NCBI GenBank assembly: GCA_012026795.1
Contig: VEPM01000037.1
Location: 1 to 37,382, forward strand
Source: Candidatus Methanoperedens sp.
GTDB taxonomy: Archaea; Halobacteriota; Methanosarcinia; Methanosarcinales; Methanoperedenaceae
Reading direction: 5' to 3'
Length of the DNA: 37,382 nucleotides
Below are positions 1 through 37,382 of this stretch, piece by piece. A program made the translations under genes and the position numbers. Within the stretch, counting starts at the first letter, position 1, and the number at the start of each line of letters is the position of its first letter. The notes below the pieces were generated by a model, which ran no database searches, had not been told where the DNA came from, and saw only the letters and a program-made list of their open reading frames with translations.

Positions 1-190
1 CGGATATTTTTATGGCATCTGTCATTTTTTATGTTTATGGGCATGTAAGGCGCTGGAAAAGAACCGTTTTATTGATAAGGTTTACTATTCGTTTTAGATA
101 TTTGATAATAGAAGTAGTACCGCAGAAACTGCATGAATTCAAGCCTGTTTGAGCTTAAATAATCTAAGTATAGAACTATGGAACAGGAAG

Positions 191-231
191 CTACCTACTC
201 GTAAGGTAGTTCACCTGCTGTTGGTAGTTCA
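191..231. repeat. Short dyad and 9-base direct repeat downstream of tldD
   Basis: CTACCT (191-196) and AGGTAG (204-209) form a 6-base inverted repeat with a 7-base loop. GGTAGTTCA occurs at 205-213 and again at 223-231, the second copy overlapping the tldD stop codon. The dyad could be a weak terminator for the minus-strand lonB-tldD operon. The rest of 1-228 holds no convincing gene. Confidence 0.3.
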
Positions 232-1557
232 TCCGCTTCCCCCGACCATCGCCCTGTTAACAAGAACATGCGGCGCCCCGTCGCTGACAGGCACAAGCTG
301 GCCCGCTTTACCGCATCGTCCTGAATTCATCTCCAGGTCATTTCCAACTGCTGATACATTATTTAATATTTCAAGCGTATTTCCCGATAAAGAAACATCC
401 CTGAGTGATGTTGTCAGCTCCCCGTTCCTGACTATGAACCCGCGCTCTGCATTGAACTGGAAAACTCCTTCACCAGGGTTCACCTGGCCTCCGCGCGAGC
501 CTTTAAGATAAATGCCGTCTTTTAATTCAGAGAGCATTTCATCAAATTTCATCCCATCAGGCGCTATGAAAGTGTTGCTCATCCTGATCACAGGTCTTGC
601 ATACCCCTGGGCGCGTGAATTCCTTGATTCTCCGCCAAGTTTGCCTGCCGTTTCCCTTGAATGAATAAAGGATTTCAATATTCCATTCTGTATCAATGTA
701 GTTCTTTTTGATCCTGAGCCCTCGTCATCAAAAGGATAATATCCGTATTCATGAAGTGATGGATCGTCATAGACCGTAATAAGGGGAGATGCTATTTGTT
801 CGCCAATTTTTCCCGCAAGGATGGAATTTCCCTCAAGAACATGGTCTGCTTCGACTGCATGACCAACTGCCTCATGGATAAAAACACCGGCAAGTTCCTG
901 GTCAAGGATCACCGGATATGTTCCTGCTTTTGGCGTTTTTGCAGATAAAAGCTCTATTGCAGTAGTAGCTGCCTTCTCTGCAAGTGCAAAAGCATCGTGT
1001 TTCTTAAATATCTCAAATCCCATTACCCCGAACCTGCTTTCCCTTCCGATCTGGTAAACGCCGCCAGACTGCGCAATTGAGCTTATCGCAAAACCAATAC
1101 GGGTTAACGTATATTCACAATCAAGCCCTTCGGAACTCGAATATCTGACATTTATCAGTGATTCGGAATATACGGCATTTGTACTTTGTATCCCGGGTTT
1201 TTTTGCACTTTTTTCAATTTCAAGAAGTAATTTGACTTTGTCTTCGATAGGAATATCCTGTGGTATTTCCTTAATCACCGGAAGATCCTTAATATCGGGA
1301 TTTTTTATAGGAGCAAGCTCAACCGGATTCCTTGGACTCCTGTTTCTTGCTGATTCCGCAAGCCTTCCTGCCGATGAGATCGCAGCATCGGGATTCTCAA
1401 CAACGCCATCAAGGGAAACGAATCCCCATGAGCCGCCGTCAAGAACCCTTATAGCCCCTCCACTTGAGAAATTATTTGAGATCTCACGTATCTGTTCGTT
1501 GTCAAGAACAATTGATGTGCTAAGACTTTTTATAATACGTGTATCATAAAAATCCAT
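229..1557 (-). CDS. tldD: TldD/PmbA-family metalloprotease, TldD-type
   Basis: 442 residues, within the family's usual length. TldD proteins are zinc proteases; with TldE/PmbA they degrade unfolded or modified peptides in bacteria, and archaeal homologues are widespread. The HExxxH zinc motif is visible as HEAVGHAVEAD at about residues 228-238. A glycine-rich segment with SRAQGYARP follows, and the conserved C-terminal segment ends in NRAMVGG. The start lies 7 bases past the lonB stop, so lonB and tldD look like a two-gene protease operon. No strong Shine-Dalgarno is seen before the ATG, in keeping with translational coupling. The partner tldE/pmbA is not in the 228 bases available downstream. 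Family call is firm; the archaeal substrate is unknown. Confidence 0.93.
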   Translation of the reverse strand: MDFYDTRIIKSLSTSIVLDNEQIREISNNFSSGGAIRVLDGGSWGFVSLDGVVENPDAAISSAGRLAESARNRSPRNPVELAPIKNPDIKDLPVIKEIPQDIPIEDKVKLLLEIEKSAKKPGIQSTNAVYSESLINVRYSSSEGLDCEYTLTRIGFAISSIAQSGGVYQIGRESRFGVMGFEIFKKHDAFALAEKAATTAIELLSAKTPKAGTYPVILDQELAGVFIHEAVGHAVEADHVLEGNSILAGKIGEQIASPLITVYDDPSLHEYGYYPFDDEGSGSKRTTLIQNGILKSFIHSRETAGKLGGESRNSRAQGYARPVIRMSNTFIAPDGMKFDEMLSELKDGIYLKGSRGGQVNPGEGVFQFNAERGFIVRNGELTTSLRDVSLSGNTLEILNNVSAVGNDLEMNSGRCGKAGQLVPVSDGAPHVLVNRAMVGGSG

Positions 1558-1564
1558 GAATTTC

Positions 1565-3478
1565 TCATACTGCGCCTATAGGCTTTGGTTCAGGGATGGG
1601 GAGAGCAAATTTCGTTCTTGAAGCGAATTTTTTAAGGGTGGCTATAAGACCATCCTTTTCCACACCAACAAGGCTATACTCCAGTACTTCTTCAATATTC
1701 GAAACAGGGATTATTTTTATTAAATCCTTATATTCATCTTCAATAAGCACGTCTCCCATATTTGATTTAGGAATGAGGACAGTTTTTATTCCAGCGAGAG
1801 CCGCTGCTTCTATCTTGTATGTGACGCCTCCTACAGGCAACACATCGCCCCTGACCGAAAGTGATCCGGTCATTGCCACGGTCTGGTCAATAGGTATTCC
1901 CTGGATCGCAGAGAGTACCGCCGTAGCTATGGAAATACTTGCTGAATCGCCTTCTACGCCCTCATACGTTCCCACGAACTGGATATGGACATCCATTCTG
2001 GAAATATCCCTGCCAGTTGTCTTCTTGATAAGTGCGGAAACATTCTGCACCGCTTCTCGTGCAATATTTTTCAGCATTCCTGTAGCTATTATATGGCCTT
2101 CGGATGTGGACTGCGTTGGTGCAACCTCAGCTATAATCGGAAGGACTATACCCGAATCCTCACCCATGACAGCAAGACCATTTACTCTTCCAACCTGTGC
2201 ACCCTCCTTTATATAAAGCTTATAATCTTTCCTTCTCTCAAGATACTGGTACGCAAGCTGCTGTTCAACAGAACGGGCAATGCTCTTTGCCTTTAACACA
2301 TGCGCAGCTGTTGTGAGGGGTGCGTTTTCCCCGTGTGCAATATCACCTGCAACACGAACAAGACCTCCAAGGTCCCTGAGTTTAAGTGTCAGATGCCCTT
2401 TTCTTCCTGCACGGCGGCGTGCTTCGCGGATAATCTCTTCAACAGCTCCTTTATCAAAATGAGGTATCTTGCCATCCCTTACAACTTCCTGGGCAACGAA
2501 CCTGACAAGCTTTTGCCTGTTTTCGGGTCTATCCTCTATCGTATCGCTCATATATACTTCATATCCATAGCCTTTGACACGCGAGCGAAGTGCAGGATGC
2601 ATCCCCTTGATAGCATCAAGATTTCCAGCTGCCACCATTATGAAATCACAGGGTACAGGGTCAGTTTTGACCATTGCGCCGCTTGAACGTTCAGACTGTC
2701 CTGTGATTGCAAATTCCTTTTCCTGGAGTGCAGTCAAAAGATTCTGCTGGGATTCGATCCTGAGCGTATTTATTTCGTCAATGAACAGCACACCCTTATG
2801 GGCTTTATGAATAGCACCGCTCTCTACCCTGTCATGAGCTGGTGTTTCAAGTCCGCCTGACTGGAACGGGTCATGGCGCACATCTCCAAGAAGCGCGCCT
2901 GCATGCGCACCTGTGGCATCAATATAAGGAGCAATCTCCTTGCTCTTGTTTGAAACGAGAAGTTTGGGGATCAAAGCAGTTTCTTTTGGCATGAACTGGC
3001 GCATCATCATAGCTATTAATACCGCTGCTATGATTCCCATGAGATATTCCCCTACAAAAAATGAATATCCCACGATACCAAGGACAAGAAGCATAATAAA
3101 CATATTACGCGCTGTTGTTCTTTTTTGCGCTTCCACTTTGTGGGCATCGGTGATCTCTTTGCCTTTTCCAGCAGGCACTATCCGTATCTTAGGGTTATTT
3201 GCATCATCCGGATTGTTATATACCAGAACATCCTGTAATTCCTCTTTTGGAAGCAATTCAGCCATTGCTTTTGCAAGCATTGATTTACCGGTTCCCGGTG
3301 TTCCAAGCATCATTACATGTCTTCTCTGGTTTGCCGCTTTTCGTACTACCTCCACGGCATGTTCCTGGCCAATGACCTGTTCGATCAATTTTTTAGGAAC
3401 CTCAATATCTTTAGTTGATGTTATCTCTAACCCGCCAAGAAGCTCCTGATTCTTTACTTCGTTTTCAGTATTTTCCAT
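1565..3478 (-). CDS. lonB: Archaeal membrane-anchored Lon protease (LonB)
   Basis: 637 residues, typical for euryarchaeal LonB. It is an ATP-dependent AAA+ serine protease held at the inner face of the membrane that degrades damaged or regulatory proteins. Walker A is GTPGTGKS at residues 59-66. Two membrane segments (about 124-142 and 145-161) are inserted in the AAA+ domain, the LonB hallmark. Walker B is VLFIDE near 230-235. The protease domain has EGDSAS around Ser512 and its lysine partner in TYKIEAA at Lys555; the 43-residue spacing matches the known Ser-Lys dyad. The ATG is preceded by CAGGTAAA, a modest ribosome site. It is the first gene of an operon with tldD. Identification is firm. 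Confidence 0.96.
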   Translation of the reverse strand: MENTENEVKNQELLGGLEITSTKDIEVPKKLIEQVIGQEHAVEVVRKAANQRRHVMMLGTPGTGKSMLAKAMAELLPKEELQDVLVYNNPDDANNPKIRIVPAGKGKEITDAHKVEAQKRTTARNMFIMLLVLGIVGYSFFVGEYLMGIIAAVLIAMMMRQFMPKETALIPKLLVSNKSKEIAPYIDATGAHAGALLGDVRHDPFQSGGLETPAHDRVESGAIHKAHKGVLFIDEINTLRIESQQNLLTALQEKEFAITGQSERSSGAMVKTDPVPCDFIMVAAGNLDAIKGMHPALRSRVKGYGYEVYMSDTIEDRPENRQKLVRFVAQEVVRDGKIPHFDKGAVEEIIREARRRAGRKGHLTLKLRDLGGLVRVAGDIAHGENAPLTTAAHVLKAKSIARSVEQQLAYQYLERRKDYKLYIKEGAQVGRVNGLAVMGEDSGIVLPIIAEVAPTQSTSEGHIIATGMLKNIAREAVQNVSALIKKTTGRDISRMDVHIQFVGTYEGVEGDSASISIATAVLSAIQGIPIDQTVAMTGSLSVRGDVLPVGGVTYKIEAAALAGIKTVLIPKSNMGDVLIEDEYKDLIKIIPVSNIEEVLEYSLVGVEKDGLIATLKKFASRTKFALPIPEPKPIGAV

Positions 3479-3560
3479 ATTTTACCTGATATATTATAAA
3501 TAATTAGTTTATTAGACTTAAGATTATCGCATTTAGGGAAATGATGATAATTAGAATATG

Positions 3561-3570
3561 CCTTTATAAC
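3561..3570 (-). promoter_or_regulatory. Candidate TATA box for lonB-tldD
   Basis: On the minus strand this reads GTTATAAAGG, a good archaeal TATA element. It would place transcription start near 3540, leaving a leader of about 60 bases before the lonB ATG. Position and sequence are the only support. Confidence 0.35.
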
Positions 3571-3739
3571 TTTTTCGCTTATACATCCAAAAAGTCTATA
3601 TGATTTAACTTATATTAAGTTTACGATTATCAGAGTTTTATATGATGTTTCAGGGGAGAGTGAAAACAAGCGAACTGCCGCTAAAAAAAGCGAGTTGAAC
3701 AAGCAAGTTGAACCTGTTATTCAAATCAATCTGCCACAT

Positions 3740-3787
3740 TAACAAAATATAAAAAGAACAGGTTAGATATCGGCTAACTAACCTGTT
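3740..3787 (-). terminator. Hairpin terminator after the 3800-4459 gene
   Basis: AACAGGTTA (3757-3765) pairs perfectly with TAACCTGTT (3779-3787) across a 13-base loop. Read on the minus strand the hairpin is followed at once by CTTTTTATATTTTGTT. It begins 13 bases after the end of the upstream gene, as expected for a terminator. Confidence 0.65.
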
Positions 3788-3799
3788 GAAAAAGTCCTG

Positions 3800-4459
3800 C
3801 TAATACTCTGTAGAAGGAGCTTTCTCTGCAGCGTGGGGTGGCTTTACTGTTTCTGTCTCAGTAACTACTGTTTCTTTCTCTACAGTATGGGGTGACACTA
3901 CTCTTTCCGTCTCTACGGTACGGGGTGGCACTGTTTCTTCTGCCTTTGCCTCTCCTGTTGTAGAAATATCTTCAGCTCCCGTATTTTCCAAGATTTCTTC
4001 AGCACGCTTTGCCCATTCCGAACTATCTGTATGAACTGATAGTAAGATGCCGCCTTTATTAATCAGCCCTTCATATCTTTTTGCCTCATACTCAGGAACA
4101 CCCATGCCTACAAGCGCTCCTACAATTCCACCAACAGCACCGCCAACACCAGCGCCAGCCAGAGCTGCCATAAGAGGGCCGGCTGCTATAAAAGGACCCA
4201 CACCTGGAATTGCCAGTGCGCCAATACCTGCCAGCCATCCAAGAGCCCCTCCGATTACAAGCCCGGAGCCCGCACCTGTTGCTGCGCCCTCAGGAGCCTT
4301 AGTGTGTTTCTCATGTGCGAATTCTTTTGTACTTGACTTTTCAGGCATGAGGACTGAGATGTCAGAGCTGCGAAAACCTGCAGCTTTTAGAGCATCAACA
4401 GCTGCTTCAACTCCCACTCTTGTCTTATAGATCCCAAATACTGCTTTGTTTGTTGCCAT
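3800..4459 (-). CDS. General-stress-type protein with glycine-zipper core and Val/Thr/Glu tail
   Basis: 219 residues. The N-terminal 40 residues (FGIYKTRVGVEAAVDAL, then GFRSSDISVLMP) resemble the heat-induced/general stress 17M (YflT-like) domain of bacteria. Residues about 58-118 are a long Gly/Ala glycine-zipper hydrophobic region with repeated GxxxG spacings, probably membrane-inserting. After it comes a conserved-looking segment (YEAKRYEGLINKGGILLSV). The last ~50 residues are a charged low-complexity tail with imperfect repeats of the form PPxTVExExVV. A strong ribosome site, GGGAGGT, stands before the ATG, so high expression is likely. It has its own terminator. It faces the same way as the Glu/Arg repeat gene behind it but is separated by 277 bases. 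A stress role is inferred from the domain only. Confidence 0.75.
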   Translation of the reverse strand: MATNKAVFGIYKTRVGVEAAVDALKAAGFRSSDISVLMPEKSSTKEFAHEKHTKAPEGAATGAGSGLVIGGALGWLAGIGALAIPGVGPFIAAGPLMAALAGAGVGGAVGGIVGALVGMGVPEYEAKRYEGLINKGGILLSVHTDSSEWAKRAEEILENTGAEDISTTGEAKAEETVPPRTVETERVVSPHTVEKETVVTETETVKPPHAAEKAPSTEY

Positions 4460-4638
4460 ATTATTTACCTCCCTTTCATTAGTATATCTTTTCTAACTTA
4501 ATTATCCGGTAATTTTCGACTTGCTTTCGACAAGTTCTAACCACAAGGATAAAATTCTCACAATACCAGGAAATATCCGGTATATTTATACGATTTTTTA
4601 ACAAGACATGTTATTCTACCACTTTTCAGGGTAAGAAC

Positions 4639-4678
4639 CAGGCAATATAGCAATGTCACACAATTGCCTTTTTGCCTG
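4639..4678. repeat. Nested inverted repeats downstream of the Glu/Arg repeat gene
   Basis: CAGGCAA (4639-4645) pairs with TTGCCTG (4672-4678). Inside it GCAAT (4650-4654) pairs with ATTGC (4663-4667). It lies about 60 bases past the stop of the minus-strand repeat-protein gene and could end its transcript, though no long T-run follows on that strand. Confidence 0.35.
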
Positions 4679-4736
4679 ATTCGCTTTGGATTCTTTGAGA
4701 AGTTTATTTTATTCTCTAACTATTTTCCCTGATTAT

Positions 4737-5609
4737 TTATTGCCTGAATCTCCAGGACTCCTCTTCCTGTTGACTCTCCCTTGACCCTTTTCCAAATCTC
4801 TGGGATTCCCTTCCGAATCGCTGGGATTCTTCCTGTCCGTATCTTCCTGACTCTTCAGGCCTATATCTCTGTGATTCTCTTCCGAATCTCTGCGACTGCC
4901 TTCCGGATCTCTCAGATTCTTCCTGCCTGTATCTTCCAGACTCTTCAGGTCTATATCTCTGTGATTCTCTTCCGAATCTCTCGGATTCTTCCTGCCTGTA
5001 TCTTCCAGACTCTTCGGGTCTATATTTCTGTGACTCTCTTCCGAATCTCTCGGATTCTTCCTCGCCGTATCTTCCCGACTCCTCTTCAGATCTGGACATC
5101 TGTGACTCTCTTCCAAATCTCTCGGATTCTTCCTCGCCGTATCTTCCCGACTCCTCTTCGAATCTGGACATCTGTGATTCTCTTCCGAATTCAGGTCTGG
5201 ACATCTGTGATTCTCCTCCGAATCTCTCGGATTCTTCCTCACCATATCTTCCCGGCTCTTCAGATCTATATCTCTGTGATTCTCCTCCGAATCTCCCGGA
5301 TTCTTCCTGTCTATATCTTCCCGACTCCTCAGGCCTATACTCTCCACCCTGTTCTTCTTGTTCTGCCCTCTCCTGCTCTTGCCTATAATGCTTCTCCTGC
5401 TCTTCTGGTTTTGGTTTTATTATCTTTGACCTTTCCTTCCACCAGGAAGATGCTGTTGCAGTTGGAGAGCTCCTCGATCCCCTTTCGGTTCCCCTCATTT
5501 CGTGGCTTGACCCCATTCCCTGTCTGGATTGCATCCTTTCCCCGGATTGCATTCCCTGTCTGCTCTGTTTAGATTCTGACGACTCTGTACTAGTTCTTTT
5601 TGCATTCAC
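4737..5609 (-). CDS. Disordered Glu/Arg/Ser tandem-repeat protein
   Basis: 290 residues, function not recognised. The first ~90 residues are Ser/Gln/Met/Arg-rich with repeated SRQGM words and one WWKER patch. Residues about 97-290 are roughly seven imperfect repeats of 23-24 residues, each combining EESGRYxxEESERFGRESQ with a YRP or MSR linker. There is no hydrophobic segment, so it should be soluble and intrinsically disordered, with alternating acidic and basic residues. I chose this frame because it starts with GTG 9 bases after AGGAG (5619-5623), has a plausible promoter, and its repeats vary in a protein-conserving way. The period in DNA also keeps two other frames open, but those lack such starts. 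Coiled scaffold, RNA binding or desiccation/stress protection are all possible. Confidence 0.7.
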   Translation of the reverse strand: MNAKRTSTESSESKQSRQGMQSGERMQSRQGMGSSHEMRGTERGSRSSPTATASSWWKERSKIIKPKPEEQEKHYRQEQERAEQEEQGGEYRPEESGRYRQEESGRFGGESQRYRSEEPGRYGEEESERFGGESQMSRPEFGRESQMSRFEEESGRYGEEESERFGRESQMSRSEEESGRYGEEESERFGRESQKYRPEESGRYRQEESERFGRESQRYRPEESGRYRQEESERSGRQSQRFGRESQRYRPEESGRYGQEESQRFGRESQRFGKGSRESQQEEESWRFRQ

Positions 5610-5623
5610 AACTTCACACTCCT

Positions 5624-5638
5624 TGTACTAAAAGTACA
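5624..5638 (-). promoter_or_regulatory. Perfect dyad at the predicted start of the repeat-protein transcript
   Basis: TGTACT (5624-5629), AAA, AGTACA (5633-5638) is a perfect 6-base inverted repeat. It lies just before the AGGAG ribosome site. A TATA-like AATTTATACT on the minus strand (5661-5670) would place transcription start at about 5639, so the dyad sits at the very start of the transcript and could be an operator. Confidence 0.45.
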
Positions 5639-5801
5639 TCTATATTGTATGCATATTGATAGTATAAATTTTATGGTAATAGTGTTTATAACGTCAATCT
5701 AATGTATTTTTAAAGTGCCAATTTCCATAGAACAATCATAAAAATTTACCTGCTGTTTTCGTCAATACCAGATATGATTCATTTTTTATTTTCCCATAAA
5801 A

Positions 5802-5846
5802 ATCTCTCCTCGGCAGAGATATATATTTAGTGATTTAATATCACTA
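5802..5846 (+). promoter_or_regulatory. Promoter and dyad in front of the transposase gene
   Basis: ATCTCT (5802-5807) and AGAGAT (5815-5820) form a small dyad. ATATATATTTAG follows (5819-5830, TATA-like). Then TAGTGAT (5828-5834), TTAAT, ATCACTA (5840-5846) is a perfect 7-base inverted repeat ending 4 bases before the ATG. With no Shine-Dalgarno visible the mRNA is probably leaderless, and the second dyad would cover the start point. It may be a transposase binding site or an autoregulatory operator. Confidence 0.45.
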
Positions 5847-5850
5847 CATT

Positions 5851-7779
5851 ATGTCATTCACTCGCACATTCAAAAGAAAGAACAAAGATGGAGCAGTAAG
5901 GACATATTATGCGGAAGTAGAGTCTGTTAGAGTTGGAAATAAGGTATTTCAAAGATATATTAGGCCATTAGGCTCCGACCCGGAACATCCAAAGAACATA
6001 CTTATCGAACCAGCCCGTTTTTCGTATCTTGCTCTCAGGCTAAAGCAGGATGTATTGACACCAAACAATATATTCGAACTATTGGAAAAAATGGGAAAAC
6101 CAGTAAAAAAAGAAGCACTTGAGAAAATAGGCATTAACTATGATTTCAAACAAAAGGACATACTCAATCTCCCTCTTCTACAGGAAGATCTCAATATCAA
6201 GAACCCGGATCGATGCCCGATCTGCGAAGAATATCCGGTAAGACAGACCACATACAAAAGAAAGATAACAACATTATCCGGTGAATGTATAGTCTCTTTC
6301 AGAAAAAAATATTGTCGATATCACGGCCTCATAAACAAAGAAACAATTTCAACAATCCAAAAAATTTGTCCGATAAAGAGAAATTTCGATACAAAAGTGA
6401 TAATTGCGATTGGTCTTTTAAGATGGTCATTCAACTATCCACGTGAAAAAATACAGCTACTATTTGAAGGCCAGGGCATCCATATTTCAACAGGTGAGAT
6501 ATCCCTGTTGTCCGAAGAATTTCTTCTCAGGTTCTATGTTCTCCATAACAAACAATGTCCTCAGATGAAGAAATTATTTGAAGAAAATGGAGGGTATATA
6601 CTTAATCTGGACAGAGGCACAAAATCAGGCGATAAAATTACATTGACTGCCAGAGAGGAGATGACAGGACTTACAATCGATAGCTGTATAATGCCTTTAG
6701 AAAGCCGGGAGTACATCATACCATTTCTTAAATCTATCCGGGAAAAATACGGAAAACCGCTTACTGTTGTGCGAGATATATCAGAAGAAATCGCTGATTC
6801 GGTTTCGAAGGTTTTTCCCGGGGTTTCTCAACAAGTTTGCCACTATCATTTTGTTCGCAGGCTTGGAATTCTCATATTCAAACATCGATATGAAGAGCTT
6901 CAAAGGATAATTTTGAAAACAAAAATTGTTGCCAGGATTGTTGCTTTGAAAAAGACATGTATGGATGGAACTTCATCATATGAAAGAACAGTGATAGCAC
7001 AGCATTACTGGATTATGCTTGCAATAGAATATATTCTATATCCACTAAAGAGAGAATCGGATTACCCATTTGTTTTGCCATATCTGGAATTTATTAACAG
7101 GACCATAGAAGTTCTGAAACTACTCAAAAAAATTGTAATGTGGAATGCAAAGCATAACATTGGGGTCAAAATTGTGTTGAAATTTGAAAAATACCTGAAA
7201 AAATTGACAGAAATTATGGAAATAAAAGTGTGCTGTAACAGGATCAAACATATCCAGCCCTGGTTTGAAGAAATAACAAAAGAGCTTCAAGTGAGCCGGG
7301 AATTCAATGATAAAAAGCAAAATTTCATGCATGCAAAAGTAAATGAAATAGAACAAAAATTTTACAATACAATTATCAAAATAAGGGATCAGGGTCAAAA
7401 ACATGGCGGTGAGTATTCTGAGATATCAAAGAAGATTTTTCACAAATGTCATGGTCACATGGATGAGCTTTTTGTTAAAGTGAAAGATATGAATGGTGAA
7501 GAAATCAGGATAATCAGCCATTATGGAATAGATGAATCGAATCACATAAAGAGCAGAATGCATATCAGAATGAGGACTGGAAGAAACCGAAACACGATGT
7601 TCATGGAAAAATACGCTGCATTGCTTGCTGTTTTCTCGAATATTGAAAATATAGAATATATCAAAACGGTTCTTGCAGAAATGAAGGATTTTACAAAGGA
7701 TATACAGGATATTACCGGGAAGGAAATTCTGGATACGAGAAAATCGATCAGGACTTTTCCTAAAGTCCCCATTAATTAG
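5851..7779 (+). CDS. DDE-type transposase of an unassigned IS family
   Basis: 642 residues. The N-terminus (GNKVFQRYIRPLG, residues 29-41) resembles the start of IS1634-type transposases. A Cys-rich zinc-binding segment follows (CPIC at 122-125, Cys146, CRYHG at 155-159). The catalytic core looks like an RNase H fold: first Asp in LNLDRGT (254), second Asp in VVRDISEE (309), then CHYHFVRRLG at 330-339, a motif seen in MULE/ISL3-like enzymes. A likely final Glu is in DESNHIKSRM (562), before an Arg/TGR-rich tail. A long helical insert (about 345-520) separates the second Asp from the Glu. The ORF is intact and more AT-rich than its neighbours. I could not find matching terminal repeats or target duplications, so it may be an isolated or end-degenerate element. 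Confidence 0.7.
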   Translation: MSFTRTFKRKNKDGAVRTYYAEVESVRVGNKVFQRYIRPLGSDPEHPKNILIEPARFSYLALRLKQDVLTPNNIFELLEKMGKPVKKEALEKIGINYDFKQKDILNLPLLQEDLNIKNPDRCPICEEYPVRQTTYKRKITTLSGECIVSFRKKYCRYHGLINKETISTIQKICPIKRNFDTKVIIAIGLLRWSFNYPREKIQLLFEGQGIHISTGEISLLSEEFLLRFYVLHNKQCPQMKKLFEENGGYILNLDRGTKSGDKITLTAREEMTGLTIDSCIMPLESREYIIPFLKSIREKYGKPLTVVRDISEEIADSVSKVFPGVSQQVCHYHFVRRLGILIFKHRYEELQRIILKTKIVARIVALKKTCMDGTSSYERTVIAQHYWIMLAIEYILYPLKRESDYPFVLPYLEFINRTIEVLKLLKKIVMWNAKHNIGVKIVLKFEKYLKKLTEIMEIKVCCNRIKHIQPWFEEITKELQVSREFNDKKQNFMHAKVNEIEQKFYNTIIKIRDQGQKHGGEYSEISKKIFHKCHGHMDELFVKVKDMNGEEIRIISHYGIDESNHIKSRMHIRMRTGRNRNTMFMEKYAALLAVFSNIENIEYIKTVLAEMKDFTKDIQDITGKEILDTRKSIRTFPKVPIN

Positions 7780-7936
7780 ATCAAATACCTGAAGACTTTG
7801 AGTTATTAAGGAATTTGTCATCCCGTTTTTCCCCTGTCGGAAGATGAGTATAAGGCCAGTTTTAAAACCATGCGCACCACTTGGCATATAATTATAAATA
7901 CCATGGATTATATGATTATACAATAGAGGGAGTTGA

Positions 7937-7972
7937 ATTACTATAAATAAAGGATTACTATAGAAAATAGTA
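7937..7972 (+). promoter_or_regulatory. Catalase promoter with direct repeat and dyad
   Basis: ATTACTATA occurs at 7937-7945 and again at 7954-7962, 17 bases apart. The first copy runs into the TATA-like CTATAAATAAAG (7941-7952). The second forms part of the dyad TACTAT (7956-7961) / ATAGTA (7967-7972), which overlaps the expected transcription start near 7971. This is the arrangement of a regulated archaeal promoter. Confidence 0.5.
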
Positions 7973-7994
7973 TTCTACGAATTGGAGGAAAATT

Positions 7995-10181
7995 ATGGGA
8001 GTTAAAGGGAGAGTTGGGAAAGCATCAGCTGCACGATTGAATGAAGAACAAATTGAAAAAGATACTATCAATGAAAAAATTAGCGACCTGGCATGTTGTA
8101 CTGAATCCGCTGCCGAAGAATTTCTTACTACCAACCAGGGTGCACGCATTAATGATAACCAGAACTCCCTGAAAGCCGGGGAAAGAGGCCCAACGCTTTT
8201 GGAAGATTTTTTCTTTCGTGAAAAAATTACTCATTTTGATCATGAACGCATCCCTGAACGGGTTGTGCACGCCCGCGGTGCAGGAGCACACGGTTACTTC
8301 CAGGTATACGAATCAATGGCTAAATATACGAAGGCAAAATTCCTGACCGATCCAGCGGAAAAAACTCCTGTATTTGTGCGTTTTTCAACAGTAGCCGGTT
8401 CCCGTGGCTCTACTGACCTGGCGAGGGATGTAAGAGGATTTGCAGTAAAATTTTATACAAAAGAGGGAAATTACGATTTAGTGGGTAATAATATGCCCGT
8501 CTTTTTTATCCAGGATGCAATTAAATTCCCTGATTTTGTTCATGCTGTCAAACCTGAACCTCACAATGAAATACCACAGGCGTCTTCTGCACATGACACT
8601 TTCTGGGACTTTATATCATTGGCGCCTGAATCGATGCATATGATCATGTGGTTAATGTCAGACCGTGCAATTCCACGCAGCTTTCGTATGATAGAAGGCT
8701 TCGGAGTACATACATTCCGCTTTATAAATGAAGATGGGGAATCGGTTTTCGTCAAATTCCACTGGAAACCCCTGCTGGGCGTTCATTCAGTAGTATGGGA
8801 GGAAGCTCAAATGATATCGGGTAAAGACCCGGACTTCCACCGCAGGGACCTGTGGGAAGCTATTGAAAAAGGTGCATTTCCCGAATGGGAGTTAGGCGTG
8901 CAGATAGTTCCTGAAGAAGATGAACATAAATATGAATTTGATTTGCTCGATCCCACTAAAATAATTCCCGAAGAATTAGTTCCTGTGCAACGTATCGGTA
9001 AATTGACTCTCAACCGGAATCCTGACAATTTCTTTGCTGAAACCGAACAGGTTGCCTTTCATCCCGGAAATGTTGTGCCAGGAATCGATTTCACCAATGA
9101 CCCGCTTTTGCAGGGACGGTTGTTCTCTTATATTGATACGCAGCTTTTACGCCTGGGAGGTCCGAACTTCCATGAAATTCCAATTAACCGCCCGATAGCC
9201 CCTGTACATAACAATCAACGTGATGGGCATATGAGGCAGACCATTAATCGCGGCAACACCAGTTATCAACCCAATACTATTGAAGATGGGTATCCCATAC
9301 AGGCAAAAGCTGCACAAGGCGGATTTACCAGTTATACCGAGCGGATTGAAGCAAATAAAGTTCGCGGCAGAAGCCGCAGTTTCTTTGACCATTTCAGCCA
9401 GGCAACGCTGTTCTATAATAGCCAGTCGGATGCAGAGAAAAAACATCTGACTGATGCTTTGAGTTTTGAATTGGGAAAAGTGGAGCGTGTTGAAATCCGC
9501 AAGCGTATGGTGGGATTACTCACCCAGGTTGATGAAACGCTGGCCTCAAACGTTGCAAATGCTCTTGGGCTTCCTGTACCAAGGCAACCTGAATACCCGA
9601 TGAACCACATAATTCCCGCAGACGGCGACCCGAAGGAATACCAACCTGTAAAGGTAAAGCAATCAATCAAAAAATCTGATGCATTGAGCATGGCTAACAC
9701 CATAAAAAATACAATCAAGACAAGACAAATAGCCATACTTGCAGCGGATGGTGTGGATGAAGCTTCAATCAGTCAAATGAAATCTGCGCTGGAAGCCGAA
9801 GGCGCACAAACAGCAATAATAGCTCCCAAACTTGGATACATAAAAAGCGCAACAGGGAAAGAAATAAAAGTTGACCAGAGTTTCTTAACAGCATCTTCAG
9901 TTCTATTCGATGCGGTATATGTGCCCGGTTCGGCATCCTTAAAAGAAAATGCCAGAGCGCTACAGTTTATTTATGAAGCTTATAAACATTATAAAGCCAT
10001 TGCTATGGATGATAAAGGTGTTGAGTTATTGAAGACATCATATCCTGGTAATAAAATGCCGGATACCTTGCAAGAAACTGATCTTGCAGCAAAGGGAATA
10101 ATCGTAAATATACATTCAAAAGGAGCAACATCAAAAGACTTTATTAAAGCTATAGCACAACATCGTTTCTGGAATAGATAG
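7995..10181 (+). CDS. katE: Large-subunit haem catalase (HPII/KatE type)
   Basis: 728 residues, close to the ~750 of clade-2 catalases. It disproportionates hydrogen peroxide to water and oxygen, normally as a tetramer in the cytoplasm. Visible active-site residues are the distal His92 in RVVHARGAGAHG, Asn165 in VGNNMPVFF and the proximal haem ligand Tyr379 in RLFSYIDTQ. Their spacings (73 and 287) match E. coli HPII. From about residue 560 there is a flavodoxin/class I glutaminase-like C-terminal domain (RQIAILAADGVDEAS), the feature that marks the large type. GGAGG lies just before the ATG. It is monocistronic, with its own promoter. Clade-2 catalase genes in anaerobic archaea are often horizontally acquired, and the adjacent transposase fits that, but transfer is not shown here. 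Confidence 0.96.
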   Translation: MGVKGRVGKASAARLNEEQIEKDTINEKISDLACCTESAAEEFLTTNQGARINDNQNSLKAGERGPTLLEDFFFREKITHFDHERIPERVVHARGAGAHGYFQVYESMAKYTKAKFLTDPAEKTPVFVRFSTVAGSRGSTDLARDVRGFAVKFYTKEGNYDLVGNNMPVFFIQDAIKFPDFVHAVKPEPHNEIPQASSAHDTFWDFISLAPESMHMIMWLMSDRAIPRSFRMIEGFGVHTFRFINEDGESVFVKFHWKPLLGVHSVVWEEAQMISGKDPDFHRRDLWEAIEKGAFPEWELGVQIVPEEDEHKYEFDLLDPTKIIPEELVPVQRIGKLTLNRNPDNFFAETEQVAFHPGNVVPGIDFTNDPLLQGRLFSYIDTQLLRLGGPNFHEIPINRPIAPVHNNQRDGHMRQTINRGNTSYQPNTIEDGYPIQAKAAQGGFTSYTERIEANKVRGRSRSFFDHFSQATLFYNSQSDAEKKHLTDALSFELGKVERVEIRKRMVGLLTQVDETLASNVANALGLPVPRQPEYPMNHIIPADGDPKEYQPVKVKQSIKKSDALSMANTIKNTIKTRQIAILAADGVDEASISQMKSALEAEGAQTAIIAPKLGYIKSATGKEIKVDQSFLTASSVLFDAVYVPGSASLKENARALQFIYEAYKHYKAIAMDDKGVELLKTSYPGNKMPDTLQETDLAAKGIIVNIHSKGATSKDFIKAIAQHRFWNR

Positions 10182-10204
10182 AAAAAATACTGTTCCGAAA
10201 TAGG

Positions 10205-10222
10205 GCTTATTTTTAGATAAGC
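10205..10222 (+). terminator. Possible catalase terminator
   Basis: GCTTAT (10205-10210) and ATAAGC (10217-10222) form a 6-base hairpin 23 bases after the catalase stop, followed by a short mixed stretch rather than a clean T-run. Weak. Confidence 0.3.
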
Positions 10223-10250
10223 ATACTCTTAATGCCCAAAATCAACCACT

Positions 10251-10301
10251 TCGCAAAGCATAGCAGCAAATCTTTATGCCCTTTGCGTTCTTTGCTGTGA
10301 G
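10251..10301. repeat. Interleaved GCAAAG/CTTTGC inverted repeats
   Basis: CGCAAAG (10252-10258) pairs with CTTTGCG (10281-10287), and CAGCAAA (10264-10270) pairs with TTTGCTG (10291-10297), so the two dyads interlock. On the minus strand the stretch reads as GCAAAGAAC, GCAAAGGGC, ATAAAG in succession, a roughly 10-base periodic pattern. It looks like a remnant of an intergenic repeat family. Confidence 0.4.
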
Positions 10302-10449
10302 CGTTCAATTAATTTTTGAATTCCTATCAGGTTATTTAACGCTGAATGACTATAGCAAATAATAAATCAAATCAAGGATATGGTATTGAAAAGTATTGAA
10401 AAAGTAACTTTGAACTCATATCAAACTTAATTAAAGGAGAGAGGACTTC

Positions 10450-11541
10450 ATGAATTCATCAATTCAAATAGGAAAATTAATGGGTATCCCCATTAAATTG
10501 CACATTTCATTTCTTCTGATACTTCCTGTGTTCGGATACATTTTTGCAAATAATCCACCCGGGTTCGGCTTTAGCGATATCGGACCGTTATGGTTCCGAT
10601 ATTTTCTCGGTTTATCAGTAGCGCTCTTGCTTTTCATATGCGTCCTATTACATGAACTGGGTCATTCATACGTTGCCAAAAAACACGGTTCCAGTATACA
10701 GGGAATTACACTTTTCCTTTTTGGCGGCGTTTCTTCACTTGAAGATATCCCCAGGAATCCAAAAATAGAGTTCAGGATGGCACTGGCAGGACCCGCTGTC
10801 AGCCTTTTGATCGGTTCAGTACTTATAATTTTTTTTGAAATCCTTAAAGTCAATATACCGCTGAGTAATCCATATCTGCGATTGATCGGGATGATAGGAT
10901 ATATTAACGTAGTTCTTTGCATTTTCAATCTACTTCCTGCATTTCCTATGGATGGGGGAAGGGTGTTAAGAGCAGTGCTTGCAGACAGGATGCCATATAT
11001 AAAAGCAACAAGCAGGGCTGCATATGTGGGCAAGATGTTTGCAATATTCATGGGCATTGTCGGATTTATAACTGTTCCCGGGGGGGTCTGGTTCATGCTC
11101 ATTGCATTTTTTATATACATCGGTGCATCGGAAGAGGAAAAATCCACACAGGTCAATGTTACACTTGAAGGTATGAAAATTAAGGATATAATGTCAGAGG
11201 ATGTAAAAACCGTTCCTTCAAGTATGACTGTGGAAGAACTCGTGGATTTCATGTTCAAGCATAAACATATGGGATATCCTGTTGTAGATGGGACCGAAAT
11301 AAAAGGTATAGTAACTTTCACAGATGTCCAGAGCATCCGGAAGGAAAAGAGAAAAATGATTAATGTTTCAAACATAATGACCAAAGAGATTATCAGCTTA
11401 AAAGATGATGATGAGGCAGTAAAAGCACTAAAAATCATGACCACAAATAATATAGGGCGGATAATTATAACACAGAATAATAAAATTATAGGTATTGTTT
11501 CAAGAACAGACCTCCTGAGGTCTGTACAATTACTGGAATGA
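10450..11541 (+). CDS. Site-2 protease (M50) with two C-terminal CBS domains
   Basis: 363 residues. This is an intramembrane zinc metalloprotease of the CBS-containing S2P group. HELGH at residues 68-72 gives the zinc histidines and Glu69. NLLPAFPMDGGR (160-171) gives the third ligand Asp168. About six membrane helices cover residues 18-225. Two CBS motifs follow: the first from about 241 (KIKDIMSEDVKTV), the second from about 304 (VSNIMTKEII) to the end. CBS pairs bind adenine nucleotides, so activity may respond to energy charge. AAAGGAGAGAGG stands before the ATG. The next gene begins one base after its stop, so the two are co-transcribed. Substrate unknown; membrane-bound regulators are typical for the family. 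Confidence 0.9.
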   Translation: MNSSIQIGKLMGIPIKLHISFLLILPVFGYIFANNPPGFGFSDIGPLWFRYFLGLSVALLLFICVLLHELGHSYVAKKHGSSIQGITLFLFGGVSSLEDIPRNPKIEFRMALAGPAVSLLIGSVLIIFFEILKVNIPLSNPYLRLIGMIGYINVVLCIFNLLPAFPMDGGRVLRAVLADRMPYIKATSRAAYVGKMFAIFMGIVGFITVPGGVWFMLIAFFIYIGASEEEKSTQVNVTLEGMKIKDIMSEDVKTVPSSMTVEELVDFMFKHKHMGYPVVDGTEIKGIVTFTDVQSIRKEKRKMINVSNIMTKEIISLKDDDEAVKALKIMTTNNIGRIIITQNNKIIGIVSRTDLLRSVQLLE

Positions 11542-11542
11542 C

Positions 11543-12811
11543 ATGAATAACGGTATTTATAAAGTAAGCTGTAATTTTAATATACAGAATCCTGTCTCAC
11601 CAGGGAGTAGTATAATTATTGTGGGGACAGCTCATGTTTCTGAAAAAAGCATTGCTGAGGTAAATGAAGTAATCGAACGTGAAAAGCCTGATATTGTAGC
11701 AGTTGAACTTGATAGGGCCAGGTTTCAGGCCATCAAGGGCGAAGAACAGGTAAAAGATGTCAATGTTAAAGACCTCCTCAGTGAAGGAAAATTGTATTAT
11801 TTCATGCTTCACTGGCTTCTTGCATATGTACAGAAAAAAATTGGCGCTGATACGGGGGTCAAGCCAGGCGCTGAAATGATGGCTGCAATCGAACAGGCTG
11901 AAAAGTCGGGGGCAAAAATCGCACTCATTGACAGGGACATCCAGCTTACACTAACACGTTTCTGGAACAAAATGTCCTTTTTTGAAAAATTGAAACTTTT
12001 TGGTTCCCTTGTCGGTGCTTCGTTTGGTTTCGGATCATCGCAACAAATAGATATGGAAACCGTTACAAATGAGGATGTCGTGACCCAGCTTGTTGGTGAA
12101 CTAAGAAAACTTGCTCCCAGTGCAGCGACCGTCCTGATTGATGAAAGGGATGCCTTTATGGCAAAGAATCTGGTTGACCTGTCCAATCAGGGAAAAGTAG
12201 TAGCAGTTGTTGGTGCGGGCCACAGGCAGGGAATACAGAAATATCTAAATGATCCTGAAACCATACCTTCCATCAGGGAACTCTCAACTATCCCGAAAAA
12301 AGGTTTTAACTGGCTAAAAGCCATAACTATTGCAATCATTTTGATGATCGTGGGTATGCTTGCTCTTTTAGTTTTCGGGGGATACCCCATTGAGAAGCTT
12401 CTTACTGCAATGTTCTACCTTTTTTTAGCCCAGGGAATACTTTCAGCAATTGGCGTCCTGGTTGCCAGGGGTCATCCATTATCTGCTTTGACCGCTCTTA
12501 GCCTGGCATGGTTCGGCTTCCTGCACCCTTTCCTGGCTATCGGCTGGCTGGCTGGTTTTGTAGAAGCGCATCTTCGCCCGCCCACGACACAGGATTTTAA
12601 GACAATAATGACATCTGATACCATGAGTGAATTAATGCACAACAGGTTATTCCGGATTATTTTTGTTGCAATTCTGGCTAATCTTGGAAGTATGGCCGGG
12701 ACTTTTGTGGCAATACCTTTTATGGTTCACTATCTTGGAATAACAAATCCGCTTGATATACTCAAGCTCGCATTTGAAGCAGGATTAAATAGTTTAAAAT
12801 CTTTGTTTTGA
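11543..12811 (+). CDS. TraB/PrgY-family membrane protein
   Basis: 422 residues. The N-terminal TraB domain has GTAHVS (28-33), AVELDRAR (53-60), ALIDRDI (127-133) and VVGAGHRQGI (222-231), the family's conserved pieces, which include the GxxH and Glu residues thought to form a metal-dependent, Tiki-like protease site. Four or five hydrophobic helices occupy about 258-418. The name comes from enterococcal PrgY/TraB, which blocks a peptide sex pheromone, but archaeal members have no established role. It follows the S2P gene with a 1-base gap, which suggests a joint role in membrane protein or peptide processing. That functional link is inference. Confidence 0.88.
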   Translation: MNNGIYKVSCNFNIQNPVSPGSSIIIVGTAHVSEKSIAEVNEVIEREKPDIVAVELDRARFQAIKGEEQVKDVNVKDLLSEGKLYYFMLHWLLAYVQKKIGADTGVKPGAEMMAAIEQAEKSGAKIALIDRDIQLTLTRFWNKMSFFEKLKLFGSLVGASFGFGSSQQIDMETVTNEDVVTQLVGELRKLAPSAATVLIDERDAFMAKNLVDLSNQGKVVAVVGAGHRQGIQKYLNDPETIPSIRELSTIPKKGFNWLKAITIAIILMIVGMLALLVFGGYPIEKLLTAMFYLFLAQGILSAIGVLVARGHPLSALTALSLAWFGFLHPFLAIGWLAGFVEAHLRPPTTQDFKTIMTSDTMSELMHNRLFRIIFVAILANLGSMAGTFVAIPFMVHYLGITNPLDILKLAFEAGLNSLKSLF

Positions 12812-12891
12812 CAATCATTACCCATAGAACAAAATAGAAAACATTAAGATCAGGAATTATTACAATAAAAGGAATGAATGGAGATTGAAAA

Positions 12892-13521
12892 ATGGGACTG
12901 AAAGAATGGCTTATTCCGCAGGATAAACACTTTTTTAATATGCTAGAAAACGAATCAAATAATGTTCTTGATGGTTCGAAGGCTTTTCTTGAAATGCTTA
13001 ATAATTATGAAAATATCAAGGAAAAACAGCAAATAATAAAGGATATAGAGCACCAGGGAGATGATTTTGTCCATGAGATCTTTGAGGAATTGAATAAAAC
13101 ATTCATAACTCCTATCGACCATGAGGATATATCGGCCCTTGCCTCGGCTTTTGATGATGTGCTTGATTATATCGACGGCACAGCAACCCGTCTTGTCCTT
13201 TACGAGATCAAAAGACCGGAAGAGAATATGATAAAATTAGCTGAAGTGCTCTTAAAACAGGCCACTGAATTAAACCTTGCAATTTGCGGGCTTCGAAACA
13301 TCAAAAACCCGAAAGATATAGAACAAAGATGCATTGAAGTTAACAGGCTTGAAAATGTCGCAGATGATATATATAAATCTTCGGTAGCCCTGCTTTTCAA
13401 GCAAAAAGACGCTATCGAGATAATGAAATTAAAAGAGATATATGAAAGGCTTGAGTTTGCGACTGATAAATGCGAGGATGCTGCGAACGTAATAAGCGAT
13501 ATAGTGGTAAAGAACAGTTAA
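12892..13521 (+). CDS. DUF47 PhoU-like phosphate transport regulator
   Basis: 209 residues, the usual length for the DUF47/TIGR00153 group. It should fold as two PhoU-like three-helix bundles. DHEDISALASAFDDVLDYID (residues about 82-101) contains the acidic ExxxD-type pattern that in PhoU relatives binds metal clusters. GGAG precedes the ATG. It sits 10 bases upstream of a PiT phosphate transporter, the classical arrangement in which the DUF47 protein regulates or gates that transporter. Family and pairing are well supported; the precise mechanism is not known. Confidence 0.92.
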   Translation: MGLKEWLIPQDKHFFNMLENESNNVLDGSKAFLEMLNNYENIKEKQQIIKDIEHQGDDFVHEIFEELNKTFITPIDHEDISALASAFDDVLDYIDGTATRLVLYEIKRPEENMIKLAEVLLKQATELNLAICGLRNIKNPKDIEQRCIEVNRLENVADDIYKSSVALLFKQKDAIEIMKLKEIYERLEFATDKCEDAANVISDIVVKNS

Positions 13522-13531
13522 AGGTGGTATT

Positions 13532-14548
13532 TTGCTATTTTTACAGGAATTCATAATCTTTACAATAGTGCTGGCTTTGTTCTTTGATTTCATCAATGGT
13601 TTTCACGACTCAGCTAACGCTATCTCTACAGTTGTTGCGACCAAGGTATTGTCACCTGTTAAGGCAGTTGGAATGGCTGCTGTGGGAAACCTCATAGGCC
13701 CCCTTTTCTTTTCAACAGCCATAGCAGCTACCATTGGAAAAGGTATAATAAATATTGAGATAGTGCAGGACAAGGAAATTCTCGTCTTCATGATTTTTTC
13801 AGCGCTGGTCGGGGCTGTAATATGGGACCTGATCACATGGTATTTCGGGCTTCCCACATCAAGCAGTCATGCGCTTGTCGGTGGTCTTGTGGGCGCGGGG
13901 CTGGTAGCAATAGGCAGCAGTTCCATAAATCCAGCCGGAGTTGAAAAAGTTGTTGCCTTCATGGTAATATCACCGATCATTGGACTGGTCGCAGCGTTCA
14001 TACTGACAATATTGGTCATCAAGGTGTTTTATCGTGTCTCGCCTTCCAGGATCAACATATATTTCAAGCGCCTTCAACTATTTTCAGCTTTTTTTTATTC
14101 TGTCACTCATGGTACGAATGATGCTCAAAAAACAATGGGAATTATCACTGTGCTACTTGTGGCTTATGGTTCACTTACAACATTCAATGTGCCTTTATGG
14201 GTAATACTTGCAGCCCATATATCCATTTCACTCGGTACTTTCCTCGGTGGATGGAGAATAGTTAAGACCATGGCACAAAAAATAACAAAACTGAGACCTT
14301 ATCAGGGTTTTTGTGCTGAGACATCAGGCGGCATTGTGCTTGCAAGCATGGCGGCATTGGGCATACCTGTCAGCACCACGCATGTGATATCATCTTCCAT
14401 TATGGGAGTAGGAGCAACGGACAAGCTTTCTGCAGTCAGATGGGGAATTGCACGAAAGATCGTGGGTGCATGGATATTGACAATTCCTGCAACAGCGATC
14501 ATCTCAGGAATGACTTTCTTGGCAATGAAAGCCATATTCCGGTTTTAA
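13532..14548 (+). CDS. pit: PiT-family inorganic phosphate transporter
   Basis: 338 residues with about ten membrane helices. It carries both family signatures: FDFINGFHDSANA near residues 18-30 and VTHGTNDAQKTMG near 191-203, an inverted repeat characteristic of phosphate/cation symporters. The translation start is TTG at 13532, with AAGGTGG about 4 bases upstream. An alternative internal ATG would remove part of the first helix, so TTG is preferred. It imports phosphate with a cation and pairs with the preceding DUF47 gene. Confidence 0.94.
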   Translation: MLFLQEFIIFTIVLALFFDFINGFHDSANAISTVVATKVLSPVKAVGMAAVGNLIGPLFFSTAIAATIGKGIINIEIVQDKEILVFMIFSALVGAVIWDLITWYFGLPTSSSHALVGGLVGAGLVAIGSSSINPAGVEKVVAFMVISPIIGLVAAFILTILVIKVFYRVSPSRINIYFKRLQLFSAFFYSVTHGTNDAQKTMGIITVLLVAYGSLTTFNVPLWVILAAHISISLGTFLGGWRIVKTMAQKITKLRPYQGFCAETSGGIVLASMAALGIPVSTTHVISSSIMGVGATDKLSAVRWGIARKIVGAWILTIPATAIISGMTFLAMKAIFRF

Positions 14549-14588
14549 GAAAAGTCTTATTACTTTTTAAAAAGATAAAAGGAATATA

Positions 14589-14885
14589 ATGTTAAAAGAT
14601 AAAACCAAGCTTGTTATCTGGCCTGTATATCTTGATGCCACAAAATCAAGGGGAGAAGGGCGGATTCTTTCAATGAAAGATTCTTTAAAATCACCTGTAT
14701 TAAGAGAGATCGAGAAAGCGGCTCTTGAATTGAATCTTGCTCCTGTTGTTGAATCTGATAAAGCCCACCCGCAATCATGGTGGGTTAAAAGCGGAAGGGT
14801 GCTTGTTGATAAGAAAGGACCAAAATCACTGATTACAAAACAGATAGCGCAACATATAAGCAAGGCACGGGGAAAGAATAAATGA
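14589..14885 (+). CDS. srp19: Signal recognition particle 19 kDa protein
   Basis: 98 residues, normal for archaeal SRP19. The N-terminal VIWPVYLDATKSRGEGR carries the conserved RNA-binding core, and KAHPQSWWVKSGRVLV is the second conserved block. It binds helices 6 and 8 of 7S RNA and promotes SRP54 assembly for membrane targeting. Its stop overlaps the next gene's start as ATGA, so the two are translationally coupled. The 7S RNA itself is not in the window. Confidence 0.95.
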   Translation: MLKDKTKLVIWPVYLDATKSRGEGRILSMKDSLKSPVLREIEKAALELNLAPVVESDKAHPQSWWVKSGRVLVDKKGPKSLITKQIAQHISKARGKNK

Positions 14886-15526
14886 TAGACCTCCATACAC
14901 ATTCATCTTTTAGCGATGGGGAGCTCATACCAAGTGAACTTGTTCGGCGCGCAGTTGTTCTTGGATATAAGGCAATAGCAATAACAGACCATGCTGATTA
15001 TACGAATATCGAGCATATCCTCTCCTGCGTAGGCAACGTGAAGAGCCTTGAAGACGATTATAACATAAGGATATTTTCAGGGGTTGAAATAACCCATGTC
15101 CCTCCTGCTAAAATGCCAGGGCTTGTCAAGATGGCAAGAAAACTGGGCGCCGAGATCATAGTTGTTCACGGTGAGACATCAGTTGAGCCGGTACCCCAGG
15201 GAACAAATCATGCCGCAGTATCGCTTGATATTGATATTCTAGCTCATCCGGGTTTTATTACTCCTGAAGACGCCAGGACCGCAAAGGAAAACGGAATATG
15301 TCTTGAGATCACATCAAGAAACGGCCACAACAGGACGAATGGTCATGTAGCAAGAATCGCGCAGGAAATCGGCGCAGATCTTATCGTGAATACGGATTCA
15401 CATTCGCCTTATGATCTGATAAATGATGAAACAGCATTCAAGATAGCAATGGGGGCTGGTCTTGATGAAAAAGGCGCAAAAAAAGCAACGGTCATGAATC
15501 CATCGGAATTGATCAAAAACCTTTAA
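14882..15526 (+). CDS. PHP-domain phosphoesterase (histidinol-phosphatase-like)
   Basis: 214 residues. DLHTHSSFSDG at 3-13 is PHP motif I, ITDHAD at about 38-43 is motif II, VVHGE near 98 and DILAHPG near 121 are further metal-binding pieces, and NTDSHSP near 174 completes the site. These residues bind a trinuclear metal centre in PHP phosphoesterases. Small archaeal members are annotated as histidinol-phosphatase-like or RNase P-associated proteins; the co-transcription with SRP19 does not decide this. The 4-base overlap with srp19 is clear. Substrate uncertain. Confidence 0.85.
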   Translation: MIDLHTHSSFSDGELIPSELVRRAVVLGYKAIAITDHADYTNIEHILSCVGNVKSLEDDYNIRIFSGVEITHVPPAKMPGLVKMARKLGAEIIVVHGETSVEPVPQGTNHAAVSLDIDILAHPGFITPEDARTAKENGICLEITSRNGHNRTNGHVARIAQEIGADLIVNTDSHSPYDLINDETAFKIAMGAGLDEKGAKKATVMNPSELIKNL

Positions 15527-15562
15527 TGTAAAATGCTCAAACATTCATCATATGTGAATATT

Positions 15563-16741
15563 TCAAATAAGACTTTTCAGGCATCTCGCCAGCCTTTTGA
15601 TGCCCTCTTCAATTTGCTCTTCATCAGAATTAGAAAAATTCAATCTCAATGTGTTATTCTTGCTACCATCATCGGTATAAAACGGATTACCAGGAACGAA
15701 TGCAACATTCTCTTTCACTGCAATCTCGAATAAGTCCAGTGATGACACACTCTCAGGGAGCGTTACCCATAAAAACATCCCGCCTTCGGGTTTTGTATGC
15801 TTAGCTTCCTCCGGGAAATACTCAGTCATCATGTCAATCATCAAATCCCGCCGTTTTCTGTAGGCTCCCCTTATTTTCATAATGTGCCCGTCTATATCAT
15901 TATCCTTCAGGTACTGATGAACAATTTTCTGTGAAAGGTAATTTGAATGCAAGTCGGCAGCCTGCTTTGCGACAATCAATTTCTCCATTATTTCTTTTCC
16001 GGCGCATATCCATCCAATTCTCAATCCCGGGGAGATTATTTTTGAAAATGATCCCAAAAGAATTGTATCATCCAGATATTTCCTGATGGGAGGCAAATCT
16101 TCCCCTGCAAATCTCAATTCAACATATGCATTATCCTCAACACAGACAACATCATGCTTTTTGAGAATCCTGGCAACATCTTTTCTTTTTTGACCGGAGT
16201 AGGTAATCCCGGATGGATTCTGGAAATTAGGAATCGTGTAAAACAGCTTTGCGTTGTCTTCGCCCAACGCTTTTTCTAATAAATCAATTTCTATTCCGTC
16301 ATCGAGAAGAGGAACAGATTGAAAATTTGGTTCGAAGATAGAAAATGCCTGAATGGCTCCCAGATATCCCGGTCTCTCGATAACAACCTTATCACTTTTG
16401 TTCAAAAAAACCTTTCCGATTAGATCAATACCTTGCTGCGAACCGTTAGTAATTAATATCTCGTCAGGGTCTATCTTTAATCCGCCCTTCCTGAGATATC
16501 TTTGTGCAATGAATTCTCTCAAAGGTAAATATCCTTCACTCGTACTATATTGAAGAACATTCCTGCCATCTTCAGCCAGGACCTTTATGGAGGCTCTTGA
16601 AATTTCTTCCACCGGGAAAAAACCTGGATTCGGAAGCCCGCCGGCAAATGAAATCACTTCCGGTTGCTGAGTAACTTTCAATATTTCCCTGATGAAAGAC
16701 TTACGGGTGGTCTTCATTCTGTCAGCAAATCTGTTGTCCAT
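15563..16741 (-). CDS. PLP-dependent aminotransferase, class I/II (LysN/MocR-like fold)
   Basis: 392 residues. The fold type I features are visible: FAGGLPNPGFFP (32-43), ITNGSQQGIDLIG (97-109), PNFQNPSGIT (171-180) for PLP and substrate contacts, and the Schiff-base lysine in GSFSKIISPGLRIGW, Lys234. The pattern matches the 2-aminoadipate/branched-chain aminotransferase group related to MocR regulators, but with no DNA-binding domain. AAAGGAT precedes the ATG. It converges with the PHP gene (36-base gap). The amino-acid substrate cannot be assigned from sequence alone. Confidence 0.9.
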   Translation of the reverse strand: MDNRFADRMKTTRKSFIREILKVTQQPEVISFAGGLPNPGFFPVEEISRASIKVLAEDGRNVLQYSTSEGYLPLREFIAQRYLRKGGLKIDPDEILITNGSQQGIDLIGKVFLNKSDKVVIERPGYLGAIQAFSIFEPNFQSVPLLDDGIEIDLLEKALGEDNAKLFYTIPNFQNPSGITYSGQKRKDVARILKKHDVVCVEDNAYVELRFAGEDLPPIRKYLDDTILLGSFSKIISPGLRIGWICAGKEIMEKLIVAKQAADLHSNYLSQKIVHQYLKDNDIDGHIMKIRGAYRKRRDLMIDMMTEYFPEEAKHTKPEGGMFLWVTLPESVSSLDLFEIAVKENVAFVPGNPFYTDDGSKNNTLRLNFSNSDEEQIEEGIKRLARCLKSLI

Positions 16742-16842
16742 ATAGAATCCTTTTAATCCTCAAATCGAGTTAAGTTTTTCTATTCTTGAGTATTAAGGAG
16801 CAAGATAATCCAGATGAAGGAGTTTGACCAGAAGGATGAATT

Positions 16843-17550
16843 ATGAAAGATTGGATTTATAATGAATTTAACCATGTTGGAGTCGATTACTCAAAAAAAG
16901 ACAATGCAAATATCTACGATGACCAAATGGAAAAATTCCGTGACTATAAAAAAGAAGCAAAAACGTTAACTGACAAATTAGGTATTTCAGATACAAGGAG
17001 TTTAACTGCAATTGACATTGGGTGTGGAACTGGTGCCTTTTCTATCCATGCATCAAATTACTTTAAAAAGATTTATGCTGTTGATATTTCCAAAGAAATG
17101 CTTAAGATTGCATCATCCAAAGCTAAAGTAAATAAAATAAATAATATTGAATTTATTAATTCAGGGTTTTTATATTTCCAACCAGATGAAAAAGTTGACG
17201 TGATTTTTTCAAAATGGGCATTCCATCACCTTCCAGATTATTGGAAGCAAGCCGGATTGTTAAACATGAATAAAATGTTAAAACCAGGTGGAATATTATT
17301 TATATCAGATGTTGTCTTTAAATTTGATCCTGACTATGATAAAAATATAGAAGCTTTGCTTAATAAATTATCAAAAGATTTCAGTAGCGACTTTGTTGAG
17401 GAGACTAAAATACATATCAGAGACGAATACAGTACCTTTGATTGGATTCTTCAGGGATTAATTGAAAGAGCAGGTTTCAATATTGAACGATCCAATACTG
17501 AAGATTGTTTAATAAGTGAATATTTTTGCCGGAAGATAAAATCTTTTTAA
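16843..17550 (+). CDS. Class I SAM-dependent methyltransferase
   Basis: 235 residues. Motif I is AIDIGCGTGAFS (about 54-65), motif II is IYAVDIS (about 76-82) and a post-motif LKPGGILFISDVV lies near 145. The layout resembles UbiE/small-molecule methyltransferases. AAGGATGAATT sits before the ATG. Its base composition is noticeably AT-rich compared with the ligase and aminotransferase on either side, which may mean recent acquisition. The stop is 15 bases from the convergent ligase stop. Substrate unknown. Confidence 0.85.
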   Translation: MKDWIYNEFNHVGVDYSKKDNANIYDDQMEKFRDYKKEAKTLTDKLGISDTRSLTAIDIGCGTGAFSIHASNYFKKIYAVDISKEMLKIASSKAKVNKINNIEFINSGFLYFQPDEKVDVIFSKWAFHHLPDYWKQAGLLNMNKMLKPGGILFISDVVFKFDPDYDKNIEALLNKLSKDFSSDFVEETKIHIRDEYSTFDWILQGLIERAGFNIERSNTEDCLISEYFCRKIKSF

Positions 17551-17565
17551 AACGAATACAAGAAT

Positions 17566-19233
17566 TCATCTCCCCTTTTGCCTTATATAAAGTTGCTCAA
17601 TCCTTTCTATCGAATCCGCATCATCTACTGATTTATCTGTTCTCACATTGACAAGCCTTGGGAAACGAAGCGCATACCCTGATCCGTAATTAGGGCTTTT
17701 CTGGATTTCCTCAAAAGCCACTTCAAAAACAATTTTCGGCTCAATATCCACGTGAATTCCATTTTCTGAAATGATCAGATCCTTGAATAATTTTGTGAGT
17801 TCTTCCAGTTTTTCATCTGTAATACCTGTCGCTACCCGCCCGATTGGAAGTAATCTTTCAGTATCAGGATCACGGCAGGCCAGTAAATACGAGCCAATGA
17901 ATTTGGTTCGTCTTCCTTCTCCCCATTCTCCGCCGATAACAACAAGATCAAGTGTCTCCATGATGGGTTTTAATTTAAGCCAGTTCTTTCCCCGTTTTCC
18001 GGGAGAATAGGATGATCCGGGGTTTTTAAGCATTACACCTTCATGTCCCGCAGCAAGCGCTTCATTATAAATATTTTCAATAATTACAGGATCATCGGTT
18101 ATTATCTGTTTTGCAACAACATTCTTCTCACAAACTTTCTCGAGCTTTTCCCGCCTATTGATCAATGGGATATCGATAAGACTATCGCCATTTAGATAAA
18201 GGATATCAAAAAGGTTAAGGCACAAAGGGATTTCAATTGCAGTGGTTGAAACATCATATTTCCTGCGAAAGCGCTTGAGTATTTCCTGGAATGGCTTCGG
18301 CCTGTTATCTTTTCCGATAGCTACAGCTTCACCATCAAGAATAACAGAATCTGCCAATACATTTGTTCGTATGGATTTTACAAGATCCGGTAACGAAGAA
18401 GTAACGTCCTCAAGCTTTCTTGAATATATCGTAATATCATTTCCGTTCTTATGGATCTGGACGCGTGCGCCGTCATATTTCCATTCCACTGCCACATGTT
18501 CCATTTCTTTTATAGTTTCATTAATACCAGGACCTATTTGAGCAAGCATCATCCTGAGCGGGCGGTTAATCATAACTCCAAGCTTAATGAGTCCCTCTTT
18601 TCCTTCATTTTTTGCCGTAATTGCGACAAGACCTAAATCATTTGTCAGCAAAATTCCACGCTCGACAAGCTCAGAAGGTACATCAAATGCCTCTGCTATT
18701 GCATTTCGAACTATCCCTTCACCCACGCCGATACGCATCTCCTCGATTGATAAACGTGAAAGATAAACGATTTCTGTGGGTAAAGCCTGGCTGAACAGAT
18801 ACTGGAGATTTTTTATTTTGGCATCCTGTGAACCTTTTCCGCTTAATTCCGATATCTTTTCAAACCGTAGATATACTTCTTTGATGGAAAGCTGTTCGTT
18901 TTCGGAAAAGAAACTGAGATGTGTTTTGCCGCACAGGATGGCTTTTTCTAAAGCCAGTCCTACATCCCCTGTTTCTTTGATAAGTTCTTCAATTCGTTTT
19001 ACTGGCAGGGAGGATGTTCTTGATATTGCAGAGTATAGAAGATTGGGGCCAATGCCAAGTTCTTTATTGCTCCATACGGGGAACACATGCCCCATGATAA
19101 AACGCGTAACAATCGGAAGCTCCTCATCACTTACTTCTTTAAGGAAGTCCGAAACATTCGTGGTAATTTCAAGAGAACCCGAAATATGTTCTATCGCGCT
19201 GCATACTTTTGCAAAATCTTCAAAATAAGTCAT
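17566..19233 (-). CDS. lig: ATP-dependent DNA ligase, archaeal replicative type
   Basis: 555 residues, the usual archaeal ligase I length. An N-terminal helical DNA-binding domain (about 1-220) is followed by the nucleotidyltransferase domain with the AMP-accepting lysine in VEWKYDGARVQ, Lys252. Motif IV-like EGVMLK (near 398) and motif V KRGKNWLKLKP (near 413) come next. A C-terminal OB fold ends the protein. It seals Okazaki fragments and repair nicks. No obvious ribosome site is seen before the ATG, so a leaderless mRNA is possible. Confidence 0.96.
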   Translation of the reverse strand: MTYFEDFAKVCSAIEHISGSLEITTNVSDFLKEVSDEELPIVTRFIMGHVFPVWSNKELGIGPNLLYSAISRTSSLPVKRIEELIKETGDVGLALEKAILCGKTHLSFFSENEQLSIKEVYLRFEKISELSGKGSQDAKIKNLQYLFSQALPTEIVYLSRLSIEEMRIGVGEGIVRNAIAEAFDVPSELVERGILLTNDLGLVAITAKNEGKEGLIKLGVMINRPLRMMLAQIGPGINETIKEMEHVAVEWKYDGARVQIHKNGNDITIYSRKLEDVTSSLPDLVKSIRTNVLADSVILDGEAVAIGKDNRPKPFQEILKRFRRKYDVSTTAIEIPLCLNLFDILYLNGDSLIDIPLINRREKLEKVCEKNVVAKQIITDDPVIIENIYNEALAAGHEGVMLKNPGSSYSPGKRGKNWLKLKPIMETLDLVVIGGEWGEGRRTKFIGSYLLACRDPDTERLLPIGRVATGITDEKLEELTKLFKDLIISENGIHVDIEPKIVFEVAFEEIQKSPNYGSGYALRFPRLVNVRTDKSVDDADSIERIEQLYIRQKGR

Positions 19234-19261
19234 ATTAATAAAACAACATAAAATTAAAAAT

Positions 19262-19295
19262 AATAAATAAAAGGCTGTTGGCCCTTTTATTTATT
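19262..19295 (-). terminator. Strong hairpin terminator of the cytochrome gene
   Basis: AATAAATAAAAGG (19262-19274) pairs perfectly over 13 bases with CCTTTTATTTATT (19283-19295) across an 8-base loop. On the minus strand one arm contains the cytochrome stop codon, and the hairpin is followed by TTATTTTTAATTTTATG. Confidence 0.75.
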
Positions 19296-19896
19296 TTGTC
19301 GCATTTGCCAATTTTGCTGCATGAATTACACCGATGTCAGTTCCATGACAGTTGGTACAGTACTTGGATCTTGAAAGGTGAACGGTTATAAGATTACCAA
19401 GGCTTGGTTTAAGTGAATCTGGCGGTGCAGCATGGCAATTTTCACAGACTGAATAATGACCCGGTCCATCTGCGGATTTGTCAACGACAGGTATCTTTGG
19501 AGGAGAACCATGACAGGTATTGCAATCCAGACCAACTGTGCCCGGACCAATATGGATATTATGTACCTGGCTTCCATGGCACGTTACACAGAGCTTTCCC
19601 CCGTTTACATGGGGCGTTAAGTCTTGCGGGTTTGTATGGCATAACTCGCATTTGATCGTATCAACTTTTGCCGGAGCTGTTACTACGGCAGAAGTTCCTG
19701 CCGGGGTTGCTCCCGGTGTCTCTTGTCCTGCTGCTGCTGTCTCTTTTGCTGTTGGTACGGGAGTTGTTCTATTTACTTCTCCGGTTTTACCAGGGGCAAT
19801 TTTACCACCCAGGATATAGTAACCACCGGCTGCGATCAGGATGACGGCCACTATGATCACAATAAGAATAGGAACCTTCGAATCTTTGCTACTCAT
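19291..19896 (-). CDS. Membrane-anchored pentaheme c-type cytochrome
   Basis: 201 residues. One N-terminal membrane helix (about 9-30: PILIVIIVAVILIAAGGYY) without a clear cleavage site anchors it outside the cell. A Pro/Thr/Ala-rich linker covers about 35-78. Five CxxCH haem sites follow at residues 83-87, 103-107, 125-129, 151-155 and 180-184. Several free histidines between them (for example at 96, 112, 115, 147, 173, 192) could be sixth ligands. The domain resembles small tetra/pentahaem electron carriers related to NapC/cytochrome c3-like modules. It is probably an extracytoplasmic electron shuttle. The gene is alone, diverges from hdrA, and has its own promoter dyad and terminator. The redox partner is unknown. 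Confidence 0.9.
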   Translation of the reverse strand: MSSKDSKVPILIVIIVAVILIAAGGYYILGGKIAPGKTGEVNRTTPVPTAKETAAAGQETPGATPAGTSAVVTAPAKVDTIKCELCHTNPQDLTPHVNGGKLCVTCHGSQVHNIHIGPGTVGLDCNTCHGSPPKIPVVDKSADGPGHYSVCENCHAAPPDSLKPSLGNLITVHLSRSKYCTNCHGTDIGVIHAAKLANATK

Positions 19897-19946
19897 TTAT
19901 ATAATCACCACGCTAATTAGGGTATTATGTAGTTTTAAATGTTTTG

Positions 19947-19972
19947 GTTTATAATCAATTAATTTGATTATA
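19947..19972 (-). promoter_or_regulatory. Cytochrome promoter overlapped by a 9-base dyad
   Basis: TATAATCAA (19950-19958), TTAAT, TTGATTATA (19964-19972) is a perfect 9-base inverted repeat. On the minus strand its end merges into GATTATAAACC, a good TATA element whose start point would be about 19925, some 30 bases before the ATG. A factor bound here would cover TATA/BRE, which suggests repression or controlled initiation. Confidence 0.5.
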
Positions 19973-20174
19973 TCTGGAATTCAGGTTTTTAAGGATTTTC
20001 TATCAAAGACGGTTTTTCTTCTCATAATCTATGAGGTCTCTCTATCTATCTCGAAAACCTTTTCTTTTATAATATTGACTTTCGCATGACGTTGAACATC
20101 TTTATGCTGGAATGCCAGTTCTGTTAGAGGTCACAATCACCCTTATATTCATGAAACTCATATGAACTTGCTTG

Positions 20175-20227
20175 CTTAACCACATCATCGTGTTTAATTT
20201 CACAACTTCACTTTTGATGTGGTTAAG
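20175..20227. repeat. 13-base perfect inverted repeat (possible small RNA or mobile remnant)
   Basis: CTTAACCACATCA (20175-20187) and TGATGTGGTTAAG (20215-20227) pair without mismatch around a 27-base loop; flanking G-T and T-A pairs may extend the stem. It lies about 320 bases upstream of the cytochrome start and 200 bases upstream of hdrA, too far for a simple operator. No U-run follows on either strand. Confidence 0.5.
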
Positions 20228-20385
20228 TACTCAAAAATACGCATCTTCCACAATTCCCCGGAGAACCAGAAAGGACATTCCAATACTCTTGATCAAATTT
20301 CTTTAAATTATATTATTTGTGACGGATGATACATACGAAAAGATGAATAATAATAACATCATAATGAGGATAATCTTGACTAAAG

Positions 20386-20395
20386 CTTATATATC
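20386..20395 (+). promoter_or_regulatory. Candidate TATA box for hdrA-fwdF
   Basis: CTTATATATC, preceded by TAAAG (BRE-like), is the best TATA match in front of hdrA. It would start transcription around 20416. TTGGAGA just upstream of the ATG then lies close to the 5' end of the message. Confidence 0.4.
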
Positions 20396-20425
20396 ACGAA
20401 TAACCATTGAGAATTGGAGAACTGA

Positions 20426-22768
20426 ATGCGAATAGGTGTTTACATTTGCCATTGCGGGTCAAATATAGCTGGAACTATAGATGTTGAAGGGGTCAGGAAA
20501 CACGCCTCTTTGCTAAAAGATGTGGTTGTAGCGCGTGACATACAATTTGCATGTGGGGATTCGGGGCAGGAACAGGTAAAAAAGGACATACTTGAAGAGA
20601 AACTTGACAGGATAGTTATGGCCGCATGCTCCCCGCGCCTTCATGAGGTCACATTCAGGCGCGTGCTTGAACAATCCGGCCTAAATAAGCACTTTCTTGA
20701 AATGGTAAATATCAGGGAGCAGGACTCCTGGGTTCATACAAACAAGAATGGATTGGCAACACAGAAAGCAAAAGAATTGGTGGCTATGGGGGTTGCAAGA
20801 GTAACACTTCTTTCCCCTCTTGAAAAGAGGACCGTTCCTGCAAATAAGGATATCCTTGTGATAGGCGCAGGTGTGGCAGGTATCGAGGCTGCACTGGCCC
20901 TTGCAAACATGGGGATCAAAGTCCATCTTGTTGAGAGAGAACCAACGATCGGGGGAAAAATGGCCCTTATGAATGAGGTTTTTCCCAATAATGATTGTTC
21001 CCTGTGCGTCCTTGCGCCAAAAATGTCAGATGTCCAGAACCATCCCAATATTACGCTCTACACAAATTCTGAAATAACAGGGGTAAGGGGAAGGGCGGGA
21101 AATTACAGGATAACAGGTGAGATAAGACCGCGATATGTTGACCCAAAGAAATGCAAAGGCTGCATTGATATCTGCGCAAAGGTCTGCCCGATTGATGTTC
21201 CGAACCAGTTCGATTATGGGATCGGTGCGCGAAAATCCATATACATTCCCTTTGCACAGGCTGTTCCTCTTGTAGCTTGCATTGATAAGAACTGTGTGGG
21301 CTGCGACCTGTGCAGGCTTGCATGTCCTGCAGAGGCAGTGGATTTTAACCAGAAAGTCGAAGAATTCAAGTTCGACGTCGGAGCCATTATAGTCGCTACG
21401 GGATACCAGCCGTTTGATGCAGGAAGAAAGGAAGAATACGGATATGGGCGATATAAAAATGTTGTAACCAACCTTGAAGTTGAACGAATGCTAAGCGCCG
21501 CAGGCCCCACACATGGAAGAGTGGTATCGCCATCTACAGGAGCAGATATAAAAAGTGCGGCTTTTATCCTTTGTGTGGGCTCGCGTGACGAACAGGTGGG
21601 AAATCCTTACTGCTCCAAGGTGTGCTGTATGGCTTCGATAAAAAATGCCATGAAACTTGCTGAAAAATATCCCGATGCAAAGATATCGGTACATTACATA
21701 GATATACGCGCTGGCGGAGAGATGTATGAGGAATACTACAAACGGGCGCAGGAGCTGGGCGTTTCATTCGTCCGGGGACGGGTTGCTGAAGTTGAAGAAT
21801 CAGATGGGAAAACAATAATTCATTATGAAGATACTCTTTCCGGCGAGAAATGCAGCGACATTACAGACCTGGTTGTGCTTGCCATAGGTATGGAAGCTGA
21901 CAAGGATTCCAGGCAAATAGGGAAAATGCTGAACCTCTCTACGCGTCCTGACCGGTTCTTCCAGAGCGCCCATCCGAAAATGCGCCCGGTGGAAACGCAC
22001 ACGAAAGGTATTTTCATTGCAGGATGCGCAGGCGGTCCCAAGGAAATACAGGTATCGATCGAACAGGGCAGTGCAGCCGCCGCAAAAGCACTAAGTCTTC
22101 TTCATAAAGGAGAAATTGATATGGAACCAGCGAGTGCTTATGTTATCCCCGACCTGTGTGATGGGTGCGGGATTTGTGAAAAAGTATGCGATTTCGGACG
22201 CATCAGGGTGACAGATAAGAAAGCAAGCGTTGATGAAGTAGCATGCCGGGGATGCGGAGCATGCACAGCAGCCTGCCCGAATGGCGCTATCCAGATCAGG
22301 AATTATACGGATGAACAGATCCTGTCGCAAATAACAGAGGCAACAAAAGAGGGCAGCGAATTCCCATTAATTGTCGGATTCCTGTGCCACTGGTGCAGTT
22401 ATGCGGCAGCTGACCTTGCAGGAAGCCTGCGAATCCAGTATCCAACCAACATCCGGAACATCAGGGTATTGTGTGCCGGAAGGATCAACCCGTCTTTTGT
22501 CCTCGAAGCCCTGCGAAGAGGAGCGGATGGTGTTCTTGTTTCAGGGTGCAGGCTGGGGGAATGCCATTACACCATTGGGAACATCTGTGCATTACAGAGG
22601 ATGAATGTTCTTGGAAAGATGCTGGTTGAGCTTGGCTTTGATGAGCGGCGTTTCCGCGTTGCATGGATAGCGGCAAGTGAAGGCCTGAAGTTTGCCGAAA
22701 TAGTGAAGGACTTCGTAAAGCAGTTAAAAGAAATAGGACCAATAGGCAGCGAGCTTAAGCAGGAATAG
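20426..22768 (+). CDS. hdrA: Heterodisulfide reductase subunit A fused to an MvhD-like domain
   Basis: 780 residues against about 650 for classical HdrA; the extra C-terminus is an MvhD-like [2Fe-2S] domain. The N-terminal domain has cysteines 8, 10, 43 and 68. The FAD fold starts at VIGAGVAGIEAA (145-156), and CSLC stands at 191-194. Ferredoxin sites are at 243-254 and 290-300, with two more in tandem at 578-588 and 607-617. The MvhD part (about 648-766) shows CHWC (654-657), CAGRI (683) and GCRLGEC (707-713). HdrA is the flavin bifurcation centre coupling CoM-S-S-CoB and ferredoxin reactions; fused forms are known as HdrA2 in Methanosarcina. There is no HdrB, HdrC or MvhAG nearby. fwdF follows after one base, which indicates a shared complex. 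Confidence 0.94.
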   Translation: MRIGVYICHCGSNIAGTIDVEGVRKHASLLKDVVVARDIQFACGDSGQEQVKKDILEEKLDRIVMAACSPRLHEVTFRRVLEQSGLNKHFLEMVNIREQDSWVHTNKNGLATQKAKELVAMGVARVTLLSPLEKRTVPANKDILVIGAGVAGIEAALALANMGIKVHLVEREPTIGGKMALMNEVFPNNDCSLCVLAPKMSDVQNHPNITLYTNSEITGVRGRAGNYRITGEIRPRYVDPKKCKGCIDICAKVCPIDVPNQFDYGIGARKSIYIPFAQAVPLVACIDKNCVGCDLCRLACPAEAVDFNQKVEEFKFDVGAIIVATGYQPFDAGRKEEYGYGRYKNVVTNLEVERMLSAAGPTHGRVVSPSTGADIKSAAFILCVGSRDEQVGNPYCSKVCCMASIKNAMKLAEKYPDAKISVHYIDIRAGGEMYEEYYKRAQELGVSFVRGRVAEVEESDGKTIIHYEDTLSGEKCSDITDLVVLAIGMEADKDSRQIGKMLNLSTRPDRFFQSAHPKMRPVETHTKGIFIAGCAGGPKEIQVSIEQGSAAAAKALSLLHKGEIDMEPASAYVIPDLCDGCGICEKVCDFGRIRVTDKKASVDEVACRGCGACTAACPNGAIQIRNYTDEQILSQITEATKEGSEFPLIVGFLCHWCSYAAADLAGSLRIQYPTNIRNIRVLCAGRINPSFVLEALRRGADGVLVSGCRLGECHYTIGNICALQRMNVLGKMLVELGFDERRFRVAWIAASEGLKFAEIVKDFVKQLKEIGPIGSELKQE

Positions 22769-22769
22769 C

Positions 22770-24089
22770 ATGAGCGAAGAAGAACTCAATGTTACAGTGG
22801 AAAGCGATATCAGGGATTCGCATTTCATCTTCACCCAGAAAACCGGGAAATCAAAGAAACTCCTTGATTATGATTACAAACGCTGCAATGGCTGTGGTTT
22901 ATGTATCCAGGTATGCCCCAGAAAAGCAATTGAGCCCGGGCCGCTTATAGAAATAGCCACAGGATTGGACGCACCGCCTGTTATCATTGACCATACCAGG
23001 TGTTCTTTTTGCGGCATGTGCGCCGCATTCTGCCCTGTCAGGTCGATGAGAATGAATATTAATGATAGAGATATTCTTGAGCTTGCAGAGTTTCCGCATC
23101 TTGATTCAAAAGTTGTGTTCAACGAGAAGTGCCTTCCCTGCCTGATATGTAAAAAATCATGCCCTGAAGAAGCTATCAGTATTGATCTTACATTTGCGAA
23201 AAAGGAGACACTTGCGCCATTCAAAGAGGGAAAGACCGGAGAGATCATAGTGGACATGGAAAAATGCACATTATGCGGCGCCTGTGCGGTGCTATGCCCT
23301 GCTTTTATTCTTGTTGAGAAAAAAGCAAAAGCAGATGACCTCATGCCTTTTGAGAATCTTGTTGTTGATAAGGTAAAATGCGATTACTGCGGCATCTGTG
23401 TGCCCTTCTGTCCTGAAGATGCAATAAAAGTAAAGGGAGATTTTAACGAGCAAGAAATCAAAAAAATTGCTCCCGAAATCACAGGTACCATCAAGGTGGA
23501 TAATGACAAATGCACCCGTTGCGGCTGGTGTGAGGCGGTATGCCCGTACGACGCGGCACAGGTCTCAAAACCATTTGAGGGCGAAATAGAGCTGATTGAT
23601 GAAAAGCTTAAAGGCTGCGACCCTGTTGGCTGCCACGGTTGTTTTAATGTATGCCCCTCCAGGGCCTGGGTCATCCCGAAGGATAAGAAAATAGATGTAG
23701 TGAAGGATTTTTGCACATATTGCGGCGCCTGTGAGAAAGCATGTCATGTTGAAGCGATAGGGGTAAAGCGGAAACTGGCAAAATATACACCCGTAGCCGA
23801 TACGGCATGGGCGCAAGACTGGAAGAAAGCGATTGCAAGCCTGACCACACAAGAGAGAGGACGCCCTGATGTATCGCGCTCGCTGCATGTGGAAAAAGAA
23901 GAAAAGAAAATTGAACCGGCAATAGTAAAGCCCGTTATTGATCCGGTATTAAGGAAACTCGTGGATGAACGGATTGAAAAGATGTCATCAATTCTTGGAA
24001 ATAAACAGGTAAGGCATGCATGGGAAAGAAAAGACGTTGAGACAGCCCTTGCAGAAATAAAGAAACGGATGAAAAAAGATGAAAAATGA
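22770..24089 (+). CDS. fwdF: Formylmethanofuran dehydrogenase polyferredoxin subunit F
   Basis: 439 residues. Eight [4Fe-4S] cysteine motifs are visible, starting near residues 39, 78, 121, 166, 204, 248, 283 and 315. The seventh is spaced unusually (CDPVGCHGC) and the eighth has CH in place of CP. The stretch EIATGLDAPP between the first two is a FwdF/FmdF signature that separates it from MvhB-type polyferredoxins. FwdF wires formylmethanofuran dehydrogenase to heterodisulfide reductase, where it contacts HdrA in the large Hdr-Fwd assemblies. Here it is co-transcribed with hdrA. Residues 340-439 form a charged C-terminal extension without cysteines, probably helical. In a methane oxidiser the complex would run in the direction that releases CO2. 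Confidence 0.9.
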   Translation: MSEEELNVTVESDIRDSHFIFTQKTGKSKKLLDYDYKRCNGCGLCIQVCPRKAIEPGPLIEIATGLDAPPVIIDHTRCSFCGMCAAFCPVRSMRMNINDRDILELAEFPHLDSKVVFNEKCLPCLICKKSCPEEAISIDLTFAKKETLAPFKEGKTGEIIVDMEKCTLCGACAVLCPAFILVEKKAKADDLMPFENLVVDKVKCDYCGICVPFCPEDAIKVKGDFNEQEIKKIAPEITGTIKVDNDKCTRCGWCEAVCPYDAAQVSKPFEGEIELIDEKLKGCDPVGCHGCFNVCPSRAWVIPKDKKIDVVKDFCTYCGACEKACHVEAIGVKRKLAKYTPVADTAWAQDWKKAIASLTTQERGRPDVSRSLHVEKEEKKIEPAIVKPVIDPVLRKLVDERIEKMSSILGNKQVRHAWERKDVETALAEIKKRMKKDEK

Positions 24090-24114
24090 ATGATTCTGTA
24101 ATCCTTAACTCAGC

Positions 24115-24143
24115 ATATTTTATGTAATATCCAGATAAAATAT
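24115..24143. terminator. AT-only hairpin between convergent genes
   Basis: ATATTTTAT (24115-24123) pairs perfectly with ATAAAATAT (24135-24143) across 11 bases, between the fwdF stop and the stop of the convergent methyltransferase. It could end transcripts from both sides. Confidence 0.4.
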
Positions 24144-24709
24144 CAACATAGCACAAACATCAGTAAATAATTATATAGCCCGGCATACGATTGTTCAATG
24201 ACCTTAAATCCATTTGTGTTGCATATGTCAATCACTTCTTTTTCATCAAACCGTTCTTCGAAGGGAGGGCCAAAGTCCATTTCAATTTTTTCCCAGTCTA
24301 TGATAACCAGTCGTCCACTCTTGCCAAGAACACGTTTTACTTCTTTTAATATGGACAATTTATCTCCAAGCTCATGAAAAACATTAACCATTAAAAGTAG
24401 GTCAACAGAATTATCAGGAAGCGGAATAAAAGATTCTCCAGAGAGAAGGGTTTCGATGTTTGTAATTTTTTCTTTTTTTATTTTATCCAGAAGGATGTCA
24501 AGCATTTCCTGCTGGATATCGAGTGCGAATACCTTTTTAACACGCTTTGATGCAGGAATGGAAAAAAATCCTGTGCCGCAACCCAGGTCTGCAATTACCA
24601 TTTCTCCTGTCAGATGCAGCTTATCAAGGATAATCTCCGGATTTAAGATTTGCATTCTTCCAGGATCATCAAGAATAGCAGCTTTTTTTACATCGAATTT
24701 ATGAACCAT
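24143..24709 (-). CDS. SAM-dependent methyltransferase (UbiE-like)
   Basis: About 188 residues from the ATG at 24709. That start reads MVHKFDVKKAAILDDPGR, the usual opening of this group; a longer in-frame start at 24829 adds 40 residues unlike the family. Motif I is IADLGCGTGFFS, motif II is VFALDIQ, and NVFHELGD lies in the mid region. KSGRLVIIDWEK matches motif III. Related proteins methylate small molecules, quinone-type rings or arsenic; the substrate is not visible. It converges on fwdF. Confidence 0.85.
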   Translation of the reverse strand: MVHKFDVKKAAILDDPGRMQILNPEIILDKLHLTGEMVIADLGCGTGFFSIPASKRVKKVFALDIQQEMLDILLDKIKKEKITNIETLLSGESFIPLPDNSVDLLLMVNVFHELGDKLSILKEVKRVLGKSGRLVIIDWEKIEMDFGPPFEERFDEKEVIDICNTNGFKVIEQSYAGLYNYLLMFVLC

Positions 24710-24945
24710 ATTCTTATTTAGGATGAACGCGTATATGCTTAATGGTTTCTCTGCGGGCAAATAGAACTTTTGCGACCGTGTAGAGTTGATAAATAACGAT
24801 TCATTTATATGACTTATTCTAAATATCATTTAAATAACGAAGATTATTTATAGGGTGAAAATACATTATAGATATTGTGTGATGGATCATTTTAATTTCA
24901 ATATGTGAATTGATTGTATATCCAGAAGCATAGAGGTAATATAAT

Positions 24946-25356
24946 ATGAGGATTCGAGTAGTAAGTTCAAAAGAAGAAATTGAAACATTAGGGGCTGGGG
25001 AAAAAATAATTCATCTTGCTTTCAGGCCATCAAATAAGGATATTTTTGCACTGGTGCAAACATGCCCGAACGTTAAAGCAATTCATGTACCAAGTTCGTA
25101 CATCAAGACTATTTCAGGTTCAACCAGGATGTTCCTGGAAATGCAGGGAATTTCCCTTCTTGAAGGGGATGTGTGGGGACACAGGAAAGACATCAATGAA
25201 TACTCGGAAGTCAAACCAGCAGTATTCGACAGAATGGAAGAGCTTAAATCCGAAGGCCTGTCAGAATCAGCGGTACTTGACAGGCTTGGAAGAGAAACAC
25301 GCCTCAGTAAAGATCTGTTAAAATTCCTGTTAAAAGAGAAGGGTAAAAAGAAATAA
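24946..25356 (+). CDS. DUF1699-family archaeal protein
   Basis: 136 residues. The N-terminus (MRIRVVSSKEEIETL), HLAFRPSNKDIFALVQTCPN and EGDVWGHRKDINEY match my memory of DUF1699, a family found in Methanosarcina and relatives with very conserved sequence. The C-terminal third (SESAVLDRLGRETRLSKDLL) looks like a helix-turn-helix, so DNA binding is possible. AGAGGT precedes the ATG. It converges with tatA, with only 7 bases between stops. Function unknown. Confidence 0.7.
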   Translation: MRIRVVSSKEEIETLGAGEKIIHLAFRPSNKDIFALVQTCPNVKAIHVPSSYIKTISGSTRMFLEMQGISLLEGDVWGHRKDINEYSEVKPAVFDRMEELKSEGLSESAVLDRLGRETRLSKDLLKFLLKEKGKKK

Positions 25357-25363
25357 AAAATCT

Positions 25364-25675
25364 TTAAACCTTTTTTTCTATTTTTATCATCTTTTTCTGT
25401 ATTTCATCAAGCAATTGCTCATCGCTTTTGCCTTCGATTGCAATTCCAAGATCTTTTGCAATGGTTTTGATCTTAGAGGGTGAATTTTCAGAAGGTTTAC
25501 TTTCTTTGCCGGGTTTACCGATATCACTTAATTCATTCTCGATCTCATTCTTTCCTTTTTTGAATTCACCTGTAGCCTTGCCAAGTGACCTGGCAAGCTC
25601 AGGGATCTTGCTCGCACCAAACAGTACGATAACAATCAAAACAATTAATGCTATTTCAAATGGACCAAATGCCAT
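25364..25675 (-). CDS. tatA: TatA-type twin-arginine translocase subunit (second copy)
   Basis: 103 residues. An N-terminal membrane helix (FEIALIVLIVIVLFGASKIPEL) runs into the FGxxKIPELARSLGKA hinge and an amphipathic helix, the full TatA/B signature. A charged tail follows, and the C-terminal residues (EQLLDEIQKKM) resemble those of the neighbouring paralogue. The start is 2 bases after the upstream tatA stop. TatA multimers form the pore for folded proteins. No tatC is in the window. Confidence 0.92.
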   Translation of the reverse strand: MAFGPFEIALIVLIVIVLFGASKIPELARSLGKATGEFKKGKNEIENELSDIGKPGKESKPSENSPSKIKTIAKDLGIAIEGKSDEQLLDEIQKKMIKIEKKV

Positions 25676-25677
25676 AA

Positions 25678-25992
25678 TTATCCTGCTATGTTTGAGGGGG
25701 TTTTTGTTTCTTTTGACCTGACCTTCAGGCGTATCTCTTCAACAAGCTGCTCGCTGGTCTTGTTTTGTACATCCAGGCCCATTTCAATCGCTAAATTGTG
25801 GATCTTTGTATCTTTCTCATCCATTGGTTCGCCAACTTTTTTTATTTCTCGTTCTGTTTCCATTTGTGCTTTCTTGAATTCGCCAGCTGCTTTTCCCAGC
25901 GATCTGGCTAATTCCGGAATTTTATCAGGACCGAAAAGAATTATAGCTGCAACTAATATCAAAATCATTTCAGAAGGTCCGATTAGTCCCAT
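25678..25992 (-). CDS. tatA: TatA-type twin-arginine translocase subunit (first copy)
   Basis: 104 residues. The membrane helix (MILILVAAIILFGPDKIPEL) and FGPDKIPELARSLGKAAGEF give the TatA/TatB signature. The carboxy tail (EQLVEEIRLKV) parallels the second copy, so the pair arose by tandem duplication. Archaea usually lack a separate TatB, so the two could divide TatA and TatB roles, which is inference. No Shine-Dalgarno is visible; a TATA-like element near 26012-26022 suits a leaderless message. Confidence 0.92.
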   Translation of the reverse strand: MGLIGPSEMILILVAAIILFGPDKIPELARSLGKAAGEFKKAQMETEREIKKVGEPMDEKDTKIHNLAIEMGLDVQNKTSEQLVEEIRLKVRSKETKTPSNIAG

Positions 25993-26143
25993 ATATTAAT
26001 CTTATTTGTTCAATACTTAAATCTTTGCATCGGTGATTATAATAACAATTGTAAGCATTATTTTAATAATTTAACAGAAATTAATATATGTATTATAGGG
26101 ATATAATAGCTTCATCCGGCTATCAAACAAAAGAGGATTCAAC

Positions 26144-26284
26144 ATGGAAATAATTGAAGTCAAATGTAAAAACTGCCACAGGCAAATATACGTTCAGAAT
26201 AATATCGTCAGAGAAAAGATGTTCTGTACACTGGGGTGCATGAATTCATATAAAGCACATTCTCAAAAAATGGAATCCAATTGA
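26144..26284 (+). CDS. 46-residue zinc-ribbon/TRASH-like protein
   Basis: A short ORF of 46 residues with a good ribosome site (AGAGGA, 7 bases before ATG). Cysteines are arranged as CKNC (8-11) and CTLGC (28-32), i.e. C-x2-C-x16-C-x3-C, with FC in the second half. This is the spacing of TRASH/FCS-type metal-binding domains. The rest is charged. It stands alone, divergent from the tatA pair. It might sense or carry a metal, or be an accessory zinc protein. Being short, it depends on conservation for proof. Confidence 0.6.
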   Translation: MEIIEVKCKNCHRQIYVQNNIVREKMFCTLGCMNSYKAHSQKMESN

Positions 26285-26449
26285 GGGTGTTTTTTTCCGG
26301 TTTCAAATTATTAGGTTCGATAATAGACTTATATAGGGAATTCTATTTTTTTATATATAATTATAAAATCTCTTTATTAAAAAGACGGCTTAATAGAAAA
26401 TTATGGAAACCTGTAATTCATAGAAAATATTAACTTTTTGTAATGATAT

Positions 26450-26707
26450 TTATTTAATTGCTTTTGGCCTCTGGAAATTATATTTTCTCAGTTTTCCGCC
26501 AGCTATTTGTCCGGCCACATCTGATAGGATTAACAGGGGGATTACAGTCCAGTTAAGTCCTGAGAATATTCTTAACAGTAGTACTAATGGCACAGGGATA
26601 TGTATGGCCATTATCCATTTCCTGGAGAACTTTGCAGCGTTTCCCCGGATATACCCGAACGGGAGGTTAATTAAAAATACTGCTAACATTATTTCATTTA
26701 TCGACAT
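26450..26707 (-). CDS. Small membrane protein, unknown function
   Basis: About 85 residues from the ATG at 26707, chosen because AGGAG lies 7 bases upstream; an in-frame ATG at 26731 would put that site inside the coding sequence. Two or three hydrophobic helices are visible (INEIMLAVFLINLPFGYI, IHIPVPLVLLLRIFSGL, TVIPLLILSDVAGQIAGG). The tail is basic. I do not recognise the family. Confidence 0.65.
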   Translation of the reverse strand: MSINEIMLAVFLINLPFGYIRGNAAKFSRKWIMAIHIPVPLVLLLRIFSGLNWTVIPLLILSDVAGQIAGGKLRKYNFQRPKAIK

Positions 26708-26804
26708 TGTATCGCTCCTATCCTTATCCAAATAAATTGAATTATCCTTATCCTATTATTTGTATGCAATCATTTGCTTATGTAGTTTGCGGTCAGGAAA
26801 AATT

Positions 26805-27593
26805 TCATTCCATGATATTTTTCAGGAATTCCAAACTTGCAGTTCCTTCTTCAACAGTCCTTGCCTCGGTAACAAACCTGCCTTTAAACCCTTTGAATTT
26901 CGGCATGACATCTTTCCATTTAATAGTCCCTTTTCCAAGCTCAAGATGTTCATCGCTTCTTCCTTTATTATCATGCAGGTGAACATGTATCACCTTTCCA
27001 AGGTCTTCCAGGAAATCAGAAACAAGGCCGTTCGTATTGGCATGCCCCATATCAAGCGTCAATCCTGCATTCTCACGGTCCAGGGATTCTATCATACCCA
27101 GTATCTCACCGGGCTGCCTGCCGAAAATCTGCTGCATGTTGGGCATATTTTCCACTCCGATCTTAATTCCAAAATCAGCCGCAAAATCACAAATCGCCCT
27201 TAAGCCTTCAATATTCTGCTGCCAGGCCATGTCAGGAAGCTGCATTCCCAAAGGTGAAAGATGGCCGGGATGAACCACAGCAAGCTCAATGAAATCCGAT
27301 GCCCTTTCAAGACATTTTGTCATCTGTCTTATGCTCTCATTCCAGATAGGGTGGTTGAGGCTTCCAAGATTAAGGTCTGAGAACGGAAGATGAAGCGTAA
27401 GAACAAGGTCTGTTGTTTCGATGATGTTTTTTATCCGTGAAAGAGTCCCGTCATTAAGTTGCTGTTTTCCTTCACTTACCACTTCCCAGCCAGTGAACCC
27501 CAGTTCTTCAAGGCCATAAGCCCAGTCAAACGGGTTATTTACAAGAGCAAGGGATGAGAAACTAATTTTCATTGGGGGCTTATTTGCATTCAT
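26805..27593 (-). CDS. Sugar phosphate isomerase/epimerase-like TIM barrel
   Basis: 262 residues of the xylose isomerase-like / AP endonuclease 2 fold. Conserved pieces include LTLHLPFSDLNLGSL, AVVHPGHLSPLG, IGVENMPNMQQIFG, LTLDMGHANTNG and HVHLHDNKGRSDEHLELGKG, which supply the His/Glu/Asp metal ligands of the barrel. The ATG at 27593 is listed; the internal ATG (27572, MKISFSSLALV) matches the usual start of such proteins and may be the true one. Specific substrate unknown. Confidence 0.85.
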   Translation of the reverse strand: MNANKPPMKISFSSLALVNNPFDWAYGLEELGFTGWEVVSEGKQQLNDGTLSRIKNIIETTDLVLTLHLPFSDLNLGSLNHPIWNESIRQMTKCLERASDFIELAVVHPGHLSPLGMQLPDMAWQQNIEGLRAICDFAADFGIKIGVENMPNMQQIFGRQPGEILGMIESLDRENAGLTLDMGHANTNGLVSDFLEDLGKVIHVHLHDNKGRSDEHLELGKGTIKWKDVMPKFKGFKGRFVTEARTVEEGTASLEFLKNIME

Positions 27594-27638
27594 AATATAA
27601 GGAATTTGGCATAATTTATGATTTAAAAATCCAGTAGT

Positions 27639-28901
27639 TTACCCTGAAAGGACTACTTTCTCAACATAAAGATTCGTATCTCCCAGCGATGGAAAATATT
27701 TATCATTTTTCAGGCTTATACTTAAATAATGATTGCCTGCGGGCAGCGTGACCCAGGTGAATATCCTTGATATTGTTGACTTACTATCAATTCTTTCTTC
27801 ATCGATTTGTATCCCGTCTATCTCGATGCTTGCATTAGGCCACCAGACACCTACCAATGGCACTGAAAATTTTGTTCCATATCCTGTAAATGAAATGCTG
27901 TATTTTAAGTCCTGGTTTGTGGAAAATTGCCCGGAGAGCTTATAACTTTCATTGGATATCCACTGGTTGAATTCCAGGACTATTGGTTTTTGCGTTATTG
28001 TCAGATGACCTGAACCCGGATTTAATCCAGGCGAGGTTGCAGTTATCAACGATGTTCCGAATAAACCCGAACTGATGGTCGCACTGGCTTTTCCTTTCAC
28101 GGTTGTCAGATTCGATGCTGAGAGATTTCCAAGCGATGCTGAAAGATTTATGTTTATTCCATCGCCTTGTGCATCTCTTCCTTTTTTATCTTTTAACTTG
28201 ATCAGGATTTGAGCGCTGGTAACTCCATCTGCAGGTATTGATCCGGGATTCAAGGAAATCCAGAGGTTATTAGGCAGGACTGTGGGGTCATAAGGATTTA
28301 TATATGCATTTAAATTATCAGTCATATGAACCAGAGTATATTTTTCTTTCCAGATCGGATCATAAACCAGTTCGAATGTCAGTTCATAATTTCCTTTTTC
28401 GGAAAGAACAGCGCCATTTTGTAATCCCCCTATATCATTAACTATCCATCTGCCCCCATCAAGAAGTCCTTCGCGCAGCTCAATAAAATCATCAAGTGGT
28501 ATTCTGGTTTTCCCATTTGCTCCACTGTAATAAATAACATTTCCTCTATCTGTAGTCATTCCATCAGGTGTATTTGTTATGTTAAGATCATTATCAGGGT
28601 CAGGGTCCACTCCAAAGGCAAGATAATCCACATCTTCCGGGATTGTTACCATAAGAGTACGGATATTTCCGGATGGTGAATCAGGATCAATCAGATTCCG
28701 TGCGCCTCCGCTTTGCATCGTGCCCAATGAAGCTTTTATTTCTCCTATCTGCTTTTCCATGATATTTGTTGTCACCCCTGGCCAGATATGCGAAAGTCCG
28801 ATGGCTGTAACGGCTATGATCGCTGCTGTCAGGATAATATATACTACAAGTCTTATGGGAATATCAATAGAAGCGCTGTCGTCATTAAAAAAAGAGACCA
28901 T
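27639..28901 (-). CDS. Membrane-anchored surface protein with pilin-like N-terminus and Ig-like domains
   Basis: 420 residues. A short charged leader (to about residue 12) is followed by SIDIPIRLVVYIILTAA and a single long hydrophobic helix ending near 40, like a type IV pilin or anchored signal. The outer part (about 45-420) is rich in beta-strand, Asn, Ser and Gly. Residues about 205-310 (SLNPGSIPADGVTSAQILI, then SASLGNLSAS) match a bacterial-invasin-like Big_1 fold. The C-terminal ~100 residues look like a second beta domain. It shares the N-terminal motif with the genes at 29599 and 30059. Probably a surface adhesin or pilus-associated protein. Confidence 0.7.
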   Translation of the reverse strand: MVSFFNDDSASIDIPIRLVVYIILTAAIIAVTAIGLSHIWPGVTTNIMEKQIGEIKASLGTMQSGGARNLIDPDSPSGNIRTLMVTIPEDVDYLAFGVDPDPDNDLNITNTPDGMTTDRGNVIYYSGANGKTRIPLDDFIELREGLLDGGRWIVNDIGGLQNGAVLSEKGNYELTFELVYDPIWKEKYTLVHMTDNLNAYINPYDPTVLPNNLWISLNPGSIPADGVTSAQILIKLKDKKGRDAQGDGININLSASLGNLSASNLTTVKGKASATISSGLFGTSLITATSPGLNPGSGHLTITQKPIVLEFNQWISNESYKLSGQFSTNQDLKYSISFTGYGTKFSVPLVGVWWPNASIEIDGIQIDEERIDSKSTISRIFTWVTLPAGNHYLSISLKNDKYFPSLGDTNLYVEKVVLSG

Positions 28902-29054
28902 ATTTTTCGGTTCTAATACAGTTCGGGTTCATAAATTGTTTCATTGCAAATTCCTGATGCACTATTCTTAATATATTTATATATAGATTATATTTGTGTT
29001 CAGAAAACCTTAAATAACTTGGATTGTTTCGGAGACTCCCGGGTGACATAAATA

Positions 29055-29597
29055 GTGAAAAAAAGCGATGAAAAAAATAACAGTAGTATCAATTCGGATA
29101 TTAACGGGCGTATTGAATACATAGACCAGAGTTTGAGAAGCGTCGATAACCGCATGCGTGCTGTTGAAAAACGTCTTTCGATCAAAACGTTCGTACCTGA
29201 TGCTGAAATATCATCTCCAGAAAAAGATAGAAGTGTTGATAATATCCGGCAAAATGAAATAACAGAAAAATTACTGGAAATAGACCGCAAATTAGCCAGT
29301 CTCGAAAAAACAACTCATGAAACCCATGTTACTGATATCGGTTCTATTAACTCGCAGCTTTCATATATTGAGAGCAGGATATTGAAACTTGAGAAACATA
29401 ATGAAATAACTATCGGTAAAATAAAAGTCCCTATTGAATTTTCGGGTCTTGCAGCCACAATAGTAATGTTCGCAACAGGATACCTTATATACAGCGATCA
29501 CTGGAATATTATCCGGTCATCATATTATCCGATATTGGTTGGATTATTATTTGGGGCGGTCGTAACAGGGAAGTTCATAATGACTAACAGGAAATAG
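29055..29597 (+). CDS. Coiled-coil protein with two C-terminal membrane helices
   Basis: 180 residues from a GTG start. Residues about 15-120 are heptad-rich coiled coil (YIDQSLRSVDNRMRAVEKRL; SQLSYIESRILKLEKH). Two hydrophobic helices follow (about 131-148 and 158-175), leaving a short basic tail. It looks like a cytoplasmic coiled coil held at the membrane. No family is recognised. It lies on the opposite strand between pilin-like genes and its stop is one base from the convergent neighbour's. Confidence 0.65.
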   Translation: MKKSDEKNNSSINSDINGRIEYIDQSLRSVDNRMRAVEKRLSIKTFVPDAEISSPEKDRSVDNIRQNEITEKLLEIDRKLASLEKTTHETHVTDIGSINSQLSYIESRILKLEKHNEITIGKIKVPIEFSGLAATIVMFATGYLIYSDHWNIIRSSYYPILVGLLFGAVVTGKFIMTNRK

Positions 29598-29598
29598 G

Positions 29599-30015
29599 TC
29601 ATTTCACTATTTTGACCGCAAATTCATTGGCATAATCCTGAAAACCATTTGCTTTGACGTCAAGCCTGAGATAACCTTCTCCTGTTTCCAGATCAAAATC
29701 GGTTTTTTTGGATCTTAAGACCGCATATCCCTCATTGTTTGTCATATTTACCGCAGCAGCACCATGACCTGAAAGGACCACTCTTGCTTTATTGATATAT
29801 GTACCATCTGTTGAATCAATAACTTCTACTGCCATGTAAATATCATCCGTATCATTAAAAGCAGATAATATGATCAGGTTACTGCTTTTCAAATCCGCAT
29901 GTATGGGTTTTGGTATTGCATCCTCACCATTATCTATTATTGTAAGCATGGCTGCCAATCCGGCCATTCCCACTATTGTAAGAACCACTATTTTTACAGG
30001 AATTCCAATTGCCAT
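29599..30015 (-). CDS. Small pilin-like surface protein with Ig-like domain
   Basis: 138 residues. It opens directly with MAIGIPVKIVVLTIVGMAG, a hydrophobic helix without a leader, then an extracytoplasmic beta domain. ARVVLSGHGAAAVNMTNNEGYAVL (split around 81-104) has the A-x-V-x-L-x-G ... T-N-x-x-G pattern of Big_1/carboxypeptidase-regulatory-like folds. The end, DVKANGFQDYANEFAV, parallels the end of the next protein, AKANGFYDYEDEKAI. Probably a pilin-like or anchored surface protein. Confidence 0.65.
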   Translation of the reverse strand: MAIGIPVKIVVLTIVGMAGLAAMLTIIDNGEDAIPKPIHADLKSSNLIILSAFNDTDDIYMAVEVIDSTDGTYINKARVVLSGHGAAAVNMTNNEGYAVLRSKKTDFDLETGEGYLRLDVKANGFQDYANEFAVKIVK

Positions 30016-30058
30016 TTTTTCCTTCAGTTACCGGGGAATATAAAATATAAAAGCAAAT

Positions 30059-30535
30059 CTATTTTTGATATAGCTGGATTGCTTTTTCATCTTCATAGTC
30101 GTAAAAACCATTGGCCTTGGCAACGAGTTTCAACTCAACAGTCTTTTGGTTTGGCCTCATGGTAACTTTTGAGTTGTTTGCAGTCCCGAGTGTTATAATA
30201 CCTTCACCGCGGCTGTTTGTCTGGTCTACACCAAATCCTCCGCCCCCGGTCAGGGTAACACTTGCTTTTTCGACAGGATTATTATTCTTGTCATAAACTT
30301 TGACATTGACCTTTACTTCGTATGTCCCGTCACCGCTCAGGGTAGCAACGCTTCCTTGCTGTACTGCTCCATCGTCAATTTTAATATCAATAATATCCAC
30401 ACTTAAATTCTCCTTGGATTTAGGAATTATTGATAACAGCGCAGCCAGCGCAACCATACCGACAACAAGCATAACGACTATATTTATAGGCAACTCGATT
30501 GCACGTTCATCTTTTTTCAAGTTTTTTAGTATCAT
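30059..30535 (-). CDS. Pilin-like surface protein, paralogue of 29599-30015
   Basis: 158 residues from ATG at 30535; an in-frame ATG at 30568 adds 11 residues of unlikely leader (MLCCVCAKSGA). The chosen start gives MILKNLKKDERAIELPINIV: a basic leader, then a hydrophobic helix (to about 38), typical of class III prepilin signals. The outer domain includes PVEKASVTLTGGGGFGVDQT and then NSRGEGIITL, an Ig-like repeat of the Big_1 type. It lies in tandem with its paralogue, 43 bases apart, and probably in one transcript. Confidence 0.68.
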   Translation of the reverse strand: MILKNLKKDERAIELPINIVVMLVVGMVALAALLSIIPKSKENLSVDIIDIKIDDGAVQQGSVATLSGDGTYEVKVNVKVYDKNNNPVEKASVTLTGGGGFGVDQTNSRGEGIITLGTANNSKVTMRPNQKTVELKLVAKANGFYDYEDEKAIQLYQK

Positions 30536-30646
30536 AGCACCACTTTTTGCACAAACACAACATAACAATATTTAATATTATCTTAACTAAAATATTTGCA
30601 TGAGTACAATAATAATTAGTTACATTTCTTGAGTATATTTGAACCA

Positions 30647-31363
30647 TCAAAACGGCATTTTTTCTATCGGAGCGACCAGCTGCGGCGCAACAAAGAAATA
30701 AAGCAACAAAAGAGTAGCTATTACAACCAGAATATACACAGGTTTATTCCATTCCCATACTTTCCTGCCGTCAAATATCCCGAACGGGATCATATTAAAA
30801 AGCGCAAGTGTGATATTAACGATAACCCCGTATCTTCCGATCTCATACAATATCCCCTGTTCAGATAACAGGAGGAAAAAAAACAATCCGAGAATAAGGT
30901 TTGAAAGCGGCCCTGCAAGCGAGATGCGCCCGTTTTCCCTTATGCCTACATTCCCGCCATATATCATTACAGCACCCGGGGCTGCAAATAATATACTGAA
31001 CTGGTATACAAGGACAAGCATCAGCAAAAGCATGATCGGGCTCATCCTGAACTCAGCCCATGAACCGTATCTTTGCGCTACGATCTTATGGCTCATTTCA
31101 TGGATAATGAATGAAATCCCGACTGTAAATAACGAAATAACAAGAGGATTGAAAATACCATTAACAAGCTCTTCACTGGAAGGTCTTGTACCGGATTTAG
31201 ACCATAACAGCAGGATCGCGAATGCGTAGGAAATGGCAAGCCATGAAATAATGATGTGGATTATTTCAGTATTGCTTGTGTGGATACTGCGCATACTCCT
31301 GATATGGACAGCACCTTTATGATACATCGAAAAATCCGGTTTCCCCTTTTGGACCTTATCCAT
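30647..31363 (-). CDS. Site-2 protease-like M50 membrane metallopeptidase
   Basis: About 238 residues from ATG at 31363; starts at 31402 and 31327 are also in frame and I cannot settle this. HEMSH gives the zinc motif in a helix (FIIHEMSHKIVAQRYG), and FNMIPFGIFDGRKVWEW gives the Asp ligand. Four to six helices span the protein. There are no CBS or PDZ domains, unlike the first M50 protein in this window. It faces pyrB across a short shared promoter region. Its tandem neighbours upstream of the stop are the pilin-like genes. Confidence 0.82.
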   Translation of the reverse strand: MDKVQKGKPDFSMYHKGAVHIRSMRSIHTSNTEIIHIIISWLAISYAFAILLLWSKSGTRPSSEELVNGIFNPLVISLFTVGISFIIHEMSHKIVAQRYGSWAEFRMSPIMLLLMLVLVYQFSILFAAPGAVMIYGGNVGIRENGRISLAGPLSNLILGLFFFLLLSEQGILYEIGRYGVIVNITLALFNMIPFGIFDGRKVWEWNKPVYILVVIATLLLLYFFVAPQLVAPIEKMPF

Positions 31364-31436
31364 ACATGTAGATTGGATTTCTTTGCATTTAACTATTATC
31401 AATATATTTAAATTTCAACGATGCTTATTAGGTGTG

Positions 31437-32345
31437 ATGTTACGACATATCATCTCAATGAAGGATTTTTCACATGATGAGATTGATATTATCCTGAAAA
31501 GGGCAAAGGATTTTGAACCAATAGCAAGAGGGAAAAAATCATCACTTCTGTCCGGTAAAATCCTTGCGACGCTTTTTTATGAACCCAGCACACGCACACG
31601 TTTGTCTTTTGAAACTGCAATGAAAAGGCTTGGCGGAGAGGTAATTGACCTGGGCCCGGTTGAAAAAAGCTCTGTTGCAAAAGGAGAAACCCTTGCAGAT
31701 ACTATCAGGGTAATAGGAAATTATGCCGATGCTATCGTATTGAGGCATCCGAGGGAAGGTTCAGCCAGAATGGCTGCGCAATTTTCAAATGTCCCGATAT
31801 TAAACGCCGGAGACGGGGCAGGGCACCACCCGACCCAGACGCTTCTTGACCTTTATACGATAATGCGTGAGAGCAAACTCTCAAACCTGCGCATCGCACT
31901 TGTCGGAGATCTCAAGTACGGAAGAACAGTTCATTCACTTGCTTATGCTTTATCCATGTATCATGCAGATATGACCCTTATCTCGCCAAAGCAGCTACAG
32001 ATGCCTGATATGATCAAGAAAGACCTGAAAAAGCAGGGCGCAAGCATCACCGAGACAACGAATATTGAGGATGTACTGGAGGATATTGATGTATTATATG
32101 TCACAAGGATCCAGAAAGAGCGCTTTCCTGACCCGGCAGAATACCAGAAAGTTGCGGGCATATACAGGGTGACTATGGAATTGCTTGAAAAGGCGCCCGA
32201 TAATCTTATAATAATGCATCCTCTGCCGCGTCTTGATGAGATCGATCCTGCTGTTGACAGGACAAAATACGCGCGTTATTTTGAACAATCGTTTTATGGT
32301 ATCCCTGTCAGGATGGCGCTTCTTGCAATGGCGATGGAGGTTTAG
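31437..32345 (+). CDS. pyrB: Aspartate carbamoyltransferase catalytic subunit
   Basis: 302 residues from the ATG at 31437, which has AGGTG just upstream. An in-frame start at 31383 would add 18 residues not seen in the family. The carbamoyl phosphate site STRTRLSFE (about 45-53) and the HPTQTLLDLYT motif (near 125) are intact, as is HPLPRLDEI near the end. It makes carbamoyl aspartate, the committed step of pyrimidine synthesis. The stop abuts pyrI with no gap. Confidence 0.96.
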   Translation: MLRHIISMKDFSHDEIDIILKRAKDFEPIARGKKSSLLSGKILATLFYEPSTRTRLSFETAMKRLGGEVIDLGPVEKSSVAKGETLADTIRVIGNYADAIVLRHPREGSARMAAQFSNVPILNAGDGAGHHPTQTLLDLYTIMRESKLSNLRIALVGDLKYGRTVHSLAYALSMYHADMTLISPKQLQMPDMIKKDLKKQGASITETTNIEDVLEDIDVLYVTRIQKERFPDPAEYQKVAGIYRVTMELLEKAPDNLIIMHPLPRLDEIDPAVDRTKYARYFEQSFYGIPVRMALLAMAMEV

Positions 32346-32846
32346 ATGAAACGAAATGATGCTGAAAACAAAACCCCAGACGGTTCATTGAAGAAAGGGA
32401 TGCGTGTGCGCCCTATCAAGCATGGGACTGTTATCGACCATATTACAGCAGGCCAGGCGCTAAATGTTCTGAAAATACTCGGAATATCAGGAACAACGAC
32501 CGCTGTGGTCAGCGTTGCAATGAATGTTCCAAGCGGGGTCCTGGAAAAAAAGGATATTGTGAAAATCGAGGACAGGGAACTCAAAGAGACAGAAGTTGAC
32601 AGGATTTCACTCATTGCGCCAAATGCCACTATAAATATCATCCGGGATTTTGAGGTAATCGACAAACACAGGGTTGAGCTTCCCGAACAACTTGAAGGCG
32701 TGATGAAATGCGATAATCCCAACTGCATTTCCAACACTGTTGAGCCTGTTATTTCGAAATTCACCGTAAATAAAAAACCTGTGGAACTCCGGTGTATTTA
32801 CTGCGACCATGTGATTTCCGAGGGGATTGCAGAGCACCTGATTTAA
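32346..32846 (+). CDS. pyrI: Aspartate carbamoyltransferase regulatory subunit
   Basis: 166 residues. The N-terminal allosteric domain (VRPIKHGTVIDHI, then GISG) binds nucleotides. The C-terminal zinc site is CDNPNC plus CIYC (Cys positions about 122, 127, 149, 152), which anchors it to PyrB. It starts on the base after the pyrB stop. It gives CTP/ATP control of the PyrB enzyme. Confidence 0.96.
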   Translation: MKRNDAENKTPDGSLKKGMRVRPIKHGTVIDHITAGQALNVLKILGISGTTTAVVSVAMNVPSGVLEKKDIVKIEDRELKETEVDRISLIAPNATINIIRDFEVIDKHRVELPEQLEGVMKCDNPNCISNTVEPVISKFTVNKKPVELRCIYCDHVISEGIAEHLI

Positions 32847-32884
32847 TGCAAACTTTAATCTAAGGAAAAGTTCAATTTGAGTCC

Positions 32885-33124
32885 ATGGACGAGAATACGA
32901 TAAACAGGACAAAAGCTGCAATTAATGCTCTCATTGATATAGAGCAGTTGTGGATCGAAAATACTCCTAATTATAACCTTTCCACACAAGAACTGCTTAT
33001 CCTGAAGAAAAGGCTTGAGCGGGCATCAGAGAATGTTTCCAGGATATACGAGGATAATAAGGTAAAATTGCAGGCTGCTGAAGACGAGATCAAAAAGATG
33101 CATGAAGGTAAAAAAAGAAAGTAA
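32885..33124 (+). CDS. Small coiled-coil protein, unknown function
   Basis: 79 residues. Charged and largely helical; LSTQELLILKKRLERASENV and QAAEDEIKKMHEGKKRK form a probable coiled coil with a basic end. It follows pyrI by 38 bases and may be in that transcript. Not recognised; the start is not strongly marked by a ribosome site. Confidence 0.55.
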   Translation: MDENTINRTKAAINALIDIEQLWIENTPNYNLSTQELLILKKRLERASENVSRIYEDNKVKLQAAEDEIKKMHEGKKRK

Positions 33125-33218
33125 ATAAAATATCAAAATTCATGCTTGAATCAAACCATACCAGTTATATTTTATTATATAGCCTATTTTCAGATTTTAC
33201 TTATAATATATAGTGAAT

Positions 33219-33230
33219 ATATTTATAAGT
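33219..33230 (+). promoter_or_regulatory. Candidate TATA element of the CooS gene
   Basis: ATATTTATAAGT lies in an AT-rich stretch and would start transcription near 33252, giving a leader of about 100 bases that contains a short ORF (33271-33315). A second candidate, CTTATAATATATAG, lies at 33200-33213. Confidence 0.35.
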
Positions 33231-33270
33231 TATGGGGTACTTCTGGATAATAACCTTTAAAGAGGTAAAT

Positions 33271-33315
33271 ATGATGGTCGAAATGAATACAAAATGCAAA
33301 ACAACAACAGATTAA
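33271..33315 (+). CDS. Possible 14-residue leader peptide before the CooS gene
   Basis: ATG-ATG start after AGAGGT (33262-33267), giving 14 codons with a TAA stop 36 bases before the cooS ATG. It encodes one Cys and three consecutive Thr codons. It could be a translated leader or chance; only the ribosome-site spacing supports it. Confidence 0.25.
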   Translation: MMVEMNTKCKTTTD

Positions 33316-33351
33316 TACAAGAGGATACAATAAAAATTTTGGAGGAATATT

Positions 33352-35229
33352 ATGGAATCGGTTAGTGCACATGAATCAGTAATAAAAATGCATAATATAT
33401 TGCATAAAGATAATGTAACGAACACTTTTGATAGGGCCCAGGCTCAGGGAAAACGCTGTACATTCTGCGAACAGGGTATAAGCTGCCAGCTTTGCAGCAA
33501 CGGCCCATGCAGAATAAAGCCAGGAGCACCCCGCGGGGTTTGCGGCATAGATGCCGATGGCATGGCAATGAGGAACTTGCTGTTCCTGAACACCATGGGT
33601 ACAACAGCATATACTCACCATGCAAAAAGCGTAGCAAAAACACTCAAAGCAACCGCACAGGGTAAAACGCCTTTCCAGATAAAGGACGAAGCAAAGCTTA
33701 GAAGTTTTGCAGAAAAGATGGGGATAAGAATACAGGGAAGCACAAAAGATACTGCAATTGCTCTTGCAAACGAGATTACTGCGCAAATAAACTCCGATTC
33801 TGACATCGAGCTTTCAAACGTCCTGAGATTTGCCCCGAAGTCAAGAATAGAAGCCTGGAGAAAACTTGGAGTACTTCCCGGAGGACCACTTCATGAGGTT
33901 ATGGATGCTACCACAAGTGCGATGACAAATATTGATGGCGATTACGTTTCACTTGCAAAAAAGGCATTGCGTCTTGGTATTTCCTGCATTTACGGCTCAC
34001 AGGTACCGCTTGAGATGACACAGGACATCCTGTTTGGAACGCCACAGCCTCATGCGGTCAATGTGGATCTTGGAGTTATCGACCCGGCTTACGTAAATAT
34101 TGCTGCAAATGGTCATGAGCCTTTCATTGGCGTGGCTCTTATCAAAGCTGCCCATGAGACAAAAAACCAGGATGCTGCGAAGAAAGCAGGAGCAAATGGG
34201 CTCCACATTATCGGTTCAATCGAAACAGGCCAGGAGCTTATCCAGAGATTCCCGATCGATGATGTATTCGTGGGAATGATCGGGAACTGGCTATCTATCG
34301 AACCCGCGCTTGCAACAGGCGGCATCGATGTTTTCGCCATGGATATGAACTGTTCTCCTCCGGGAATGGGCGAATACCAGGAAAAATACAACACCAACCT
34401 TATTTCGGTTTCAAACCTGGTTAATGTTCCGGGCATGAAAGACCAGATAATCTATAAACCGGAAGATGCAGCAGACCAGGCGCAGAAACTCATAGATATC
34501 GCAATTGGGAACTTCAGGGATAGAAAAGGAAAGGTTACAAACCCATCAGGCAAAAAACAGAACGCTATAATCGGTTTCTCGACGGAGGCATGTCTTGGGG
34601 CACTCGGCGGCACACTTGCCCCGCTTCTTGATGTTATCAAGAAGGGGACTTTAAAAGGAGTCGTAGCGCTTGTGAGCTGCACAACGCTGCATGACAGCGG
34701 CCAGGATGTAAATACTTTGAAAATGGCCCGCGAACTTATCAAACGGGACATACTTGTCATCAGCGCAGGATGCGGAAATGCTGCACTTCAGGTCGGTGGA
34801 CTTACAACTCTTGAAGCAAAGCAGGAAGCAGGACCGGGTCTTAAGGCTGTATGTGAATTACTCAAGATCCCGCCTGTCCTGAGCTTTGGTACATGCACGG
34901 ATACAGGAAGAATCACGCTTCTTGTGACGGCAGTCGCTGATGCTCTGGGTGTTGACCCCTCCCAGCTTCCGGTTGCAGTCACGGCGCCGGAATATATGGA
35001 ACAGAAAGCCACGATCGATGCATTATTTGCCCTGGCTTTCGGACTTTATACACACGTAGCGCCCCTGCCTCCGGTTGCAGGTGCTCCACGCCTCGTGAAA
35101 CTCCTTACCGTAGACCTTGAAGGAATCACTGGCGGAAAGGTTGCTGTAGAAACAGACATGGTTGAAGCGGCAAAAGGCATAGAATCACATATCATGAAGA
35201 AACGGTCTGCACTGGGATTGCCTGCGTAA
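33352..35229 (+). CDS. cooS: CooS-type CODH homologue with altered active-site ligands
   Basis: 625 residues, full length for anaerobic CODH. GGAGG precedes the ATG. The [4Fe-4S] B-cluster cysteines (45, 48, 53, 64) are present, and Cys36/Cys39 form a CxxC D-cluster site. Active-site residues equivalent to His261, Cys333, Cys446, Cys476, Cys526 and Lys563 of C. hydrogenoformans CODH-II are present as His255, Cys334, Cys443, Cys474, Cys515 and Lys552. The Cys295 equivalent is Glu291 (GSIETGQE against GICCTGNE), and the His93 equivalent is Tyr87; two relay histidines are also changed. No CooC, CooF or acetyl-CoA synthase gene is adjacent. It belongs to the CODH fold, but CO oxidation is doubtful: the ligand set resembles hybrid-cluster protein, and a CooS-V enzyme lacking a canonical cysteine carries an Fe-S-O cluster. 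Confidence 0.9.
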   Translation: MESVSAHESVIKMHNILHKDNVTNTFDRAQAQGKRCTFCEQGISCQLCSNGPCRIKPGAPRGVCGIDADGMAMRNLLFLNTMGTTAYTHHAKSVAKTLKATAQGKTPFQIKDEAKLRSFAEKMGIRIQGSTKDTAIALANEITAQINSDSDIELSNVLRFAPKSRIEAWRKLGVLPGGPLHEVMDATTSAMTNIDGDYVSLAKKALRLGISCIYGSQVPLEMTQDILFGTPQPHAVNVDLGVIDPAYVNIAANGHEPFIGVALIKAAHETKNQDAAKKAGANGLHIIGSIETGQELIQRFPIDDVFVGMIGNWLSIEPALATGGIDVFAMDMNCSPPGMGEYQEKYNTNLISVSNLVNVPGMKDQIIYKPEDAADQAQKLIDIAIGNFRDRKGKVTNPSGKKQNAIIGFSTEACLGALGGTLAPLLDVIKKGTLKGVVALVSCTTLHDSGQDVNTLKMARELIKRDILVISAGCGNAALQVGGLTTLEAKQEAGPGLKAVCELLKIPPVLSFGTCTDTGRITLLVTAVADALGVDPSQLPVAVTAPEYMEQKATIDALFALAFGLYTHVAPLPPVAGAPRLVKLLTVDLEGITGGKVAVETDMVEAAKGIESHIMKKRSALGLPA

Positions 35230-35253
35230 AAGACACATCCCACAGATTAATAA

Positions 35254-35281
35254 ATGGTGTGCCAGCCTCCTGGCGCACCAT
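35254..35281. terminator. Strong bidirectional hairpin terminator
   Basis: ATGGTGTGCCAG (35254-35265) and CTGGCGCACCAT (35270-35281) form a 12-base stem with one G-T wobble and a 4-base loop, followed by ATATTTATG. It lies 24 bases past the cooS stop and 34 bases from the stop of the convergent tfuA. Confidence 0.75.
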
Positions 35282-35314
35282 ATATTTATGGCATGCAACA
35301 AAAGGAAAATCATT

Positions 35315-35959
35315 TCAGATAAATTCTTTGATTTTTTCCAGAACGAGAATAGCATCCTGATGTTTTATATCAACTTCATTCAGTTTAATAAAATCAAGTA
35401 GTTTTTTCTTTTCAATTCCTGAGATAATTCCATTTTTCTCGCTTTCGAATACGACATGCTGGTAATTCCTGTCAGGATAGAATAACTTCCGGGCGATCCC
35501 GATAATAGCAGCTGCCTGTACCGGGTCTATAACTGCCGCATTTTTTGCAGCTTCAACTGTCATCCTGATATTAACAAGCGGAATTGAAAGCGCTTCATTT
35601 GATTCTGCATCAAAAGTAACAGCAACCTCGTCATCCGATTCAATAATCCCGTTCTTATACATCTCGAAAACTTTTCCTACACCTATCATGCCATAGGTTT
35701 CAAGCTCAGAAGACCTGAGTGCCCCCATACTTCCTCCTCCGACAATGATTATCCCACTTTTTAAGGCTTCAATTATTTCGCGATGAGCTACTGCCGCATT
35801 ATCAAAAAAAACACCGTCAATTATCCCGATTATTTCCGGGGGTGACGCAAGAATACGTCTGAGATCATGGCGCTTCACAGGCGCACGATAATCAGCATCC
35901 AGTATTTTTCTTGCGTCGCTGTGGCTTATGCTTGTTCCTGTATACACCACAGGCTTCAT
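35315..35959 (-). CDS. tfuA: TfuA-like protein, YcaO partner
   Basis: 214 residues, standard for TfuA. TGTSISHSDARKIL at the start, IGIIDGVFF near 46 and GGGSMGALRSSELE near 74-87 are typical family pieces. In methanogens TfuA works with YcaO, and is thought to deliver sulfide, to make the thioglycine in the methyl-coenzyme M reductase alpha subunit. Its start overlaps the ycaO stop by 4 bases (ATGA), so the pair is coupled. Confidence 0.93.
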   Translation of the reverse strand: MKPVVYTGTSISHSDARKILDADYRAPVKRHDLRRILASPPEIIGIIDGVFFDNAAVAHREIIEALKSGIIIVGGGSMGALRSSELETYGMIGVGKVFEMYKNGIIESDDEVAVTFDAESNEALSIPLVNIRMTVEAAKNAAVIDPVQAAAIIGIARKLFYPDRNYQHVVFESEKNGIISGIEKKKLLDFIKLNEVDIKHQDAILVLEKIKEFI

Positions 35960-37194
35960 TTAGCCACTCTCTTCTTCCTTTTCTTGATACGGTCCCCTTT
36001 TCTTTCACGGTCAAGCGTATAAAGTTCAAACATCGGGATTATCGCCCTTACTACTGGTATATCAACGCCTCTTGAAAGATTTACGATTATCGCGCCATCG
36101 GCTATATTATCAAGCCGCTCTAAAACTGTTTTTATGTTGGCAGCAGGCGTATTACTTGAGCTGTCCTCCAGCTCATCCATGTGGATTTTATCAAGATCTT
36201 CATACCAGTAGCTGTTCATTCGTTTCATGTGATCATAGCCAAAGGTTCTTACAACCTGTTCACGGTCAGTATCCTCGCGTGCTCCGTGTATCTGTACGAC
36301 CCTGCTTTGCGCAGCTTCTGTCAGCGCCCTCGTGACCGCAATTTCAGGTGTCAGATGCGAACCAGCTCCCATAACAAGAAGAGCCGGGTCTTTAAGGACT
36401 GTATCATCAAGCGCTGTTACGACAGTTGGAATGTCAATATCGGAATCAAGCAGCCAGATCTTTACGTTAATTCCAGCAGCTTCCAGTTTTGTTTTAAGTG
36501 TATAATTCAGTCCGTCTTTTTCGGTAAGCACTATTTCTTTTCCGGGGTTCCGGGTATATTCAGCTATACTCAGTGAATCCCTTTCTATAACTTCAAGCAA
36601 CCCATGAAGTATCGCTTCCTCTATAGTATTTCCCGAAGCCAGGCCGTTGGTATTGCTCCGGAACAGCTTATTTCCGCCCTGTGGCTCATAGGGATGGAAA
36701 ACCGCATTTGCAGGAACGAAAACTTCGACATCGTTTAAAATGTCATCCCCCATGATCCATTCAAGTTTTGTGAATTCAGCAACTGGCTGTGGAAGAAGGA
36801 GCGCATCAGGGTACAGTGTCGGATAGCTCTCACACAGTGATTCGTATGAATCTGTAACCGTTTCTGTTTGCAGCTTGACGCCGCTGAGATTTACGCTTAC
36901 CTCAGGCTGCTCGGCAAGGCAGCGCTCAAAACTTTCCATTATCGCAGATATCCTGGCATTTGTCTCTGTTGCGCCTTTTCCAGAGTAAATGGATATCGCA
37001 CCTGCGGCCGCACTTGGCCTGATAGCCGAGAAAACAGGTATACCAACACGGTCAAGGTCAGTGATATTTGCAATTCTGGTCACACCTATCCTGGGAAGAA
37101 GCTTTGTAGTATTTGACAGTGTGGTTTCAGGATCAAATACGCGCTGTGTGCCTTCAAGATATTTGATATTCGGATCTATTTTTATAGCGCTCAT
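35956..37194 (-). CDS. ycaO: YcaO-type thioamidation enzyme
   Basis: 412 residues. The ATP-binding YcaO core shows SGKGATETNARISAIMES (71-88) and TNGLASGNTIEEAILHGL (182-199) with EVIERD after it. The C-terminus ends in a basic RKGDRIKKRKKRVAK, not the proline-rich tail of azoline-forming cyclodehydratases, in keeping with a peptide thioamidase. With TfuA it phosphorylates a backbone amide and exchanges oxygen for sulfur in McrA. The pair implies that the genome carries mcr genes, outside this window. No Shine-Dalgarno is seen; a TATA-like TTTTTTATATTACC on the minus strand lies near 37242-37255. Confidence 0.93.
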   Translation of the reverse strand: MSAIKIDPNIKYLEGTQRVFDPETTLSNTTKLLPRIGVTRIANITDLDRVGIPVFSAIRPSAAAGAISIYSGKGATETNARISAIMESFERCLAEQPEVSVNLSGVKLQTETVTDSYESLCESYPTLYPDALLLPQPVAEFTKLEWIMGDDILNDVEVFVPANAVFHPYEPQGGNKLFRSNTNGLASGNTIEEAILHGLLEVIERDSLSIAEYTRNPGKEIVLTEKDGLNYTLKTKLEAAGINVKIWLLDSDIDIPTVVTALDDTVLKDPALLVMGAGSHLTPEIAVTRALTEAAQSRVVQIHGAREDTDREQVVRTFGYDHMKRMNSYWYEDLDKIHMDELEDSSSNTPAANIKTVLERLDNIADGAIIVNLSRGVDIPVVRAIIPMFELYTLDRERKGDRIKKRKKRVAK

Positions 37195-37382
37195 TTCTAA
37201 TTTCGGATTTGATAAGGATTATGCAAATTCTCAGTACGTTTTGGTAATATAAAAAAGTAGGGCATGGATTTCTTTAATGTTAAATGTAAACCGGATTTCA
37301 AACCATAAACCTTATCCTATTTCAGTTCCTCTGCGACGACTGGCATGCATATAAAAAACAACCTAAGAACCACAAAACCCAA

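Follow-up and report, generated by a model that had tools for sequence, protein, structure and literature searches.

The question raised by this locus is what a protein annotated as a CO dehydrogenase (CODH) might do when a glutamate stands in place of its active-site cysteine. The gene lies in a stretch of 37,382 nucleotides from a Candidatus Methanoperedens species (hereafter the window), and its reading frame is intact throughout all 625 translated codons (Table 1). PF03063 and TIGR01702 both match the product in profile searches, and the best sequence match in the PDB is 7b7q, CooS-V of C. hydrogenoformans, the next match scoring 416 bits. The initial annotation, which aligned residues by eye, had placed Glu291 at the position of Cys295 of CODH-II and Tyr87 at that of His93, with Ser and Lys at those of His99 and His102. 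A MAFFT alignment of the window protein with its relatives and with the CODH-II, CODH-IV and CooS-V sequences from the PDB search output gives the same matches, and its numbering is consistent with every published ligand number. No cysteine falls at the Cys295 position, the Glu site reads GSIETGQE in the window protein and GSIESGQE in 7b7q, S93 and K96 align with H99 and H102, and the histidine and four cysteines already regarded as conserved are confirmed as such. Overall identity is 57.9% to CooS-V and 33.3% to CODH-II.

Table 1. Features of the cooS gene in the window; ligand roles are predicted from the alignment.
Feature	Position	Strand	Evidence
cooS gene, assigned by sequence to group D-1 (CooS-V type), 625 aa	33352..35229	+	TIGR01702 783 bits; PF03063; 7b7q CooS-V 781 bits; tree
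Candidate promoter (weak evidence): TATA-like box TTTATA, 5' intergenic	33222..33227	+	
Ribosome-binding site GGAGG, 6 nt ahead of ATG	33341..33345	+	
Cys36 and Cys39, type III D-cluster spacing	33457..33468	+	alignment; PMC6344411 Table 2
B-cluster motif Cys45-X2-Cys48-X4-Cys53-X10-Cys64	33484..33543	+	alignment
Tyr87 (TAT), replaces acid-base His93; CooS-V Y91	33610..33612	+	alignment
His255, cluster ligand; CODH-II His261, CooS-V H259	34114..34116	+	alignment
Glu291 (GAA); CODH-II Cys295, CooS-V Glu295	34222..34224	+	MAFFT alignment
Asn333-Cys334; CooS-V Asn337-Cys338; Cys334 = CODH-II C333	34348..34353	+	alignment
Cys443, cluster ligand; CooS-V Cys449, CODH-II C446	34678..34680	+	alignment
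Cys474, cluster ligand; CooS-V Cys480, CODH-II C476	34771..34773	+	alignment
Cys515, cluster ligand; CooS-V Cys521, CODH-II C526	34894..34896	+	alignment
Glu550, second Glu of hybrid-cluster set; CooS-V Glu556, CODH-II His561	34999..35001	+	alignment; 88/88 D-1 rows

The proposal of a hybrid-cluster-like ligand set within a CODH scaffold is supported by these matches, although the list on which it was built had missed E550, N333 and C39. The canonical Ni-CODH set of one His and five Cys is broken by the Glu at the Cys295 position, and the canonical acid-base His93 is missing. Lys is kept at K552, two positions behind E550, and the position of CODH-II Ile567 is altered to Asp or Ala in both D-1 and its neighboring group D-4. 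The type III D-cluster pattern C-X2-C-X5-C is present as C36, C39 and C45; in CooS-V, the cysteines of this type hold a bridging [2Fe-2S] cluster. It has also been established that Cys521 of CooS-V, the counterpart of Cys515, is the persulfide carrier (PMC9311411).

Conservation among relatives argues that the substitution is genuine. Glu at positions 291 and 550, Asn at 333 and Tyr at 87 are each present in every one of the 88 D-1 rows used for tree building, which come from archaea and from several phyla of bacteria. Glu291 is itself the defining feature of these rows, but their clade contains none without it; coming from searches seeded with the window protein, the rows are a sample of kin and not of all CODHs. 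In a quick IQ-TREE run, with SH-aLRT as the only support measure and some long branches including that of CooS-V, D-1 is monophyletic (SH-aLRT 100) and of single origin, with CooS-V and the window protein inside it and the Cys-bearing D-4 as its sister. Between the window cooS and three close orthologues, dN/dS is about 0.1-0.15, which together with the Glu in all 88 rows rules out chance or a sequencing error. The same evidence makes it hardly credible that the protein is a decayed CODH without function: one C-cluster cysteine and the proton-relay histidine have been lost, as decay would predict, but the dN/dS against close orthologues and the invariance of all hybrid-cluster residues over the 88 rows largely refute it.

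An AlphaFold2 model (mean pLDDT 92.9), built without a cofactor so that any contact between Glu291 and the cluster is not visible in it, is nearest to the CooS-V crystal structures (TM 0.98, rmsd 0.9-1.1), canonical CODHs being further away (TM 0.95-0.96). It has been demonstrated that CooS-V carries a Ni-free Fe/S/O hybrid cluster and neither oxidizes CO nor reduces CO2 (Jeoung 2022, PMC9311411), and the C295E variant of CODH-II is described as Ni-deficient and inactive (PMC9311411 and PMC6344411). The earlier statement that CooS-V lacks a canonical cluster cysteine is true but understated, as CooS-V has the same Glu, and the earlier doubt about CO oxidation is strengthened by the shared residues and the model. 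CooS-V, whose ligands are the same, contains no Ni and is inactive with CO, and from this we infer that the window protein does not oxidize CO; the identity of all ligand positions makes it very probably a Ni-free Fe/S/O hybrid-cluster enzyme. It would be a homodimer of the CooS-V type (clade D, group D-1) in which B- and D-type Fe/S clusters feed a hybrid cluster held by His255, Glu291, Cys334, Cys443, Cys474, Cys515 and Glu550. This reading is no discovery, because it already stands in the literature on this group (Inoue 2019, PMC6344411; Jeoung 2022, PMC9311411).

A working Ni-CODH, in which these archaea have kept Ni and CO chemistry with Glu in place of Cys, is improbable, although several lines of evidence speak for it. 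The protein matches TIGR01702 at equivalog level, genetics of the D-1 protein of M. acetivorans suggested a part in CO oxidation (Inoue 2019, PMC6344411), and CooS1F has been reported to aid CO removal (PMC4652020). Moreover, according to Egas et al. 2026 (PMC13079737), Methanoperedens BLZ2 prefers CO, and CO oxidation is credited to five highly expressed CooS that rise strongly with CO plus nitrate, while CooS_3 and CooS_5, of another structural group, are hardly expressed. The BLZ2 genome (G018) contains two D-1, one D-4 and two canonical-motif CooS that are 98.4% identical over their common part, one of which adjoins a gene resembling the carbamate kinase named in a figure legend of that paper. 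The simplest matching would make the canonical pair the silent CooS_3 and CooS_5, and the five expressed proteins the two chromosomal D-1, one D-4 and a D-1/D-4 pair repeated on a mobile element, so that three of the five are probably D-1. Should this matching be right, CooS-V-type proteins would account for at least some of the transcripts that were taken as a sign of CO oxidation. The induction under CO speaks against an exclusive role in nitrogen chemistry and, together with the link of CooS1F to CO removal, is the reason for still granting Ni-dependent CO chemistry a small probability. Against it stand the properties of CooS-V and of the C295E variant, the further changes at the His93, Gln332 and Ile567 positions, and the fact that D-4 enzymes or CdhA could oxidize CO in BLZ2.

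The genome that holds the window, 99.98% complete by the tool's estimate, has CdhA on contig C6 and two further, nearly identical CooS copies with canonical motifs, whose His and Cys ligands are all canonical, on contigs C10 (L163, 6038-8095) and C19 (L164, 6317-8326). The D-1 sequences closest to the window protein, at 92-93% identity, are those of METP1, Ca. Methanoperedens BLZ2 and LFW-24. Among the matches listed, D-1 occurs in 23 of the 31 genomes of the genus, two of the 23 having D-4 as well, and D-4 alone in six, a tally made at an identity of at least 80% in which contig ends truncate some copies. As only D-4 is named for Methanoperedens in the accessible text of Inoue 2019 (PMC6344411), the presence of D-1 in this genus is an addition of the present analysis. 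No HCP above the curated cut-off was found in any of the 31 genus genomes, the controls being positive; over the order, 42 of 120 genomes bear HCP, all of them, among the matches listed, in one family (f5) whose D-1 proteins share about 51-55% identity with that of the window. A mutual exclusion of HCP and D-1 was considered and rejected as a rule, being true for families f1 and f2 but broken in Methanosarcinaceae, where genomes with both occur. D-1 is thus not simply a substitute for HCP, and the absence of HCP is a property of some families, not strict exclusion against D-1. Nor is D-1 a mere companion of the canonical nitrate reductase, since narG exceeds its cut-off in only two of the 31 genus genomes, against 23 with D-1. 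In the genome that holds the window, searches found neither a match to narG nor an orthologue of HAO, and the matches to NrfA were weak, so that a nitrate-linked role is not supported for this species, for which a general protective role remains.

Clade D has been described as largely devoid of conserved neighbors, with 64% of its genes apparently solitary and its function called unproven (Bohm and Land 2026, PMC13056359). None of the seed neighbor families lies within 6 kb of the window copy. Its upstream pyrBI side is common only to LFW-24 (L041), and its downstream TfuA/YcaO pair is found in no compared locus. The latter genes (35315-37194, minus strand), convergent with cooS and directly downstream, are related to those for McrA-glycine thioamidation and mark a methane-cycling archaeon. 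Elsewhere in the window, an HdrA-like FAD oxidoreductase, which contains 4Fe-4S and FlpD/MvhD domains, precedes a polyferredoxin rich in 4Fe-4S domains (20426-24089, plus strand), and a long catalase with a C-terminal DJ-1/PfpI-like domain (7995-10181, plus strand) is encoded in this anaerobic methane-oxidizing lineage. Neither Rfam nor a tRNA scan gave a match in the window, and a plasmid search gave matches of about 30-34% identity at most.

The neighborhoods of relatives are richer, their counts being raw and most loci being related by ancestry and therefore not independent tests. In the D-1-bearing genomes of the genus, six good HAO-family orthologues were detected, five of them separated from a D-1 cooS by 96-1228 bp, and three of these five loci share one arrangement by common descent. 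These neighbors have seven or eight CXXCH motifs and belong to the HAO family by Pfam and PDB structure matches; further ones adjoin D-1 in other lineages (L062, L067). HPP and CBS genes are found beside D-1 and HAO in four loci (L045, L047, L049, L053), HPP proteins being reported to act in nitrite transport (PMC7438415, citing Maeda 2014). Two RAMP-superfamily genes of type III CRISPR-like kind (L045, 13019-14709, minus strand) also lie near the BLZ2 cooS/HAO cluster. In eight ANME-2/Methanosarcinales loci, rubrerythrin, flavodiiron and ferredoxin-thioredoxin reductase (FTR) genes stand directly upstream on the same strand, and in nine loci, mostly of Thermoplasmata, D-1 adjoins an ArsR-V4R (MsvR-like) regulator. 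A double-4Fe-4S protein, present beside D-1 in 17 loci, was rejected as its dedicated partner, as it also occurs away from D-1 in nearly all Methanoperedens genomes.

We propose that the window protein most likely works at low potential as a reductase, clearing small reactive nitrogen species such as hydroxylamine or NO with electrons presumably drawn from ferredoxin, in a niche that would be filled elsewhere by HCP. In the known cases, the site of action of HAO-like cytochromes is extracytoplasmic, so that a pool of free hydroxylamine common to them and CooS is an assumption. HAO and hydroxylamine reductase together form the reverse-HURM route in Nautilia (PMC3701875). The nitrogen-oxide or hydroxylamine role suggested by the initial annotation is plausible from the neighborhoods of relatives and the HCP-free genus; since the window copy has no informative neighbors and its genome no narG match or HAO orthologue, it is a role that we infer. 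CooS-V itself is slow, with a kcat for hydroxylamine of 0.13 per second, an efficiency about two orders of magnitude below that of HCPs, and no detected NO reduction (PMC9311411). The chances that reactive nitrogen is the main substrate seem about even. A more specific version can be advanced only tentatively: in HCP-free Methanoperedens and ANME-2, D-1 proteins would not oxidize CO and would reduce hydroxylamine or NO that nitrate respiration or HAO-family cytochromes produce. Several of the highly expressed CODHs credited with CO oxidation in BLZ2 would then be redox enzymes or enzymes of nitrogen stress, leaving the oxidation of CO to D-4 and CdhA.

The same Ni-free hybrid-cluster protein might instead remove oxygen-derived species such as peroxide or by-products of O2, which we consider rather unlikely. 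The flavodiiron, rubrerythrin and ferredoxin-thioredoxin reductase genes directly upstream in eight relatives would suit such a task, but flavodiiron proteins also reduce NO, and these neighbors therefore do not separate the nitrogen and oxygen readings. The MsvR-like regulators at nine loci point to oxygen as well, MsvR being known in Methanothermobacter to control fpaA, the gene for the F420H2 oxidase (PMC3729527), as do the Cys39 type of D-cluster, tied to O2 tolerance in the CODH of D. vulgaris (PMC9311411), and the catalase gene within the window; the HAO-family and HPP neighbors in Methanoperedens point to nitrogen. It is less probable still that the protein is a redox sensor or regulator, whose reversible cluster rearrangement is the signal and whose slow turnover is incidental. 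The CooS-V cluster is indeed redox-morphing (PMC9311411) and its hydroxylamine turnover very slow, clade D has been tied to transcriptional regulators with a suggestion of redox sensing (Bohm and Land 2026, PMC13056359), and regulator genes adjoin several D-1 loci. Nevertheless, a DNA-binding or signaling domain is absent, the adjacent regulators may merely control cooS, and the access channel of CooS-V, open only in the reduced state (PMC9311411), suits an enzyme.

The preferred reading, a Ni-free reductase, bears on how CO metabolism is estimated, because D-1 proteins are annotated, and counted in genome surveys, as CO dehydrogenases; if the copies of methane-oxidizing archaea contain no Ni, the capacity of these organisms for CO oxidation is being overestimated. 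What is new here is the occurrence of D-1 in HCP-free methane-oxidizing archaea, the neighborhoods of relatives hinting at defense against reactive nitrogen or oxygen, and the conflict with BLZ2. For the group, these neighborhoods (an HAO-family cytochrome, HPP, a flavodiiron operon) point to specific assays, and Methanoperedens, being without HCP, offers a cleaner setting than Methanosarcina for testing its role.

In comparison with known systems, the window protein appears from its sequence to belong to an already described kind, the CooS-V type of clade D, structural group D-1. Inoue 2019 (PMC6344411) used just these residues to define D-1 and proposed an HCP-like function for it; every signature in its table (type III D-cluster, His, Glu, four Cys, Tyr and Lys) is present in the window protein, and no difference from that description was found. 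The D-1 proteins of Methanosarcinaceae, of which M. acetivorans CooS1F is a presumed member, have Glu at the same position and fall in the same clade, but are only about 51-55% identical, mostly come from genomes with a true HCP, and include the M. acetivorans protein genetically linked to CO. The D-4 CooS of Methanoperedens (L045, 2452-4380, minus strand; L037, L038, L146-L151) share with the window protein the residues at positions Tyr87, Asn333, Glu550 and Asp556, but differ in Cys at 291, Gly39, a type II D-cluster and an identity of about 49%, a residue pattern intermediate between canonical CODH and D-1. HCPs would resemble it in the His, two Glu and four Cys round an Fe/S/O cluster, by a published comparison with equivalents taken via CooS-V. 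They form another branch of PF03063, and the TIGR01703 (HCP) score of the window protein is 32.9 bits, below the cut-off of 360.8. CooS-V turns over more slowly than HCPs, and its midpoint potentials lie some 300 mV lower than those of E. coli HCP (PMC9311411). The closest known system is CooS-V itself (PDB 7b7q, 7b7t, 7b95, 7b97, 7b9a; Jeoung et al. 2022): the window protein, known from its sequence and a model, differs from it in its archaeal host and by an identity of 58%, and shares with it every ligand of the cluster, Glu295 and Glu556 among them, as well as Tyr91, Asn337, the type III D-cluster, the fold and the clade.
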